Shown one piece after another: positions 1-64,000 of a DNA stretch of 64,000 bases. The translations under genes and the position numbers were made by a program. Every line of letters starts with the position of its first letter. Position 1 is the first letter of the stretch. Under the pieces are notes generated by a model. It ran no database searches. It worked only from the letters and a program-made list of their open reading frames with translations, and had not been told where the DNA came from. Source of the stretch: Scytonematopsis contorta HA4267-MV1 (GTDB lineage: Bacteria; Cyanobacteriota; Cyanobacteriia; Cyanobacteriales; Nostocaceae). The stretch is from the NCBI GenBank assembly GCA_019359035.1, contig JAHHIC010000053.1, positions 124,001-188,000 of the forward strand. The letters are read 5' to 3'.

Positions 1-49
1 CACAATTAAAAGACGTAATTGGTCTATAGCCTCTAAAATAGTGAGTCCT

Positions 50-529
50 ATGCCTCCTCTTTCAAAAAACTTCCTTTCACAATTAATATTTGGGTTATTT
101 TTAGCCGTCGTCTTTTTGATGACAGGAACCGAACCAGCGCTAAGTATATTCCTAGGTATCGTCGGTGGTTTCTCCGTAGGTTTGTTCTCAAATACAACTA
201 AAACCAGTCCCCAACCACCAGTTATCGGTTCTTCTGAAGGTATCGATGCTGGACTCAAATACTGGTTATTTTTTATGCTGGGCTTTGTGTTTTTGGGTTA
301 TCAGCCACCTATGGCTATCTTATTAGGAGCAATTGCTGCTCTCGGTGGAGGTTGGATTATTGCTTGGTGGGAAGCCAAAGAAGATAGTCGCACTCAGTTA
401 CCAGTTGATGATATTAGCGAAGCTGATATAGAAGTCCTGACCGAAAGACCCAGGAGGTCTATCAGAAAAGCTGCTCGTCGCTTCCGTAAAGCTCGTGGGT
501 TTAATTTTCCTCGGCTTTGGAGAAGATAG
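50..529 (+). CDS. Hypothetical four-helix membrane protein with basic C-terminal tail
   Basis: I do not recognise a named family. The 159-residue product has four hydrophobic segments (about residues 7-28, 30-47, 69-85 and 88-107) and then a hydrophilic tail ending in a strongly Arg/Lys-rich stretch (RRSIRKAARRFRKAR), which suggests an inner-membrane protein with a cytoplasmic tail that may contact nucleic acid or phospholipid heads (inference). I chose the ATG at 50; an in-frame GTG at 41 would add three residues, and neither start has a clear ribosome binding site. It is followed by a palindrome and a MITE-like insertion, so it is probably the last gene of its transcript. Confidence 0.6.
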   Translation: MPPLSKNFLSQLIFGLFLAVVFLMTGTEPALSIFLGIVGGFSVGLFSNTTKTSPQPPVIGSSEGIDAGLKYWLFFMLGFVFLGYQPPMAILLGAIAALGGGWIIAWWEAKEDSRTQLPVDDISEADIEVLTERPRRSIRKAARRFRKARGFNFPRLWRR

Positions 530-548
530 TAAGCAATTCGCAATTATG

Positions 549-574
549 TAGAGACGTTACATGTAACGTCTCTA
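549..574. repeat. 26-bp perfect palindrome (GTAGAGACG-type)
   Basis: A perfect palindrome starting TAGAGACGTTAC and ending with its complement lies 19 bp after the stop of the preceding gene. It is a variant of the palindromes at 1833-1862, 18246-18275 and 49441-49460, which share the AGACG half-site. It may act as a transcription-terminating or mRNA-stabilising hairpin, or be a dispersed repeat. A MITE-like element is inserted at its right end. Confidence 0.7.
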
Positions 575-575
575 A

Positions 576-1017
576 GAGGATGTTTATAAAAAAATATTAA
601 GCATCATTAATTTATATCACAAGCCCAAAAGCCAGCCCAAAAGCCCAAAAGCCCAAAAGCCAGTCCAAAAGCCAGTCCAAAAGCCAGCCCAAAAGCCAGC
701 CCAAAAGCCCAAAAGCCAGCCCAAAAGCCAGCCCAAAAGCCCAAAAGCCAGCCCAAAAGCCAGCCCAAAAGCCAGCCCAAAAGCCAGCCCAAAAGCCCAC
801 AACAAGCCAGGGAATAAATTCCCTGTCTAAAAGCTAAAGTCCTCTAAAGAGGACTAATAAAAAGCAAGGTTTTTGGAATTATCTTTAAGTTTAGTCAAAT
901 ATCTTTTTTTAATGTATTATTCAGTCCTCTTTTAGAGGACTTCAGCTTTTAGACAGGGAATTTATTCCCTGGCTCGTGTTGCGAATAATACTTAATATTC
1001 TCTTTATAAAAACCCTC
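576..1017. mobile_element. MITE-like element with GAGG TIRs and TAA target duplication
   Basis: The left end reads GAGGATGTTTATAAAAAAAT (576 on) and the right end is its imperfect complement, ending CCCTC at 1017. Both ends are flanked by TAA (573-575 and 1018-1020), a 3-bp duplication of TNA type. The 442-bp body encodes no transposase. It holds a long tandem repeat (621-798) and a nested inverted repeat: 805-856 pairs with 921-974, each arm carrying two small palindromes around CAGGGAAT and AGTCCTCT. The ends resemble those at 36189-36390. TNA duplication and GAG-type ends suggest mobilisation by an IS5-family (IS1031-like) transposase (inference). Confidence 0.7.
621..798. repeat. Tandem repeat of AAAAGCCC and AAAAGCCAGCCC units
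   Basis: About 178 bp built from two related units, an 8-mer AAAAGCCC and a 12-mer AAAAGCCAGCCC (some copies AAAAGCCAGTCC), in irregular order. All three reverse-strand frames are open across it and encode only Gly/Leu/Ala/Phe/Trp repeats, so I do not call a gene. It sits wholly inside the MITE-like element. Confidence 0.85.
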
Positions 1018-1045
1018 TAAGCGGTTTCGTTCAAAATTCACTTAC

Positions 1046-1837
1046 ATGTTTTTATATCTTTCAAAACTCTTACCCCTATTTTTCTATCCTCTAGGATTTG
1101 CTTGCGTGCTATTAGTGGTAGCATTGTTTACACTACGGAAGCGTCCACGTACTGCAACTTTTTCTATTGCCATAGCATTAATTTTGCTGCTTATTTCTGG
1201 TAACGCTTGGGTTTCCCACAATTTAGTGCGCTCCTTAGAGTGGCAATATGTAACCAAGGGTGAACTACCTCAAGCTGAAGCAATTGTTGTTTTGGGTGGT
1301 GCGACTAAATCCCCTTTACCTCCACGTCCAACCGTCGATTTAAGCGAATCGGGGGACAGGGTTATCTATTCTGCTCAACTTTATCGGCAAAATAAAGCCC
1401 CTTTAATTATTCTCAGTGGTGGTCGTATCGATTGGAGGGGTAGTGGTTCTGCTGAAGCTGCGGATATGGCTTCTATTTTGACTTCAATTGGGATACCAGA
1501 AAAAGCACTTATCCAAGAGCCTGATTCCCTTAATACTTATGAAAATGCAGTTAATGTTCGTAAAATCCTAGAAACTCGTGGTATTAAAAAAGTATTGCTA
1601 GTTACTTCGGCAATGCATATGCCCCGTTCTCTGCTTATCTTTAAAAAACAACAAATTGACGCTATTCCAGCACCTTGTGATTATCTTGTTAGCGAGGGAG
1701 AAATTCAAGAACTTAGTAGTACCCCTAAAGCAGCACTATTAAATTTATTGCCAAATACAGAGAATTTAGATAACTTTACTAAGGCTTTAAAAGAATACAT
1801 TGGTACTCTGGTTTATCGGTTAACAGGTCGGCTGTAG
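1046..1837 (+). CDS. YdcF/ElyC-like DUF218 membrane protein
   Basis: A 263-residue protein with two N-terminal transmembrane segments (about residues 5-27 and 37-54) followed by a DUF218 domain. The domain shows EAIVVLGGAT at about 78, DRVIYSAQLYRQ near 106, LSGGR near 125 and a late SLNTYENAVN motif, which match the YdcF/SanA/ElyC group of envelope proteins. Family members act in envelope integrity and peptidoglycan or lipid-carrier metabolism, but the reaction is unsettled. The ATG at 1046 begins 28 bp after the MITE-like element, so its native promoter may have been displaced. The TAG stop lies inside a 30-bp palindrome. Confidence 0.8.
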   Translation: MFLYLSKLLPLFFYPLGFACVLLVVALFTLRKRPRTATFSIAIALILLLISGNAWVSHNLVRSLEWQYVTKGELPQAEAIVVLGGATKSPLPPRPTVDLSESGDRVIYSAQLYRQNKAPLIILSGGRIDWRGSGSAEAADMASILTSIGIPEKALIQEPDSLNTYENAVNVRKILETRGIKKVLLVTSAMHMPRSLLIFKKQQIDAIPAPCDYLVSEGEIQELSSTPKAALLNLLPNTENLDNFTKALKEYIGTLVYRLTGRL

Positions 1838-1862
1838 AGACGCGATTAATCGCGTCTCTACA
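1833..1862. repeat. 30-bp perfect palindrome overlapping a stop codon
   Basis: A perfect palindrome with half-site TGTAGAGACGCGATT. The TAG stop of the DUF218 gene (1835-1837) is part of it. The same 30 bp recurs exactly at 18246-18275. As RNA it would form a 15-bp hairpin right at the end of the reading frame, so it may work as a terminator or 3'-end stabiliser without a T-tract. Confidence 0.75.
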
Positions 1863-1885
1863 TGTAACATCTCCACGGTTATAAT

Positions 1886-2006
1886 TACAAATTAGCAATT
1901 AGCAATCACCAATCACCAATTAGCAATCACCAATCACCAATTACCAATTACCAATCACCAATTACCAATTACCAATCACCAATTACCAATTACCAACTAC
2001 CAATTA
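1886..2006. repeat. STRR heptad repeats (AATTACC / AATCACC / AATTAGC)
   Basis: About 17 copies of a 7-bp unit with consensus AATTACC, drifting to AATCACC and AATTAGC. This is the short tandemly repeated repetitive type known from heterocystous cyanobacteria. The rightmost unit supplies the TAA stop (2004-2006, reverse strand) of the glycosyltransferase that follows. Confidence 0.85.
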
Positions 2007-3041
2007 ATACATCCCAGCCTTATCCGCTACCTTGTCTAAAATATTACCCAGTTTTTTCCCCGCAGCTTCTGGGGAAAAATGTTTTTGAGCGTAGCGTCTA
2101 GCAGCTTGTCCAAGACGATTACGTAATTCAGCGTCGTTCCACAATAGTTCAATTGCTTGTGTCAAATCTTCTACTGATTCTGGTTCAACCAGCAAACCTG
2201 TTTCTCCATGAGTAATATAATCTTCTGGACCCAAACCTTTAGTCGCAATAATTGCCCGACCCAAATGCATTGCTTCTACGATTGTCACTAATCCAGCAGC
2301 TGTTACATTAGGTTTTGGCAGCAAAGGCACAATATTAATCCGTGCTTCTTGATTTAATCGCAAGCAATCTGCCTTACTAATACCAAAAGGTGTTTGTACA
2401 TTATCTGGAATTGTTAACCCAGCTAAAGCACGCTTTCCAGAGGCTACAACTGTTGGAATGTTTAATTTCTCCACAGCTTTAAATAAAGTAGGAAAATCAC
2501 GATGAGCAGAACCTAAAGCAGTGATAAAAGGTTCTTTGTTATTCTCTTCGTAGGTTATAGGCAATTCTTTCTCATGAAAATGTACAATTTCAAATCGGTC
2601 TTTGGGGATACCCAACCATTTATGATAAAGTTCCAATTCTCGTTGTGTTTGTACAATCAAATAATCTATATTTCCTAAACTATATTGAGCTAAAGCTTGC
2701 TTCATCCCACCGTAGCAATTATTAACAGTAAAAAACCAAGATACCACTGGTACTCGTTTACCAATAATTCGTCGTTGCATCCCTAACAATGCTGGTAGCT
2801 GAGGAAATACTGTTATTATTCCTCCCTCTGTAGCTTTCAACGCTTCTACAGCGTGTTCCCAGTAAACCATCCATTCACGAAATTCTGTTACGTCAGATTT
2901 ACGTTCGTGCCAGTTGGGTAGAGGTGTAGAACGAGGTACTATATCTAACTTGTGTCTACCGTTGGGGACATAAGGAGTTAACCAAGGTTCTTTTTCCAGA
3001 TTAGATTTGTCAATAAACGGAGCTGCAATGGTCCAATGCAT
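2004..3041 (-). CDS. GT4-family glycosyltransferase
   Basis: A 345-residue group 1 (GT4, GT-B fold) glycosyltransferase. The C-terminal half carries the diagnostic nucleotide-sugar region: FITALGSAHRDFPTLFKAV near 175, then VEAMHLGRAIIATKGLGPED near 255 and THGETGLLVEPESVEDLTQAI near 275. The N-terminal acceptor domain is less typical. No signal peptide or membrane segment is seen, so it probably acts at the cytoplasmic face. It is the last gene of a leftward block with a GT2, another GT4 and a Wzy-like protein, so it probably adds one sugar of an extracellular polysaccharide repeat unit. Acceptor and sugar cannot be told. Its stop codon lies in the adjoining heptad repeat. Confidence 0.8.
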   Translation of the reverse strand: MHWTIAAPFIDKSNLEKEPWLTPYVPNGRHKLDIVPRSTPLPNWHERKSDVTEFREWMVYWEHAVEALKATEGGIITVFPQLPALLGMQRRIIGKRVPVVSWFFTVNNCYGGMKQALAQYSLGNIDYLIVQTQRELELYHKWLGIPKDRFEIVHFHEKELPITYEENNKEPFITALGSAHRDFPTLFKAVEKLNIPTVVASGKRALAGLTIPDNVQTPFGISKADCLRLNQEARINIVPLLPKPNVTAAGLVTIVEAMHLGRAIIATKGLGPEDYITHGETGLLVEPESVEDLTQAIELLWNDAELRNRLGQAARRYAQKHFSPEAAGKKLGNILDKVADKAGMY

Positions 3042-3236
3042 AATGGTTTTTCAAGTACTTATATTTACTACAAAGAATTAGGTAACCGATAATTTGTAAT
3101 TGGTAATTACTAATTGCGAAATGCTGATTGTGAATTGCTTAGATACAGCAAGTTAATTGTAACTTGCAATACTTAAAGCTGAGAGTAAAATTGTTCCTAA
3201 TTAACAAATCTCAAAGAACAAGTTGTAGATAATTTT

Positions 3237-4163
3237 CTAAACTTTATGAACTTTTTGATACTCTTGATAACTCCAGCCCGCTAATCCAAAAAGTGTGCCA
3301 AAACCTCTACTAATATTTAGCAAGGCTTGAATGAACCGATAACGCTTTCGCAGTAGTGATGGTAACAATAGTACAAGTCCGTAAAGAACGAGCGTAATTC
3401 CTTTAAGGGCACGTATAAATAGTAGCTTTATTGAAGGTTGTAATTCGCGTTCGCAAATTGATTGAGAACCCCAGGTGCGAAAACCTCGTCGTAAAACCCA
3501 GGGAATACTCGTACGGCTTTTTGGTATCCATTCGTAAACCAATGCTTCGTCTGCCCACACCATTTTATAACCCTGAAGATACACCCGCATAAAAAAGTGG
3601 GCATCTTCTCCACCGCTGAGGGCAAAACGCTTATCAAATATTGTATCAAATTTTTCAAATATCTCAGTATTGATAAGAACATTGTTTGTAAATGCTACAT
3701 CTAAAAAATGACCTGTGGGAAACCGACCGTATTGAAAAAATTTACCTTCACTAGCCCAATCTGGAGTACCTGGTTCTGGGAAAATAGGCACGACTGCACC
3801 AGCTACTACGTCCGCTTGGTAAGATTGCTGTACAAATAACAACTCATCTAACCAGTTACTTTCTGGGACTTCATCATCGTCGATAAAAACAAGAAACCTG
3901 GATTTCTTATCTATACTTGCAACCGCTCTATTCCGAGCATAAGAAATACCACGTTGTTGTTCTATGTAATATTTTAATGCCCATTTAAAGTCAGTCATTT
4001 GCTCGCAAACTGCACTCGCAGAACCGGAACTGTCGTTATCAATAACAATCACCTCCAAATCAGGTAATTCACATTTACTAAAAGTTAATGAGTTTAATGC
4101 ATCGAGTAAGCGTTTTAAACCTTCGGGACGTTGAAAAGTTGCGATACATACAGCAACTAACAT
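3237..4163 (-). CDS. GT2-family glycosyltransferase with C-terminal membrane segment
   Basis: A 308-residue GT-A fold family 2 glycosyltransferase. It begins VAVCIATFQRPEGLKRLLDAL, has an IVIDNDSS motif near 40, the metal-binding FIDDDEVP near 92, ISYARNRAVA near 75 and the GGEDAHFFMR motif near 185 that usually carries the catalytic base. A hydrophobic stretch near 250-270 suggests membrane attachment. It lies between two GT4 genes in the leftward polysaccharide block (53 bp before the next coding start) and probably builds the same glycan. Sugar specificity is unknown. Confidence 0.82.
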   Translation of the reverse strand: MLVAVCIATFQRPEGLKRLLDALNSLTFSKCELPDLEVIVIDNDSSGSASAVCEQMTDFKWALKYYIEQQRGISYARNRAVASIDKKSRFLVFIDDDEVPESNWLDELLFVQQSYQADVVAGAVVPIFPEPGTPDWASEGKFFQYGRFPTGHFLDVAFTNNVLINTEIFEKFDTIFDKRFALSGGEDAHFFMRVYLQGYKMVWADEALVYEWIPKSRTSIPWVLRRGFRTWGSQSICERELQPSIKLLFIRALKGITLVLYGLVLLLPSLLRKRYRFIQALLNISRGFGTLFGLAGWSYQEYQKVHKV

Positions 4164-4216
4164 AATGCACTCTGTGAATAGATTTTACTGACTCGATAAT
4201 AGCAATACATAAGCAC

Positions 4217-5446
4217 CTAAATAAAGCTTTTTATTTCCATAAGAATCTTTTCCACTACTTGATAACCGAATAAAGATTCAAGCAATTGTTTATCAACCTT
4301 TAAGTTAGGGTTAGTTGACAACAATTGAATTATTTCTTTGGCAAAAGTTTGAGCGCTATCAGCCACTGTAAACAATTGCTTTGCTTGTGGTGGTAAACCA
4401 GAGATTCCTTGAGGTGTGGAAACAATCGGTTTACCTAAAAGCAACATTTCAACTGACTTGATACTCACACCACTACCTTTTAAAACTGGGTTAATCAAAA
4501 CACGTCCTGAGTTGTAAACGGCTAATGATGAAGGAGGATTTATGCTCAAATCAACTCCCGGTTGAGACTCACATAGTTGTTTAATCTTGTCTACAGGATT
4601 TAAACCGGCTATCAGGAATTTTGTGTTTGGTAATGCGTTGAGAATAATGGGAACGACCTGGGTCAAAAACCAAATGACACCGGCTATATTATTGTCAACG
4701 TAAAGCGCTCCTAGAAAAACGACATCATACTCAGGGCTGATATTTGTTTCCTGGCTGTTTTCTTGAGAGATGTTTTTTGGGGAGATGTTTTTTGGGGATA
4801 TACTCTCTTGCGTAGACTCTATTAATGGTGGTAAATAACGAACATTGCTAAAGCCTTCCTTTTCCCAATACTTAAAATCATCTGCCGATATGTCATAGAA
4901 TAAAAGACTTTTTTTTAACAAGTCTTTTTCATATTTTTCTAAGTGAGCAACTGATAAATATCTTTTTAGTTTACTTTTGAACCCGATTGTAGAAGCGAGT
5001 AAACGCCGATAATATAAATGCTCTATATTGTGGGAGCGAGTAATTAAGGGAACCTGTAAAACTTCACTGAGTTTTGCAGCAATATTTCCACCATGAATTC
5101 CATCTAACCAAATGACATCTGGCTGAAAATCACGTGTATCGTTCAATAAATTATTGTAATCTTCTCCCCGAATGATTCTGGAAGTAACTTCTAAAGGATA
5201 GCTCAGCAGGTCAATTGCTCTGTATGCTAAAGAACTAAGATTAGTTTTAAACTGTATCAGATTAACTTTCTGACAGTACTTTTGCATTTCAGTAATATCT
5301 TCTGGGTTAGGACTTTCTTTAAACCAAGATATTAGTTGTATTTCTACACCTAGAGATACAAAAGCCTTTATTCTTCTCCAAATATCAATTCGCGCACCAC
5401 GATTAGCAGGGTAGGGAATTTCGTGAGAAACTACAGTTATTTTCAT
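4217..5446 (-). CDS. GT4-family glycosyltransferase (PEP-CTERM/Eps-type sugar transferase-like)
   Basis: A 409-residue GT4 enzyme. The N-terminus MKITVVSHEIPYPANRGARI is typical of the group; YDVVFLGALYVDNNIAGV near 240 and the GSGVSIKSVEMLLLGKPIVST region near 330 are the donor-binding part. Residues 225-240 hold a small repeat (ISPKN, twice). I chose the ATG at 5446 because it overlaps the stop of the upstream Wzy-like gene in an ATGA arrangement (5443-5446), which suggests translational coupling; the open frame extends 18 codons further but that stretch would overlap the upstream gene. It is part of the leftward exopolysaccharide block. Confidence 0.82.
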   Translation of the reverse strand: MKITVVSHEIPYPANRGARIDIWRRIKAFVSLGVEIQLISWFKESPNPEDITEMQKYCQKVNLIQFKTNLSSLAYRAIDLLSYPLEVTSRIIRGEDYNNLLNDTRDFQPDVIWLDGIHGGNIAAKLSEVLQVPLITRSHNIEHLYYRRLLASTIGFKSKLKRYLSVAHLEKYEKDLLKKSLLFYDISADDFKYWEKEGFSNVRYLPPLIESTQESISPKNISPKNISQENSQETNISPEYDVVFLGALYVDNNIAGVIWFLTQVVPIILNALPNTKFLIAGLNPVDKIKQLCESQPGVDLSINPPSSLAVYNSGRVLINPVLKGSGVSIKSVEMLLLGKPIVSTPQGISGLPPQAKQLFTVADSAQTFAKEIIQLLSTNPNLKVDKQLLESLFGYQVVEKILMEIKSFI

Positions 5447-6759
5447 GACTCTAAAATATCCTCGCTCCATTCTTCTTGAACTAAGACTGCATTGCTCCAA
5501 TTAAATTGTTTCATTTGTTCTGATTCAACTGCCATTGAAAAAATACAAGACACATATAAAATCCAAAAAATGCTGTTATGAGCTATTAAAGTACCTTCGG
5601 TTAAGTTGTACATTAACAAAAACGTCAGATACATAATTGGCCATAATCCTTCCCCTGTTCTAGTTAGTCTTAACCAAGATATTGCTTGTATCCAACTTTT
5701 TAAATAACTCAGTGTAAATGTCACTAACCCGACCAAACCTAGCTCAGCGGTTAAATCTAAAAAGCCATTATGACCATAGGGAACTTCCCATTCCATAGTG
5801 CGCCAAATATATGCTGAGGTTTCGCTATCCCAGCCTCTCCAAAAGGCACTAAAGCCATAACCAAATAAAGGACGCTCTTGAATTAACTGAATGACAACAT
5901 TCCATAAATCTGTCCGTCCAGTCAAGGTTAAATCCCTACCAAATGCACTGGCAATAAATTCTAAGTTATCTAATAGTAAAATTGCAGCACTACCACCTAC
6001 GAATGTCAAGGCTATTAATACGGGAGCTAACATTGTAAATTTCTGACGTAATGACCTATACAAAGGTAATAGCAGTGTTAAAGTGACAAAAACTAGTAAA
6101 GCTGTTTTGGAAGTACAAAGTATTATTAATGCCAAAGAAAGTGCATAAAAAAACCAAGGTAGCCAGCGGTATTTACGCTCAAATATATAATTATTATTGA
6201 TACCCAAGATTAAAAATACTAAAGCACTAACATTCATTAAACGACCCAGCATATTTTTGTGGGTCATAATGCCTCGCCATGCTCCAGCATGAGCACCACC
6301 TTCTTGCACGCTCATAACACCATAATATGGCATCGCAATCGCAAAAACAAAGCTCGTTAAAACAACAAGACCAAATGTCCAACCTAGTAATTGTAATTGC
6401 TCTCTAATACTATATCTCGCGGCAAAATATACCCCAAATATCGTCGTACCCAAAACCAAGATGCTACGACGTGGTGTTATGTCTGGTGCTATTGTCCATA
6501 ATATGGAAGCAAGAACTATTCCAGCCAACAACCAAATTAAAATATCTTTCTGTGCTACGAAGAAAAAACTCTTCCATCGTGTAGCTATGATTGCTAGCAT
6601 CGTCGAATAAACCCCTAACATAATTAAAGGTGTAAAAGGGTCTTCGATAATTCCGGATGCATCGACAGGATTTACCAATACTGGAATTAAACCTGATGTA
6701 GCAACAAAAAGAGCAAAGATAACAAAGATTTTTTCTGCTAAGACCTTAAACTTTTGCAT
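5443..6759 (-). CDS. O-antigen ligase / Wzy-like polysaccharide polymerase
   Basis: A 438-residue polytopic protein with about ten or more hydrophobic helices. A long loop in the second half contains the pattern GRTDLWNVVIQLIQERPLFG followed by GHNGFLDLTAELG, the hallmark of the O-antigen ligase/Wzy (Wzy_C) family. Such proteins act on the periplasmic side and join undecaprenyl-linked oligosaccharides to a growing chain or acceptor. It is first in the leftward block of three glycosyltransferases and faces a Wzc-like and a Wzx-like gene across a 1-kb intergenic region, consistent with a Wzx/Wzy-type exopolysaccharide pathway. Ligase versus polymerase cannot be decided from sequence. Confidence 0.82.
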   Translation of the reverse strand: MQKFKVLAEKIFVIFALFVATSGLIPVLVNPVDASGIIEDPFTPLIMLGVYSTMLAIIATRWKSFFFVAQKDILIWLLAGIVLASILWTIAPDITPRRSILVLGTTIFGVYFAARYSIREQLQLLGWTFGLVVLTSFVFAIAMPYYGVMSVQEGGAHAGAWRGIMTHKNMLGRLMNVSALVFLILGINNNYIFERKYRWLPWFFYALSLALIILCTSKTALLVFVTLTLLLPLYRSLRQKFTMLAPVLIALTFVGGSAAILLLDNLEFIASAFGRDLTLTGRTDLWNVVIQLIQERPLFGYGFSAFWRGWDSETSAYIWRTMEWEVPYGHNGFLDLTAELGLVGLVTFTLSYLKSWIQAISWLRLTRTGEGLWPIMYLTFLLMYNLTEGTLIAHNSIFWILYVSCIFSMAVESEQMKQFNWSNAVLVQEEWSEDILES

Positions 6760-7841
6760 AAAGATTACTTATTCAATATGGTAGATATGCCTCCGGAATA
6801 ATTATGGATTATTTTTTGGGCAAATAAATTAAAGTTTTAATAAGTTGACAAATTGAATCTTGTGAATTAACTATTAAATTTAGTCAAAGAATTTTTGGAC
6901 TTAGTGAATGGATATTACGCTATTAGTCTGGACTAGGGGATGAATTAGCAAAATGTTTTTTGAATTTAAATACAAAACGACGTTATATGAAGTTTTGAAA
7001 TATTTAAACCATTTTGGATTTTAGATTTGATATTTTGGATTATTCCGCGACACACTAAGTGGAATACTTTTTAGCGAAAAATCTAAAATTAAAAATGTCT
7101 ATCTACTAACTACTTGTCAAGTATTTTCATAACAGGACTTGCACAGGGATACAAATCTAAGATTTTTACCATTGTCAAAAATTTTGGGCTTTAATTCCCT
7201 ACAAATTCGCCCTAAATCTCGCTCACTTCTTTCTTCCTCCAATGCAAGTAGTTTTACGCTTCAACTTATTCTCTCAGAAAGGTAGCTTGATATTTGCTAC
7301 TTGAGTATTTACTTTACTCAATCTTCATAAGCAAACTAAATTGATAAATTTTTTATTAAGAGGTTCAACTACAGGAATAATAAAATTATGTAAAACTATC
7401 TGGAAACTACTATATTTTGCTATAATCATTGCCATTAACTGGTAAATACTCTGTTGACTAAGAAGTTTATGGGCTTTAGGAGTAAGCATATCCAGTGTAA
7501 TCAGGGAGTGAAATCTACTTATGAAGGAAAAGGGAAGAGGGAAGAATAAAGAAGCAACCCTTGGAGAGCATCAATATGCGATTTGTTAAGGGACTTAAAC
7601 CTTTTGGGAATAGAGAAGCTTTAAGACGTTTTTCTTTTTTCTTCCTTTATCAAAAAGTTAGAAACAACTCGAAGCCTGATGATACAAATATTCTTTTCTT
7701 CTACTTTGCTTCTTCTACCGAATCGTACTGGAGTATACGCAGCCAGCATTAGTTGGCAAAACGTAAAAATCTCTCCCCAGAGAAATTTTTAAAATATCAT
7801 CAAAAAGTATTGAGATAATTTGTTAATTCAATTTTCAATAA
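6760..7841. other. 1.1-kb AT-rich divergent intergenic region
   Basis: It separates the two divergent arms of the polysaccharide cluster and must contain both promoters. I see an imperfect inverted repeat around 7018-7105 (GGATTTTAGATTTGATATTT facing AAATCTAAAATTAAAAAT). A 58-codon frame from ATG 7576 to 7752 has Phe-rich, unconserved-looking composition, so I do not call it a gene. No clear -35/-10 pair or operator could be assigned. Confidence 0.5.
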
Positions 7842-10172
7842 ATGGGAAAACTAATGCCAACTAAGGAAACAGGCTTGCAGCAACCGAAAAACAGTACGAC
7901 CTTAGCCAGAGAACCATACTGGTTGTTCAGAAAGCCAGAAAGCGATGAAACTGAGGGTGGTTTAAGCCTGGTTTTTGCGGTTCTGCGTCGTCGCTTAGCT
8001 GTCATTGCTAGTGTTGCTGTTTTAGTTACTTCCGGTGCTGCTTTCTGGACATCAACTCGTACTGCGAAATATGAAGGTCGGTTCCAGATGTTGGTGGAAC
8101 CGTTAAAAAGGTCTGACAGTGAGCTACTAAAGTTGTTGTCCGAAAGCTTGAAGCAAAATGTCAATGATATTACCAGAGAGACAAAAACGGAACTGGATTA
8201 TCAAGCTTTGATGGAAGTTTTGAAAAGTCCAAAGCTGATAAATCCCGTTATTACGGACGTTAGAACACAGTATGGTGATATAAATTATGACCGACTAGTA
8301 GGTAACGATGTCGGAGGCAAAGTGCCTAGTGGTAGAGAAGGAACTCTATATATTACTCGTATTGCCCAAGGTAAAGATGAATCGAGAGTAGTAGAAGTTC
8401 GTTACCGCGACTCTGACCCCAAAAAAGTTGTATTTATTTTGGATAAATTATCCGAAGCCTATCGTCGATACAGCGTTGAACAACAACAAAGTAATTTACG
8501 TCAGGGTATCAGATTTGTAGACCAACAAATACCAAAGTTACAACTACGGGTTAGTACGCTACAAGGACAATTACAAGGTTTTCAACAGCGCTTTGGTGTT
8601 TTTAATCCAGAACTACAAGGGGAGCAACTCCTCAAACGTTCCGAACAGTTACGCTTAGAAAGATTGGAAAGTGAGAAAAAACTTGCAGAAGCTCGTTCTT
8701 TATTTGCTTCCCTGCAAAGCCAGTTGGGAATGCAACAAGACACCGCAATTGCCGCTTCCGCTTTGAGCGAGTCACCGCAATACCAACAATTACTCACCGA
8801 AATTCGTAAAATCGACGCTGAAATTGCCAAAGAATCTACACGTTTCAATGAGGGAAGCCCAAAGATTCAAGGTTTGCGGGAACAACGGCAAAAATTGATG
8901 CCAATCTTAAACGAAGAAGCGAGAAACGCTCTTGGCAACAACGCACCCCCACAAGCAAATCCCCAAGCCACCACTTACGTAAATACAGTTAGACGAGAAT
9001 TAACCCAACAATTAGCTCAAGCTTCTAGCCAAATTAAACAACTCGAAGCCAGCCTAAACGCTAATACAAAAGCTACAGTCCAAGCTAATCAACAAGTTCA
9101 GCAATATCCTTTAATTTCCCGACAGTACGCTAACTTGGTAAGGGAATTACAAGTCGCAACTGACACACTTAACCAATTATCATCACGACAAGAAGCACTA
9201 CGGGTAGACGCAGCTCAACAGGAAATCCCTTGGGATATAATAATGCCTCCCAACATAGCCCGTAATAAAAATGGTCAACTAGTACCCATTTCACCAGACA
9301 ATTCTCGCGACATAGCCTTAGGAGGAGCAGCAGGTTTACTGTTAGGTATTTTAGCGGCTTTCCTCGTAGAAAACTTACACAATGTTTACCACGACCCCGA
9401 ACAAGTTAAAAGTGCCACTAAATTACCGTTGTTAGGCGTAATACCCTACCAAAAAAACATTAAAAAACAGTCTCAGACCCGCGCTGCTAAAGAATTAGTT
9501 TTAGTTGGTAGCGGAGAAAGTGATAAAGAATACCGCCCATTGCCAAATAGGCAGTTACGAGAATATGATTACTCTGGCGGAGCGGAAGGTTTTTGTTCCC
9601 TTTATACAAGAGTTAAAGCCATACGTAGTGAAAATAGAGTACGCACATTGGCTGTTACATCTGCGACTAAAGGAGAAGGTAAATCTTCGGTTGCGGTAAA
9701 TCTCGCACAAACAGCAGCTTTTTCTGGTCAAAGAGTATTGCTAGTGGATGCGAATTTACCTCAACCCCAAGTACATAGGCATTTAGGTTTAGTAAACACC
9801 AAAGGATTGAGCGACGTACTAGCCCAGGGAGCGGACTTAGATGATGTAATTGGACAAGCACCAGGAGAAGAAAATCTGTTTGTCATCACTGCAGGTGAAA
9901 AAATATCCTCCAACCCAGCGAAGTTATTTTCGTCAGTCAGAATGGAAACCTTCCTAGAACGAGCTATGGGCAGATTCGACCTAATTATATTTGATGCACC
10001 ACAGCTTTTAGGACGTTTGGACAGTAATATTTTAGCCAACTACGTAGATAGTGTTTTGTTAGTTGTTGCACTTGGCAAAACACCCCGCAATGTATTAAAA
10101 GAGGTAATGGAAGAAACAAAAGCCAGTAATATTTCGGTGCTGGGAATGGTTGCTAATAACGTTCGTCCTTAA
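7842..10172 (+). CDS. Wzc-like polysaccharide chain-length / tyrosine-kinase-type protein
   Basis: A 776-residue protein with a Wzz domain near the N-terminus (first membrane segment about residues 47-67), a long coiled-coil periplasmic region (about 210-460), a second membrane segment near 485-505, and a C-terminal CpsD/CapB-type ATPase. The P-loop SATKGEGKSS is near 605-614 and a Walker B-like FDLIIFDAP near 708. Family members control chain length and export with Wzy and Wzx. The Walker A' motif reads LLVDANLPQP where active BY-kinases have DxDxR, and the protein ends NNVRP without a tyrosine cluster, so kinase activity is doubtful. Start: ATG 7842, with an alternative ATG at 7854. Confidence 0.85.
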   Translation: MGKLMPTKETGLQQPKNSTTLAREPYWLFRKPESDETEGGLSLVFAVLRRRLAVIASVAVLVTSGAAFWTSTRTAKYEGRFQMLVEPLKRSDSELLKLLSESLKQNVNDITRETKTELDYQALMEVLKSPKLINPVITDVRTQYGDINYDRLVGNDVGGKVPSGREGTLYITRIAQGKDESRVVEVRYRDSDPKKVVFILDKLSEAYRRYSVEQQQSNLRQGIRFVDQQIPKLQLRVSTLQGQLQGFQQRFGVFNPELQGEQLLKRSEQLRLERLESEKKLAEARSLFASLQSQLGMQQDTAIAASALSESPQYQQLLTEIRKIDAEIAKESTRFNEGSPKIQGLREQRQKLMPILNEEARNALGNNAPPQANPQATTYVNTVRRELTQQLAQASSQIKQLEASLNANTKATVQANQQVQQYPLISRQYANLVRELQVATDTLNQLSSRQEALRVDAAQQEIPWDIIMPPNIARNKNGQLVPISPDNSRDIALGGAAGLLLGILAAFLVENLHNVYHDPEQVKSATKLPLLGVIPYQKNIKKQSQTRAAKELVLVGSGESDKEYRPLPNRQLREYDYSGGAEGFCSLYTRVKAIRSENRVRTLAVTSATKGEGKSSVAVNLAQTAAFSGQRVLLVDANLPQPQVHRHLGLVNTKGLSDVLAQGADLDDVIGQAPGEENLFVITAGEKISSNPAKLFSSVRMETFLERAMGRFDLIIFDAPQLLGRLDSNILANYVDSVLLVVALGKTPRNVLKEVMEETKASNISVLGMVANNVRP

Positions 10173-10175
10173 CTT

Positions 10176-10226
10176 GGGAATTGCAAATTGGTAATTGGTA
10201 ATTGCGAATTGCGAATTGCGAATTGC
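10176..10226. repeat. STRR heptad repeats (ATTGGTA / ATTGCGA)
   Basis: About six or seven heptads of ATTGGTA and ATTGCGA type occupy most of the gap between the Wzc-like and flippase genes. Confidence 0.75.
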
Positions 10227-10263
10227 TTTCCCACTCCCTTACTCATAGAGAAGAAAAAAAATA

Positions 10264-11547
10264 GTGAGTTTCTTACAGCAAATAATCAGGGTAATTGAGA
10301 AAAAGCTGTCTAATCAGTTTGCCCGAAATCTTGGTTGGTTAGGTATGGCCGAAATCAGCTACCGATTGCTGCGTTTAGGATTGGTGGTAATTATTGCCCG
10401 ATTTTTAACTCCCCGCGATTATGGCTTGGGAGCTATTATTTTGATGACACGGGAATTCGCTATTACCTTTAGCAATATAGGTATTGGAGCAAAAATCATT
10501 CAAGCGGAAGAAGAAGAATTAGAGGTATTGTGTAATTCAGCATATTGGTTAAACTGGTTAGTTTTTACTAGTATGTTTGTTTTGCAGTGTTTGATTGCAT
10601 TTCCTATTTCTTGGGTCAGACATACACCAGAATTACTTTTACCAATTAGTGTTTCCGGACTTGTTTATCTTGTTTGGCCAATAGCTGGTATTCAAAAAAC
10701 GCTAATTCAACGAGAAAATCGCTTTAAAATTATTGCGATGACCGATACTTTACAGTATTCTTTATCGACGATATTGTGCGCGGTATTAGCATTTTTAGGA
10801 ATGGGGGTATGGGCTTTTGCACTACCACCGATTCTAGCGGCTCCTATAGAATTTTTTATATATTCAAGAAATCATTCTTGGCGTCCAACTCAAGAATATA
10901 CAACCAAGTATTGGAATGAAATTTGGGGTTTTGGTAGAAATATTTTAGGTGTTGGTTTACTTAAAACTTTAAGGAACAACTTAGATTATTTGATTCTTTT
11001 TATGTACGTTAGCGATGAAGATTTGGGGATGTATTTTTTTGGATTTAATGCTGGCTTGGGAATTAGTCTAAGTATTATTAATGCTATTAATTCAGCTATA
11101 TTTCCCCATTTGTGTGCAGCGCGTAGAGAAGCTCATGATTTTAAAGAGCGGTACTTTAATTCACTGCGAACTATTTCTTTTATTATTATTCCCTTTGTAT
11201 TACTACAATCTAGTTTAGCTACATTTTATGTCCCAATCGTATTTGGTAAACAATGGATACCAGCTATTCCAATTGTAATATTAGTTTGTTTATCAGCAAT
11301 TCCTAGACCTTTTGCTGATGCTGCAACTCAGCTATTGGTAGCTGTCGGTAGACCTGATTTAGACTTGCGATGGAATGTAATATTTACAAGTATATTTGGT
11401 GTCTTTTTATTCATAGGAGTTCAATGGCACATTATCGGTGTCGCAGTTTCGGTTCTATTAGCCCACCTTGTTTGTTTGCCTCTGTTTTCATTATGGGCAA
11501 TACGATATGTTTTTTCTAAATATAGCAATCCTACCCCGTTGACTTAA
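10264..11547 (+). CDS. Wzx-like polysaccharide flippase (MOP superfamily)
   Basis: A 427-residue membrane protein with roughly 12 hydrophobic helices. The N-terminal region (NLGWLGMAEISYRLLRLGLVVIIARFL) and the TPRDYGLGAI segment match the polysaccharide transporter branch of the MOP superfamily, which flips lipid-linked repeat units across the inner membrane. The start is a GTG at 10264. It lies 91 bp after the Wzc-like gene on the same strand, so they may share a transcript despite the heptad repeats between them. Together with the Wzy-like protein across the divergent region it completes a Wzx/Wzy/Wzc set. Confidence 0.85.
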   Translation: MSFLQQIIRVIEKKLSNQFARNLGWLGMAEISYRLLRLGLVVIIARFLTPRDYGLGAIILMTREFAITFSNIGIGAKIIQAEEEELEVLCNSAYWLNWLVFTSMFVLQCLIAFPISWVRHTPELLLPISVSGLVYLVWPIAGIQKTLIQRENRFKIIAMTDTLQYSLSTILCAVLAFLGMGVWAFALPPILAAPIEFFIYSRNHSWRPTQEYTTKYWNEIWGFGRNILGVGLLKTLRNNLDYLILFMYVSDEDLGMYFFGFNAGLGISLSIINAINSAIFPHLCAARREAHDFKERYFNSLRTISFIIIPFVLLQSSLATFYVPIVFGKQWIPAIPIVILVCLSAIPRPFADAATQLLVAVGRPDLDLRWNVIFTSIFGVFLFIGVQWHIIGVAVSVLLAHLVCLPLFSLWAIRYVFSKYSNPTPLT

Positions 11548-11605
11548 TTTTCTAATCCTTCACAACAAACAAATATCAGTTAATATATGCTCACTTCTCC
11601 ACACG

Positions 11606-11756
11606 AAACCCCACCCCCAACCCCCTCCCCGCACGCGGGGAGGGGGCTACGAAAAGACGACTTATGTATGTATAAATCAATGATTTTTTTGTGCCGAAGT
11701 TAGTAAAAATAGTAGCCCCCTCCCCGTAAACGGGGAGGGTGTTGGGGGTGGGGTTT
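11606..11756. repeat. Family A inverted-repeat element, copy 1
   Basis: A left arm ACCCCACCCCCAACCCCC, with an inner CCCTCCCCG/CGGGGAGGG hairpin and CTACGAAAA, faces a matching right arm (about 11711-11756) across about 55 bp of AT-rich DNA. The same architecture recurs at 42256, 52481, 53898 and 57935. It lies between the converging flippase and methyltransferase genes. No coding sequence. Confidence 0.85.
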
Positions 11757-11784
11757 TTGGGGTTTGGGGTGGGGTTTCTTTTCC

Positions 11785-12477
11785 TTACTTTTTCAAAACA
11801 ACAATAAAATCTGTGAGATTTGCATCAAGTTTTCCAAAACTTAATGCTTTTGTTATTCCGGACAAAAATTTCCAACCTGTGTCTATCAACCAGTGTTGCT
11901 CTCTCAGTTTTTTCTGTCTAGGATTTTCGTACAAATGAAAGCGTTCAATAGACAAATTAGAAGAGTCAGCAAAACTCTTGATAGAATTTGGACGAAGAGA
12001 ATATCTTAAAAACGTTTGAAATGGTTGTTGGTCGTCAGTTCCAGCGTTTTTTTCACCAAAAATATATCGGTAGACAAAAACATGGAACCAATGAGGTGTA
12101 TATTTTGTAATTAACCCCTTAACGGACATAACGTTGGGAACAGCCAAAATCATAGCCCCATCTTTTTTGAGAGCTTTTTGACAATTTTCCAGTGCTTTTT
12201 CCGGATGTGGAAGATGTTCTAAAATCCACCAACAGACAATTAAATCGAAACTAGACTCCGGTAGATTATAAGTCTCCACATCAGCCAAAATCTTCTCACT
12301 TAACAAATTATTTCTTTGGAGCTGTTTATCTGAAATGTCAATACCCACTATGTAAGATTTTTCTGGTAACTCAATATGAGAACAAGAACCACAACCTATT
12401 TCTAGCACCTTTAAATTATCGTGTTCATGAAATAGAGTATCAACCACTGATTGCAATTTGGGGTCTTCTTCAAGCAT
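11785..12477 (-). CDS. Class I SAM-dependent methyltransferase
   Basis: A 230-residue methyltransferase with motif I VLEIGCGSC near 24-32, an acidic end of strand 2 (IVGIDISDKQ near 43) and motif IV/post-motif FDLIVCWWILEHLPHPEKAL near 79-98, followed by a KKDGAMILAVPN strand (Methyltransf_11/25 type). No membrane segment. The substrate is unknown. Its position inside the polysaccharide cluster suggests a sugar or polyprenyl-linked intermediate (inference). It converges with the flippase gene and is read away from the following GT2. Confidence 0.8.
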   Translation of the reverse strand: MLEEDPKLQSVVDTLFHEHDNLKVLEIGCGSCSHIELPEKSYIVGIDISDKQLQRNNLLSEKILADVETYNLPESSFDLIVCWWILEHLPHPEKALENCQKALKKDGAMILAVPNVMSVKGLITKYTPHWFHVFVYRYIFGEKNAGTDDQQPFQTFLRYSLRPNSIKSFADSSNLSIERFHLYENPRQKKLREQHWLIDTGWKFLSGITKALSFGKLDANLTDFIVVLKK

Positions 12478-12874
12478 ATAAACTTTCCTCCACCAGTAGT
12501 AATCCCTGAAAACTAGGTTCGTAGTAGCGCTTTAGCGCCAATACCTTCTTTATTAGGGCTATATACAGAGTGTTGCCGTAGGGTAGCCCAATTAAGAACC
12601 TTTATAAGAGTTTAAAATATTGTGGACAAAATAATACTTTCAAATATCTAAAATAAGTAATATTTCCTCTTTATATTTACAACTTAAATGTGGTTAATAC
12701 TTAAAGTTTATCTTTTTAATTGTCTTTGAAGAAACATTTGAATTTATGACAGGATGTTGTTTATTATACGTTTATAGTTTGCTTAGTGCTTAATTACTTA
12801 TTTATAAAATTATTGAAGTAGTTGTTTATCAAACAAATACACGTAATTGAAAAAAACTAAACTTGGTGAACACA
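12478..12874. other. Divergent intergenic region with a solitary family C repeat end
   Basis: About 400 AT-rich bases between the divergent methyltransferase and GT2 genes. The only structured part is a 24-bp sequence at 12516-12539 starting GGTTCGTAGTAGCGC and containing the GCGCTTTAGCGC palindrome. It is identical to the terminal repeat of the 24295-24490 element. The rest shows no recognisable gene or operator. Confidence 0.6.
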
Positions 12875-13918
12875 ATGAAAAAAGTCTCCGTAATTATTCC
12901 AGTTTATAAAGTAGAAAAATATATAGCCGCTACAGTTCAGTCTGTTTTGGAGCAGACTTACGAAAATTTTGAATTACTTATAATTGACGATGGTTCACCA
13001 GACAAGAGTATAAAAATTTGCCAACAGTTTACAGACGCGAGAATTAGAATCATTCATCAGGAAAATAAAGGTGTAGCTGCTGCACGTAATAATGGAATAC
13101 GTGAAGCTCAAGGACAATATCTAGCTTTTTTAGACGCAGACGATTTATGGACACCAGACAAATTAGAAAAACATGTCCAGCATTTAGACAACTCTCCGGA
13201 AATCGGAGTTAGTTTTTGTCGTTCAGCTTTTATCGATGAAGCAAGTAATCCTTTAGGAATTTATCAAATTAGTAAACTCAAAGACATATCAATTCTAGAT
13301 TTACTTTGTCGAACTCCCATAGGGAATGGTTCTGTACCAGTAATTCGTCGAGAAGCCTTACAACAAATCAAATTTTCAGGCAATTTATACGGAAAAGTTG
13401 AAGACTTTTATTTTGATGATGATAGACAGCTACACCCTTCAGAAGACGTAGAATGTTGGTTACGCATAGCCTTAAAAAGTAACTATAAAATAGAAGGAAT
13501 TGCAGAAGCTTTAACACTGTATAGAGTAAACTCTCAGGGATTTTCTGCCCAAATTCAGAAGAAACTTAAATCTTGGGAAACAATGCTAGAAAAGCTCCGC
13601 GATTACGCACCACCCCAAGAATTTGAGCAGTGGAAAAAAATATCAATGGCATATCAATACCGTCATTTAGCCAGGAGAGCAGTAACCTTAGAGTTAGCAT
13701 CGACAGCAGTAGAATTTGCTAACAAAGGCGTACTAATCCACCCACAAATATTATTAGAAGAACCGCGTCGTACATCAATTACTTTAGCCGCAGCTTACTT
13801 CTTGTGGCTATTACCAAAACCAATTTACCAGCAAATTCAAAACTTAGCCTTAAAAATCACTGGTGCAAATCAAAAACGCCGAATTCAGCAAGAAAAATTG
13901 TTGACGGTTGACGGTTGA
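12875..13918 (+). CDS. GT2-family glycosyltransferase
   Basis: A 347-residue GT-A enzyme: KKVSVIIPVYKVEKYIAATV at the start, LLIIDDGSPDKS near 35, ARNNGIREA near 68 and the metal-binding FLDADDLWTPDKLEKH near 83. The region after 240 is helical and ends near a hydrophobic YFLWLLPKP segment. I use ATG 12875; upstream in-frame TTG/GTG codons would add only a few residues. The last residues (LLTVDG) and the TGA stop are encoded by the heptad repeat that follows, so the native C-terminus was probably altered. Likely a side enzyme of the polysaccharide cluster. Confidence 0.82.
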   Translation: MKKVSVIIPVYKVEKYIAATVQSVLEQTYENFELLIIDDGSPDKSIKICQQFTDARIRIIHQENKGVAAARNNGIREAQGQYLAFLDADDLWTPDKLEKHVQHLDNSPEIGVSFCRSAFIDEASNPLGIYQISKLKDISILDLLCRTPIGNGSVPVIRREALQQIKFSGNLYGKVEDFYFDDDRQLHPSEDVECWLRIALKSNYKIEGIAEALTLYRVNSQGFSAQIQKKLKSWETMLEKLRDYAPPQEFEQWKKISMAYQYRHLARRAVTLELASTAVEFANKGVLIHPQILLEEPRRTSITLAAAYFLWLLPKPIYQQIQNLALKITGANQKRRIQQEKLLTVDG

Positions 13919-14085
13919 CGGTTGACGGTTGACGGTTGACTGGTGACTGGTGACTGTTGACTGTTGACTGCTAACTGTTGAGTGACGACTGTTGAATAGT
14001 GACTGCTAATTGCTAATTGCTGAGCGCTTGTTTGGTAGTTAACCGTCAACAGTCAACAGTCAACAGTCAACAGTCAACAGTCAAC
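13902..14085. repeat. STRR heptads (GTTGACG / CTGTTGA) forming an inverted array
   Basis: The left half carries heptads GTTGACG, TGGTGAC and TGTTGAC, and the right half (14039-14085) carries the complementary GTCAACA units, so the array can fold into a long imperfect hairpin. It sits between two converging genes and may act as a bidirectional terminator. Its left end supplies the stop of the GT2 and its right end abuts the stop of the serine hydrolase. Confidence 0.85.
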
Positions 14086-15021
14086 CTACAAGCTAACAAC
14101 CGCTTCCGCAACACGTTGCGATACAAATGGCAAAACCTCTCGACTTTTTGCCTGTGCTTTCCCTTCTGTAAACACAACTAATAAATACGGTCGCTTACCA
14201 GGTATTTCTATATACGCTGCATCGTGTCGTACTTGACTTGTCCAACCTGCTTTTGACCACAGCTGCGAATCTTGAGGAAGTCCACCACCAATAAAACCTG
14301 TTACTTGGTCTTCTTCTACTTTAGGTAAATTATCAGGGTTATTACAGCGCTTGAGTATTCCCATCATTTGTTGCGAGCGTGCGCTAGAAACCGCGACACC
14401 TCCGACGATGCTATGTAATAACCTAGCGGTAGCATTGGTGGTCAACATATTGCGATTTTCCAATAATTCCCCATAAAACGCTCGTTCCCTCCCGTAGGGA
14501 CCGTCACCCCAGGTTTTTTGACAGACGTTGATTGTTTCTAAATCTTCCCATCCTAGAGACTGATAATAGCGGTTAACTATTTGACGCTGGTATTTCCAGG
14601 TATCAAATGGTCCCGAAGCTAATTCTGGGCCAGAGGTCGTCCCACTTAAAATATCTAAGACTAAGCTGGTGGCATCGTTGCTAGAATCAACTATCATGTC
14701 GCGTATTGCTCTCTCCAACTCAGAAGAACTCTGAGTCATGCCTTTTTCCAACCACTCTTGTGCTGCCACTAAGTAAAATAACTTGACGACACTGGCCGGA
14801 TAAATTCGTTCGACACCACGATAAGTAAATCCACGTATAGAATGGTTCCAAAAAGCATCTGGAGTTAAAGCGCCACCTGTATTTACGGGGGCTGGTGGGT
14901 CGTAAACAATCCAAGTTAAAGCAATTTGGTTACGGGCTAACGTGCTAAATGCACCCCATGTTGCCTCTAAAATGCCATTACCGAGATTTTCGAGTTGTTC
15001 GTCTTTTCGGAAAAAAAACAT
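14086..15021 (-). CDS. Class A beta-lactamase-like serine hydrolase
   Basis: A 311-residue member of the beta-lactamase2 family of penicillin-recognising enzymes. It has SVVK at 77-80 (SxxK nucleophile and base), SSN at 113-115 in place of SDN, and SKAGWT near 265 in place of KTG. The altered second and third motifs and the absence of a signal peptide make a true beta-lactamase unlikely; a peptidoglycan- or peptide-related hydrolase or esterase is possible. It diverges from an NlpC/P60 endopeptidase gene with only 25 bp between the start codons. Confidence 0.75.
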   Translation of the reverse strand: MFFFRKDEQLENLGNGILEATWGAFSTLARNQIALTWIVYDPPAPVNTGGALTPDAFWNHSIRGFTYRGVERIYPASVVKLFYLVAAQEWLEKGMTQSSSELERAIRDMIVDSSNDATSLVLDILSGTTSGPELASGPFDTWKYQRQIVNRYYQSLGWEDLETINVCQKTWGDGPYGRERAFYGELLENRNMLTTNATARLLHSIVGGVAVSSARSQQMMGILKRCNNPDNLPKVEEDQVTGFIGGGLPQDSQLWSKAGWTSQVRHDAAYIEIPGKRPYLLVVFTEGKAQAKSREVLPFVSQRVAEAVVSL

Positions 15022-15046
15022 TGTTGTTAATTATTAAGCTTGAAGA

Positions 15047-15775
15047 ATGACCGCGAACTTAGAATCCCAAATCTTAAGTCTTTTGAACGATGAGCAGGTG
15101 TGCCTAACAGACCTGAACATCTATAGTTCTCCCAAGTGCGACAGTTTAGCAACACAAGCCGCAACTGGAAGACATTTGCGGGTGACATCTAATTATGAAG
15201 ATGAAGATGTAGAGACGGGAATAAAAACGTCTGTACAAGTGTACTTGTGTGAGGACGATTATCCTGGGTGGCTATCTGTTTCCGACTTGAGTTTATTACA
15301 AAAAGCTAATGTAGCTTATCACGCTAAATTATTGTCAGAAGCGGAGATAAAAAAATTGCTCCCGGATGTTATTGGTTTCACTCATAAGGCAATGGCACAA
15401 CCTAATTATTACCTTTGGGGAGGTACAGTAGCACCTAATTATGATTGTTCCGGATTAATGCAAGCAGCGTTTCGTTCGGTGGGTATTTCTCTACCACGAG
15501 ATGCCTATCAACAGGAAGGTTTTACTGCGAGTATTAATGTTGCAGAATTAGAGCCAGGGGATTTGGTGTTTTTTGGGACTTCCGAAAAAGCCACTCATGT
15601 GGGATTGTATTTAGGGGACAATACTTATATTCACAGTTCTGGTAAAGATAAAGGACGTAATGGTATTGGGATTGATGTTCTTTCGGAACAAGGGGACGCT
15701 GTAAGTCGGTCTTATTATCAGCAGTTACGGGGAGCTGGTAGAGTAGTCAAATGTTATAAACCACAAAATCGTTGA
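15047..15775 (+). CDS. NlpC/P60 (C40) cell-wall endopeptidase with SH3b domain
   Basis: A 242-residue protein with an N-terminal SH3b-like region (about 20-95) and a C-terminal NlpC/P60 domain. The catalytic Cys is in NYDCSGLM near 133 and the His in THVGLYLGD near 184, followed by YIHSSG near 196. This architecture matches the gamma-D-glutamyl-L-diamino acid endopeptidases characterised from Anabaena variabilis and Nostoc punctiforme, which cleave L-Ala-gamma-D-Glu-diaminopimelate peptides in murein recycling. No signal peptide is seen, fitting a cytoplasmic role. It is paired head to head with a penicillin-recognising-type hydrolase. Confidence 0.88.
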   Translation: MTANLESQILSLLNDEQVCLTDLNIYSSPKCDSLATQAATGRHLRVTSNYEDEDVETGIKTSVQVYLCEDDYPGWLSVSDLSLLQKANVAYHAKLLSEAEIKKLLPDVIGFTHKAMAQPNYYLWGGTVAPNYDCSGLMQAAFRSVGISLPRDAYQQEGFTASINVAELEPGDLVFFGTSEKATHVGLYLGDNTYIHSSGKDKGRNGIGIDVLSEQGDAVSRSYYQQLRGAGRVVKCYKPQNR

Positions 15776-15899
15776 GAACGCTTAGGTAAGTTTTGAATTT
15801 TAAGTTTTGAATTTTTTATGACGAAAGTGGTAAAAGTTAGATTACTCTTTTTCCTTCTTTCTTCTTCCTTATTCCTTGATTTTTATTTTTAAATTGCTT

Positions 15900-16913
15900 A
15901 TGAGGAGCGGGTTAGTTTCCCACGGTTTAGCTGGGGAGAATGGGGGTATTTCCTCATTTATTCCCGATGTTTCAATAGTTGTGCCCGTTCATGACGAGGT
16001 GGAAAGTTTGCCCCATTTATTAGAGGCAATTTCTGCTGCTTTTTCTGATACGAGTCTCAGCTATGAAATTATCTGTGTTGATGATGGTTCTGCGGATGGG
16101 TCTACTGCGTTGTTGAAGAAGCTAGCCCTAACCCGTAGTGATTTGAAGTCAGTAATTTTGCGGCGTAATTATGGTCAAACAGCGGCAATGTCAGCAGGGT
16201 TTCATTACGCTTTGGGTAAAATTATTGTGACGATGGATGCCGATTTGCAAAATGACCCTGCGGATATTCCTATGCTGTTGGCTAAATTAGACGAGGGTTA
16301 TGATTTGGTCAGTGGTTGGCGAGAAAAACGACAAGACGCAGCTTTAACGCGCTTACTTCCTTCTAAAATTGCTAACTGGTTAATTCGCCGCATTACTGAT
16401 GTCAAAATTCACGACTATGGTTGTTCTCTTAAAGCTTATCGCGCCGAATTGGTAGCGGATATGAATCTTTACGGAGAATTGCATCGATTTTTACCCGCTT
16501 TGGCTTATATCGAAGGGGCAAGAATTACAGAAATGCCTGTACGACACCATGCACGACGTTTTGGGCAAAGTAAGTATGGATTGGCACGCACTTTCCGTGT
16601 CTTGATGGATTTATTAACTATTGCCTTTATGAAAAAGTTCCTCACCCGTCCCATGCATGTTTTTGGACTTTTGGGTCTACTTTCTATGTTCAGTGGTGGT
16701 GGAATAGGTATTTATCTGACTTTTGTCAAACTTGTTCTCGGAGAAAATATTGGCGACCGTCCTTTGTTGATACTGGCAGTATTGCTTCTGGTAGCTGGGG
16801 TACAGCTATTTTGCTTTGGTTTATTAGCAGAATTATTAATGCGTACATACCACGAATCTCAAGGTCGTCCTATTTACCGAGTGCGTGAGATAGTAGCCAA
16901 AGAAGTTAAGTAA
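15900..16913 (+). CDS. GT2 polyprenyl-phosphate glycosyltransferase (DPM1/GtrB-like)
   Basis: A GT2 enzyme of about 337 residues: VSIVVPVHDEVESLPHLLEA near 25, ICVDDGSADGS near 60, the DADLQNDP motif near 117, and a C-terminal pair of transmembrane helices (about 260-285 and 293-320). This is the GtrB/DPM1 layout, in which a sugar is moved from a nucleotide donor to undecaprenyl or dolichyl phosphate on the cytoplasmic face. The open frame starts at a TTG at 15876, but ATG 15900 gives the standard length. The downstream MFS gene is on the same strand. The recipient glycan is unknown. Confidence 0.8.
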   Translation: MRSGLVSHGLAGENGGISSFIPDVSIVVPVHDEVESLPHLLEAISAAFSDTSLSYEIICVDDGSADGSTALLKKLALTRSDLKSVILRRNYGQTAAMSAGFHYALGKIIVTMDADLQNDPADIPMLLAKLDEGYDLVSGWREKRQDAALTRLLPSKIANWLIRRITDVKIHDYGCSLKAYRAELVADMNLYGELHRFLPALAYIEGARITEMPVRHHARRFGQSKYGLARTFRVLMDLLTIAFMKKFLTRPMHVFGLLGLLSMFSGGGIGIYLTFVKLVLGENIGDRPLLILAVLLLVAGVQLFCFGLLAELLMRTYHESQGRPIYRVREIVAKEVK

Positions 16914-16920
16914 TGTAACA

Positions 16921-16987
16921 ATGATTAGTAGTCGTTGATTGTTGACTGTTGATTGTTGACTGTTAACTGCTGATTACTAATTATTGA
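16921..16987. repeat. STRR heptads (TTGACTG / TTGATTG)
   Basis: About seven heptads of TTGATTG, TTGACTG and CTGATTA type fill the gap between the glycosyltransferase and MFS genes. Confidence 0.7.
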
Positions 16988-17012
16988 CCAATAATTTGGC
17001 GTCTACCCCGAA

Positions 17013-18233
17013 GTGTTTCGCACATTTGATATTAAGTTGCGGCAGAGCTTGCTGATTTTATTTACAGCGGGTTTGCTATTCTGGTCGAGTATGGCTTCGT
17101 TACTGCCAACTTTACCCCTTTACGTTGAATATATTGGCGGAAGTAAACAGCAAATTGGCACAGTCATGGGTAGTTTTGCTATTGGACTGTTGCTGTTTCG
17201 ACCGAAATTAGGAAAAATGGCGGATAAACAAAGTCGTAAAATTGTCTTGCTTATCGGTTTAATCGTGGCAACAATTACACCTCTGGGATATTTATTCGTC
17301 AAATCAATTCCATTATTAATGGTATTGCGTGCTTTTCATGGTATTAGCGTTGCGGCTTTTACTACTGGCTATTTCGCTTTAGTAGCAGATTTAGCACCAG
17401 CTGATAAACGTGGTGAAATAATTGGTTACATGAGTTTAATCAATCCCTTAGGTTTGGCAATTGGTCCAACTTTAGGTGGTTATTTACAAGCAGCAGTTGG
17501 TTACCCGATATTATTTCTAGTTGCATCAGAATTAGCTTTAGCAGCCTTATTGTGTGCAGTCCATGTAAACCATACTCATGAACAAGTACCGCAAAATAGT
17601 AGCGAAAGTAGTCAATTTTGGCAGATACTAATAAGTCCGAGGGTAAGAATCCCAACCTTTATTATGTTGATAGTAGGTTTGGTTTTCGGCACATTAAGCA
17701 CATTTGTACCGTTATATATTAGAGAAACTGGAGTCGATTTAAATCCTGGACTGTTTTACACCGCAGCAGCAATTTCCAGTTTTAGTACAAGAATGGTAAC
17801 TGGAAAAGCAAGCGACCGTTGGGGTAGAGGTTTATTTGTGACTATTGCACTGGTATTTTATGGCGTATCAATGATAATGCTGTGGAAAGCGGACAGTACT
17901 TCTAGCTTTTTATTCGCAGCCGTAGTCGAAGGAGCTGGTGTTGGCACTTTAGTCCCAATGGTTTCGACAATGATGGCAGACCGTTCCCATCCAGAAGAAA
18001 GAGGACGAACATTTGCTATGTGTATCACCGGATTTGACTTGGGTATAGCTTTAGCTGGACCTCTTCTTGGTTTAGTTGCCGAAGAATTAGGTTATGCAAA
18101 TCTCTTTCTCTACGCTAGCGGCTTAAGCTTCTTGGGAATGATAGTTTTTCTTACGCAATCCAATAAAGACTTAATATCCTCAATCAGATTTGCTTTGGGA
18201 AAAGCAGAAGACGCCTACGCTTTAAAAAGGTGA
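17013..18233 (+). CDS. MFS transporter
   Basis: A 406-residue major facilitator with about 12 hydrophobic helices. The loop 2-3 signature appears as LGKMADKQSRKIVLLIG near 68, with a matching ASDRWGRG loop near 265 in the second half, and LRAFHGISVAAFTTGYFA near 108 resembles the drug/sugar efflux branch. The substrate cannot be predicted. The start is GTG 17013; an ATG further in would remove the first helix. The 30-bp palindrome shortly after the stop may form its transcript end. Confidence 0.82.
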   Translation: MFRTFDIKLRQSLLILFTAGLLFWSSMASLLPTLPLYVEYIGGSKQQIGTVMGSFAIGLLLFRPKLGKMADKQSRKIVLLIGLIVATITPLGYLFVKSIPLLMVLRAFHGISVAAFTTGYFALVADLAPADKRGEIIGYMSLINPLGLAIGPTLGGYLQAAVGYPILFLVASELALAALLCAVHVNHTHEQVPQNSSESSQFWQILISPRVRIPTFIMLIVGLVFGTLSTFVPLYIRETGVDLNPGLFYTAAAISSFSTRMVTGKASDRWGRGLFVTIALVFYGVSMIMLWKADSTSSFLFAAVVEGAGVGTLVPMVSTMMADRSHPEERGRTFAMCITGFDLGIALAGPLLGLVAEELGYANLFLYASGLSFLGMIVFLTQSNKDLISSIRFALGKAEDAYALKR

Positions 18234-18245
18234 GACGCGAATAAA

Positions 18246-18275
18246 TGTAGAGACGCGATTAATCGCGTCTCTACA
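18246..18275. repeat. 30-bp perfect palindrome, second identical copy
   Basis: Identical over 30 bp to 1833-1862 (half-site TGTAGAGACGCGATT). It lies between the converging MFS and tRNA-Arg genes, a good place for a bidirectional terminator hairpin. Confidence 0.75.
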
Positions 18276-18303
18276 ACAATAATAGACGATAATTATTTCA
18301 AAC

Positions 18304-18376
18304 GGGCGAGGAGGGATTCGAACCCCCGACACCGTGGTCCGTAGCCACGTGCTCTAGTCCACTGAGCTACACGCCC
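18304..18376 (-). tRNA. tRNA-Arg (ACG)
   Basis: On the reverse strand the 73-nt sequence starts GGGCGTGTAGCTCAG, has an anticodon arm CGTGG-CTACGGA-CCACG giving anticodon ACG, and a T-arm around GGTTCGAATCC. ACG reads CGN arginine codons after A34-to-inosine editing. The acceptor stem has one T-T mismatch at pair 6-67. CCA is not encoded. Confidence 0.95.
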
Positions 18377-18412
18377 TCAACAGAATCTAATAGTAGCATA
18401 GACTTTTTTACG

Positions 18413-18925
18413 ATGCAAGATAATTTCCAAGATAAATTTCAATCAAATTTTGCTTCTTTGTCCCACCTGGATAATTTGGGACAAGCGACTATGGTTGATG
18501 TCTCATCGAAAGAGGCAACTGTTCGGCAAGCTGTCGCTGTAGGTAGGGTAAAAATGCAGCTTGAAACTTTTGAAGCCATTCAACTCGGAAATACTCCTAA
18601 AGGAGATGTTTTAGGGACTGCGAGGTTAGCTGGTATTATGGCAGCTAAACAAACAGCGAATTTAATTCCTTTGTGTCATCCCCTCCCACTGCAAAAAGTA
18701 GAAGTGCTGGTGACACCAAATTCCCAACTCCCAGGTTATGAAATTCAGGCAACAGTTAAAACCAAAGCTGAAACAGGGGTAGAAATGGAAGCTCTAACCG
18801 CAGTTTCTGTTGCAGCCCTTACCCTTTACGATATGGCAAAGGCTTTAGAAAAATCGATTCAAATCGAATCAATCCATTTAGTCAGTAAAAGTGGTGGAAA
18901 ATCTGGGGATTACCAACAGCCATAA
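18413..18925 (+). CDS. moaC: Cyclic pyranopterin monophosphate synthase MoaC
   Basis: A 170-residue MoaC, which converts the MoaA product 3',8-cyclo-7,8-dihydro-GTP into cyclic pyranopterin monophosphate in molybdenum cofactor synthesis. Visible signatures are [19 protein letters not shown] near 25, [20 protein letters not shown] near 77-96, METGVEM-type [22 protein letters not shown] around 125, and the C-terminal KSGGKSGDY. The first 18 residues are a poorly conserved extension. No other moa gene is in the window. The product supports molybdoenzymes such as nitrate reductase. Confidence 0.93.
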
Positions 18926-18995
18926 AAGCGTAGAATTTAAGCAGAACCTAAATGGTTTCAAAACTTTACATTTTTAATTTTCATTTTTAATTGCT

Positions 18996-19250
18996 ATGCC
19001 CCCTCGTTGGCCTCGTCAACCCACCCGTCAAGACCCAGACTACCGTAAGCTAGATGACCGAATGAATTTTGCCGTCCATGTGGCAATATTTGCTGTAACC
19101 AATTCTGGTTTATGGTTTTTCCACAACTTCCGCAAAGCAACTTGGGAGTGGCTACCTTGGTTAACACTAAGCTGGCTAGTAGTTGTGTTGGCTCATCTAA
19201 TTTACATTTCTGCCATCGCTAACTATTCAAAAACTTCCTCAATCAATTAA
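18996..19250 (+). CDS. 2TM domain protein
   Basis: An 84-residue protein with a Pro/Arg-rich start, the R-x-F-x-x-H-x-x-x-F pattern (MNFAVHVAIFAVTN) and two hydrophobic helices (about 27-46 and 57-75), as in the 2TM domain family of small bacterial membrane proteins. The function is unknown. After its stop, an inverted repeat GCGTTC...GAACGC lies at about 19257-19275. Confidence 0.65.
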   Translation: MPPRWPRQPTRQDPDYRKLDDRMNFAVHVAIFAVTNSGLWFFHNFRKATWEWLPWLTLSWLVVVLAHLIYISAIANYSKTSSIN

Positions 19251-19383
19251 AAAAAGCGTTCTAATATTGAACGCACTACAAATGGAAGAGGAGAATTGTT
19301 ACCTGAGGTAGTTTCTTTAGCCAAAAGACCTGAGCCATAATGTAAAACAACCATCAAAAAAATTTTAAGTGGGGTTATTTTCA

Positions 19384-19695
19384 ATGGCTAATACTAACAC
19401 CACAGAACTTTTAGAAGCCCTAGCGGCAGAAATCGGTGAAAACGTCTATATAGATATTGCTAAATGGCATCTTTATTTATCTAATGCCAAACTGCACACC
19501 GTAGTAGCCGAAAGGATGTATCCCCTACTTACATCTAACAAACCTATCAAGGAAGAAGATGTAATTAAAATTCTGGAAACAATCTCTGTAAAAATCGGTG
19601 GTGGTAGACGAGAAGTACCCCTCGCTGATTTACTGCCATTACAATGCCAAGTTAATTTAGTAGATTTACTTGAAAGATATCAAAGTAGCATGTAA
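19384..19695 (+). CDS. DUF3181-like conserved cyanobacterial protein
   Basis: A 103-residue soluble protein (ATG 19384; an upstream in-frame GTG at 19369 adds five residues). The pattern LAAEIGENVYIDIAKWHLYL, the later ISVKIGGGRREVPLADLLP and the absence of membrane segments fit the cyanobacterial DUF3181 family as I remember it. No function is known for that family. It stands alone between the 2TM gene and a small hypothetical gene. Confidence 0.65.
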   Translation: MANTNTTELLEALAAEIGENVYIDIAKWHLYLSNAKLHTVVAERMYPLLTSNKPIKEEDVIKILETISVKIGGGRREVPLADLLPLQCQVNLVDLLERYQSSM

Positions 19696-19784
19696 AAAAT
19701 GTAACTAATGACTCTGGATTTAGTTCTCCTCAATCACCGATAATTTGCTTAAATGAGGCAAGATATTTGAGGAGAATTTTTATC

Positions 19785-20006
19785 ATGAGTGAGTATAAAT
19801 TTCATGACGAATATACGTTAGCAGAAGTAACAGATAAATTAGGTAAAAAAGCTTTGCAACTGGGACTTATACCTAGCTTTGTTGTGCGTTACTTCCCAGA
19901 TTGTAGAGAATATTACATACCCAACGAGAAAGAATCACAAGCATTAACTCCAGAAGAAGCATATTTTCGCCTGAAAAAATTAGTAGAAAATGCGAAAAAT
20001 TGGTAA
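19785..20006 (+). CDS. Small hypothetical protein
   Basis: A 73-residue soluble protein not assigned to a family. A GAGGAGA ribosome-binding sequence ahead of ATG 19785 supports the start. The sequence begins with a charged segment (EYTLAEVTDKLGKKALQLG) that could form a small helix-turn-helix-like fold and ends in two helices. Its final Asn-Trp-stop codons are part of a heptad repeat (AATTGGT units from 19998), so the natural C-terminus may have been replaced. It converges with the histidine kinase gene. Confidence 0.55.
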   Translation: MSEYKFHDEYTLAEVTDKLGKKALQLGLIPSFVVRYFPDCREYYIPNEKESQALTPEEAYFRLKKLVENAKNW

Positions 20007-20029
20007 TTGGTAATTGGTAATACTCCCCA

Positions 20030-22099
20030 TCAAAGAGGAAGTTCAATCCAAAACTCAGTACCTTGCTCTGGTTCTGAAATACACTTTAAATTACCACCGT
20101 GCTTTTGGGCTATGATTTCATGGCTGATAGAAAGTCCTAATCCTGTCCCTTTGCCGACGGGTTTTGTAGTAAAGAAGGGATTAAATATTTGCTGTTGTAG
20201 CTCATGAGAAATACCAGAGCCATTGTCACTAATCTGAATTAAAGCATGAGAATTATCATTAGTAACTTGAGTCCGAATACAAATTTGTCGATTATCAATT
20301 AATGATTCCTCTAAAGCATCGACAGCATTTGCGATTAAATTCATAAATACTTGATTGAGTTGACCTGGATAACATGTTACTAGCGGTAAATCACCATATT
20401 CTTTGATTATTTTAATACCTGGTTTTCCACCATTTGGTTTAATTCGGTGCTGTAAAATTAAAACTACGCTGTCCAATATTTTGTTAATGTCAACACTTTG
20501 TCTTTCTTTTTGGTCACTGCGAGAGAAGTTTCGCAAGCTGAGGATAATTTCATAGATACGGTCAGTTCCCAATTTCATAGAAGACAGCATTTTTGGTAAG
20601 TCTTCTTTAACAAATTCCAAATCAATCGCTTCGGATTTTTTTTGAATCTCTATATTTGGATTGGGATAGTGCTGCTGATACAATTCAAGCAAAGCCAAAA
20701 TTTCCTCAATATATTCACAGACAAAATTGAGGTTATTGTAGATAAAATTAACAGGATTATTGATTTCATGAGCAATACCCGCAACTAGTTGTCCTAAAGA
20801 ACACATTTTTTCGGTTTGTAAAAGTTGCATTTGCGTACGCTGCAATTCTTCAAATGTATCTCCTAAAATCTGTTTTTTTTCCTTATTACGATACCGTTCA
20901 ATAGCTATACCAGCCAAATAAGTTGCTTGAACAATTAGCTGCTTCTCGTTAGTATTAGGTTTGCGTGGTTGGTGAGTATACATGGCAAAAGTACCCAATA
21001 CAGAACCTTCCGCTGTCAGAATTGGTGCTGACCAACAAGCCTGTAACCCGCAATCCAAAGCCACATCACGGTAATTAATCCATAATGAATCTGAAACAAT
21101 CTCTTCGGCAATTACTAATTCTCGACGATAAGCTGCTGTTCCGCAACTAGCAGCACAACTTTCGATAGGAATGCCATCAATCGCTTGCTGATATTTAGTT
21201 GGCAAACTAGGGGCTATACAATTATGTAAATTCCTACCATCATCATCTACGAGTAATAAACAACATTTTACGTCTTCCGCTGATGAGTTTTCTATGAATC
21301 GAGCAATAGCTTCCAAGGTTTGAAGTAGTCCCGTACCTTTAAAAATCAGTTCGAGTATGTGATTTTCAACCTGGAGTTGGGTTTCTGATTTTTGGTAACA
21401 GCAGCCAATTTTATATGGAGCGGAATCGCTCATTTCTGTGTAAGATAGGTCATCATATTTTAGAAATTCTAATTTTTCTTCACTGGAATGAAAGAAGTTA
21501 TTATCAGAATTTTCTGCGACAATATCACTGTAAAAGCCTTGACTAGGTAAAAAACTTACAGAGTCTAACTTTCGGGTAGGAGTAGCCAGCTGAAGCTGTC
21601 GTTGAGGGTTGGAGTAATTTTTTTCTACACCCACAATAGTTTTAGGGTTGTACATTTCTGGCAACAGGGATTTTTTTAACAAATCTTCATATTTACCAGA
21701 TAATTTCTGTCGCTCCTGTAATTTTACTTCCCGTAAAACAAGTTCGATGCTATTCGTTAATCGAGCTAAATTAGCTTTAATAACAATATCACTAACTCCC
21801 GCTTTCAAAGCACGAACAGTCGCTTCTGCACCTATTTCTTCTGATACGACAATCACTGGCAAAGAGCTTTCGATTTGCCGTAAAATTAGCAAGACTTGTT
21901 CATAGCCAAGTTGCTTACTGTCATTATCTACAATGACAATATCCCATTTACGTTGTCGTAACGCAGTGCTAAAAGCTGTGACTGTATCTACTTGTCCGAT
22001 TACAATACTACCACCACCTAGATTTTGAAGTTGATTCAACAGCAAAGTGGCATCGTCAACAGAATTTTGCACCAGCAAGACCCGTAGCGGTTGATTCAC
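20030..22099 (-). CDS. Response regulator-GAF-histidine kinase hybrid
   Basis: A 689-residue signalling protein. The N-terminal receiver domain (about 5-120) has acidic residues at D15/D16, the likely phospho-acceptor D58 in IVIVDND and the conserved Lys in IVIKAN. A linker leads to a GAF domain (about 245-400) containing several cysteines (CCLLLVDD, ESCAASCGTAAYRRE), then a dimerisation helix with the phosphorylated His in GIAHEINNPVNF near 435, and a HATPase_c domain with the N box NLIANAVDAL, ISDNGSGI and GTGLGLSIS. The order REC-GAF-HK implies input through an upstream kinase and perhaps a GAF ligand. No membrane segment. No partner regulator is adjacent. Confidence 0.88.
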   Translation of the reverse strand: MNQPLRVLLVQNSVDDATLLLNQLQNLGGGSIVIGQVDTVTAFSTALRQRKWDIVIVDNDSKQLGYEQVLLILRQIESSLPVIVVSEEIGAEATVRALKAGVSDIVIKANLARLTNSIELVLREVKLQERQKLSGKYEDLLKKSLLPEMYNPKTIVGVEKNYSNPQRQLQLATPTRKLDSVSFLPSQGFYSDIVAENSDNNFFHSSEEKLEFLKYDDLSYTEMSDSAPYKIGCCYQKSETQLQVENHILELIFKGTGLLQTLEAIARFIENSSAEDVKCCLLLVDDDGRNLHNCIAPSLPTKYQQAIDGIPIESCAASCGTAAYRRELVIAEEIVSDSLWINYRDVALDCGLQACWSAPILTAEGSVLGTFAMYTHQPRKPNTNEKQLIVQATYLAGIAIERYRNKEKKQILGDTFEELQRTQMQLLQTEKMCSLGQLVAGIAHEINNPVNFIYNNLNFVCEYIEEILALLELYQQHYPNPNIEIQKKSEAIDLEFVKEDLPKMLSSMKLGTDRIYEIILSLRNFSRSDQKERQSVDINKILDSVVLILQHRIKPNGGKPGIKIIKEYGDLPLVTCYPGQLNQVFMNLIANAVDALEESLIDNRQICIRTQVTNDNSHALIQISDNGSGISHELQQQIFNPFFTTKPVGKGTGLGLSISHEIIAQKHGGNLKCISEPEQGTEFWIELPL

Positions 22100-22646
22100 T
22101 GGTTTCTCCTATTAAAATATTTGTGTAGAAGCTACCCAAAACTGGGAAAGCACAGCAAATTGACCATATTAATCTATGGAAACAATAATAATAATTAATG
22201 GATGCACACCCGAAAAAATCCTTATATCAAAAGCATTCTGACAGTTATTCGCGACAAAATGCTAATTTGTCTCTATTATTTAACAAAATTCGTCATTTTG
22301 CCAATATATTCAGAAAAAAATTAAAAACTTGTAAACTGAACTAATTACGTGTATAAATACATGCAATTATTTGATATAAAAATTAGTTGTAAATAGTTAC
22401 TAAAAAGACTTAAATCACACTATAAAGCTGATTTGAGTCACATAGATTTTATCAATTAGTAAAACACTTAGATAATTAATAACATAAAAAAGATGATTTC
22501 GATAAGACTAAGTGATATAAAGTTTTTAGATGACTGTTCATCAAGCATTCTAATAACATCTTTTGGTAGATGACAAAAGCTCTACTTAGAGATAAGCCCG
22601 ATATCTTAAGTCTACCTATCGATATCATTAGTAATGCTTAAGTATT
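22100..22646. other. AT-rich intergenic region upstream of the hybrid kinase
   Basis: About 550 bases between the kinase start and the ABA4-like gene stop. It must hold the kinase promoter. A short GATATC-containing stretch at about 22599-22628 is weakly repetitive. I see no gene, clear terminator or known operator. Confidence 0.5.
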
Positions 22647-23096
22647 TTAATCAGTCGCTATTACATCTTCCGAAGTCCCAAAAAATGCTTTAGTAACCCA
22701 AGTTGTGACAATGTGAGAAAGCAGCCCCATCGGTCCAGCGAACAAACATAGAGCTAAAGAATGAACCGTCCAAATCTTATTTTTTTCTCCATCTAAATAA
22801 ATATACCGTCCTACAAATAAGTCCATAACTAGGAAATGAATCCAACCTGTTGCAGCAGCTTTTTCATCAGCGAAAAATCTAGCAATATCCGCAAGTTGGG
22901 GATTAGATAAAGCCTGAGCATTCTCTGGAGTAATGCTAGTGATAAACAAATATACATAAGTAATCGCTAGCGGAACAAAAGGTAAATAAGATTCCATGAC
23001 CCCCCGCGATATTTTCCATTTGGGGAGGAAAATCATCAACAACCAAAACGGTAAAACAAAAAGATTTGCGATATTGAAAATTTCAGAGATATACAT
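22647..23096 (-). CDS. ABA4-like (DUF4281) membrane protein
   Basis: A 149-residue protein with four transmembrane segments, matching the ABA4-like family: NLFVLPFWLLMIFLP near 11, FADEKAAATGWIHFLVMDLFVGRYIYLD near 74-101, and a final LCLFAGPMGLLSHIVTTW. Plant ABA4 is needed for neoxanthin synthesis; cyanobacterial homologues are uncharacterised and may act on carotenoids. It starts 4 bp after the stop of the CobW-family gene, so the two are almost certainly co-transcribed. Confidence 0.78.
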   Translation of the reverse strand: MYISEIFNIANLFVLPFWLLMIFLPKWKISRGVMESYLPFVPLAITYVYLFITSITPENAQALSNPQLADIARFFADEKAAATGWIHFLVMDLFVGRYIYLDGEKNKIWTVHSLALCLFAGPMGLLSHIVTTWVTKAFFGTSEDVIATD

Positions 23097-23100
23097 AATA

Positions 23101-24210
23101 TTAGTTTTCGGTTGACAACAACGACTCTATTTGATTTGCGTTTAAATTACGACCAATAAACACCAATTTAGTTTGTCTTGGTTCTTCTGGTTGCCAAGGA
23201 CGGTCATAAAATTGCTCGAAACGGGTTCCAACCCCTTGCATCACTAAGCGCATTGATTTGTTGGGGACAGCGACAAACCCTTTCACACGGTAAACTTCTT
23301 GTTGCTGTACAACACTTTGTAGTTGTTTCAATAGCTGTTGCGGGTCAAAAGTACGGTCTAAAATAAAATGCGCTGAGTTAATCTCGTCGTCGTGGTCGTG
23401 TTCTTCTTCTTCATCGTGGTGACTAGGACGGGAATCCAAGTCATCTTCTACTGCTGCTTTCCACCCCAATAATATAGATGGGTCAAGTGTCCCCCGCACG
23501 CTTTCTATTATTTTTACTTGCCTGGTTAACTCTTGCTTAACAAGTAGCTCAACTTGCTCTTGGGTTTCTTTTCCAATCAAATCGGTTTTATTCAACACAA
23601 CTAAATCAGCACAAGCTAGTTGGTCTTCAAACAATTCTTGTAGAGGGGTCTCGTGTTCTAAATTGTCATCTTGCTGACGCTGTGCATCAATCGCTTCTGG
23701 GTCACTAGCAAAGGTTCCTGCTGCGACAGCAGCACAATCTACAACCGTAATTACCGCATCCACTGTAGTCGCATTACGCACTTCCGGCCAGCGAAAAGCT
23801 TTTATTAAAGGTTTTGGTAATGCTAAACCAGAAGTTTCTATCAAAATACAGTCAATACTTTCTCGTCGTTTGAGTAATTCTTGCATGGTTGGTAAAAATT
23901 CTTCTTGCACCGTGCAACACAAACAACCATTAGTTAACTCATAAACATTACTAATATAACCATTAACAGGCTCCCCTCCCACCGATAAACCATCCGCTAC
24001 ATCCGTTTGCAAAGCATCCGTTGCTAAATCCGTTTCTGGACAGATTTGACAAGATTTTAATAACTCGCCATCAATACCCAATTCGCCAAATTCGTTGACT
24101 AAAACCGCTATGCGGCGTCCTTGATTATTTTGTAACAGATGTCGAATTATTGTAGTTTTGCCACTACCTAAAAAGCCTGTAATAACTGTAACAGGGATTT
24201 TTGTTGCCAT
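23101..24210 (-). CDS. CobW/COG0523 family G3E GTPase (metal chaperone-like)
   Basis: A 369-residue G3E GTPase: Walker A GFLGSGKT at residues 12-19, the metal-binding CxCC in NGCLCCTVQEE near 100, a GTP-specificity NKTD near 205, and a His/Asp/Glu-rich loop (HHDEEEEHDHDDE) near 270 before the C-terminal domain. COG0523 proteins deliver zinc or cobalt to client enzymes under metal shortage. ATG 24210 starts MATKIPVTVITG, the family's usual start; an upstream ATG at 24234 adds eight residues. It lies 4 bp from an ABA4-like gene. I found no clear Zur box upstream. Confidence 0.85.
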   Translation of the reverse strand: MATKIPVTVITGFLGSGKTTIIRHLLQNNQGRRIAVLVNEFGELGIDGELLKSCQICPETDLATDALQTDVADGLSVGGEPVNGYISNVYELTNGCLCCTVQEEFLPTMQELLKRRESIDCILIETSGLALPKPLIKAFRWPEVRNATTVDAVITVVDCAAVAAGTFASDPEAIDAQRQQDDNLEHETPLQELFEDQLACADLVVLNKTDLIGKETQEQVELLVKQELTRQVKIIESVRGTLDPSILLGWKAAVEDDLDSRPSHHDEEEEHDHDDEINSAHFILDRTFDPQQLLKQLQSVVQQQEVYRVKGFVAVPNKSMRLVMQGVGTRFEQFYDRPWQPEEPRQTKLVFIGRNLNANQIESLLSTEN

Positions 24211-24294
24211 GCGATTTTTAGTACTAAAGCCCATGCGAGTAGATGAACTTAGTTATTTTAAGCCGAAAGTATATGCAACGAGCAAAATTTCATC

Positions 24295-24490
24295 GGTTCG
24301 TAGTTGGGCTTTAGCCCTTAGTTTATATATAGCAATCCTAAATCAATCATTTGTAAAAAATCATAATAAAAGTGTAATGCGGGCATCTTTAAAGCTTCCA
24401 CTAGCTAGCAAGATGCTTGCACTACCAAAAATTTTTATAAATCATTTAGGACTGCTATATAATATCGGCGCTAAAGCGCTACTACGAACC
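24295..24490. mobile_element. Family C MITE-like inverted-repeat element
   Basis: A 196-bp element whose ends are inverted copies of GGTTCGTAGT(A/T)G(C/G)GCTTTAG (left 24295-24317, right 24467-24490). The similarity continues inward through TATATAGCAATCCTAAAT and its mirrored copy AATCATTTAGGACTGCTATA. The centre contains smaller inverted repeats around GCATCTTT. There is no coding sequence. A solitary copy of the end lies at 12516-12539. Target-site duplication is not evident. Confidence 0.7.
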
Positions 24491-24627
24491 TTGGGCACAA
24501 TTTAGGGGCTACTTCCTCATGACCATACTTGAATCCTGAATCCAAGCATAACCCTAAGGCTGTAACCCCTATAAGTTAATCAAATATTATTTTTTTAGTA
24601 CCAAGCAGGAAGCACTAAGCACTATCT

Positions 24628-25350
24628 CTACTCTACTGTTGCTAGCTCTGAGTCTGTGCTACCACGAGTGCGACGACGGGTTAAGGTATTGAAAAGCATT
24701 ACACCAATTGCTTTAATCAAGTTGCCTTCCAATTCTTGGAACATTTTCATGTTCATCCCAAAAGCGTCGTTTGCTTCTTCTACAATTTTGTCCCCTGTTG
24801 CGTCGTCAATGGGTAATTCGTCTAAAGTCTGACGGTATTTATTTTTGAACGCCTTCTCATCGGGAATATCTTCAAATTCATAGAAGGCTGTTCCGTTGCT
24901 ATCTGTTAAGTTCATTGCTGTTACCGCAATGTTTTTCAAAATCTGTCCCCCAGATAAATCACCCAAGTAACGAGTGTAGGAGTGAGCAACTAGCATTTCT
25001 GGCTCGTTGTTGGATATTTCTCGGATGCGCTCTACATAAGCTTTTCCTGCTGGTGATAATTGGATGTTTTCCCGCCAGTTAGCACCATAGTAATAGGCAA
25101 GGTCTTTCTCTAAGCTACGCTGTCTATAAAGTTCCTTAAAATTAATTTTGGAGACTATTGGATGGTCTTTGAGCTTTTCCATCTCTTCTTCCATCGCGGA
25201 ATAGACGAAGTAGAGATTTGCCACTAGCTTCCTATAAGAGTTTTTTTCAACTACTCCTTTTAAAAAACATTTGACAAAACCTACGTTTTCTGCCATTGTG
25301 TGAGCTTTTTTGGTACCGATACGTAGTTTGCTTGCTAAATCGCTGCTCAT
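24628..25350 (-). CDS. ho1: Heme oxygenase 1 (biliverdin-producing)
   Basis: A 240-residue heme oxygenase, the ferredoxin-dependent enzyme that opens heme to biliverdin IXalpha, Fe2+ and CO, feeding phycobilin synthesis for phycobilisomes and phytochromes. The proximal heme His is H17 in GTKKAHTMAEN. The distal helix motif appears as YTRYLGDLSGGQILKNIA near 128-145. The length matches cyanobacterial HO1. It stands alone, with AT-rich DNA upstream. The constitutive type is more likely than the low-oxygen HO2, but I cannot separate these firmly. Confidence 0.93.
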   Translation of the reverse strand: MSSDLASKLRIGTKKAHTMAENVGFVKCFLKGVVEKNSYRKLVANLYFVYSAMEEEMEKLKDHPIVSKINFKELYRQRSLEKDLAYYYGANWRENIQLSPAGKAYVERIREISNNEPEMLVAHSYTRYLGDLSGGQILKNIAVTAMNLTDSNGTAFYEFEDIPDEKAFKNKYRQTLDELPIDDATGDKIVEEANDAFGMNMKMFQELEGNLIKAIGVMLFNTLTRRRTRGSTDSELATVE

Positions 25351-25825
25351 ATGAGAATCCCAACTTTTTATAGTCTACTTATGGGTCTAATCCAGAAATG
25401 GCTTAGAAATGGCTTAAAAATAGGCCACTAAAACGTTACAATATATCGATTTGTTGAGAATTTTTATTACATTTTCTTAAGTAAATGTCTTTGTATTTCT
25501 TAACACAGCCTCCTTTGTACCTTGAATACTTGATTTGTGGCGATAGTAGTTTACAAAAATTAAATTTGCTTTTCATCTTTGAGGCTGCTTTTAAATATTT
25601 TTTTGTTAACAAATTGTTATTTTATTTGCTTCATTCATTCAATCTTAAAAATTATACACACTATCTTATCAGTAATTTCACTTAAAGAGAGTGGAATCAT
25701 AGATAATATTTACTTATAAAGAAAAACGTAATTTTCCTGATAAAAAAGTATCGCGGCGGAATTGTTCAGTAAATTGTAAAAGTGTTATTCTCCAGTTTGA
25801 CTGTGTGGAGTGTTAAAAAAAAATT
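25351..25825. other. Divergent promoter region between heme oxygenase and glmM
   Basis: About 475 very AT-rich bases between divergent genes. Close to the heme oxygenase start is a direct repeat AATGGCTTAGAAATGGCTTA (25397-25416). A 66-codon frame at 25485-25685 is Phe/Leu/Tyr-rich, has no clear ribosome binding site and looks like chance AT-rich coding, so I do not call it. Promoters could not be placed precisely. Confidence 0.45.
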
Positions 25826-27301
25826 ATGGTCTCATCTTTAAATCGGACTCAAAGTGGCATTAATGGGTATTCTGCGACCGATGCAGATGGTTTAAATGAA
25901 GGTATTGAAAATCATTTTGGGCTAGGCTTAATTGCTCTACCTACAACTCCTTTGTTTGGTACAGATGGTATTCGTGGTAAGGTTGGTGACTTGCTCAGTG
26001 CGCCTTTAGCTATGCGAGTCGGTTTTTGGGCTGGTATTGTGCTGCAGAGTCATGCGGCTCAAGTCGGACCGATTATTCTTGGTCAGGACTCCCGTAACTC
26101 CAGTGATATGCTGGCGATGGCTCTGAGTGCTGGGTTAACAGCTGCGGGGCTAGAGGTTTGGTATTTGGGATTATGTCCCACTCCCTGCGTTGCCTATTTA
26201 ACTAGCGCTAGCGATGCTATTGGCGGTGTAATGATTTCCGCTAGCCATAATCCCCCAGAGGACAATGGTATTAAAATTTTTGGTGCTGATGGCGCTAAGT
26301 TGTCTAAGACTTTGCAAGCCGCAATTGAAGCCGGACTGCGCGGAGAAACTTTTGTTCCTGGTGGTGTCAACAATTGTGGGAGATATTATTTTCGTCCGGA
26401 ACTGATAAATGAATATACTACAGCCTTAAAGCAGCCCCTGCAAAGTCAGGGTATAAATTTCCAAGGAATGAAAATTGTTTTGGATTTAGCCTGGGGTGCT
26501 GCTGTTGGTGTTGCTCCTTCTGTATTTACTGATATGGGAGCGTCCGTCATTGCTTTGCATAATCAAGCTGATGGCAATCGTATTAACGTAAATTGTGGCT
26601 CAACCCATTTGGGAATTTTGCGAGATGCTGTAATCAGCAATAATGCTGATTTTGGTGTTGGGTTCGATGGTGATGCTGACCGTGCTTTAGCGGTAGACAA
26701 CACTGGAGCAATCGTCGATGGTGACTATATTCTTTATTTATGGGGACGCCATTTACTGCAACAGCAACAATTACCTGACAACCTAATTGTTACCACTGTG
26801 ATGGCTAATTTAGGTTTTGAACGCGCTTGGAAAAAACTTGGTGGTCAGATGATACGCACCAATGTTGGTGACCAGTATGTCCAAGCGGAAATGTCTCAAA
26901 CTGGAGGAATGCTCGGTGGTGAACAATCTGGCCATATTTTATGCCGTCACTATGGGATAACTGGTGATGGTCTTTTAACTGCTTTGCATTTAGCTACTGT
27001 GGTTAAATATTCCGGTAATTCCTTAGGGGATATGGTTAGCCAAAGCTTCCAAACCTACCCCCAACTCCTGCGTAACGTCCGAGTTGAAGACCGCACTAAG
27101 CGCATGGCATGGAAAGATTGCCAACCAATTCAAATTGCGATCGCCCGTGCAGAAGAGGCGATGGGTGATGCTGGTAGAGTGTTAGTACGCGCATCAGGCA
27201 CAGAACCCGTTATTAGGGTAATGGTGGAAGCGGAAGACGCTCAAATGGTTGAATACTGGACAACGGAATTGGTTTCTGTGGTACAGCTACATTTGGGGTA
27301 A
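25826..27301 (+). CDS. glmM: Phosphoglucosamine mutase GlmM
   Basis: A 491-residue alpha-D-phosphohexomutase that interconverts glucosamine-6-P and glucosamine-1-P on the way to UDP-GlcNAc for peptidoglycan and polysaccharides. It shows the phosphoserine loop [14 protein letters not shown] (Ser near 140), the metal-binding DGDADRAL near 287, the sugar-binding GGEQSGH near 370 and the phosphate-binding [15 protein letters not shown] near 455. There is an N-terminal extension of about 35 residues before [11 protein letters not shown]. The gene precedes the hps polysaccharide genes and may supply amino-sugar precursor for them, although a family B repeat separates them. Confidence 0.93.
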
Positions 27302-27452
27302 AAAGACCTAACCCCCCCAACCCCCCTTCCCTGCGAGGGAAGGGGGGCTATGATTAGTTTAAGATTTCATATAAAAATATTTTTTTATTCTCACAAATAT
27401 CGCATTTCCTCCCTTCCCTCATAGGGAAGGGGGGTAGGGGGGTTAGGTCTTT
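27302..27452. repeat. Family B inverted-repeat element, copy 1
   Basis: Arms of the type AGACCTAACCCCCC plus an inner CCCCTTCCCT/AGGGAAGGGG hairpin, facing each other across about 60 AT-rich bases. It starts one base after the glmM stop and may act as its terminator. Related copies are at 36189-36390 (inside a MITE), 39504-39547 and 49502-49546 (single arms). Confidence 0.8.
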
Positions 27453-27562
27453 TAGGTGAATATTCCAATGTTCTGGTAAAGAATTGCTAGCATTTAGACA
27501 TTTTTTTCTCCTATCAAAATAGGTTAAAAGATAAACAATGTGAACTCAGCTACCAGAACTGA

Positions 27563-29230
27563 ATGAAACTGCAGAGCAAAGGCAAAAAATCAAAAAAGCT
27601 AAAAAAATCCAAAAAAACTGCCAAACCAGAAGTACCGACTCTGAGTTTGAAGGAAAGGCTTGCGGAAAAACGTAAAGCAGCTCAAGCAAAAAAAGAATTA
27701 ACCAGTTTAATTGGTACTGCTGGTTCTATAGGTCTTTTCTTAGGGATAATTCTTTTTTTCGTTGGGGGACCCAAAATAGCAGCACCAGCAGTAGCAGGTA
27801 CTCTAGCTATAGCCCTCTCCTACAAATATCCCCGTCAAGCACTTTTCGCTTTTATAATTTACGTTCCCTTTGGTGGGACAGTCGTTTATCTGCTGGGAAA
27901 TAGCCCAATTCTTCAGTTATCCAAAGACGGCTTCTACATTCCTGCTTTGGTCGCACTATGGCAAAATTGCAGCAAGCAACGGCTACCGTTACTTATCCCC
28001 CAAGGAATAAAAACACCACTGTATATTTTATTAGCCTGTTGCATAATGACACTGTTATTCATTAACGGTGGACAACAGTTTAACCCACCTCCCCCCAAAT
28101 TAATGGAACCACCTCCCAAAGAAATACCCCTGGGAATGGGAATTTTGGGACTAAAGGTATTTTTGGGCTACGTACCACTAATTAGTTGCACTTATTATCT
28201 AATTCGCAACAAAAAAGATTTTCTTTTAATAACCCGGATGCAGACAGCCATGATACTAATATGCTGCATCCTGGGAGTTGTTCAATACATGATGCTCGTG
28301 GTAGGAATATGTGAAGGCACTAGAAATGCTGTTGGTTCTGCCTTGTTTAAAGCAACACTTGAAGCCCGCTGTTTTGTTGGTGGTTCTTTAGTATACAGTC
28401 CTAGCCAAGGAATGATTCGGCTTCCAGGAACATTTGTAGCTCCTTGGCAATGGGCATGGTTCCTAATCTCCAGTACATTTTTTACATTTGCCACTGGTTT
28501 TAGTGACCCTTCAATTTTATGGCGAATTGTCGGCTTTGGTTCTTTGCTATCAGTTTTCATAAACGCAGTTATTTCTGGACAGCGAATTGCTTTAGCTTTA
28601 GTTCCAGTTTGCTTTGTGCTGCTACTATTGCTCACTGGTCAGCTGGGCAACCTGAAAAAATTTATCCCCGTAATTGGGGGATTAGCCTTAGTAATTTTTA
28701 TTGCTGTCGCTAGTAATCCAGCACTAGTACAAGAAAGATTAGATAGCTTTATCAGTCGCTGGAATGCTTCTCCACCTCAAGACTTCATCGTACAGCAATT
28801 TGAAGAAAGCTGGAAAGCCGCAGATACGCTTATCGGAAGCGGTTTAGGTCGTGCAACAAACTCAGCACGTGCCCTGGGTGAGACTAGGTTAGTAGAAACA
28901 TACTATCCCAAAGTGATGTACGAAGTGGGAATTGTCGGTTTGCTCGGATTCATTGCATTAGTAACGAGTTTAACAATTATTTGCTTCCAAACCTATCGAA
29001 AGATAAAAAACCGTAATTTCCGCAGTTACGCAGCGTCGATGTGGGTGTTTATATTGTTTATTAGTTACAACACATATTACTATCCACTGGATGTAGACCC
29101 AGTGGCAGTTTACTATTGGTTTGCAGCAGGAATTCTATTGAAATTACCAGAAATTGACAAAGTAGAAAGACTACAACAAGCAAAAGCAGAAGAGGAGGAA
29201 AACAATTCAGGAGGAAAAAGGAAGAAGTAA
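27563..29230 (+). CDS. hpsL: Hormogonium polysaccharide biosynthesis protein HpsL
   Basis: A 555-residue polytopic protein. A strongly basic N-terminus (first 45 residues Lys/Ala-rich) is followed by about ten or more transmembrane helices, with long loops containing FVGGSLVYSPSQGMIRLPGT and QERLDSFISRWNASPPQDF. It matches, from memory, the cyanobacterial HpsL protein of the hormogonium polysaccharide system, an O-antigen ligase/polymerase-like membrane protein. The matrix it helps make supports type IV pilus-driven gliding of hormogonia. It heads a same-strand run with three glycosyltransferases. Confidence 0.82.
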   Translation: MKLQSKGKKSKKLKKSKKTAKPEVPTLSLKERLAEKRKAAQAKKELTSLIGTAGSIGLFLGIILFFVGGPKIAAPAVAGTLAIALSYKYPRQALFAFIIYVPFGGTVVYLLGNSPILQLSKDGFYIPALVALWQNCSKQRLPLLIPQGIKTPLYILLACCIMTLLFINGGQQFNPPPPKLMEPPPKEIPLGMGILGLKVFLGYVPLISCTYYLIRNKKDFLLITRMQTAMILICCILGVVQYMMLVVGICEGTRNAVGSALFKATLEARCFVGGSLVYSPSQGMIRLPGTFVAPWQWAWFLISSTFFTFATGFSDPSILWRIVGFGSLLSVFINAVISGQRIALALVPVCFVLLLLLTGQLGNLKKFIPVIGGLALVIFIAVASNPALVQERLDSFISRWNASPPQDFIVQQFEESWKAADTLIGSGLGRATNSARALGETRLVETYYPKVMYEVGIVGLLGFIALVTSLTIICFQTYRKIKNRNFRSYAASMWVFILFISYNTYYYPLDVDPVAVYYWFAAGILLKLPEIDKVERLQQAKAEEEENNSGGKRKK

Positions 29231-29265
29231 CAAATAAGAAAGAAGAATAACTTTCATCTTTTAAT

Positions 29266-29340
29266 TTATTCCCCACTCCCCATTCCCCATTCTCCATTCC
29301 CCATTCCCCATTCCCCACTCCCCACTCCCTATTCATAACT
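29266..29340. repeat. STRR heptads (CCCCATT / CCCCACT)
   Basis: About nine to ten CCCCATT, CCCCACT and TCCATTC heptads, the STRR1-like type, fill the gap between hpsL and the next glycosyltransferase. Confidence 0.85.
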
Positions 29341-29342
29341 CT

Positions 29343-30347
29343 ATGGATTTTCCTTTAATTTCAGTAATTATACCAACTTACGGTCGTGAAGAAGCACTTC
29401 GCGATAGTATTGAAGATGTTATTAAGCAAGACTATCCAAACTTTGAGGTTTTGGTAGTAGACCAAACAGCCAAGCATAAACCAGAGATTGAGGCTTTTTT
29501 GCAAGAACAAGCAAATGCACAAAAAATAAAGTGGTTTAAGATTAATTGGGCTAGTTTACCTGGAGCACGAAATTATGCTGTGCGACGTTCTTCTGGAGAA
29601 ATAATTTTATTTATTGATGATGACGTCGAATTAGAGCCAGGATTTTTGGCTGCTCACGCGAAAAACTTTATCGAAAAGCCAGATGTAGGTGCCGTTGCAG
29701 GAAGAGTTTTTGACAGAATGAAACTGTCAGATGCAGCTGTTGGCAAAACTCAGGGAGATAAAAACTATAAAGAAATAGAATATTTACCTCCCCAAGCAAT
29801 GGACCCAGGAATAGCCTGGTATTATATTGACTTAGTACATACAGTTAAACCCCAACAAGTGTTAACAGCGAGGGGTTGTAATATGTCTTTCCGTCGCGAA
29901 ATTTTTACCAAGCACGGAATACATTTTGATGAAAGATTTCGCGGTAGTGCAGTACGAGAAGAATCAGATTTTTGTTTGCGACTGCGGCAAACAGGCTACA
30001 AAATTTGGTATGACCCAGAAGCTCATTTAGTGCATTTAGGAGAAGAAACTGGTGGATGTCATGATATCAGTACAAAAACCACAAAATATCAGTTAACCTT
30101 TTACCACAACCACTTTTTATTGGGCTTGAAAAACCTCAATATATCTCAAGCTTTACGACTGTATGCACGGTTATTTGATTGCCACGTTCTTGGTCGTCCC
30201 CCATGTCACAAAAGCGGTTCCCCAATCAAAATTGCCACCCGTTTTGTTTTTTACACCTTAGGTTTTCTCAAAGCATTAGGAACCATTATTCAATCAGCTT
30301 GGAATGACGGGCAAACTTACACCCGTTTAGATGAACAAGTTAGTTAG
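29343..30347 (+). CDS. hpsN: GT2 glycosyltransferase, HpsN-like
   Basis: A 334-residue GT-A enzyme: FPLISVIIPTYGREEALRDS at the start, VLVVDQTAKHKPE near 38, LPGARNYAVRRS near 73, the metal site LFIDDDVELEPGF near 89, and SAVREESDFCLRLRQTGYKIWYDPEAHL near 200-227 with the catalytic acidic pair. A short hydrophobic segment near 305-320 suggests membrane contact. Its place directly after hpsL and before two GT4 genes fits the hps order I remember; the letter N is a positional inference. Sugar specificity is unknown. Confidence 0.7.
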   Translation: MDFPLISVIIPTYGREEALRDSIEDVIKQDYPNFEVLVVDQTAKHKPEIEAFLQEQANAQKIKWFKINWASLPGARNYAVRRSSGEIILFIDDDVELEPGFLAAHAKNFIEKPDVGAVAGRVFDRMKLSDAAVGKTQGDKNYKEIEYLPPQAMDPGIAWYYIDLVHTVKPQQVLTARGCNMSFRREIFTKHGIHFDERFRGSAVREESDFCLRLRQTGYKIWYDPEAHLVHLGEETGGCHDISTKTTKYQLTFYHNHFLLGLKNLNISQALRLYARLFDCHVLGRPPCHKSGSPIKIATRFVFYTLGFLKALGTIIQSAWNDGQTYTRLDEQVS

Positions 30348-30527
30348 GCAGCAATATAACTAACACTATTCCTTTTCTATATTTTATTTGTATAAACGGG
30401 CGGGCAAGGATGCCCACCCCACAAAGCAAATAATTTTTTGGGTAAATTTCATTATTAATATTATATAACTGTGCAACTGCATCCAGTAATTTACCAGCTT
30501 ATTATTACCAATTACCCATTAGCAATT

Positions 30528-31712
30528 ATGAAAATATTAGTAGCTAGTCACACTTATATAGTAGACCTGAACTGTGAAAAACTACGCGCTTTATCACAGT
30601 TAAAACCAGGAATAGAGGTAACAGTAGTAGTTCCAAAACGATGGAAACCAGGTGGAGTACAAAACAAAATTATTGAAACAGAATACCGAGATGAAGGTAG
30701 CTTTAAAATAGTTCCAATTTCTAATTTCAGTCAAAATCACCAAGGTTTATTGACTTTTGGGAGCGAAATCATATCTTTATTAAAGGAATTTCGACCCCAA
30801 GTTATCCAAGTAGAACAAGGTTCAAGGGGATTAGCTTATTCGCAAATGATTTTTTTGAATAAGCTTTTGGGACTCAAAGCTAAAAATGTATTTTTTACCT
30901 GGTGGAATTTACCTTACCAATTAAAGCCACCTATTTCCTTGCTAGAAAAATATAACCTAAATAGCAGCCACGGCATTATTTCTGGTAACCAAGATGGAGC
31001 AGAAATTTTACGCGAACGCGGTTACAAAGGTGCTATTAAAGTTATGCCGCAATTAGGTATAGATGAGCGAATATTTAAACCAACACCACAACCAGACTTA
31101 GCTGCAAAACTAGGGATTAATTCAGGTGAATTTGTTATCGGCTTTGTCGGAAGATTTGTACCAGAAAAAGGATTGATGACACTATTAAAAGCAGTAGCCA
31201 ATAGCAAGATTAAAAATAAAAAATGGAAGTTACTACTCCTTGGTCGTGGTGAACTAAAAGAAGAATTACTCAAACAAGCAGCAGAAAACAATATTACAGA
31301 CAAAGTAATAGTAATCGAAAGCGTTCCCCATGATGAAGTACCAAAGTATATCAATCTTATGAATACTTTGGTTTTACCATCGGAAACAACTTATAAATTT
31401 AAAACCATGACTTCCGTTGGTTGGAAAGAGCAATTTGGTCATGTACTAATTGAAGCAATGGGTTGTCAAATACCTGTGATTGGTTCCGACTCTGGTGAAA
31501 TTCCTCATGTCATAGGTAATTCTGGCTTAACTTTCCCAGAAGGAAATGCAGAAGAACTTGCTAATTGTCTAACTAAATTAATAGACAGTCCCGCATTCGC
31601 TAATACCTTAGGTGAAATGGGTTACACCAAAGCTATGTGTGAATATACTAATAAAGCTTTAGCGAAACAGCAATTAGAATTTTATGAAGAACTGGTAATT
31701 GGGAATCGGTAA
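30528..31712 (+). CDS. hpsO: GT4 glycosyltransferase, HpsO-like
   Basis: A 394-residue GT-B enzyme with IGFVGRFVPEKGLMTLLKAV near 205 (donor domain start) and the FGHVLIEAMGCQIPVIGSDSGEIPHVIG block near 305-332 containing the E-x7-E type motif. ATG 30528 gives MKILVASHTYI, the usual start; an open frame continues upstream to a GTG at 30471 but that part reads through repeat-like DNA. The last residues LVIGNR and the TAA stop are encoded by the following heptad repeat. It is the third gene of the hps run; the letter O is inferred from order. Confidence 0.7.
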   Translation: MKILVASHTYIVDLNCEKLRALSQLKPGIEVTVVVPKRWKPGGVQNKIIETEYRDEGSFKIVPISNFSQNHQGLLTFGSEIISLLKEFRPQVIQVEQGSRGLAYSQMIFLNKLLGLKAKNVFFTWWNLPYQLKPPISLLEKYNLNSSHGIISGNQDGAEILRERGYKGAIKVMPQLGIDERIFKPTPQPDLAAKLGINSGEFVIGFVGRFVPEKGLMTLLKAVANSKIKNKKWKLLLLGRGELKEELLKQAAENNITDKVIVIESVPHDEVPKYINLMNTLVLPSETTYKFKTMTSVGWKEQFGHVLIEAMGCQIPVIGSDSGEIPHVIGNSGLTFPEGNAEELANCLTKLIDSPAFANTLGEMGYTKAMCEYTNKALAKQQLEFYEELVIGNR

Positions 31713-31752
31713 TTGGTAATTGGTAATTGGTAATTAGTAATTGGTAATTGGT
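31688..31752. repeat. STRR heptads (TAATTGG)
   Basis: About nine TAATTGG heptads with slight drift (GGAATCG, TAATTAG). The first ones are within the 3' end of the HpsO-like gene and give its stop codon. Confidence 0.85.
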
Positions 31753-31779
31753 GGATTGACGAACGAATGATTAACAAAA

Positions 31780-32976
31780 ATGAAAATTCTGCAAATAATT
31801 CCTTCAATATCTTTAATTTACGGTGGTCCCAGTCAAATGATTTTAGGACTCGCTCCTGCACTTGCAAGTCTAGGTGTAGAAGTTACCGTAATTACAACTG
31901 ATAGTAATGGTGATACTGGTCAACAACCTTTGGATGTACCTTTAAATAAACCCATCAAACAAGATGGTTATGATGGATATGAAGTAATCTACTTCCGCTG
32001 CTCCCCATTTCGTCGCTACAAATTTTCTCTGGATTTATTACAGTGGTTAAATAGTCATGCTCATGAGTATGATTTAGCTCATATTCATGCTTTGTTTTCT
32101 CCTGTTAGTAGCTTTGCTGCTAGGATTTGCCGTCAAAAAGGATTGCCTTATATTCTACGTCCTTTAGGCACTCTTGACCCCGCTGATTTACGGAAAAAGC
32201 GGCAATTAAAACAACTTTATACTGCGGTTTTGGAACGTCCCAATATAGCTGGTGCAGCTGCTCTTCATTTTACTAGCGAACAAGAAGCTAAAATATCAGA
32301 AAGATTTGGAGTTGTTACACGAGATTTGGTGCTTCCATTGGGGGTAATTCCTGCTTCAGAAATTTTGGACAAGAATCTCGTCCGTCAACAATTTGGTATT
32401 CCTTCTGATGTTCCGCTAGTTTTGTTTATGTCACGGGTTGACCCAAAAAAGGGGTTAGATTTACTAATTCCTGCGTTGGAGAAGCTTTTAGTATCCGGTT
32501 TAAAGTTCCATTTTGTTCTTGCTGGGGGAAATCCTCAAGATACAGATTACGTGGAACAAATCAAAACACAAATACAAAATTCTCCTTTACAGACAAACAC
32601 GACTATTACAGGTTTTGTTACGGGTGAACTGAAATCCGCTCTGCTGCAAACGGCTGATTTATTTGTACTACCTTCTTATTACGAAAATTTTGGGATTGCT
32701 GTTGCGGAAGCGATGGTCAGAGGTACGGCTGTTGTGATTTCTGACCAGGTACATATTTATCCCCAAATACGCGATAGCAATTCTGGATGGGTTTGTCCGA
32801 CGGATGTAAAAGAGCTTTGTCTGGTCATCCGGGATGCTTTGCAAAACCCAGAAGAAAGAAAACAACGTGGGTTAAATGCTCAGCAGTATGCTTTACAGCA
32901 TTATAGCTGGGAGGCTATCGGCCGTGAAATTATTAAAGCCTACGCAAAATTTATTGATAACCATCACAAATCTTGA
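31780..32976 (+). CDS. hpsP: GT4 glycosyltransferase, HpsP-like
   Basis: A 398-residue GT-B enzyme starting MKILQIIPSISLIYGGPSQM, a classic glycine-rich acceptor-loop start. The donor domain begins VPLVLFMSRVDPKKGLDLLI near 208, with ENFGIAVAEAMVRGTAVVISD near 305 (E-x7-E region). It ends the run of hps glycosyltransferases, 67 bp after the previous gene. The probable role is a late sugar addition in hormogonium polysaccharide assembly. The symbol is inferred from order and resemblance. Confidence 0.72.
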   Translation: MKILQIIPSISLIYGGPSQMILGLAPALASLGVEVTVITTDSNGDTGQQPLDVPLNKPIKQDGYDGYEVIYFRCSPFRRYKFSLDLLQWLNSHAHEYDLAHIHALFSPVSSFAARICRQKGLPYILRPLGTLDPADLRKKRQLKQLYTAVLERPNIAGAAALHFTSEQEAKISERFGVVTRDLVLPLGVIPASEILDKNLVRQQFGIPSDVPLVLFMSRVDPKKGLDLLIPALEKLLVSGLKFHFVLAGGNPQDTDYVEQIKTQIQNSPLQTNTTITGFVTGELKSALLQTADLFVLPSYYENFGIAVAEAMVRGTAVVISDQVHIYPQIRDSNSGWVCPTDVKELCLVIRDALQNPEERKQRGLNAQQYALQHYSWEAIGREIIKAYAKFIDNHHKS

Positions 32977-33089
32977 CAAAATGATATATTTTGTTGCAAA
33001 CAGCTAAAGCTGTATCGGAAAACCGGGTTTTGTGTCATTATGCAATTTAGAACACAAATGCCTCTTTTTTTGAGTACAGGGAATCTCTC

Positions 33090-33728
33090 ATGGCTCTTCG
33101 TCTAGGTGACACAGTACCGGATTTTAAGCAAGCGTCTACACACGGCGAAATAGATTTTTACAATTGGGCTGGTGACAGTTGGGTAATACTGTTTTCCCAT
33201 CCAGCTGATTTTACTCCAGTTTGCACGACCGAATTAGGAACCGTCGCTAAGCTAAAACCAGAATTTGATAAGCGCAATGTGAAAGCGATCGCTTTAAGTG
33301 TGGATGACGTAGATTCGCACAAAGGTTGGGTAGGGGATATTGAAGAAACTCAAAACACATCCCTAAATTACCCAATTTTGGCAGACCCAGACCGTAAGGT
33401 TTCGGAACTTTACGATATGATTCACCCTAACGCAGCTGCTACCGTGACAGTGCGTTCGGTGTTCGTTATTGACCCCCAAAAGAAACTACGTCTGAGTTTT
33501 ACATACCCTCCCAGCACAGGACGTAATTTTGATGAAATTTTACGGGTAATTGATTCGCTGCAATTAACCGACGATTACAGCGTGGCTACTCCTGCTGACT
33601 GGAAAGATGGTGACGATGTTGTAATTGTCCCTTCCTTAAAAGACCCAGAAGTTCTTAAGCAGAAGTTTCCTAAGGGTTATGAGGAAGTCAAGCCTTATTT
33701 GCGGATGACACCTCAACCTAATAAGTAA
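33090..33728 (+). CDS. 1-Cys peroxiredoxin (Prx6 type)
   Basis: A 212-residue thiol peroxidase that reduces H2O2 and alkyl hydroperoxides. The peroxidatic Cys is C45 in HPADFTPVCTTELG. I see no second cysteine, so it is a true 1-Cys enzyme needing an external reductant. The C-terminal extension (about 150-212, with LRVIDSLQLTDDYSVATPADW) is that of the Prx6 group. A Rho-independent terminator lies 18 bp after the stop, so the gene ends its own transcript; the upstream hps genes are probably separate. Confidence 0.92.
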   Translation: MALRLGDTVPDFKQASTHGEIDFYNWAGDSWVILFSHPADFTPVCTTELGTVAKLKPEFDKRNVKAIALSVDDVDSHKGWVGDIEETQNTSLNYPILADPDRKVSELYDMIHPNAAATVTVRSVFVIDPQKKLRLSFTYPPSTGRNFDEILRVIDSLQLTDDYSVATPADWKDGDDVVIVPSLKDPEVLKQKFPKGYEEVKPYLRMTPQPNK

Positions 33729-33745
33729 AAAGCTTATTTACCAGG

Positions 33746-33779
33746 CCCTCTCTCTATAATGGAGAGAGGGTTATTTTTT
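33746..33779 (+). terminator. Rho-independent terminator of the peroxiredoxin gene
   Basis: A stem CCCTCTCTC / GGAGAGAGGG of 9-10 bp with a 5-6-nt loop is followed by TTATTTTTT, 18 bp after the stop codon. Confidence 0.85.
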
Positions 33780-33887
33780 GCTTTTTGGTTTGTTAGAAGT
33801 TCTTTGATTATAGGTAATTTACAAAAAATTGATTTACGGATTAATAGTAAATAGTTGTAGAGTCTTCCAAGAAATAAATTGTCTAAT

Positions 33888-33945
33888 TGTAGTGCGGGCA
33901 TCTTGCCCGCTATATGCATTTAGGGAGCGAGACGCTCCCACTACA
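33888..33945. repeat. Double-hairpin repeat
   Basis: Two adjacent hairpins, GCGGGCATCTTGCCCGC and GGGAGCGAGACGCTCCC, are enclosed by GTAGTG...CACTAC ends, making a compact 58-bp structure. The remaining 33780-34124 holds no recognisable gene. Confidence 0.65.
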
Positions 33946-34124
33946 TTGGGCATTTTTTTTATTTGGAAATCTCGTAAGGAAAAATAGAGATGAATACGCA
34001 TTTATTGCTACATTCGTTAACCGAGCAGTATTGAAATTGGTTCGGGGTGAGGTAAGGCAATTGAGCGTTGGTTTTCTTCGATGTTAAAGTCAAATATATA
34101 TATATTTATGTGGAGGTTGTTACT

Positions 34125-34754
34125 ATGACCCAAGCACAAACCGAACCAAAATTATATACCTTTGATGAATTTATTGAATGGTATCCAGAAAACTCGGAAG
34201 TCCGGTACGAATTATATGATGGAGTGATTGTCGAGGTGCCAAAACCTAGGGGGAAGCATTCAAATTTAGCGGGTTCTCTCGGCGGAAGGTTGCTTACAAC
34301 TATTGATAGAATGGATAAAACCGACATTTGGACAATACCTAGAGAATCGATTGTTAAACCTTTCCGCGACAAGGCTGGGTACGAACCGGACATCATTGTT
34401 TTGAATCAAGAAACTATTGGCACTGAGACACGCTGGGAGAGTGAGTCAATTATTCAAAACGCGACTTCGGTCAAATTAATAGTAGAAGTTGTTAGTACCA
34501 ATTGGCAGGACGATTACTACGACAAACGTCGTGATTATGAAGCTATGGGTATTCCCGAATACTGGATTGTAGATTATGCTGCCTTGGGTGGACGTGAATT
34601 TATCGGCTATCCCAAACAACGCACTATCTTTGTATACGAACTAATTGAGGGGGAATATGTAAAAACAACGTTTAGAGACAGTGATGTGATTGTCTCCCCT
34701 ACCTTCCTACAATTTAACCTTACCGCGCAACAGATTTTTAATTTGGCTGGTTAA
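34125..34754 (+). CDS. Uma2 family (DUF820) PD-(D/E)XK nuclease-fold protein
   Basis: A 209-residue protein starting at ATG 34125, which has a GGAGG box 10 bp upstream; the open frame extends to 34068 without support. It shows the Uma2 pattern: YTFDEFIEWYPENSEVRYELYDGVIVEV, YEPDIIVLN near 88, LIVEVVSTNW near 122 and DYYDKRRDYEAMGIPEYWIVDY near 132-153, which correspond to the D, ExK-like core of a PD-(D/E)XK endonuclease fold. The family is greatly expanded in cyanobacteria and its function is unproven. Three more members lie within 9 kb. Confidence 0.82.
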   Translation: MTQAQTEPKLYTFDEFIEWYPENSEVRYELYDGVIVEVPKPRGKHSNLAGSLGGRLLTTIDRMDKTDIWTIPRESIVKPFRDKAGYEPDIIVLNQETIGTETRWESESIIQNATSVKLIVEVVSTNWQDDYYDKRRDYEAMGIPEYWIVDYAALGGREFIGYPKQRTIFVYELIEGEYVKTTFRDSDVIVSPTFLQFNLTAQQIFNLAG

Positions 34755-34881
34755 AGCGTGCTCCGTTGGGTTGAATCAGGGCAGTTTAATCGCTCTCTAT
34801 TAGGCAGGACTATGCCAAAAGATAATTGATGGACGAGCATAAAATAAAGTTAGCGAGCGCTAAAACCTTTAGGGTATTAAC

Positions 34882-35466
34882 ATGATTTCTTTCCCCCTCG
34901 TACTGCGAATTCCCCCATCAATGCAAATGACATCAGAGCAATTTTTCGACTTTTGTCAGGAAAATCGTGATTTACGCATTGAACGGAACCAACTTGGAGA
35001 AATATCAATAATGTCCCCCACAGGTTCGGAAACTGGTAACAGGGAAGGTAATATATTTGGTCAACTCTGGGTATGGTCAGAAGAAGATGGTACAGGTATA
35101 ACTTTTAGTCCCAGCGCTGGATTTACGCTATCAACAGGTGCGGAACGCTCTCCTGATGCATCGTGGATTAAATTAGAAAGATGGAATGCTCTCTCTCCAA
35201 ACCAACAGCAAAAATTCGCTCCCATCTGTCCGGATTTTGTACTTGAACTAAGGTCAAAAAGCGATAATCTTGACCCTTTAAAAGACAAAATGAATGAGTA
35301 TATGAGAGAACCAGGAGTGCAATTAGGTTTGTTGATTGACCGTAAACATCGTCAAGTTTATATTTATCGTCCTGGTCAAGCAGAAGAATGTTTAGATAAT
35401 CCCGAAACTATTAGTTGTGAGCCAGTCTTACCGGGATTTTTTCTAAAAATGAGTAAAGTTTGGTAA
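34882..35466 (+). CDS. Uma2 family nuclease-fold protein, paralogue a
   Basis: A 194-residue Uma2 protein: MTSEQFFDFCQENRDLRIER near 17, EISIMSPTGSETG near 41, RSPDASWIKLERW near 90, CPDFVLELRSKSD near 115 and KMNEYMREPGVQLGLLIDRKHRQVYIYRPG near 130-160. It is highly similar along its whole length to the protein at 42601, ending in the same MSKVW. No membrane segment. It follows another Uma2 gene by 127 bp on the same strand. Confidence 0.82.
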   Translation: MISFPLVLRIPPSMQMTSEQFFDFCQENRDLRIERNQLGEISIMSPTGSETGNREGNIFGQLWVWSEEDGTGITFSPSAGFTLSTGAERSPDASWIKLERWNALSPNQQQKFAPICPDFVLELRSKSDNLDPLKDKMNEYMREPGVQLGLLIDRKHRQVYIYRPGQAEECLDNPETISCEPVLPGFFLKMSKVW

Positions 35467-35733
35467 TGGAAATTATAAAAACTAGCCGGGATGCTAGAGT
35501 GAATGGGAGCATCTCAATTTTGTACAACGATTATCTCATCCTTATAGGTAAACTATACTCACAAAAGCTTGTATTTAGATACTTACAAGTAAATTGCTTT
35601 ATTTTCCCTTGAAGTGAATAAATTGATTTCATCTAAGTCATGGACAATGAATGGGAAATTTTGTATAACTGAAATCACAAACAACAAAAATAATAGATTG
35701 ACTCTCTCAATATTAAGATAGATTATATAATAC

Positions 35734-36156
35734 ATGAATACTTCAAAAACCGGATTTAATTTTTGGTTTCGTTTTTGGATATTATGGTTATTTCCTTTGC
35801 CTTTACTTGCTGTTTTACCTCATTTGGAGTATAAAACGACTAAAAGCTTTTTCATCCTTTTTACACATATATTTGGAATTGGATTAATTGGAGGAATGGG
35901 AGGCTTAATATTTGAAGATCCACACCAAAAAAAGAATGATTCATCAAATAGGAATCAAGGATGTGGAGGAGCTTTATTTTGGGGTATTTTTTGGTCGATT
36001 GTATATGCAATTTGGTTCTATTATTTTGTTCTACCTTCAGCAACATATGGTGTAAATTCTTACTGGGGACTTCTGATGATTATAATAGCACCGATAATAC
36101 TTATCTATTCTTCAGTTGGTGGATTAGTTGGTACAAACCGGAGAAAATCTTATTAG
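35734..36156 (+). CDS. Hypothetical membrane protein
   Basis: A 140-residue protein of unknown family with about four hydrophobic segments (roughly 10-29, 39-60, 80-100 and 110-131) and a short polar insert (EDPHQKKNDSSNRNQGCGG) in the middle. It is AT-rich like its surroundings and lies between Uma2 genes and just before a MITE-like element. Nothing in the sequence indicates function. Confidence 0.5.
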   Translation: MNTSKTGFNFWFRFWILWLFPLPLLAVLPHLEYKTTKSFFILFTHIFGIGLIGGMGGLIFEDPHQKKNDSSNRNQGCGGALFWGIFWSIVYAIWFYYFVLPSATYGVNSYWGLLMIIIAPIILIYSSVGGLVGTNRRKSY

Positions 36157-36188
36157 TCAGGTATGCTCTTTCGATGGTAATAGCCTTA

Positions 36189-36390
36189 GAGGATGTTTGA
36201 AAAGTATAATATAAGACACAGAGACCTAACCCCCCTGCCCCCCTTCCCTATGAGGGAAGGGGGGTTAAAAGCCTTTATATAAAGCAGATAGAGAGGTTTT
36301 GAAAGCTCTATTTTCTTATTCCCCTTCCCTACAAGGGAAGGGGTTAGGGGTTAGGTTCTTTGTTAATATGGATACTTTTCAAACATCCTC
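36189..36390. mobile_element. MITE with perfect 19-bp TIRs, TTA duplication and nested family B arms
   Basis: The ends GAGGATGTTTGAAAAGTAT (36189-36207) and its exact complement (36372-36390) are flanked by TTA on both sides (36186-36188 and 36391-36393). Inside lies a complete family B inverted repeat (AGACCTAACCCCCC...GGGGTTAGG). The 202-bp element has no coding capacity. Its ends share GAGGATGTTT and the TNA duplication with the element at 576-1017. It sits 10 bp from the stop codon of the converging Uma2 gene. Confidence 0.85.
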
Positions 36391-36400
36391 TTATTGTAAA

Positions 36401-37045
36401 CTAGATATTTTTTTCAAATTCATCATTTGCTTGAATTGAGTCTGTAATCAAAACACATCGCACAAGCAAAGCAATATCTAACTCTGGTAACAATTCGCTT
36501 TTAGTAATTTCTTCATAGCCGTAGGTGTCTGTAAAAATATCAGCTTCTTCTTTTTGAGAATTATCTCGTAGGTGGTAGAGCTTAAGTTTGTCACTCTGCC
36601 AAAACCAAACTTCTGGAACCCCTAGCCGTCGATATATTTCTAGCTTGCTTACGCTACCACTAGTAAAAACTACTTCTATTGCTAAGTCTGGAACATCTTT
36701 TTCTTCAAATAAACAATAGCATTCGTCAGGTTCTGCACCTGCTTTTTTGGCTTTGTTCTTAAAGGTTGTACTCCCAAAGGGAAAATGCCTAATCTTTTTT
36801 TTCCACAGGTAAAACGATAAAAGAAATGAAAACCTTGTTTTTGCCGATTCATGTCTTTTTGACGGTGACACAATTTCTAATATCCCATCCAAATAAGTTA
36901 CACGGTAATAAGAGCTATACTGTAGTTTGGCTAACAGTGTCTCATAGTTCTCCCAACTCACACCGCTGGTAGTAAATTTTTCTTCTGGGTCATCCGCATC
37001 AACTAGTTCAGGCTCTTCTATTAGTTCTTTAAGACTGCTGAGCAT
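36401..37045 (-). CDS. Uma2 family nuclease-fold protein
   Basis: A 214-residue Uma2 member of a different subgroup from its neighbours: WENYETLLAKLQYSSYYRVTYLDGILEIVSPS near 30-61, PDLAIEVVFTSGSVSKLEIYRRLGVPEVWFWQ near 115-148. The core residues (PD, ExV, K in the SKLEIYRRLG region) are in place. It is oriented with the dynamin cassette and lies 120 bp from the DLP-J stop, so it could be read from the same transcript. A MITE is inserted right after its stop. Confidence 0.8.
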   Translation of the reverse strand: MLSSLKELIEEPELVDADDPEEKFTTSGVSWENYETLLAKLQYSSYYRVTYLDGILEIVSPSKRHESAKTRFSFLLSFYLWKKKIRHFPFGSTTFKNKAKKAGAEPDECYCLFEEKDVPDLAIEVVFTSGSVSKLEIYRRLGVPEVWFWQSDKLKLYHLRDNSQKEEADIFTDTYGYEEITKSELLPELDIALLVRCVLITDSIQANDEFEKNI

Positions 37046-37165
37046 TATTTTTCCTATTGGTTTTGCTACTGAGCTAGATACTGAGCTAAAAAGTCAAAAT
37101 GTTCCTCTAGCGGGCAATTTATCTGTTTTGATGGCTGATTATTAATTAAAATTGATATATTCCAA

Positions 37166-39460
37166 TTATAGTATTTCCGACAAAATAGCATAAGCTTGAT
37201 TCACTGTACGCATTTTTTCCTGAGCTTTTTTTAGCATTTCTGGTTGATTGACAAACAAATCAGGATGCCATTGTTTAACTAAATGACGATAAGTATTTTT
37301 TAGCTCAGCAGCCGAAGCACCGTCTTTCAATCCCAAAATCGCGTAAGCACTAGCAATTTTTTCTAGTTCTGATTGTTTTTTCCCTTGTTTAGGTGCTTTA
37401 TTAGTTTGATTTTGATTTTGGTTTTGGTTTGGATTTTGGTTTTGGTTTTGGTTAAAATTTTGATTTTGTTTCTGATTTGCTTTAGGAATTTTATAACCAG
37501 GAACACTCATTTCAGCTTTCATCCGTTTCATTTCTTCATCCAACTCCCAAGCATTAAATTTTACTTCTAGGTCTTCTTTTTTGGGAACGGAGAGTGGGGA
37601 GTGGGGAGTGGGAGAAGATGGGGGAGTGGGGAGGGAAGATGGAGAAAATGGGGAGGATGGGGAGGGAGATGGTGGTGGGTTTTTGATTGTTTTTGTTCCT
37701 AAATGTTCTTTTACTCCTGCTCCTTGCTGACGATAAACTGCATGAGTATTTGTTGTAGACCTTGGTGTCGGAGCTTCAACTTTTAACTCTTCTGGGATAG
37801 TAATTTTTAAAGTTGTTTCCAACTGTTGATTTAAGTAATGCAAACCATATTGTAATCTTTCTAACTCGTCTCGCTTTTGAGTAATTTCTAATGGCTCTTT
37901 ATCGACTTGAAAGTAAATAACTCCATTTGCTTTTCTCTCATATTCATCTAAAACTAATAAAGCTTGACGGCTAAAATCACTTAAATAATTATCCATAGCA
38001 TCAATACAAATTTTAGCAACTTGTTGATGATAAGAATCGTTGACAGTATTTTCTTCTTGTTTTTGTAATTGCTTATTTAATAAATAAGATACGCTTCCAA
38101 CAACTGCAGCACCTACTGGCCCACCTAATAACCAACCAATCCCACTACCGACTGCAAGGGAACCAGCATCACCTAAATCTTCTGTACCACTTGGCTTTGG
38201 TGGTAGAGTAATCCGTGGTGTACTAGGAAAGTAAATTAATAAATCTTCTGGTCTTGCTTGTTGGAAAAATTCGTATGCTTGAGATAACCAATTGATAATA
38301 TCAACTTTTAAGTCAGATAATTCTTTTTTTAAAACGTCTTTTTCCCAACTATGAAAATTATCTTGTACCAATGCTACTGTTGCATCTGATTGATATTTTG
38401 TTTTCAAATTTTCTATATTCAACCAATCCCGTAACTTAGAAATACTAGCATTAAATCCTTGCTTAATTATTTTTTCCGCTCGTTTTTTAATCTCAATTTT
38501 TGCATTATGTTTATCATCAAAAGCTTTAATCTCTGGATTTATAGAGTCAAATTTAATTTTTAAAGCTTTTTGTAATTGCAATGCTATAGCTTGTACTCGT
38601 GGTGAACTAACACCAACTTGATTTTGTTTAAGAATTCCTGTAATATTTTGCAATGCAGTTTCAAAAGTTGCTAAACCACTACTTGCAGCTTCTGCAACAT
38701 CACCTTTAAGTCTTGCACGCAAAGCAGGTAAAGCATCAACACGATATAAATTACTATAACCACGTGGTAATTCCGAGCGAAAACTTTCAGCAACAAATAA
38801 TAAACGGTTATAAACTTCTTTTTGTTCTCCAGGTTCCAATAAATTTAGAAAATTAACTACAAATATAACTGTTTTAATACCACGCTCTAATAACCAATCA
38901 CGCAAATGTTCTCGCTCTCCTAAAGTCATTAACTTACGAGCATCTAATAACTGTATAACTAAATCAGCACTCAATAATTGTTCTTTGACTAAATTATCTT
39001 GTTCTTCCCTATCATTTGTTCCCGGTAAATCTACAAATTCTACACCTCTGTCTAACAAAGAATGAGGACAAAATACTTCGACAGATGTAACATCATTTCG
39101 CATCCGTCTGTCACCATCAAGTATGGCAAATTGTTTTAAAACATCAGTTCCACTGCGATAAATTTCTGTCCCATCACTCAGCACAACTCTACTTCGTAAG
39201 TCACTCCCATATTTAACAGTAATCGCAGCACCAGTAGTGGGAATCAAATCAATTGGTAAAGCTCGACTTCCTAAAATAGCATTTAATAAAGTTGATTTAC
39301 CATGATTAAAAGGACCAAATACAGCAATTCTAAAATTAGGATTTGCAAGATAAGTAGAAATAGAATTTACATCTCTATATAATGATGAATGTGTATCTAG
39401 TTGTAATAATATAGAGGCTGATTTAAGAGCATTTAATAGTTTTTTATAATTTTCATTCAT
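37166..39460 (-). CDS. Dynamin-like GTPase fused to a C-terminal DnaJ domain
   Basis: A 764-residue protein with an N-terminal dynamin-type GTPase: P-loop GPFNHGKST at 49-57, switch T in PTTGAAIT near 75, G3 DLPGTND near 143. G4 is degenerate (VNFLN where an NKxD-type motif is expected). Helical stalk regions follow (about 260-400 and 470-560), with a Gly/Ala-rich hydrophobic hairpin (about 430-460, SGIGWLLGGPVGAAVVGSV) likely to touch membrane. A Pro/Ser-rich linker, an Asn/Gln-rich linker and a J domain with HPD at 732-734 come last. J domains recruit DnaK/Hsp70. It is adjacent to and co-oriented with a BDLP orthologue, so the two may form a hetero-oligomer (inference). Confidence 0.85.
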   Translation of the reverse strand: MNENYKKLLNALKSASILLQLDTHSSLYRDVNSISTYLANPNFRIAVFGPFNHGKSTLLNAILGSRALPIDLIPTTGAAITVKYGSDLRSRVVLSDGTEIYRSGTDVLKQFAILDGDRRMRNDVTSVEVFCPHSLLDRGVEFVDLPGTNDREEQDNLVKEQLLSADLVIQLLDARKLMTLGEREHLRDWLLERGIKTVIFVVNFLNLLEPGEQKEVYNRLLFVAESFRSELPRGYSNLYRVDALPALRARLKGDVAEAASSGLATFETALQNITGILKQNQVGVSSPRVQAIALQLQKALKIKFDSINPEIKAFDDKHNAKIEIKKRAEKIIKQGFNASISKLRDWLNIENLKTKYQSDATVALVQDNFHSWEKDVLKKELSDLKVDIINWLSQAYEFFQQARPEDLLIYFPSTPRITLPPKPSGTEDLGDAGSLAVGSGIGWLLGGPVGAAVVGSVSYLLNKQLQKQEENTVNDSYHQQVAKICIDAMDNYLSDFSRQALLVLDEYERKANGVIYFQVDKEPLEITQKRDELERLQYGLHYLNQQLETTLKITIPEELKVEAPTPRSTTNTHAVYRQQGAGVKEHLGTKTIKNPPPSPSPSSPFSPSSLPTPPSSPTPHSPLSVPKKEDLEVKFNAWELDEEMKRMKAEMSVPGYKIPKANQKQNQNFNQNQNQNPNQNQNQNQTNKAPKQGKKQSELEKIASAYAILGLKDGASAAELKNTYRHLVKQWHPDLFVNQPEMLKKAQEKMRTVNQAYAILSEIL

Positions 39461-39503
39461 ATTTATATTCCTTTTTTTATATTTCTTTTTAAATTCTTAT
39501 TTC

Positions 39504-39547
39504 CCCCCTTCCCTAGGAGGGAAGGGGGGTAGGGGGGTTAGGTCTCT
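39504..39547. repeat. Solitary family B arm
   Basis: A single arm with the CCCTTCCCT/AGGGAAGGG hairpin and GGGGGGTTAGGTCT end, with no opposing arm. It occupies half of the 87-bp spacer between the two dynamin genes and ends at the BDLP stop codon. Confidence 0.75.
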
Positions 39548-41629
39548 TTAACTGTAGTAAGCCAATAAATTACTATAAGCCGATTCGATTTTCTTAATTT
39601 GTATCAGCACATCCTCTTGTAAAGTTTTCAAACGCTTAAATTCATTTTCGCGATTCACCTCACGAGTTTCCTTTTGTTTAAGTAAATTATCCAACTCCGA
39701 CTTGCGAGAAGCAATATCATCCTTAATTCGCTGACTAACTTCGCGTTCGTAAGCATCAAAACACTCTTTAACAGCATCCAAAACAACCGGATACTGTTCT
39801 TGTGCAACTTGCGGAAGATATTTAACTAATTCTTTCTTCGCTGTTTTTACCAACTGCTTCCGAGCTTGGTCTGCTTGTAAAAAGCCTACACCTAAACCAA
39901 GCAGAGTTACAGAAATAGGAATTAGAAAAGGACTAACTAAACCTGCGACTAGCGCACCTACACCAATTACTGTAAAGTAGTTTAACAAAATACTTTTCCA
40001 ATCAAAACCCGCACCAGCCATTGCGAAACCAGCTAAATTTCCTCCTGTTAGAGATAATAATCCCATAGCCCATTTTGCCCAAGCAGGTGAATTATCATCT
40101 TCTCCGGTTGCGTAGCTATTGACTCTGACTTTTTCTCCTGTTAATTTTTCGGTAATTTTATCGGTAACTTGGCTGTAAGATGCACCATATTGTGCAGCAC
40201 TTCTGGCTAATTGAGTAAAAGATTCATTTATATCTTTTTCCGCACTCAAACTCCAAGCAGCAAATTTATCGCTAATATATTGTTCAAAAGCTGTTTGCAA
40301 TGCATTATTAAAAGCTTCGCGTTTTCCAGAACTGAGAAAATCAAGAACATTTAAATCTGGTTGATAACGTAAAAAATCAGTTTCAAAAGTATTACCTAAA
40401 TTTAAAACATAATTTCGGAAAGACTCAGCAGTAGTTCTCGCTTGATTATCCCTAGTTTTAAAAATTTCTCCTTGGAACTGGTCGCGGATACCGTTTAACT
40501 TATTAAATTCCGGTTCTACCGAATTAATTTTTTCGCGTAACTGATTAACATCTTGGTCAAGTAAAGGAATACGTCTCGCAATTGCGTCACTTGTATGATT
40601 ACAAGCCTCTCTAGCCAAAGTTCTAACTTGTCGTAATTCTGCAACAGCGCGTTCTCTAGTTAAGAAGGTATTTAAAGCTCCCATAAAACTAGAAAAACCT
40701 GTTCCTTCTAAAGAAGCTTGAGGATTTTTTAATCTTTTACGCAGTGCTTGAATAGAAGAAATTTCAAACACGCGCTCATCATAAATATCTTGTCCTTCAA
40801 CAACACAATATTCAGCTAAATTCGCTTTAAAAACTTGCCGCAATCTTTCTTCTGATTCCCTCAATTCATCCTCATCATCGGGGTCAATCAAAGATTCTTT
40901 TACTTGGTCCCAAGCATTAATCAAAAAGAAAACTGAAAGCCCGCGTCCTTTGATATAATTTTCTAAATAACGTCGTTCACCTAAAGTACAAGGTTGAGAT
41001 GCTCGTAACACAAATAAAATTGCGTGACAACTGTTGATATAACCCAATGAAAGTTCGTTTCTTGCTTCCGTATCATTCAATCCCGGACTATCAATAATTT
41101 CAATACCCTTCTCCAATAGTGCTAATGGATATTCAACTACTGCATGACTAACATCAGGAAACGCAAGCTTTTTGTCCTGCTCTAATTTTTTTGCTTCCGC
41201 TGGGTCAATTGTATATTTATATTTAAATTCATCAAAACTTAATTCTTGGGGATTTTTCCCATCATTAAAATAGACATAAACTTTCTTTTCTGCACCGTAA
41301 CGCAAAATGGTTAAAACCGCAGTACAAGGATTAACATCACTGGGTAATAATCTTTCGCCAATTAAAGCATTTAAAAAAGTACTTTTACCCCGCTTCATAT
41401 CCCCTAAAACTAATAGACGGAAAACACCCGTACGGAGATTTTTACTAGCTGCTTTAATATCTTCAATATCTCGTTCTAAACTAAGCTTACCTGAGGATGA
41501 ATCTCCTGCAATTTCTGCATTAGCAATTATATTTGCTAGCTGACTTAAAGAATCTGCTACCTCAGAACGAGTTTTAACAACACGCTCTAAATCATTAATA
41601 AAACTATCAGTTTCGATTCTGTTACTCAT
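39548..41629 (-). CDS. Bacterial dynamin-like protein BDLP
   Basis: A 693-residue protein, the same length as and closely similar from memory to the structurally characterised Nostoc punctiforme BDLP. GTPase motifs: P-loop LGDMKRGKST at 75-84, G2 Thr in PCTAVLT, G3 DSPGLND near 180, G4 NAWD near 237. Neck and trunk helices enclose the paddle hydrophobic segment (about 570-610, LLNYFTVIGVGALVAGLVSPF), which inserts into lipid, and the C-terminal helix ends AYSNLLAYYS as in BDLP. The family tubulates membranes when GTP-bound. It lies 36 bp downstream of a small membrane protein gene and 87 bp upstream of the dynamin-J gene, in one operon. Confidence 0.92.
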   Translation of the reverse strand: MSNRIETDSFINDLERVVKTRSEVADSLSQLANIIANAEIAGDSSSGKLSLERDIEDIKAASKNLRTGVFRLLVLGDMKRGKSTFLNALIGERLLPSDVNPCTAVLTILRYGAEKKVYVYFNDGKNPQELSFDEFKYKYTIDPAEAKKLEQDKKLAFPDVSHAVVEYPLALLEKGIEIIDSPGLNDTEARNELSLGYINSCHAILFVLRASQPCTLGERRYLENYIKGRGLSVFFLINAWDQVKESLIDPDDEDELRESEERLRQVFKANLAEYCVVEGQDIYDERVFEISSIQALRKRLKNPQASLEGTGFSSFMGALNTFLTRERAVAELRQVRTLAREACNHTSDAIARRIPLLDQDVNQLREKINSVEPEFNKLNGIRDQFQGEIFKTRDNQARTTAESFRNYVLNLGNTFETDFLRYQPDLNVLDFLSSGKREAFNNALQTAFEQYISDKFAAWSLSAEKDINESFTQLARSAAQYGASYSQVTDKITEKLTGEKVRVNSYATGEDDNSPAWAKWAMGLLSLTGGNLAGFAMAGAGFDWKSILLNYFTVIGVGALVAGLVSPFLIPISVTLLGLGVGFLQADQARKQLVKTAKKELVKYLPQVAQEQYPVVLDAVKECFDAYEREVSQRIKDDIASRKSELDNLLKQKETREVNRENEFKRLKTLQEDVLIQIKKIESAYSNLLAYYS

Positions 41630-41665
41630 GATGATATTTTCCTAATAAAAAATTTACTGACCTAT

Positions 41666-41986
41666 TTACTTATTATTATCAAAAAATAATTTGTAACTTA
41701 CAAATACTAACGCTCCTATGATTACAGCCCCAGCCACAAATGAAGCAACTCTTACAGCTACAATTGCAACAACTGCGAGACCAAATAACTTAAGCCCGAT
41801 AACAGCTTTTTTTTGCCATAACTTACCGCTACTCTCGGTTTCATGCTTGGTTGTGTTATAAAACTTTACCTCTTGGATTTTAGTTTCTTCCTTTTTTTCT
41901 TCTGGGACTACGTGCTTGGTTTCTTTTTCCCTAATTTGACGCTCAATGCGTTGCATCATTTCGTCATATTCATCTGGAGATTTCAT
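41666..41986 (-). CDS. Small coiled-coil membrane protein of the dynamin operon
   Basis: A 106-residue protein of unknown family. The first 60 residues are charged and helical (MMQRIERQIREKETKHVVPEEKK...), and the last 40 contain a pair of close hydrophobic helices (IGLKLFGLAVVAIVAVRVASFVAGAVIIGALVFVSYKLFF, about residues 63-102). It is the first gene of the BDLP / dynamin-J operon, 36 bp ahead of BDLP. A membrane adaptor or anchor for the dynamins is a reasonable guess, with no direct evidence. Confidence 0.65.
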   Translation of the reverse strand: MKSPDEYDEMMQRIERQIREKETKHVVPEEKKEETKIQEVKFYNTTKHETESSGKLWQKKAVIGLKLFGLAVVAIVAVRVASFVAGAVIIGALVFVSYKLFFDNNK

Positions 41987-42255
41987 TTTTATTCACCCCG
42001 CTATTAGCACTAACTAGCACAGTATCTGTAACCTAACTTACTAAAAAAAATGATTGCCTCAGTGCAATCACTATTCATGTCATATTTATATTCTTGGTTG
42101 ATTATTGGTTTTAGTGCAGGTAGGAAAGTACTGAGATAGTAGATACCGAAATATAAATTTGTGTTCCGGAAAGTTTTGATGAAAAAATAAATGTAAAGAC
42201 GATAAATACTAGGGTAAATACTTAAAGCGCGAAGGAAATTCTACCCAACCCCAAG

Positions 42256-42482
42256 AAAACCCCACCCCTAACGCAAAGAAAACCCCACCCCCAACCCCAA
42301 GAAAACCCCACCCCCAACCCCCTCCCCGCAAGCGAGGAGGGGGCTACGAAAATATCTTCGTTATTTCACAAGGTTAAAGTATTTATCTAGCTGCGTACAC
42401 ACACATCAATAATAACGATACCAATATTTAATTAAATCGTAGCCCCCTCCCCGCGTGCGGGGAGGGGGTTGGGGGTGGGGTT
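42256..42482. repeat. Family A inverted-repeat element, copy 2, with duplicated left end
   Basis: The left arm is preceded by about two extra partial copies of AAAACCCCACCCC(C/T)AAC in tandem (42256-42305), then follows the standard arm with GGCTACGAAAA. The right arm (42438-42482) is complete. The rest of 41987-42600 is AT-rich and holds no gene I can support; the promoter of the dynamin operon must lie in its left part. Confidence 0.8.
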
Positions 42483-42600
42483 CGCTTTGCTGGGGACGAC
42501 CAGATGTTAGCTAATATTTATTTATGCCTAATAGCCCAACTGCTACTTCTTTCGGGTTACTGGGCTGCTTCTATAGTAATTGTATGCGTAGGAAAAAATT

Positions 42601-43185
42601 ATGTTTACCTCACCTATTTTTTTACAGATGCCAGATAATTTACAAATGACAGACGAGCAATTTTTTGAATTCTGTCAAGTGAACCGCGATTATCGCATCG
42701 AGCGGAATAAAAATGGAGAAATATCAATTATGTCCCCAACAGGTGGAACAACAGGTTATAGAGGAGGAAACATTTTTGGTCAAGTGTGGGTGTGGTCAGA
42801 ACAAGACGGTACAGGTATCTGTTTTGACTCCAGCACTGGATTTAAATTGTCAACAGGTGCAGACCGTTCCCCCGATGCATCTTGGATGAAATTAGAACGT
42901 TGGAATAGTTTAACCCAACAACAGCAAGACAAATTCGTACCTTTGTGCCCAGATTTTATCATCGAGCTAAGGTCTTCTTCCGACAGACTCAAACCTTTAA
43001 AAGAAAAAATGCAAGAGTATATGCGGGAACCAGGAGCAAGAGTCGGTTGGTTAATTGACCGTCAAGAGCGCAAAGTTTATATTTACCGTCCGGGGATGGA
43101 GGAAGAATGCTTAGATAATCCCGATACTATTAGTGGTGAGTCAGTACTACCTGGGTTCGTACTAAATATGAGCAAAGTCTGGTAA
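42601..43185 (+). CDS. Uma2 family nuclease-fold protein, paralogue b
   Basis: A 194-residue protein nearly identical in layout to the one at 34882: LQMTDEQFFEFCQVNRDYRIER, EISIMSPTGGTTGYRGGNIFGQ, RSPDASWMKLERW, CPDFIIELRSSSDRL, YMREPGARVGWLIDRQERKVYIYRPG, ending MSKVW. The two appear to be a duplicated pair 7.7 kb apart on either side of the dynamin cassette. Function unproven. Confidence 0.82.
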   Translation: MFTSPIFLQMPDNLQMTDEQFFEFCQVNRDYRIERNKNGEISIMSPTGGTTGYRGGNIFGQVWVWSEQDGTGICFDSSTGFKLSTGADRSPDASWMKLERWNSLTQQQQDKFVPLCPDFIIELRSSSDRLKPLKEKMQEYMREPGARVGWLIDRQERKVYIYRPGMEEECLDNPDTISGESVLPGFVLNMSKVW

Positions 43186-43293
43186 AAACCCCAGATTTTC
43201 CCCACTTAGCACGCTCACCTTAAGAAAATATAAAAATCTCGCACCACAATAAGTAAGAATTTCTATAAGGAAGCGAAAACAGGTAAATTTAAA

Positions 43294-44271
43294 ATGGACA
43301 TCAAGAACGGCTTTGTAGGCACAGTAGGCAACACACCACTAATTAAATTAAACAGCTTTAGCGAACAAACAGGCTGTGAAATTCTCGCAAAAGCCGAATA
43401 TTTAAATCCCGGTGGCTCCGTCAAAGACCGAGCAGCACTTTATATTATTGAAGACGCAGAAAAAAGAGGAATACTCAAACCCGGTGGTACAGTCGTAGAA
43501 GGCACAGCAGGAAACACAGGCATAGGACTAGCACATATTTGTAACGCCAAAGGTTACAAATGCTTGATAATTATTCCAGATACCCAATCTCAAGAAAAAA
43601 TGGACGCCTTGAGAGCATTGGGAGCAGAAGTTCGTCCCGTTCCTGCTGTACCTTACAAAGACCCCAACAATTACGTCAGGCTTTCTGGTAGAATCGCCGC
43701 AGAGATGGAAAACGCCATTTGGGCGAACCAATTTGATAATTTAGCCAATCGTCTCGCTCACTACGAAACCACAGGTCCAGAAATTTGGGCACAAACCGGC
43801 GGTAAAGTAGACGTTTGGACAGCAGCAACCGGAACAGGGGGTACTTTTGCAGGAGTCTCCATGTTTCTCAAAGAAAAAAATCCTAATATAAAATGCGTAG
43901 TTGCCGACCCAATGGGTAGTGGAATTTACAGCTATTTCAAAACAGGTGAAGCCAAATCCGAAGGAAACTCCATCACGGAAGGTATTGGTAACAGCCGTAT
44001 AACAGCTAATATGGAAGATATACCTGTTGACGATGCTATACGTGTTGATGACCAAGAAGCACTAAGAGTCGTATATCAATTACTTAGAAAAGATGGAATA
44101 TTTATGGGTGGCTCCACAGGAATAAACGTTGGAGCAGCAGTAGCCTTAGCAAAACAATTGGGACCAGGACATACTATTGTTACTATCCTTTGTGATAGCG
44201 GTTCTCGTTATCAATCGCGGATATTTAACTCCGAATGGTTAGCCTCGAAAGGACTTTCGGTAGAGTTTTAG
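43294..44271 (+). CDS. cysK: Cysteine synthase A (O-acetylserine sulfhydrylase)
   Basis: A 325-residue PLP enzyme joining O-acetylserine and sulfide to give cysteine. The PLP lysine is K44 in NPGGSVKDRAA, the substrate-binding loop is EGTAGNTGIGLA near 71, and the phosphate loop is AATGTGGTFAGV near 177. The late segment GGSTGINVGAAVALA near 273 is also typical. The long form with the C-terminal RYQSRIFNSEWL is the cyanobacterial CysK-like variant. It is followed by four TTTTAAG-type heptads starting at its stop codon and a thioredoxin-like ferredoxin gene. Confidence 0.9.
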   Translation: MDIKNGFVGTVGNTPLIKLNSFSEQTGCEILAKAEYLNPGGSVKDRAALYIIEDAEKRGILKPGGTVVEGTAGNTGIGLAHICNAKGYKCLIIIPDTQSQEKMDALRALGAEVRPVPAVPYKDPNNYVRLSGRIAAEMENAIWANQFDNLANRLAHYETTGPEIWAQTGGKVDVWTAATGTGGTFAGVSMFLKEKNPNIKCVVADPMGSGIYSYFKTGEAKSEGNSITEGIGNSRITANMEDIPVDDAIRVDDQEALRVVYQLLRKDGIFMGGSTGINVGAAVALAKQLGPGHTIVTILCDSGSRYQSRIFNSEWLASKGLSVEF

Positions 44272-44304
44272 ATTTTAAGTTTTAAGTTTTAAGTTTTGAG
44301 CTTT
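44271..44304. repeat. STRR heptads (TTTTAAG)
   Basis: About four TTTTAAG/TTTTGAG units directly after the cysK stop. Similar TTTTAAG or TTTTGAA units occur after the NlpC/P60 gene (about 15790-15822). Confidence 0.65.
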
Positions 44305-44314
44305 GAATTAACAA

Positions 44315-44605
44315 ATGACAAACAACGAAAAATGCGTACAAGTGTGTCAAAACCGCACTTGTCGCAAACAGGGAGCAAAAGAAGTCTTAGCTGCTTTTGA
44401 AGCGTCACCCGTCCCAGGTGTAGAGGTAAAAGGTAGTAGCTGTTTGGGACAATGCGGTAACGGCCCGATGGTCTTGGTGTTACCAGATATGGTTTGGTAC
44501 GCTCACTTACAACCAAGCGAGGTTTCTTCTATCGTAGAGAAACATTTATTATGTGGTCAACCAGTGACAAAGATGCTTTATCATCGGTTTCATGTCCAGA
44601 GATAA
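44315..44605 (+). CDS. Thioredoxin-like [2Fe-2S] ferredoxin domain protein
   Basis: A 96-residue protein with the cluster-ligand arrangement of the thioredoxin-fold ferredoxins: CVQVCQNRTCRKQGA near the start and SSCLGQCGNGPMV near 47-60, giving two cysteine pairs for a 2Fe-2S centre. Such proteins (related to NuoE and shethna-type ferredoxins) move electrons between redox enzymes. Small size and no other domain point to a stand-alone carrier. It is 44 bp after cysK and may be co-transcribed, but the partner is not evident. Confidence 0.78.
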   Translation: MTNNEKCVQVCQNRTCRKQGAKEVLAAFEASPVPGVEVKGSSCLGQCGNGPMVLVLPDMVWYAHLQPSEVSSIVEKHLLCGQPVTKMLYHRFHVQR

Positions 44606-44679
44606 GACTTTTTAGTAGTAAGTTTTTTTTAAAACTAAGTTAAAGTCTCGACTCTGTTAAGTTCAGTAATACATTCCAC

Positions 44680-45588
44680 ATGAATACACAGCAGCTGCGT
44701 CAATCCTTAAAACTAAAATGGATAAATTATTACCAAACCAATCGGTCTTGGTTAGTGAAAATGCGGATTTGGGGAACGTATAAAGGTCAACGTCGCCCTT
44801 TATCCAGCTTCATTTTAGCGACGCTCTCTGTTTTGGAACCAGAACTGACTGATATGTTTCCTTTAATTTTGGATTTAAATAATCATCCTGATGAAATTAT
44901 TGATGCCTTAGGTCTAAATTTTAATCCTGAGGAACATTTAAATACTGAAAAATCGGAAACCCCGACCATAACAAACCAGCCTCAAGGGGAGATTGAAACC
45001 TTAGTACCTCGTCCAGTTTCCACCCCACCCCCAGATGTGGTTACCAGCCACCAAGTGGTAAATCAAGTAGAAAATCAAGTGGAAAATCGTGGTCAGTTAA
45101 TGCCATCGGTCGCTATTCCGGTTCACTTTGTTAACAACGGCATTAATAAAAGTAAGCCATCAGCCACAGTTCCTCCCCTAGTAGCGGAAAGCCAAAAAAA
45201 AACCGTTGATTCAACGGTAATACCAGATAATTTTTCTAATCAAAGTTTTTCCAAGCAAAGTCATCCAAACAATGGTCATTCAAGCAATGGTTATTTAAAC
45301 AATGGTCATTCAAATCACAGCCATACAAATCAAAACCATTTAAGCAACAGTCGTTTAAATAAAAGCCGTTCAAATCACAATCTTTCTGGTCACAGTCATA
45401 TAGCACAATCTGTTCTAGTTTCTATCGAAGAACAAAGCGAAGGTCAACTTTTGGATATAGAAACAGATAAGGTTGCTTACGAAGTCAACAAATCCCCAAT
45501 AAAAGCCAGCACTATTGCTTCTTGGATAGATGAATTTTGTCAGGGGAGTGGTTGGGATAAGGAAGAGGCTGTTTATATTCGATTTTGA
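44680..45588 (+). CDS. DUF5331 protein with pentapeptide-period repeats
   Basis: A 302-residue protein. The first 95 residues ([28 protein letters not shown]..., [25 protein letters not shown]) match the DUF5331 domain of Nostocales as I remember it. After a Pro/Val-rich middle, residues 197-250 consist of about nine five-residue units of the type N-G-H-S-N, encoded by a 15-bp tandem repeat. The C-terminus ([27 protein letters not shown]) is again globular. No membrane segment. The function is unknown. It converges on the YgfZ gene with 15 bp between stops. Confidence 0.7.
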
Positions 45589-45603
45589 TGGGATGCTCCC
45601 TAA

Positions 45604-46602
45604 TCAAGCTGGGTATTCGTGAGAAACAAAAGGAATAGTTACCACTTCCCCTTCTGCTTCTCCTACCTGAACCTTCAAACCCACACCACCCGCTTTAGTA
45701 CGGATATAGCCCAGTCCGAAATATCCATCATTAGTTTCTGTGTAACTAGTGATTTTACCGACTTTTTCTTCCCCAATAGTAATCATAGTACCCGCTTCTA
45801 CCGCCGCATTCAGACGGATTCCCCACAGATTTTGCTTTACTCCTTTATAAGTATTTAAGCGAGCAATCGTTTCCTGTCCGATGTAACAACCTTTGCTAAA
45901 TGAAACGGTTTGCCACAAACCAACTTCCAAAGGGTTATAATCATCAGTCAATTCTTTTTCTGGGACAGGACGACCTTCCAACACTCGCAACATTTCCCAA
46001 GCGGTTTCGCTCATTTCCACCGCACCCAATTTTAAAAGTTTTTGCCAAACAACCTCTTTATCTGTAACAGGGAAATTCAGCGTATATCCAGGAGAAGCCA
46101 ACCCACTACCAACCGCAATACGTACTCCCTCAGCAGAGGAAATTGTGTATACTTGGTGACTTCCGTATGGTTTTCCTGTCAGTTCTCCTGCTGTGAGTGT
46201 TTCAATTATTCCATGACTTTTTGGCCCTATCAGGCTAAAGGTACAAGTATAATTTGTAATATCAGCCAACTCAACCTTGTCAGCAAAGAAAATATATTTA
46301 TCTAACCACTCAATCAAAAACTCGCGACGATTGGGAGATACCAGCAGGATAACAGCATCATCCCTCACATAAGCGGTTGCGAGGTCAATTGTTCTAGCAG
46401 TGGAAGAAACAAAAACAGTATCACAACCTTGACCAGGTTTGAGGCTTTGGAAATCATTAGTACTTTGGTTGTGCAAAAACCGGAGACGGTCATCACCTGA
46501 CACTTTTATCCGTCCCCAATGAGAGCGATCGCAAACAGCAACAGATTGTTGTGCGGCAATAATGGCTTCTGCGTCTTTATTATCAATTGCGGGTTTAGAC
46601 AT
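45604..46602 (-). CDS. ygfZ: YgfZ/GcvT-like folate-binding protein
   Basis: A 332-residue folate-binding protein of the YgfZ family, which supports maintenance of Fe-S enzymes and tRNA modification. The family signature is FSKGCYIGQETIARL near 225, with the Cys present; DRLRFLHNQSTNDF near 33 is also typical. ATG 46602 (MSKPAIDNKD) is chosen: the open frame runs another 45 codons upstream only because the heptad array translates into a TNYQLPI repeat with no stop. It lies downstream of a hypothetical gene on the same strand, across the STRR region. Confidence 0.85.
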   Translation of the reverse strand: MSKPAIDNKDAEAIIAAQQSVAVCDRSHWGRIKVSGDDRLRFLHNQSTNDFQSLKPGQGCDTVFVSSTARTIDLATAYVRDDAVILLVSPNRREFLIEWLDKYIFFADKVELADITNYTCTFSLIGPKSHGIIETLTAGELTGKPYGSHQVYTISSAEGVRIAVGSGLASPGYTLNFPVTDKEVVWQKLLKLGAVEMSETAWEMLRVLEGRPVPEKELTDDYNPLEVGLWQTVSFSKGCYIGQETIARLNTYKGVKQNLWGIRLNAAVEAGTMITIGEEKVGKITSYTETNDGYFGLGYIRTKAGGVGLKVQVGEAEGEVVTIPFVSHEYPA

Positions 46603-46608
46603 AATAAA

Positions 46609-46751
46609 TTTTGGTAATTGGTAATTGGTAATCGGTAATTGGTAATTGGTAATTGGTAATTGGTAATTGGTAATTGGTAATTGGTAATTGGTAATTGCCC
46701 ACTCCCTACTCCCCACTCCCCACGAACAACTCCCCACTCCCCACTCCCTAC
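46609..46751. repeat. STRR heptads (TAATTGG then CCCCACT)
   Basis: About twelve TAATTGG units followed by about eight CCCACTC/CCCTACT units. Two different heptad families are joined end to end. The right end supplies the TAG stop (46748-46750, reverse) of the upstream hypothetical gene. Confidence 0.9.
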
Positions 46752-47236
46752 TCCGGTAACTTAGCGAACACCTCGTCCACTAACCCCCGAACTTTGTTGT
46801 CTAATTTTTGCCAATCTACATCACCAGTTTCATCAATTAAGCTAGTATCAATATCAACAGCATTATCAACCTCAGGAGTGTAGTCTAAAAAACAAACTTG
46901 ATAACAAAGTTCCCATAAATCAACATGAATTTGCTGCTCTTGACGCTGCAAACATAAATGGTATCCTGGATGGGGCGTTGGTAATTGAGCAAGAGTTTCT
47001 CGGATTTGCGCTGCTTGTTCCGGTGTTGCGGCTTCTAATTCTTGCGTGAGCCTCATCACCATCGCCTTGGTTTCATCAGAGGTGCTTGTAGGCCAAATTA
47101 GTACGTCCTTGTAAGTCCCTGTCCAAGCAGAAGCATCCAGCTGCTTGCGGATATTATCAACGACACGAATAAAAGCGGGTTGCATGAGCAATTCAGCCTG
47201 TTCCCATGCTACAGAGTTAATTATTCTTGGTGGCAT
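46748..47236 (-). CDS. Conserved hypothetical protein
   Basis: A 162-residue soluble protein with no recognised domain. The N-terminal half is helical (PRIINSVAWEQAELLMQPAFIRVVDNIRKQLD), followed by a region with an Asp-rich segment (VDNAVDIDTSLIDETGDVDWQKLD). It carries two cysteines (LCLQRQ, LCYQVCF). Its place upstream of ygfZ on the same strand suggests an operon. Its final residues LPE and stop run into a CCCACTC repeat. The function is unknown. Confidence 0.6.
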   Translation of the reverse strand: MPPRIINSVAWEQAELLMQPAFIRVVDNIRKQLDASAWTGTYKDVLIWPTSTSDETKAMVMRLTQELEAATPEQAAQIRETLAQLPTPHPGYHLCLQRQEQQIHVDLWELCYQVCFLDYTPEVDNAVDIDTSLIDETGDVDWQKLDNKVRGLVDEVFAKLPE

Positions 47237-47400
47237 TGGAGATAAAACTGTTACTTGAATAAAAAGTTACAAGTGTTTTTACTTAAAAAACATTTTTAAT
47301 GGCAATCTTTTTCCAAGCATAGCGGATTTCATGTACCAGCGCTTGGAGATATATATTATTTAGCATCCTGTAGATTGGGTGTCAAAACTGGGGAGGGATT

Positions 47401-49365
47401 ATGATTGGCAAGGTTCTAGATTATCGTTATCGGATTATTAGAGTTTTAGCAACGGGTGGATTCGGTCAGACCTACATCGCTGAGGATACACGACGACCGG
47501 GGAATCCTATTTGCGTTGTCAAACATCTGAAACCTTCTAGCTTTGAACCCAAGATGTTTGAGACAGCTAAACGTCTATTTCAAACTGAAGCCGAAAGTTT
47601 AGAGAAATTAGGAAGCCACAGCCAAATTCCTAGGCTTCTAGCTTACTTTGATGAAAACCAAGAATTTTACTTGGTGCAAGAATTTATTGAGGGTTGTACC
47701 CTAGACGATGAATTAGTGTCGGGTCATCGTTGGACAGAAGCTAAAGCGATTCAGATGTTGCACGAGCTTCTGAGTCTTTTGGAATTTGTTCACGCTCAAG
47801 GTGTGATTCACCGCGATATTAAACCAGATAATATTATCCGTCGCGCTTCCGATAATAAATTAGTTTTGGTAGACTTTGGTGCAGTCAAACAACTGGGTTC
47901 AAATTTAACTGCCCTGAAACAATCCACAGCTACTGTAGCAATTGGGACTCCAGGCTACATGGCAACAGAACAAGCCCAAGGTAAACCTCGTCCTAACAGT
48001 GATATTTACTCCATAGGGATTATTGCCATTCATGCCCTAACAGGTATAGCTGCGACAGATTTGCGTGAAGACCCTAACACTGGCGAAATCGTCTGGCAAC
48101 ATTTAGCATCCGTAAGCCCGCGTTTGGTGACGGTGTTAAATAAAATGGTGCGCTACCACTTCAAAGACCGCTACCAAACAGCAAGCGAAGCATTACAAGC
48201 GTTAAATTCTGTTTCTGGTGTTGTTATGGCAAATGCTGGTGTAAAAGAATACGCTACACCTTCAGCGCCTGTGACATCACCTGTAGCAGCTCGTCGTCCT
48301 TCTACACCTTCCGCAGTACAAACAGTTGCATTTGCACCAAAAAATCCTGTTGTTGCTAAGCCAGTACGTAAAGACTCTTATCGACCAGACCCATTACCAT
48401 TATTAATTGGTGTTGCTTTGGCTGCTGGAGCCGCAGCTTTTGCCACAAATATAGTTACAGGTATAAAAAATTCTAATTTCAATATTTTTAATTTTGCTAA
48501 TACCAATGCAGAACAAAGATTCTGTATGGCAATGGTAGAAGGAAATTCCAATCTTCGTTCTGAACCAACCGCAAGATTTTCTGACACAATTGTGCAGAGA
48601 ATTAATAAAAATACTGCTTTTGAAGTCACAGGTAAACGGACAAAACGGGGTTGGGTAGAAGTTAGAATCGACTCCCAAAAAACAGCTTGGGTAGATTCAC
48701 AAGTAATCGCAAATCCCGAAGAATGGAAATCTTGCTTGCGTGACCGAGGTGTTGCGATTAAAACTGTTGATGATAAAGGTCTAATAGCATCTCGTCCAAC
48801 TCCTAAACCACAGCCAAGAGTAAATCCATCTTTAGAAAAAAATCAAGACAAAAACCAAAGCCCCTTTTCTATATTCAATATATTTAATTCTTCAGGTAAT
48901 TCTTCAGCAAAACCAAAACCAAAATTATTACCAAAACCAGAAGTCAAACCAGAAATTAAAGAAGAATCAGCAAAACCCGCTGAAGATTCTGCCAAAGTGG
49001 TTCAAGAAGCCCAGAAAAAATATGAATCAGGTGATTTACAAGGTGCAATTGAGCTATTAAAGTCAGTTGGTGAAAATGCTTCGACCGGAATCCAACAAAC
49101 AACTGAAATGGCTTCCCAATGGCAAAAAGATTGGGTGAAAGCGGAAGGTTTTTTTAACGAAGTCAACAAAGCGGTAGAAAATGGTCAATGGAATAAAGTG
49201 ATGGATTATAAAAACAATCCAGAAAAAATGCCCAATATTCAATATTGGAGAGATAAAGTTGACCCATTATTTCAGGAAGCTGCCAAAAATTTAGAGAAAC
49301 AAATTATTCCGGAATCTCCAACTGAGAAGAAGAACAATCCTAAACCACAAGTTCCCAAAAATTAA
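47401..49365 (+). CDS. Ser/Thr protein kinase with SH3b domain
   Basis: A 654-residue Hanks-type kinase. The kinase domain (about 8-275) has the Gly loop ATGGFGQTY, catalytic Lys near 41 in CVVKHLK, HRDIKPDN near 139, DFG near 159 and a GTPGYMATEQ activation segment end. A transmembrane helix lies about 333-357, then an SH3b domain (about 380-440, EGNSNLRSEPTARFSDTIVQRI) that would be outside the membrane, a Pro/Lys-rich linker and a helical C-terminal domain (about 535-640). Cyanobacterial SpkA-to-G type kinases often have such tails. ATG 47401 has GGGAGG at -9. The SH3b part may sense cell wall (inference). Confidence 0.88.
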   Translation: MIGKVLDYRYRIIRVLATGGFGQTYIAEDTRRPGNPICVVKHLKPSSFEPKMFETAKRLFQTEAESLEKLGSHSQIPRLLAYFDENQEFYLVQEFIEGCTLDDELVSGHRWTEAKAIQMLHELLSLLEFVHAQGVIHRDIKPDNIIRRASDNKLVLVDFGAVKQLGSNLTALKQSTATVAIGTPGYMATEQAQGKPRPNSDIYSIGIIAIHALTGIAATDLREDPNTGEIVWQHLASVSPRLVTVLNKMVRYHFKDRYQTASEALQALNSVSGVVMANAGVKEYATPSAPVTSPVAARRPSTPSAVQTVAFAPKNPVVAKPVRKDSYRPDPLPLLIGVALAAGAAAFATNIVTGIKNSNFNIFNFANTNAEQRFCMAMVEGNSNLRSEPTARFSDTIVQRINKNTAFEVTGKRTKRGWVEVRIDSQKTAWVDSQVIANPEEWKSCLRDRGVAIKTVDDKGLIASRPTPKPQPRVNPSLEKNQDKNQSPFSIFNIFNSSGNSSAKPKPKLLPKPEVKPEIKEESAKPAEDSAKVVQEAQKKYESGDLQGAIELLKSVGENASTGIQQTTEMASQWQKDWVKAEGFFNEVNKAVENGQWNKVMDYKNNPEKMPNIQYWRDKVDPLFQEAAKNLEKQIIPESPTEKKNNPKPQVPKN

Positions 49366-49437
49366 TTGGTGATTGGTGATTGGTAATTGGTAATTGGTAA
49401 TTGGTAATTGGTAATTGGTAATTGGTGATTGGTAATT
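49361..49437. repeat. STRR heptads (TTGGTGA / TTGGTAA)
   Basis: About ten heptads of TTGGTGA and TTGGTAA type begin at the stop codon of the kinase gene. An AGACGCGAT-containing inverted repeat at 49441-49460, related to the 30-bp palindromes, follows immediately. Confidence 0.85.
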
Positions 49438-49501
49438 AAAAGACGCGATTTATCGCGTCTCTACAAGTTGCAGTAATTTTCAGGTAAATGAACCACACTT
49501 A

Positions 49502-49546
49502 TTTCCCCCTTCCCTTGTAGGGAAGGGGGGTAGGGGGGTTAGGTCT
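49502..49546. repeat. Solitary family B arm
   Basis: A single arm with CCCCCTTCCCT/AGGGAAGGGGGG and GGGTTAGGTCT, with no opposing arm, between converging genes. Confidence 0.75.
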
Positions 49547-49589
49547 ACGTGGTCTAATTTACCTGAAAACTGCTGTGATACATCAATAA

Positions 49590-50198
49590 TTATTGTTTCG
49601 GCTGACTTTCTGGAGGTTTTGGTTCTACTTGAGGCTGAATTTCTGAAGGCTTTGGCTCTGGAGGCTTTGGTTGTACTGGGACTTTTGGTTCCAAATTAGC
49701 GGTGAAAAAATAAACTCGGTCACAGTATTGACCGCGACTAGTACAGGTTGCTTCGATTGAAACATTGCTTACGTTACTGACATCAAACGCTCCAGTTTTT
49801 TGTTGCATAGGCGCTATAGTCGTAGCCTCAGCAAGTTGACCGTCTAGAAAAACCCTCACTTGAACTGGGGGACTATTTGTGCTGTTATCCCGCATTCCAA
49901 ATCCTAAGTTGAAAATTTTGAAAACAGGTTCGGGACTTTTATCTGGCTTAATGTTACAAGTCATCGATGCCGAATTAGTACCAGAACCTATGTAAAATTT
50001 ACTTGTATAAACAGCTCTACCAATAGAGACGTTTTGCTCTTGCTCTCTCGCATTACCTAAACCACTACTAACGCATTTTGCTTCCAACAAGGGAATCTGA
50101 CGACGTCGTGCTTGAGCATTATCTCCACTTAAAATGAAGAAGGACGATATAACTACGGTGCTAGCAAGTATTGAACTGATTAACTTAGTTTTTGGCAT
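49590..50198 (-). CDS. Secreted hypothetical protein with Pro-rich tail
   Basis: A 202-residue protein with a signal peptide (MPKTKLISSILASTVVISSF, likely cleaved after NAQA near 30). The mature part is a beta-rich domain with four cysteines (AKCVSS, SMTCNIK, EATCTSRGQYC). The C-terminal 35 residues are Pro/Lys/Glu-rich with repeated PKPPE units, a tail of the kind used for crossing or contacting peptidoglycan (inference). ATG 50198 is used; an upstream TTG adds three residues. The function is unknown. Confidence 0.6.
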   Translation of the reverse strand: MPKTKLISSILASTVVISSFFILSGDNAQARRRQIPLLEAKCVSSGLGNAREQEQNVSIGRAVYTSKFYIGSGTNSASMTCNIKPDKSPEPVFKIFNLGFGMRDNSTNSPPVQVRVFLDGQLAEATTIAPMQQKTGAFDVSNVSNVSIEATCTSRGQYCDRVYFFTANLEPKVPVQPKPPEPKPSEIQPQVEPKPPESQPKQ

Positions 50199-50688
50199 TG
50201 TATTCAAAAAGTATTTTTAAGGTGAGGGTGGCAAAATTTCAGAATGAAGCAAAGACTAAATCCCAAAATGAATACTTGATACTCAGTACAGACTACTGCA
50301 TATTCGCAAAGTTAAGCTTCTAGAGGTTTAACTTCTTGTATTTATCAGTGAATTTTACTTCATTCTTTATACTTTATACTTCACCTTTTCTGTAATAGGC
50401 GAAAACCACAATCATCATACCGAATCTATTGACATTTTTTTGTATGAAAGTTAAATATGAACACAGTTTTTTAGAGACCTTGCATGTAAGGACTCTAAAT
50501 TATTTGAAACTTTGATAGTAATAATTTTTTTGTTACGAGTGTTTGATAGTATTATTTGATTAAGGAAAAATTGAAAAACAATAAAAATAATAATCAAAGG
50601 GAAAAGCGTATCTGTAGCAAATTATCCTTATCACACCGGATAATTGCCACCTTTTGCTTTGTCCCTAAGGATAATATAATTTTTTGTA
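50199..50688. other. AT-rich intergenic region
   Basis: About 490 bases between two genes on the reverse strand, expected to contain the promoter of the secreted protein. A weak imperfect inverted repeat TTAGAGACCTTGCATGTAAG lies near 50470. A 75-codon frame reaching into 50631 overlaps the next gene out of frame and looks spurious. No RNA gene or known regulatory site was recognised. Confidence 0.45.
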
Positions 50689-51345
50689 CTATTGATAATC
50701 GTCGTATTCTGCTGGTTGAGCGCGTCTAACTTCCACACGTGGTGGCAAAAACTCAGCCCTACGTACAGGAGCCAAAGGTGGTGTTTGATTGGGATAAGGA
50801 TGAATAACTTGTACAGTACGGTTTGGACGTTCCTTATTTGAAAATAAAGATAAGACACCCGCTACAACAATTCCACCACCAATAGTCAGCACTATACCTC
50901 CAACTCCCCAAACTATACCTGAAGACCACCAAGGACTTGTAGATGATTGGGATGATTGTGTTGGTAGCTGTGGTTGTGCCTGCGGTTGTGGTACTTGTGC
51001 AGCCGCATTCGCATTTGCTTGAACTTGCTGAGCATAACTTTGGAATTGGAACTGGAGCTGCTGGTACTGGTATTTCAGCTGCTCGTTCTCCTTTTGCAGG
51101 TTAGCAAAGTCCGTTTTCAGCTTTTCATTTTCCGTACGCAATGGGTCATTGGGATTTACTGGGATTGTCGTCCCAACGGGATATTGCCCAGGATACTGTT
51201 GAGTCATCGCAGGCTGCTGCATAAACGGAATTTGCTGGGGAAGAGCTATGTTCGGTTGCATAGGAGTACCAGCTCCTTTAAACAGTAACAAAGCCGCCAG
51301 ACCAGCGACGGTGACGCCACCGACAAATGCCATACTTTCACTCAT
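50689..51345 (-). CDS. Hypothetical coiled-coil protein with two membrane helices
   Basis: A 218-residue protein (ATG 51345, MSESMAFVGG; an ATG six codons upstream is less likely). The order is a Gly/Ala membrane helix (about 4-22), a Pro/Gln-rich spacer, a heptad-like coiled coil (about 70-115, LRTENEKLKTDFANLQKENEQL), a Gln/Ala/Pro linker, a second membrane helix (about 145-170, GVGGIVLTIGGGIVVAGVL) and a basic/aromatic tail. The layout resembles cell-envelope spacer proteins. I do not recognise the family. Confidence 0.6.
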   Translation of the reverse strand: MSESMAFVGGVTVAGLAALLLFKGAGTPMQPNIALPQQIPFMQQPAMTQQYPGQYPVGTTIPVNPNDPLRTENEKLKTDFANLQKENEQLKYQYQQLQFQFQSYAQQVQANANAAAQVPQPQAQPQLPTQSSQSSTSPWWSSGIVWGVGGIVLTIGGGIVVAGVLSLFSNKERPNRTVQVIHPYPNQTPPLAPVRRAEFLPPRVEVRRAQPAEYDDYQ

Positions 51346-51611
51346 CAGCCTTTGCCCCCACACTGGGATGGAACTACGTTTAATTGTGATTTAATCACTC
51401 TCACACTCATAATATTATCGCTTACTCAGTTTGACATAAACATCCAAACAGAAGTTTCAGTATCAGTTAGTTTTATACTGCTTGATATCTGCTTTATATA
51501 TTCAAGACTATCTCGGTCAAATTGTCTACCAGACTAGGGTTTAAAAAGCTAGTCTGTTACACTTTTTTAATTTAATTTACCAATCTCATGTATGTCAGTA
51601 TTTGCGCTTAC

Positions 51612-52412
51612 CTATTTAGTTGTGATAGCAGCCTTAAGACTATGACAAAATTCTCCAACAGAAGTAAGCCCCTGCTGGGGTGTACCCTCTGCCAACCTTT
51701 TAACAAAGGCACTACCCACAATTACAGCATCAGCACCCCAATCTCGTATCTGTTTTGCTTGCTCAACTTCAGAAATACCGAAACCTACGCCTATAGCTTT
51801 GTCAGTAGTATTACGAATTTGTTTAAGTAAATCAGACACTCGCGTTTCTATTTGGGAACGCATACCCGTAACACCAGTCACGCTAACCAAATAAATAAAC
51901 CCTTGGGAAGAACGAGAAATTGCTTCTATTCTTTGGGAGGAACTAGTGGGAGCTACCAATAAAGTCACATCAATTCCCATTTCCCTCGCAGGAACAAGTA
52001 GTACATCAGCTTCTTCTAAGGGTAAATCAGGTACAACTAATCCGGCAATTCCCGCATTAACCAATTGCTCAAGGAACTTAGACACACCCCGGTGCAAAAT
52101 TGGATTGTAATAAGTAAATAGGATAATCGGAGCTTGCAAATCGGGAGTGACAGACTGTAGCATTTCCAAAACAGACTCCAGCTTAGTCCCTCGTTGTAGA
52201 GCACGAGTAGCAGCGGCTTGAATAACAGGTCCGTCCGCTAGAGGGTCAGAGTAGGGAACCCCTAACTCAATAATGTCAGCCCCATTTTTGTCTAAAATCC
52301 GCAAAGCCTGAGCAGTGGTTTCTAGGTCGGGGTCTCCAGCGGTAATAAATGGAATTAAGGCACACTCGTGGTTACGAGCAAGGGTTTGGAAGCGTTCGGA
52401 AATAGCGGTCAT
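51612..52412 (-). CDS. trpA: Tryptophan synthase alpha chain
   Basis: A 266-residue TIM-barrel enzyme that cleaves indole-3-glycerol phosphate to indole and glyceraldehyde-3-phosphate for the beta chain. It shows [13 protein letters not shown] near 19, the catalytic Glu in [21 protein letters not shown] near 50, catalytic Asp in [12 protein letters not shown] near 128, the flexible loop [15 protein letters not shown] near 175 and the phosphate-binding [10 protein letters not shown] and [10 protein letters not shown]. It is the last of a co-oriented set with DUF3007 and ndhL, an arrangement found in other cyanobacteria; a family A repeat now separates it from DUF3007. Confidence 0.95.
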
Positions 52413-52415
52413 TTG

Positions 52416-52463
52416 TTCTCGGTTGACGGTTGACGGTTGACTGTTGACAGTTGACGGTTGACA
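52416..52463. repeat. STRR heptads (GTTGACG / GTTGACA)
   Basis: About six GTTGACG, CTGTTGA and GTTGACA heptads directly upstream of the trpA start codon, where they form much of its 5' leader. Confidence 0.8.
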
Positions 52464-52480
52464 TTAGTCCCTGTAAATGG

Positions 52481-52624
52481 AACCCCACCCCCAACCCCCT
52501 CCCCGTCAACGGGGAGGGGGCTACGATTTTGATAGATGAACATGAAGATAGCCAAAATAAAAAATAAAAATTGTTTTTTCTTAGCCCCCTCTCCGCTTGC
52601 GGGGAGGGGGTTGGGGGTGGGGTT
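52481..52624. repeat. Family A inverted-repeat element, copy 3
   Basis: A 144-bp element with both arms complete (ACCCCACCCCCAACCCCC... and its complement) and inner CCCCG/CGGGG hairpins. It lies between trpA and the DUF3007 gene, inside what is probably an operon. Confidence 0.85.
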
Positions 52625-52641
52625 TCACGTGCGAGGAGTCA

Positions 52642-52944
52642 TCAATCAACCTCTTGTTCAATTTTGGCTTGAAGTTCTGCTAATTCTTCTGGAGAGAGTT
52701 CATCCAGACGTTTTTGCAGAAAAGCTTCTTCATAATCTTGACGTTGCTTATGGTAGGTCATATCTTTTGACACCGCACGAAAAACATAGGTCAGTAACCA
52801 ACCGATTAACCCAGCAACTAGTAAAGCTTGGCTCCAGATTCCAGCATTAGCGCTATCCAACCCAACTACTTGCAAGATGACATAAACCAAACCACCTGCA
52901 ACAAAAACGCCTAAACCAATTCCAAGTGCATCAATGCGTCGCAT
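52642..52944 (-). CDS. DUF3007 membrane protein
   Basis: A 100-residue protein with two membrane helices (about 5-28 and 36-57) and a charged helical tail (YHKQRQDYEEAFLQKRLDELSPEELAELQAKIEQE). It matches DUF3007 proteins found in cyanobacteria and chloroplasts, here 41 bp downstream of ndhL. The repeated neighbourhood with ndhL hints at a role near thylakoid complexes, but no function is established. Confidence 0.82.
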   Translation of the reverse strand: MRRIDALGIGLGVFVAGGLVYVILQVVGLDSANAGIWSQALLVAGLIGWLLTYVFRAVSKDMTYHKQRQDYEEAFLQKRLDELSPEELAELQAKIEQEVD

Positions 52945-52985
52945 CTGAATAATGACCTACCAATTTAAATAACCATTGCCAAAAA

Positions 52986-53198
52986 CTAAGCTGGTATTTT
53001 CCGCTGTTTGGGTCGTAAATTAACGAACGGAGATAAAAGTAACAGACCTGGGAAGAAGAAGAACACCAAAAAATACATAAAGCCGCGCTCTATTGAGCCA
53101 CAAGTATACCAACGTAGGTTTAAGTATCCTAAAACAGCTACTGGTATGACTAACAAATAAGCTCCAGCTACAGCCAGATAAACTAGAGGTACAAGCAT
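52986..53198 (-). CDS. ndhL: NAD(P)H-quinone oxidoreductase subunit L
   Basis: A 70-residue subunit of the thylakoid NDH-1 complex, which drives ferredoxin-linked cyclic electron flow, respiration and CO2 uptake. Two membrane helices (about 3-25 and 38-57) surround the conserved [19 protein letters not shown], ending in [12 protein letters not shown]. The length matches cyanobacterial NdhL. It is the first gene of the ndhL / DUF3007 / trpA set. A perfect 18-bp palindrome containing TATAAT lies 40 bp upstream of the start and may be part of its promoter. Confidence 0.93.
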
Positions 53199-53237
53199 AA
53201 TTATTTTCTCGGAGTTATTTCGACTTGTAAAGAGCGT

Positions 53238-53255
53238 GCCCTATTATAATAGGGC
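53238..53255. promoter_or_regulatory. 18-bp perfect palindrome with TATAAT core upstream of ndhL
   Basis: GCCCTATTATAATAGGGC is a perfect palindrome whose centre reads TATAAT on the reverse strand, about 44 bp before the ndhL ATG. It may be a -10 element overlapped by a dimeric operator, or a simple hairpin. Confidence 0.45.
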
Positions 53256-53489
53256 GAACATCTATTTGAAGGGAAGTATCCCGTACCGATGACTATCATA
53301 ACGTTTGTTGATGGTCAACCGGGATTTGGCTTTTAAGCTTGGAGAGTAGCTCAAACCCAAGAAAAATCCCCTCAAAAAAAAATTTTTGAAATTTATTTGA
53401 AATTTATTGGACAAAAAACGTAAATGATGGTGAAATATATAGAAGGCATTTAACCGCCTGGGAAAATTAAATAAAAGCCCAACATGTTT

Positions 53490-53883
53490 GGGGGTGTGGC
53501 GGAATGGTAGACGCTACGGACTTAGAAAACTGGGCCTTGCTAGAGAAATCCTGCAAGTGAAGGTTCTCAAATTCAGGGAAACCTAAACCTGGGACTAAAT
53601 TTTGTCACAGACAAGGCAATCCTGAGCCAAGCCAAATCAGTCAATTAGCTAATCGCAAAAAAACTACGCGAAAAGGCTATGCGAAAAGACTAGTTTGGAA
53701 GGTGCAGAGACTCGACGGGAACTACCCTAACGTAAAGCCGAGGGTAAAGAGAGAGTCCAATTCTTAAAGCCTAAGTTTAAAGCCTAAATCAAGGCTAAAG
53801 TTTAGTGCAGTAGCGAAAGCTGCGAAAGAATGAAAATCCGTTGACTGTAAAATGTCGTAAGGGTTCAAGTCCCTTCACCCCCA
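53490..53883 (+). tRNA. trnL-UAA: tRNA-Leu (UAA), interrupted by a group I intron
   Basis: Exon 1 (53490-53523, starting GGGGGTGTGGCGGAATGG and ending GGACTT) and exon 2 (53833-53883, AAAATCCGTTGAC... to CACCCCCA) join to an 85-nt leucine tRNA with a long variable arm. The anticodon stem ACGGA/TCCGT encloses CTTAAAA, giving UAA. The intron interrupts the anticodon after U34, the ancient position shared with chloroplasts. Acceptor GGGGGTG pairs with CACCCCC; discriminator A; no encoded CCA. Confidence 0.96.
53524..53832 (+). other. Group I intron in tRNA-Leu(UAA), 309 nt
   Basis: The intron contains the conserved core segments CTCAAATTCAGGGAAACCTAAA, AGACAAGGCAATCCTGAGCCAAGCC, GGAAGGTGCAGAGACTCGACGGGA and ACCCTAACGTAAAGCCGAGGG, and ends in G before AAAATCC. 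It is longer than the roughly 250-nt intron of Anabaena PCC 7120. Extra sequence sits in the P6b region (53641-53690, around AAACTACGCGAAAAGGC) and near the 3' end (53763-53805, a repeated AAGCCTAA with complementary AGGCTAAAG). There is no homing endonuclease gene. Self-splicing is expected from the family. Confidence 0.93.
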
Positions 53884-53897
53884 TTAATAAAAACTGA

Positions 53898-54045
53898 AAA
53901 CCCCACCCCCAACCCCCTCCCCGCAAGCGAGGAGGGGGCTACGAAAAAGAGTAATAATAGTTTGATTTCCGTATTGTCGAGAAGTTGATTAATTATTCAT
54001 TATTGGTCGTAGCCCCCTCCCCGTTAACGGGGAGGGGGTGGGGTT
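53898..54045. repeat. Family A inverted-repeat element, copy 4
   Basis: Starts 15 bp after tRNA-Leu. The left arm is complete; the right arm lacks the GGTTGGGGG segment and reads GGGGGTGGGG directly. The remainder up to 54253 is AT-rich without a supported gene. Confidence 0.8.
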
Positions 54046-54253
54046 TGATGTGGAGAAGTGAGCAAAAAATCCTCCCCATCCGAAGTCCCCCAGAAAATAC
54101 TGATAATTTTAAAGATTTAATACTGAAAATCGGCAATTTATTAAAATTCAGTGAAAAATATACTGATTTTTTGAAGAATATATTGATACTTCTATGCGAT
54201 AAGTTAAGCTAATAAGAATATAAGTCAGAAACTCGTTGGTCTTTATAACAGGG

Positions 54254-55582
54254 ATGGCCACTAAAAGCTTATCAACTAGTCAGGGAAATAAGCATCTTTT
54301 TACATCCGACTCTAGCCGCTTAAATGTGCAAAATGCACAGGATAAGATTTACAGCTTTCTATTAAAAGTTGTAAAAGAATGGCCTCCAGAGGATGTATTA
54401 CAAGAGTTTAAGCGTGTTTTTCTAGACAAACTTGATTCCGTTGATTTTAAGTCTAAACCGGGAATATACGGTTGTTTTTCCAGCAAAGATGAGCAGGAAT
54501 TTCGCAACACGCTCAAACGTTGCTGCTATATCTTAATTAATAACTGGGAAAGCGTTAGAAAACATAAATATATTCAAGATTTAGTAAATTTATTTGAAAA
54601 TAATAAAAGTCATTTACATTTATCTTCTTCCTCAAAAACTGCTAATAGATACAAAATTTGGTTGAAAAATTTTATTGCTAGTAAAGATTACCAAGAAATT
54701 AAGTTATTCGTTAGCAGACAAGAAGAGTATTCAAAAATTCATTGGACTAGCCGTTATAATTCTTATTTACTGTTAAGTCAAGCTGTAAATCAGAATAATC
54801 CCAAAGAACAGCAAGAAGCGGCAAGAAAATTCTCACAACAATTGAAAGATAGATTTAAATTTGACTTAGCGATGTATATTGCAAGGTCTCAATCCCCAAC
54901 ATCTAACATAAGCCGCTATCAAAATCCCACTGTGTTGGGAGATAATGTACTGCGTTTAATAAAATCAATTGTGGTTAAAAAAGGGGTTTTTAGTTATGAA
55001 AATATTGCCAATATTTTTGTGAAACAAACACAAGCTCAAACATTTGAAGAATTCAAAAGAAGCTTGCAAAAATATTTAATATTTTCTGTACAGCAACAAG
55101 AATTTGTAGAAACTTTGCAGCAGCAGTTGTCAGATAAATTAATTTCTTGGAAGCCCGAATATCATGAAGATGTTATTAACAAAGACTTGTTGTTGAGAAC
55201 TTGTAATCGAGTAGTTGATTGCTTAACAACAGAAAATGGTAAGGAACCTTCACCATTATTTGTATTACTGCTTTCTCAAGGAAATCCTCTAACGATGGTG
55301 ATAGTATTACTGAAAGTAGTATTGATATGCAAAAATGTCCGTAGCCATCTAGAATTACGAATCGCTGATTTAATTAATTACTATAATCAATATCCTGAAA
55401 ATGAATGTAAATGGGTAATAAATTTCATAGAAATTTTTAATATTACATTTGCAATTTATGCAGAGAATGTTGAATATAACTTGATTAGTATGAGTAATGA
55501 AAAAGCATCAATATATAATCCACATTTAAATTTAGATGATTACCATTTGTTTTCTCAGTTAAAAATGGATGGAGAACGTTAA
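54254..55582 (+). CDS. Conserved hypothetical protein
   Basis: A 442-residue soluble, mostly helical protein without a recognised domain. It begins MATKSLSTSQGNKHLF (ATG 54254; a further six codons upstream are open) and has the phrase LKVVKEWPPEDVLQEFKRVF near 40. The rest is rich in Lys, Asn and Gln. It resembles uncharacterised proteins I recall from other Nostocales. The AT-rich codon use matches its surroundings. It converges on a UPF0104 membrane gene. No function is proposed. Confidence 0.6.
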   Translation: MATKSLSTSQGNKHLFTSDSSRLNVQNAQDKIYSFLLKVVKEWPPEDVLQEFKRVFLDKLDSVDFKSKPGIYGCFSSKDEQEFRNTLKRCCYILINNWESVRKHKYIQDLVNLFENNKSHLHLSSSSKTANRYKIWLKNFIASKDYQEIKLFVSRQEEYSKIHWTSRYNSYLLLSQAVNQNNPKEQQEAARKFSQQLKDRFKFDLAMYIARSQSPTSNISRYQNPTVLGDNVLRLIKSIVVKKGVFSYENIANIFVKQTQAQTFEEFKRSLQKYLIFSVQQQEFVETLQQQLSDKLISWKPEYHEDVINKDLLLRTCNRVVDCLTTENGKEPSPLFVLLLSQGNPLTMVIVLLKVVLICKNVRSHLELRIADLINYYNQYPENECKWVINFIEIFNITFAIYAENVEYNLISMSNEKASIYNPHLNLDDYHLFSQLKMDGER

Positions 55583-55636
55583 TATATACAAAAAAACAGA
55601 TACTTGAGAATAATTAATAGTAATTAAAGTATGTTT

Positions 55637-56563
55637 TTAATAATTAACCCAATGTTCATCTAGCCAAGCTAAAGCTGCACCTGTGGTTTCAGCTAAAATG
55701 CTAATCAAGCGATAAAAACCAATAGCACTAATTACCGCAGCGGGGGGGAAGTGATTTTGTAAAATAAATATCATAGTAGCTTCAAATACACCTAAACCTC
55801 CTGGTGCTCCGGGAGTAACAAATCCCACCAACCAAGCAAAACTAAAAGCACCAAAGAGCAAAGGAATTTGATACAGGTGTAAAGGACTCAAAGCAAACAA
55901 AGTTAAAATAAATCCACTTCCTCGTAAAACTAAAAAACCTAATTCTCCTAACAATGGTCGTAGCGGATAACGTTCTAAACTGGTAATAGGGGTTGAAGGC
56001 TCAGTAGGATTGGTACTTTTTTTTGCTTTTAATCGCTGTAGAAAACTAATAGCTGGGTTTAAAAAGCGAGGATGAATCACACAAAGAATTGCTATCAAAC
56101 TCAAGATTTGAAGTACTTTTGTCGTAAAATCTGTATTAGCTGTAGCTAGTTGACCACCAAATAACACAACCACTATCAAAGCTGCTGCTGCCATTAATAG
56201 CGGTTCGAGCAATACACTTAAAGTCGCAGCACTAGGTGTTACATTAGCATTCTTGGCTGCCAAAATTCTCCCATAGTGATGCCATATATTACCTGGTAAG
56301 TACTTAGCAATATTAGTTTTCAGGTAAACTTGGATGAATACCAAAGAATCAACAGGTTGATTTAAATCCTCTAGCACCCAAGTCCAAATCCAACCAGCCC
56401 ACGTATGTGCTAATAAAGTTACACCTGTAGCAGTAATTAAAATAGCCCAACCAATACCATCAATCCTGATGTTAGCGACTTCTTGCCAGTGTTGCTCTAG
56501 AGCTTTCGCTAAAAAAACTAGAGTTCCACCTAAAATAACCCAGCGTAAAATTTGCTTTTTCAT
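55637..56563 (-). CDS. UPF0104 / lysylphosphatidylglycerol synthase TM-like protein
   Basis: A 308-residue membrane protein with about seven to eight helices. The family signatures are YLKTNIAKYLPGNIWHHYGR near 83-102 and FVTPGAPGGLGVFEATMIFIL near 245-265, the latter like the flippase part of MprF and AglD. It lacks any C-terminal aminoacyl-transferase domain. Members are thought to move lipids or polyprenyl-linked sugars. Substrate unknown. It reads toward the 54254 gene, and its own promoter lies in 56564-56834. Confidence 0.78.
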   Translation of the reverse strand: MKKQILRWVILGGTLVFLAKALEQHWQEVANIRIDGIGWAILITATGVTLLAHTWAGWIWTWVLEDLNQPVDSLVFIQVYLKTNIAKYLPGNIWHHYGRILAAKNANVTPSAATLSVLLEPLLMAAAALIVVVLFGGQLATANTDFTTKVLQILSLIAILCVIHPRFLNPAISFLQRLKAKKSTNPTEPSTPITSLERYPLRPLLGELGFLVLRGSGFILTLFALSPLHLYQIPLLFGAFSFAWLVGFVTPGAPGGLGVFEATMIFILQNHFPPAAVISAIGFYRLISILAETTGAALAWLDEHWVNY

Positions 56564-56834
56564 GTTGGTGGTTAACCGTTAAACATGCATCCAACCTATT
56601 GCAGGCAGAACACTGCAAATATTATGCCGCTTATCAAAGGAAGAAGGAAGTATCTCTCTAGAGTTAGAGAATATTAGCCTGTAGGTAGGATAAAAATAAG
56701 ACTTCCGTTAGAGGTTCTGTTCGCTTTTGTTTTCCTATGCTTAGACCATTGCTAATAAAACCTTTTATTAGCTGTCTTATCAAAATTAGTAAATGCGAAG
56801 TGATTGCTTTGCTAGCAAATAAAAGGAGGACTTT

Positions 56835-57266
56835 GTGAACAGACTTAATAATTTTTTGAAAAAAATCTTACCACAGCAAGTACTTGCTGCATTTTTAGCT
56901 GGATTATTATCATTAAGTACTCTTTATAGTACAGCAGGTATTAATATAGTGGCTATTAATAAAAACCTGGCTCAACAACAGTTGATTGCCACTAGTGATA
57001 GACAATCAGAATTACTCTATCCTGGTGCAGAAACACCAGCAGGAAGGATTCAAAAAGAGAGAGAAATGCCAATTATCTCTGAAAAAGATTTTCAACCAAA
57101 GCCAGGTAGTGAAATTCAGCGCGAACCAGATGTTGGAACTCGTGTAAAAGAACGTATTGAAACTGTAAAAGAAAATTTTGGAGAAGCTTCAGCATTCCTA
57201 AAAGATAAAGGGCAAGAAGCAAGTCAAAGACCAGAACTCAAGCCCAATCCAACTAAGCATCGTTAA
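56835..57266 (+). CDS. Exported small hydrophilic protein, first of tandem pair
   Basis: A 143-residue protein starting at GTG 56835, supported by AAGGAGGA upstream. An N-terminal helix (about 10-35, KILPQQVLAAFLAGLLSLST) acts as signal or anchor, followed by a hydrophilic helical part with VKERIETVKENFGEASAFLKDKG. The N-terminal segment is clearly related to that of the next gene, so the two look like a tandem duplication. They resemble the DUF6658 group of cyanobacterial exported proteins, an assignment from memory with low certainty. Confidence 0.55.
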   Translation: MNRLNNFLKKILPQQVLAAFLAGLLSLSTLYSTAGINIVAINKNLAQQQLIATSDRQSELLYPGAETPAGRIQKEREMPIISEKDFQPKPGSEIQREPDVGTRVKERIETVKENFGEASAFLKDKGQEASQRPELKPNPTKHR

Positions 57267-57325
57267 CTAGTTGCGATTAATCATACAGAACCGAAAACTG
57301 GTAAACAAAAACAAGGAGTAAGATT

Positions 57326-57916
57326 ATGCAAAGAATAATGAACTGGGCAAAAAGTATTCGTCTACCCCAAATTTTAACCGCTTTTGTAGCCGGGGTTCTT
57401 CTACTAGTGACACAAGCATGTGCTGACTCTTCCACAGCACAAACTCCTCCTGGAAACTCTAATAACTATATCAAACGTAACGACCCCACCAAAGCATATG
57501 ATGTTAAAAATCAACCTGCAGGTGGAATGAATAACTTTAGCGATGTTGACGCTAGAGCAAAGGGTCAAGAAGATGCAGCGAACGCTAAAGCTGAAGCTTT
57601 GAGAGAAAATGCGGGTGAAAATCTTCGCAACAGCAGTTCTAACGTTGCAAGAAATGTCCGTCGAGTTCTAAATGACAAAGAACAAGTAGGTGACAATATT
57701 CAGCAAGAAAGTGAGTACGTGAAAGATAAAACAGGCAACACTACTGACGATTTTGCTCGAGGAGTAAAAGAAGGATTTGGCAATATTAAAGACAATCTTT
57801 CTACTGCTCCTGGTTACGTTAAAGACACAGCACAAAAAACTGCTGGGAATCCTCTAGAAGGTATTAAAAACGCTGACAAAAATGCTGCTAGAACAACAGA
57901 GCGTAACTTAAATTAA
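57326..57916 (+). CDS. Probable lipoprotein, second of tandem pair
   Basis: A 196-residue protein with an N-terminal signal (LPQILTAFVAGVLLLVTQAC) ending in a lipobox-like Cys at about residue 32, followed by a hydrophilic, Asn/Asp/Lys-rich region with helical repeats such as VKDKTGNTTDDFARGVKEGFGNIKDNLSTAPGYVKDTAQKTAG, reminiscent of LEA/stress-type proteins. AAGGAG precedes ATG 57326. It lies 59 bp after its paralogue. It may be a stress-associated envelope protein (inference); similar to DUF6658 proteins from memory. Confidence 0.55.
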   Translation: MQRIMNWAKSIRLPQILTAFVAGVLLLVTQACADSSTAQTPPGNSNNYIKRNDPTKAYDVKNQPAGGMNNFSDVDARAKGQEDAANAKAEALRENAGENLRNSSSNVARNVRRVLNDKEQVGDNIQQESEYVKDKTGNTTDDFARGVKEGFGNIKDNLSTAPGYVKDTAQKTAGNPLEGIKNADKNAARTTERNLN

Positions 57917-57934
57917 GTCACAAAGAAACCAAAG

Positions 57935-58184
57935 AACCCCACCCCCAACCCCCTCCCCGTATACGGGGAGGGGGCTATGATTAATTATAAGTACTATCAA
58001 AAATCAATAGTGGTCTAAATTATTTAACGATTTCAATGATTTCAATAATTTCAATGATTTCAACGATTTCAATGATTTCAATGATTTCAATGATTTCAAC
58101 GATTTTTTCCAGTTATTTCTGTGTATTTAGTCTATTTTTCGTAGCCCCCTCCCCGCAAGCGGGGAGGGGGTTGGGGGTGGGGTT
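57935..58184. repeat. Family A inverted-repeat element, copy 5, with internal 9-bp tandem repeat
   Basis: Both arms are complete. The centre (58027-58103) holds about eight copies of a 9-bp unit GATTTCAAT (some GATTTCAAC), which lengthens the element to about 250 bp compared with 145-150 bp for plain copies. It separates the tandem exported-protein pair from larC. Confidence 0.85.
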
Positions 58185-58215
58185 CTTTAGGGTTAGGGGT
58201 AGGTTTTCTTAGAAT

Positions 58216-59604
58216 TTACACATGTTGTGAATGCCAATTTTGTAACGCCAATCGTTGAATTTCTCGCCAAGAAATATTATGTTTTCTCGCTAATTCAGCG
58301 CAATTTTCATATTCTGGCTGTATATTTGTAATAAATTTTTTTTCTTCTTCCCCAATCCATGCTACTTTCACCGGCACAGTTCCGTACTCAGTTTTTACTT
58401 GTTGAATTTCGCGTTGTAAAACAGCACGTTGCTGAGTCAAACGTCGTATTCCCAAAGTTGTAGTTTCCCGAAATAAAATAGCTTCACATTTAGCTAAATT
58501 TTCCGGATGACAAATTACTTTTAGCAATATTCCCGGCCGGGATTTTTTCATCCCAATTGACTGAGTAAAAACATCAACAGCATTACCCTCGGTAAATAAA
58601 GCATCAAATACGTAACCTACAGCTTGTGGACTTAAATCATCAATCTGAGTTTCCAACACCGAAATATTTTCCAGACTTGGACTACTGCCGACAAATTTTG
58701 TAGTTTTTGTAGGAGATGTAGTATTTGAGTGTGGGTGTGGATGTGAATGTGGGTGTGGGTGATGGCTATGAGTTACATCCGTAGCACTATTAGCCTTATG
58801 AACTACCCCATCATCAGTTGCTACTCCCAACCACAAACGCAGTATATTGGGTATCGGTAAATTTAAGCTACCCGCACCCAGACCTACTTGCCTAATGGTC
58901 ATTGCTGGGGGAGCGCCAAATTCACATGCTAAAGCTGTAGCGATAGCTGCACCAGTGGGTGTAACCAATTCCTTATCAATACCATTGCTATAAACAGGAC
59001 AACCCCTCATTTCCCACAATTTCAACACAGCTGGAACAGGCACCGGCATCAAACCATGAGCTGCTCGTACAGTTCCCCCACCAGTAGGAAACTCCGAGCA
59101 ATAAAGCTTAGGTAAACCCAATTCGTTACTATCAATATCCAGCCAATCCAAACCCAAAGAAGTGCCCACAATATCCACAATGGCATCAACAGCACCCACC
59201 TCATGGAAATGCACTTTTTCGGGAGCGATACCATGAACTGCTCCTTCAGCCACAGCCAACTGACGAAATATGGCCAAACTCCAAGCTTCTGCCCTTGGTG
59301 GTAACCCCGCGTGGATTATCATTTTCTCAATCTCTGGCAGGTGTCGTCCCCCGTGGTGGTGGTCGTGGTGGTGATGGTCGTGATGATGGTGATGGTCTAA
59401 CAAATCTACGGTCGCTTTAGTCGCTTGCTGTCCGTTGCGTTGGACAAATTCAGAACTCAAGCGATACTCACTTTCTATGCCTAAAGCATTAAGTTTTTCA
59501 ATTAAATACTCAACAGGAACCCCCAAACTAAGCAGCGCTCCCAAAAACATATCGCCAGAAATTCCCGTGGGGCATTGAATATAAGCGATTTTACTAACAG
59601 ACAT
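58216..59604 (-). CDS. larC: Nickel-pincer cofactor cyclometallase LarC
   Basis: A 462-residue LarC (DUF111). In the characterised system, LarC inserts nickel into the pyridinium dithiocarboxylate mononucleotide made by LarB and LarE, forming the cofactor of lactate racemase LarA. It starts IAYIQCPTGISGDMFLGALL and has HFHEVGAVDAIVDIVG near 137. There are two His-rich segments: near residues 67-84 (HHHHHDHHHHDHHHGG) and near 280-295 (HSHHPHPHSHPHPHS). ATG 59604 is used because the upstream open frame is heptad repeat. It is one continuous frame, unlike the frameshifted Lactobacillus larC1/C2. No larA, larB or larE is in the window. Confidence 0.87.
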   Translation of the reverse strand: MSVSKIAYIQCPTGISGDMFLGALLSLGVPVEYLIEKLNALGIESEYRLSSEFVQRNGQQATKATVDLLDHHHHHDHHHHDHHHGGRHLPEIEKMIIHAGLPPRAEAWSLAIFRQLAVAEGAVHGIAPEKVHFHEVGAVDAIVDIVGTSLGLDWLDIDSNELGLPKLYCSEFPTGGGTVRAAHGLMPVPVPAVLKLWEMRGCPVYSNGIDKELVTPTGAAIATALACEFGAPPAMTIRQVGLGAGSLNLPIPNILRLWLGVATDDGVVHKANSATDVTHSHHPHPHSHPHPHSNTTSPTKTTKFVGSSPSLENISVLETQIDDLSPQAVGYVFDALFTEGNAVDVFTQSIGMKKSRPGILLKVICHPENLAKCEAILFRETTTLGIRRLTQQRAVLQREIQQVKTEYGTVPVKVAWIGEEEKKFITNIQPEYENCAELARKHNISWREIQRLALQNWHSQHV

Positions 59605-59612
59605 AAGCTCGT

Positions 59613-59752
59613 CGATGGTAATTGGTAATTGGTAATTGGTAATTGGTGATTGGTGATTGGTAATTGGTGAGTGTTGACAGCCAACCGTCAACCGTCAATC
59701 ATCAACCGTCAACCGAAAACTGACAACTGACCACTAACAACCGACAATTGAC
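59613..59752. repeat. Mixed STRR heptads between larC and the TsaC-like gene
   Basis: TAATTGG and TGATTGG units (59618-59672) are followed by CAACCGT/CAACTGA-type units (59680-59752) of the opposite orientation class. The array covers the start region of both divergent genes and must host or displace their promoters. Confidence 0.8.
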
Positions 59753-59783
59753 AAAAGACCATTTCCTTATCCTTCCCTGTTTT

Positions 59784-60443
59784 ATGGCAAAAATCATAAC
59801 GGTTCATCCTGATAATCCCCAAAAGCGCGGAATAGAAGAAATAACAAAGGCACTAAAAGATGGTGCTGTCATGCTCTACCCAACCGACACTGTTTATGCT
59901 ATCGGTTGCGATTTAAATCACAAGTCAGCAGTAGAACGGGTGCGGCGAATTAAGCAGTTAGCAAATGATAAGCCGTTGACATTTTTGTGTCCCTCCCTTT
60001 CCAACGTGGCAACTTATGCCATTGTAAGTGACACAGCCTACCGTATTATGAAACGTTTAATTCCAGGCTCTTACACATTTTTGCTACCTGCTACTAAGCT
60101 CGTACCGCGACTTGTGCAACACCCAAAGAGAAAAACTACTGGTATTAGAGTGCCAAAAAATACAGTTTGCCTCTCATTATTAGAGGCTTTAGAAAATCCC
60201 ATAATTTCAACATCAGCGCATGTCCCAGCAGACGAAGTAGATAACGTGACCCCGTTAGTGGATATAGAACCCAATTTATCGCGAGTGGATTTATTTGACC
60301 GTTTGGACAAATGGGTAGATTTAATTGTGGACTCCGGCATTGAACCCACTTATGAAGTATCCACGATTTTAGACTTAACTGGAGACCAACCAGCAATCAC
60401 CCGAAAAGGCTTAGGTTGGGAAGAAGCCGAAGCGTGGGTTTAG
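59784..60443 (+). CDS. Threonylcarbamoyl-AMP synthase family protein (TsaC/Sua5/YciO)
   Basis: A 219-residue member of the TsaC/Sua5/YciO family. TsaC-type enzymes make L-threonylcarbamoyl-AMP from threonine, bicarbonate and ATP for the t6A37 modification of ANN-decoding tRNAs. Signatures: GAVMLYPTDTVYAIGCDLN near 29-47, RRIKQLANDKPLTFLCPS near 58, PGSYTFLLPAT near 97 and GIRVPKN near 120. Start ATG 59784 follows an open but repeat-derived stretch. YciO paralogues are alike and cannot be fully excluded. Confidence 0.85.
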   Translation: MAKIITVHPDNPQKRGIEEITKALKDGAVMLYPTDTVYAIGCDLNHKSAVERVRRIKQLANDKPLTFLCPSLSNVATYAIVSDTAYRIMKRLIPGSYTFLLPATKLVPRLVQHPKRKTTGIRVPKNTVCLSLLEALENPIISTSAHVPADEVDNVTPLVDIEPNLSRVDLFDRLDKWVDLIVDSGIEPTYEVSTILDLTGDQPAITRKGLGWEEAEAWV

Positions 60444-60787
60444 GAAATTGAGTTTTGCTTGGACCAGATCCAATTTGGAAATTGGCACACACTAAAAGCT
60501 TTTGGAGGCTCTAATTGATGCAGGGGGAAAGCTTTGTTCAGCAAGCATTTGAGGCGAATTCAAGTAATTGTACTTATGTTTGTGCCAGTTACTATCGAGC
60601 AGGTGGTCGAGAAAGCGACACAGTTGGGTAACCGTAATTTGTGCGGATTGCCTAAAGTCATAAGTGTGAAGAGCGATTGAGATAAGAGAGACCAAACGAG
60701 AAACCTAAAAACTTCCGCAGCGTCACATCTTGCCAAGAGCTGTCACTACCCTGTAGTTACGGTGCGATACCAACCCACAAAACAGTC
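60444..60787. other. Long leader region upstream of the HetZ-family gene
   Basis: About 340 bases of more balanced composition than other spacers. A 67-codon reverse frame (60492-60695) has no ribosome binding site or family match that I recognise, so I treat the region as a leader/promoter. One of the five GATC sites of the window is at 60467. No HetR or NtcA site was recognised. Confidence 0.45.
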
Positions 60788-62014
60788 ATGAAAACCAACC
60801 TCGTCGAACAATCTACCAAGCCTTCTGTTAATTGCCAAGTTCCTGCTGTTGAATTTTCCAACGATAGCAATAGTGTTAGTACATTTAGTCAAACGCTGTA
60901 TAACGAAATACAGCCTCACGTTAAGGCTACCGTTACTGGGGTACAAGCTGTAGCGATACGCATTGCTAAAGAAGTTGAGCGCATATGCGATAAGAGCTAC
61001 CGCATTCAAAATTCTGGTGAAGTTAAATCCTGGTTGCTAACCCTAGCACGCCATCGTATTCAAAAGTGCTTACACTATTATAAACTCGGTTCCCAGCGCG
61101 GACGTGTCGAATTACATAGCACATTGGGTTCTATGGTTTACCGTCACGTTACCTCAAATGGTGAAGCTGATTTAGGTTTCCAAGCTCGTTACAACTTAAT
61201 CGAAGATTTTCTCCAAGCATTTTATATCGAAGGTATCAAAGCTTTCCGTCGGGAAAATGAGTTGCCTGAAGATTACACCCCCCACACTCGCTTACAATTA
61301 GCCGAGTATATGGCGTTCACCGAACAATACGCAAAACGCCGCATCAATTTACCCGGTGGTAACAACCAGCAACTGATTATACTGCGTGCCCAAGGTTTTG
61401 CCCGTCGTCAACCCCAAGAAACTGCTGTTGATATTGAAATGGCTGTAGAAGGAGCTAAATCTGAAGAGGGTGAGGCATACCAACGCAGCTCCACAGTACA
61501 ACAACTGCGCTCTCAGTTAGTTTCCCAACCAAAAACTGATATAGCTGAAGAGTCCGAGCGCGACCGCGTTATTTCTGAGTTGATGCAATATTTGGAAGCC
61601 CAAGGTCAAAAAGACTGTGTAGACTACTTAACCTTAAAACTCCAAGATTTGTCTGCTCCCGAAATCGACGAAATTTTAGGTCTTACCAGCCGTCAGCGCG
61701 ACTACTTGCAACAGCGCTTTAAGTATCACATGGAAAAATTCGCCAAGCAGCACCACTGGGAACTAGTACATCAGTGGTTAGGTGCGGGACTCGAACAAAA
61801 ATTGGGACTCTCTGCTCAACAGTGGGAAGGCTTTGTAAACACACTCACCGAGCAACAACGACAAATTTTGCAAATGAAAGCCGCAAAACACAGCGACCAA
61901 GCTATTGCTAAAGCTGTTAAATGCACTCCTAAACAGTTGCAAAAACGTTGGACTCAACTCTTAGAAATCGCATGGTCTATCCGCAATGGACACAGTGAGG
62001 CTCAAGCTGGCTAA
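60788..62014 (+). CDS. HetZ-family DNA-binding regulator
   Basis: A 408-residue protein of the HetZ group, transcription regulators acting with HetR in heterocyst commitment. Recognisable parts: ARHRIQKCLHYYKLGSQRGRVELHSTLGSMVYRHV near 90-125, the central ALAEYMAFTEQYAKRRINLPG-type segment near 172-195, and LTSRQRDYLQQRFKYHMEKFAKQHHWELVHQWLGAGLEQKLGLSAQQW near 296-345, with a C-terminal helix-turn-helix-like part (SDQAIAKAVKCTPKQLQKRW). True hetZ is usually followed by patU genes, but here a methylase gene on the opposite strand follows, so a HetZ-related paralogue is likely. Hence no symbol. Confidence 0.8.
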   Translation: MKTNLVEQSTKPSVNCQVPAVEFSNDSNSVSTFSQTLYNEIQPHVKATVTGVQAVAIRIAKEVERICDKSYRIQNSGEVKSWLLTLARHRIQKCLHYYKLGSQRGRVELHSTLGSMVYRHVTSNGEADLGFQARYNLIEDFLQAFYIEGIKAFRRENELPEDYTPHTRLQLAEYMAFTEQYAKRRINLPGGNNQQLIILRAQGFARRQPQETAVDIEMAVEGAKSEEGEAYQRSSTVQQLRSQLVSQPKTDIAEESERDRVISELMQYLEAQGQKDCVDYLTLKLQDLSAPEIDEILGLTSRQRDYLQQRFKYHMEKFAKQHHWELVHQWLGAGLEQKLGLSAQQWEGFVNTLTEQQRQILQMKAAKHSDQAIAKAVKCTPKQLQKRWTQLLEIAWSIRNGHSEAQAG

Positions 62015-62457
62015 AGTCGTAATTCCTTATTTGAAATTTTAGACTTTATCCTATTCGAGTGAATATTATTAATCAATGGCTCATTTGTTAAAGCATTTGC
62101 TAAAAAAATCTTCCTTATCTTTCCCCGTCAACTACAAACTTTCAATATTATTGTCATTACTGATAACATAGTTAACTTTTGTAGTCGGGGAAAAATATAC
62201 AAGGGGGATAGCCAAAATATCTAATCACTCCCGCTTCGCGACTTCTCAAAATTATATTATTATTTTATCGTTAGCTATTATTTATAAATATCTTAAAAAT
62301 CTCACGCCTAAACCGGAGGTTTTACCGCAGGGTAGGCGCAAAGTCGCAAAGACTAAGAATAACCCTACATTGTCTAACTTTGCATCTTCGCGCCTTTGCG
62401 TGAGGCTCATCTTCTAAAAAATTAAGCGCAATTTAAAATACTTTTATCTCCCTTCCT
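62015..62457. other. Convergent intergenic region with hairpin repeats
   Basis: Two folded elements. At 62119-62195, TTTCCCCG...ACTACAAA pairs with TTTGTAGTCGGGGAAA. At 62303-62412, an imperfect inverted repeat of the cyanobacterial type GGCGCAAAGTCGCAAAGAC faces TTTGCATCTTCGCGCCTTTG. Either could end transcription from the converging HetZ-family and methylase genes. No gene seen. Confidence 0.6.
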
Positions 62458-63297
62458 TCAATAAGACGTTATCACCAATTCTCCTATTGAACCTCGATTT
62501 TTAATATTAGAATTAATTACTCGCGTCGCTTTTACTAAATGAATTTTAAAATCAATTTCCTTATAAATACTTCTAATAAATTCACAATCTGAATTACACA
62601 CCATAACTTTTACCCCTCGTAGAGCCAGCTTAGAAGATATATCTCGTAAACGTATTTGGTCAAGTTCATTAAAAGATAGTTTACTATAAGCTGTAAAATA
62701 ACTAGTCTGACTTATGGGATGGTAAGGTGGGTCAAAAAAAACAAAGTCATCTGCACTTGTTGCCTGCTTAAGCACATGAGAAAAATCTAACTCTTCAATA
62801 ACCGAGCTTTGTAGCGCTTCTGACGCAGCTACAAGTATATCCAATTGACAAATCTTCGGATTATCGTATTTTCCTAATGGCACATTAAATTCGCCTTTTG
62901 AGTTAACTCTATAAAGCCCATTAAAACAAGTACGATTTAAATAAATTAGCCTAGCCGCTTTCTCCACGTCCGTGCTACCAGGATTTCCACGCACCTTATA
63001 ATAATAGTCTCTGTTATGGTAGAATTCATGCAGCTTGAGTGTACCTAGCAACTCTTCAAGTTTATCCCTGACACAAAGATAAGTTGTAATTAATTCTGAA
63101 TTAATATCAGTCAAAACAGCTTTTGTCGGTAGGAGATAAAAAAATAGCGCACCTCCTCCTAAAAATGGTTCATGATAAGTTTTGTAATCATGAATGTTTG
63201 GGAGGTATTGCTTGTATTGCTGAATCAACTTACTTTTACCCCCTGCCCATTTCAAAAATGGACGAGGTGGTGCTAACTTTGGTAGTTGACTTAACAT
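62458..63297 (-). CDS. D12-class (Dam-like) DNA adenine-N6 methyltransferase
   Basis: A 279-residue alpha-class adenine methyltransferase. Motif I is FLKWAGGKSKLIQQY near 14-28 (SAM binding), motif IV is FFDPPYHP near 188, and YLNRTCFNGLYRVNSKGEFNVPLG near 125-148 is the characteristic D12 segment. This class includes E. coli Dam and the cyanobacterial GATC methylase DmtA, so GATC is the first candidate target, but specificity cannot be read from the motifs. No restriction endonuclease gene is adjacent, so it is an orphan methylase here. It lies in DNA that almost lacks GATC. Confidence 0.87.
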   Translation of the reverse strand: MLSQLPKLAPPRPFLKWAGGKSKLIQQYKQYLPNIHDYKTYHEPFLGGGALFFYLLPTKAVLTDINSELITTYLCVRDKLEELLGTLKLHEFYHNRDYYYKVRGNPGSTDVEKAARLIYLNRTCFNGLYRVNSKGEFNVPLGKYDNPKICQLDILVAASEALQSSVIEELDFSHVLKQATSADDFVFFDPPYHPISQTSYFTAYSKLSFNELDQIRLRDISSKLALRGVKVMVCNSDCEFIRSIYKEIDFKIHLVKATRVINSNIKNRGSIGELVITSY

Positions 63298-63449
63298 TTA
63301 ACTATAAATAAGCCGCTAAATTATCCGTTTTGACTTACGAAGAATATTTTATATGAAATTAGTTATTTACCTTCCACTTAGATTACAATTAAGTAGAATA
63401 AAAACATCAAAACAAATCTAGATTCTATAACAAAACGGTCTAAATTCAA

Positions 63450-63656
63450 ATGTTTGACGGATTTTGGGATAACGTTTTACGCTACTTTCGCTACTTTATT
63501 ACAACTCTTATCGGAGTAGCTTTAAATACCTTTGCTCCACTAGGTCGATTGCTTAAAAATCCAGTCACCTTAATAGCTTTGATTGGCTTTTTTGTTGGTA
63601 GTATAGTTTTCCTTAGTCTCACCCTGCGTGCGATGCTGGGTTTAAGCCCTGTATAA
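63450..63656 (+). CDS. ycf33: Ycf33-like DUF751 protein
   Basis: A 68-residue protein with an amphipathic start (MFDGFWDNVLRYFRYFITTLIG) and one or two hydrophobic helices (about 17-32 and 40-61), matching the DUF751/Ycf33 family shared by cyanobacteria and red-lineage plastids. The function is unknown. Its position directly before rbfA recurs in cyanobacteria as I recall. Confidence 0.82.
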   Translation: MFDGFWDNVLRYFRYFITTLIGVALNTFAPLGRLLKNPVTLIALIGFFVGSIVFLSLTLRAMLGLSPV

Positions 63657-63738
63657 AAATTATACTAAAACAACGGGAATTACTCCCAATTTAATTTAAC
63701 TAGAACTTGCACATCCTAGTCGCGGAGGCTATGTTTTT

Positions 63739-64000
63739 ATGGCTACAGACCGCCGAGTATCCCGCGTTGCAGAACTAATCAGACGGGAAGTAAGTCAAAT
63801 GTTGCTCAACGGTATTAAAGATGACCGGGTGGGTTCTGGCATGGTAAGCGTTACTGATGTCGATGTTTCAGGCGATTTGCAACACGCCAAAATTTATGTG
63901 TCAATATATGGCACAGACGAAGCTAAAACAGAAACAATGGCTGGACTCAAATCAGCAACCGGTTATGTTCGTAGCGAACTGGGTTCACGGGTTCGTTTAC
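63739..64000 (+). CDS. rbfA: Ribosome-binding factor A, 5' part
   Basis: The first 87 codons of RbfA, cut by the window end. ATG 63739 begins [20 protein letters not shown], followed by [27 protein letters not shown] and [19 protein letters not shown], typical of the single KH-like domain that binds 16S rRNA during 30S maturation and cold adaptation. It lies 82 bp after the Ycf33-like gene. An earlier ATG at 63731 is in another frame. The C-terminal third is missing. Confidence 0.93.

Follow-up and report, generated by a model that had tools for sequence, protein, structure and literature searches.

A dynamin-like protein with a C-terminal J domain adjoins the BDLP1 orthologue of Scytonematopsis contorta and may recruit DnaK

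The locus examined here raises the question of what a bacterial dynamin-like GTPase would do with a J domain at its C-terminus, and of whether such a fusion is real. The gene lies at 37166..39460, on the minus strand, in a 64,000 nucleotide stretch (the window) of contig JAHHIC010000053.1 of Scytonematopsis contorta HA4267-MV1 (assembly GCA_019359035.1, positions 124,001 to 188,000). The original prediction, drawn from the letters of this stretch, proposed a dynamin whose coat is taken apart with the help of DnaK, and knew of no description of this as a characterised system.

The gene is a single unbroken ORF of 764 codons with an ATG start, and its 764 aa product, delimited by the ORF, Pfam, relatives and an AlphaFold model, is referred to here as BDLP2-J. 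A Dynamin_N GTPase domain (PF00350; E 1.3e-27, 97.3 bits against a Pfam cut-off of 27), also placed by the motif columns of the alignment, spans residues 45–203 (38852..39328, minus strand). A DnaJ domain (PF00226; E 6.8e-13, 48.9 bits against a cut-off of 27.8), for which pLDDT and dN/dS are further evidence, spans residues 705–762 (37175..37348, minus strand) and includes an HPD motif at 37259..37267 (minus strand) that was read directly from the codons. The predicted combination of a dynamin GTPase and a C-terminal J domain with an intact HPD is, thus, present. No other DnaJ-type Pfam domain was found in the protein at E 1, and with PF00226 and HPD present and the other DnaJ-type domains absent BDLP2-J can be classed with the J-domain proteins of class C type. 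The best NCBIfam match is to the membrane co-chaperone DjlA over residues 665–760, though at 48.9 bits it is far below the cut-off of 162 bits. PADLOC matched BDLP2-J to the anti-phage defence proteins LeoA (49.7 bits) and LeoBC (46 bits), with no curated cut-off given; these moderate scores were read as general dynamin similarity and a defence role is not favoured. A phage origin was discarded, as a scan of viral contigs gave no relative, and so was a plasmid origin, since no plasmid match covered more than 33 % of the protein and every one lay within the GTPase part.

An AlphaFold model bears out both folded parts. The model used (60 aligned rows, mean pLDDT 79.7; an earlier one from 25 close rows, pLDDT 69.1, was dropped) has pLDDT values mostly of about 90 or more in the GTPase domain and helical trunk, with block means of about 87–96 in the helical neck/trunk after the GTPase domain (residues 281–400 and 481–550) and of 90–97 in the J domain. 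By its GTPase domain and helical trunk, BDLP2-J belongs to the bacterial dynamin-like proteins. The closest fold found with VIA-align was that of mitofusin 1 (5yew_C; Z 27.4, rmsd 4.5 over 334 residues), and the matches also included Fzo1 (9kfd_B; Z 26.7, rmsd 5.1 over 329), NpBDLP1 (2j69_A; Z 21.9 over 458, rmsd 41.9, a high value that probably reflects different domain angles) and Cj-DLP (5owv_C; Z 19.6, rmsd 15.1 over 437). Auxilin was absent among the PDB sequence matches and the best 50 rows of each fold list, which carries no weight. A hydrophobic membrane hairpin had also been predicted. One Gly-rich hydrophobic segment is indeed found at residues 436–462 (38075..38155, minus strand; 27 residues, mean Kyte-Doolittle 1.24), and from its hydropathy and its position between trunk helices of the model, at low confidence, it is a candidate membrane-contacting tip (paddle), but the hairpin form is unproven because AlphaFold leaves residues 425–474 below pLDDT 50. 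The expected long disordered linkers were recovered at residues 570–625 and 651–692, both below pLDDT 50, but the region between them is not disordered throughout and holds a conserved predicted helix (residues 628–652, pLDDT about 70) that had been overlooked.

BDLP2-J is not a lone dynamin. Its upstream neighbour, 87 bp away at 39548..41629 (minus strand), encodes a 693 aa protein that matches the crystallised Nostoc punctiforme BDLP1 (PDB 2j68) over its full length, with 1220 bits, and the Pfam family PF21808 at E 2.2e-176, and is the BDLP1 orthologue. Upstream of this gene, a small hydrophobic, probably membrane, protein of 106 aa is encoded at 41666..41986 (minus strand). It had no match above cut-off in Pfam or NCBIfam, and a homologue precedes BDLP1 in 29 of 37 named loci (E 2e-9 or better); a weak 84 aa match (5e-4) was seen in locus L074, in which no BDLP1 was found. 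The 106 aa protein, BDLP1 and, as third gene, BDLP2-J form a conserved trio. Given the BDLP1 orthologue upstream, the conserved trio and the close co-occurrence described below, the dynamin-J protein is therefore BDLP2, and its gene lies beside a BDLP1 (Tandem B) gene as expected for the Tandem A (BDLP2) clade, these clades having been defined by Jilly et al. 2018 (PMC5827413). Four ORFs around the trio (34068–34754, 34882–35466, 36401–37045 and 42601–43185) presumably encode Uma2-type (DUF820) proteins, which are common in cyanobacteria. Other dynamins of the same genome (L090–L092) were compared by similarity only.

Nor is the fusion itself new. Liu, Noel and Low 2018 (PMC6104087) mention a DnaJ-like domain at the C-terminus of the dynamin-like protein adjoining BDLP1 (UniProt B2IZD2), and suggest that this domain may bind DnaK and may be an assembly domain with BDLP1; the protein is therefore not undescribed. 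Bacterial dynamins usually occur as pairs (PMC6104087, PMC4159319), and a different dynamin clade beside DnaK genes is described by Jilly et al. 2018, in whose text (PMC5827413) no occurrence of 'dnaj' was counted. No experimental work on BDLP2-J was found among the matches listed in the open-access literature, and in the open-access literature searched we did not find a report of the helix and J domain as a module, of the separate form of this module, of the selection pattern, of the co-occurrence counts or of the altered G4 motif, all of which are set out below.

That the fusion might stem from a frameshift or an assembly join, or that its J domain might be decaying and without function, was judged from its distribution. 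Among 145 genomes of the same family, sampled from a larger group, 70 including that of S. contorta hold an intact full-length BDLP2-J. All 70 copies were read, in three sets (30, 35 of 40 stretches, and 5 loci), and the relatives share 56–68 % identity over the matched part, some matches stopping before the linker. As full-length, single-frame copies occur in 69 other genomes, a frameshift or assembly join is rejected, and the concern that relatives might all lack the J domain is likewise removed. HPD is kept in 69 of the 70 copies, including that of S. contorta; the other (G053, locus L214) has HHD. This copy, together with a few genomes in which only a broken BDLP2 is left, is what speaks for a relic, but the number of intact copies and the purifying selection on the J domain (see below) make an artefact or relic highly improbable. 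Of the five remaining stretches of the 40, two hold partial copies (G090 and G008) and three hold broken ones (G095, G062 and, split over two frames, G067); BDLP2 in G014 is also broken.

The partner follows the same distribution. BDLP1 was found at E 1e-150 in 72 of the 145 genomes and all 70 genomes with an intact BDLP2-J fall inside this set, the two extra being G067, where BDLP2 is broken and a full BDLP1 is kept, and G026. The BDLP1 matches are not all whole, with two internal stops in G059 and partial matches in G024, G025 and G026. BDLP1 and BDLP2-J share a contig in 69 of the 70 genomes (G064 has a contig break), and in 68 of these 69, again including S. contorta, they lie within 1 kb of one another. 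Three genomes (G014, G062 and G095) have a broken BDLP2 and no BDLP1 at E 1e-150, as if the pair decays together. One genome carries a second, divergent BDLP1 (G107:C1:8205658-8208704; 59 % identity, 960 aa open frame) beside a short BDLP2-like frame of 431 aa. A search with the 121-residue BDLP1 tail matched 45 of 53 genomes, with a best identity to the crystallised BDLP1 of 99 %; in three loci (L014, L015 and L017) the tail is 97–99 % identical to the crystallised one and BDLP2 is J-fused. Across the phylum, a BDLP2-type match at E 1e-60 was found in 34 of 386 genomes, 23 of them in the same family. In the 11 genomes inspected outside the family, among them a more distant paralogue (G432) and a copy with two stops (G467), no J domain was found in or beside BDLP2. 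J-less BDLP2 in other lineages were likewise not met in the open-access literature searched.

The roles of the G motifs are well established, the Asp of G4 reading guanine, and its loss weakens or shifts nucleotide preference in GTPases. In BDLP2-J, G1 (GPFNHGKST) and G3 (DLPG) are intact, and across the 70 copies G.{4}GKS is found in 66 and DLPG in 69. G4 does not follow the canonical [N/T]xxD. It reads NFLN in S. contorta, so that Asn takes the place of the Asp that closes NAWD in BDLP1, and NFxN in 70 of 70 copies. In an alignment (A4) all 42 BDLP2-type rows, J-less and separate-J ones included, have NFxN, the 12 BDLP1-type rows have NAWD or NGWD, and three outgroup and three outgroup-neighbour rows have other readings. 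From this change we predict that the nucleotide preference of BDLP2 may be weakened or shifted; a description of the protein as GTP-specific is therefore less secure, and its membership of the fold is unaffected. It is conceivable, though we consider it unlikely, that the pair divides its labour, with BDLP1 providing GTP-driven assembly and BDLP2-J, whose G4 Asn may not read GTP as usual, providing Hsp70/ATP-driven release through a portable helix and J module, fused or separate. If so, bacteria would have their own equivalent of chaperone-driven uncoating, acting on a dynamin polymer.

Selection differs along the tail. Nei-Gojobori dN/dS values were pooled over 562 pairs, not independent of one another, drawn from 76 sequences that carry HPD (G053, with HHD, was left out), a choice that slightly biases them towards J-domain conservation. 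They were 0.178 for the J domain and 0.151 for the helix, against 0.546 and 0.330 for the two linkers; the GTPase domain gave 0.115 and the trunk 0.216. Such values indicate that the helix and the J domain are under purifying selection and kept for function while the linkers drift. The drifting linker DNA that flanks the conserved helix (37405..37672, minus strand) bears tandem repeats at 37405–37478 and 37589–37672, inside the coding sequence, which are made up of hexamers (an Asn/Gln run) and GAGTGGG-type heptamers translated in frame as disordered linker; the 24 aligned relatives have a gap in place of the long Asn/Gln run. The same heptamer type was seen at 46699–46723 on the minus strand, in ORF 45604–46737(-), where the repeats seem to inflate the listed N-terminus. 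Because this N-terminus holds translated repeats, the true start of that ORF is probably further in.

The conserved linker helix region (residues 632–652; 37505..37567, minus strand), a candidate docking helix by its pattern, the model and dN/dS, accompanies the J domain. The pattern FxxWE[LIMV][DNE][EQ]E, in short FxxWELDEE, is found in 69 of the 70 copies, and the 70th (L016) reads FRTWEFDEE. Among the 37 named loci, which are not independent of the family genomes because three proteins are identical between them and had already been counted, 19 are fused, 5 have a separate J gene, 11 are J-less and 2 are fragments. In the five separate-form loci, all in Laspinema/Oscillatoria, a J-less BDLP2 of 560–566 aa is followed directly downstream by a J protein of 112–114 aa that keeps HPD (5 of 5) and whose N-terminal helix motif, EAKFxxxEMDAEL or a variant of it, resembles the helix of the fused form. 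None of the other J-protein loci inspected showed this motif. For the 11 J-less loci no J gene was found in the stretch, which for L057 ends 117 bases past the gene. When a helix and J profile was searched against 15 genomes, 11 of them J-less, the matches in the J-less genomes begin at profile position 36 or beyond and lack the helix, with the exception of a fragment in G432 (five stops, E 3.4e-9); a copy of the module elsewhere in the J-less genomes was, hence, set aside, only the linker or J part being matched save for that fragment. In the Laspinema/Oscillatoria loci (L068–L071 and L073) the BDLP2 tip has a hydropathy mean of -0.28 to -0.02, against 0.8 to 1.4 in other BDLP2 rows, and so has lost hydrophobicity, and a second BDLP1 paralogue lies in the same cluster. 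A related J-less BDLP2 paralogue, 35–37 % identical, also adjoins other dynamins (L129, L134 and L135) and has APFNFGKST at G1 and NxMN at G4.

In a tree of the dynamin parts (22 fused, 17 J-less, 5 separate and 3 outgroup rows), which carries several long branches, the fused and the separate forms each make up one clade (100/100 each) and are not sisters. The separate-J clade is nested among J-less rows, and presence or absence of J needs two changes. In a tree of the J domains the fused and separate forms group together (83/84, not starred), though with 62 columns, an unsettled bootstrap and long-branch warnings. The simplest reading would be a single origin of the helix and J module, which may have moved between neighbouring gene and fusion.

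These findings bear on whether the tail acts, as raised in PMC6104087, mainly to join BDLP2 to BDLP1, with DnaK binding secondary. Such a joining role, on a random-coil linker, is ascribed to the assembly domain of Cj-DLP1 (PMC6104087), and the helix at 628–652, on its disordered tether and with a dN/dS of 0.151, would fit such a role. However, many J-less BDLP2 also adjoin a BDLP1-type gene, so that pairing need not depend on the tail, and HPD would hardly be retained in 69 of 70 copies of a mere glue domain. We consider this reading improbable.

A conserved fusion with a J domain under purifying selection makes DnaK recruitment the natural reading, as originally supposed, and on these sequence grounds recruitment of DnaK by BDLP2-J is likely. 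The genome of S. contorta has three near-full Hsp70 matches over 800 bits (DnaK-type). As to what DnaK would be recruited for, our best single guess, tentatively held and a little short of an even chance, is the chaperone-driven release of a dynamin assembly: BDLP2-J would partner BDLP1 and bring DnaK to their assembly, most likely for disassembly. BDLP1 and BDLP2-J would co-assemble on the membrane via their dynamin parts, and the conserved linker helix would dock the tail of BDLP2-J on the assembly. The J domain on its flexible tether would then bind DnaK-ATP and trigger its ATPase, so loading DnaK onto the dynamin assembly, and ATP-driven DnaK would prise the polymer apart or reset it. The complex with BDLP1, the docking of the helix, the binding of DnaK and the disassembly outcome are each steps that we infer. 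An outside disassembly factor is plausible because assembly-stimulated GTPase activity of BDLP1 was undetected in vitro (PMC2862293). When turnover is reduced, according to the same paper, assembly is favoured at the expense of disassembly. The same source reports that BDLP1 disassembly is coupled to nucleotide hydrolysis, so a chaperone may be unnecessary. Further points against are the many J-less BDLP2 (11 of 37 loci and 11 genomes outside the family, in overlapping sets), which imply that the pair needs no attached J domain in order to work, the HHD copy in G053 and the imperfect BDLP1 in G059, G024 and G025.

The dynamin part might instead serve as an address label, the J domain bringing DnaK to BDLP-marked membrane patches to handle damaged or newly inserted membrane proteins, with the dynamin polymer not itself a client. 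The long flexible tether suits reaching other clients, and cyanobacterial DnaK3 is described as binding thylakoid membranes and has been implicated in thylakoid protein complexes (PMC7281324), but a conserved helix next to J, in the fused and the separate form alike, suggests that the module docks on a particular partner close by. Of the alternatives to release of the assembly this is the least unlikely, though we would not expect it to be correct.

DnaK-titration switches are known elsewhere, and their logic suggests that J-bound DnaK could keep BDLP2 inactive until stress diverts DnaK and BDLP1 and BDLP2 assemble to seal or fuse membranes. Bacterial dynamin-like proteins have been linked to membrane stress (PMC6104087), but no CIRCE-type heat-shock element was found in the window within 3 mismatches of the consensus; we regard a stress switch as quite improbable.

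If DnaK disassembles BDLP assemblies, the control of membrane-remodelling polymers by chaperones, which is known for clathrin and VIPP1, would also take in dynamins, and bacteria with them. BDLP2, the genomic partner of the founding bacterial dynamin, is given one sentence in the literature covered; a helix and J module that is present fused, present separately or absent offers a direct handle on BDLP assemblies.

Among known systems, auxilin, which uncoats clathrin with Hsc70, has a part that binds the coat and, tethered to it, a J domain at the C-terminus. There the polymer is clathrin and not dynamin, and homology is claimed for the J domain alone, so that the likeness is one of analogy and not of membership. 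Mitofusin/Fzo1 and NpBDLP1 have a fold like that of the dynamin part of BDLP2-J and, to our knowledge, no J domain, and at G4 the BDLP1-type proteins have NAWD or NGWD where BDLP2-J has NFxN. N. punctiforme BDLP2 (B2IZD2; Tandem A, PMC5827413) has the same place beside BDLP1 and the same architecture of dynamin and C-terminal DnaJ-like domain, and from this synteny BDLP2-J appears to be its orthologue. A difference is the gap between the two genes, 87 bp here and 525 bp in N. punctiforme (PMC4159319), and the linker of the copy here has an Asn/Gln insertion. The Campylobacter pair Cj-DLP1/Cj-DLP2 (5owv) is alike in having adjoining dynamin genes, one of whose products carries a further domain attached through a flexible linker (PMC6104087), but that domain is an assembly domain whereas in BDLP2-J it is a J domain. 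In the Chlamydomonas chloroplast, HSP70B, CDJ2 and CGE1 disassemble VIPP1 rods in vitro, so that there too a J protein directs Hsp70 at a membrane-remodelling polymer of photosynthetic membranes (PMC10602608), although CDJ2 is a separate protein, unlike the fused J domain of BDLP2-J, and VIPP1, a member of the ESCRT-III superfamily (PMC8281802), is not a dynamin.
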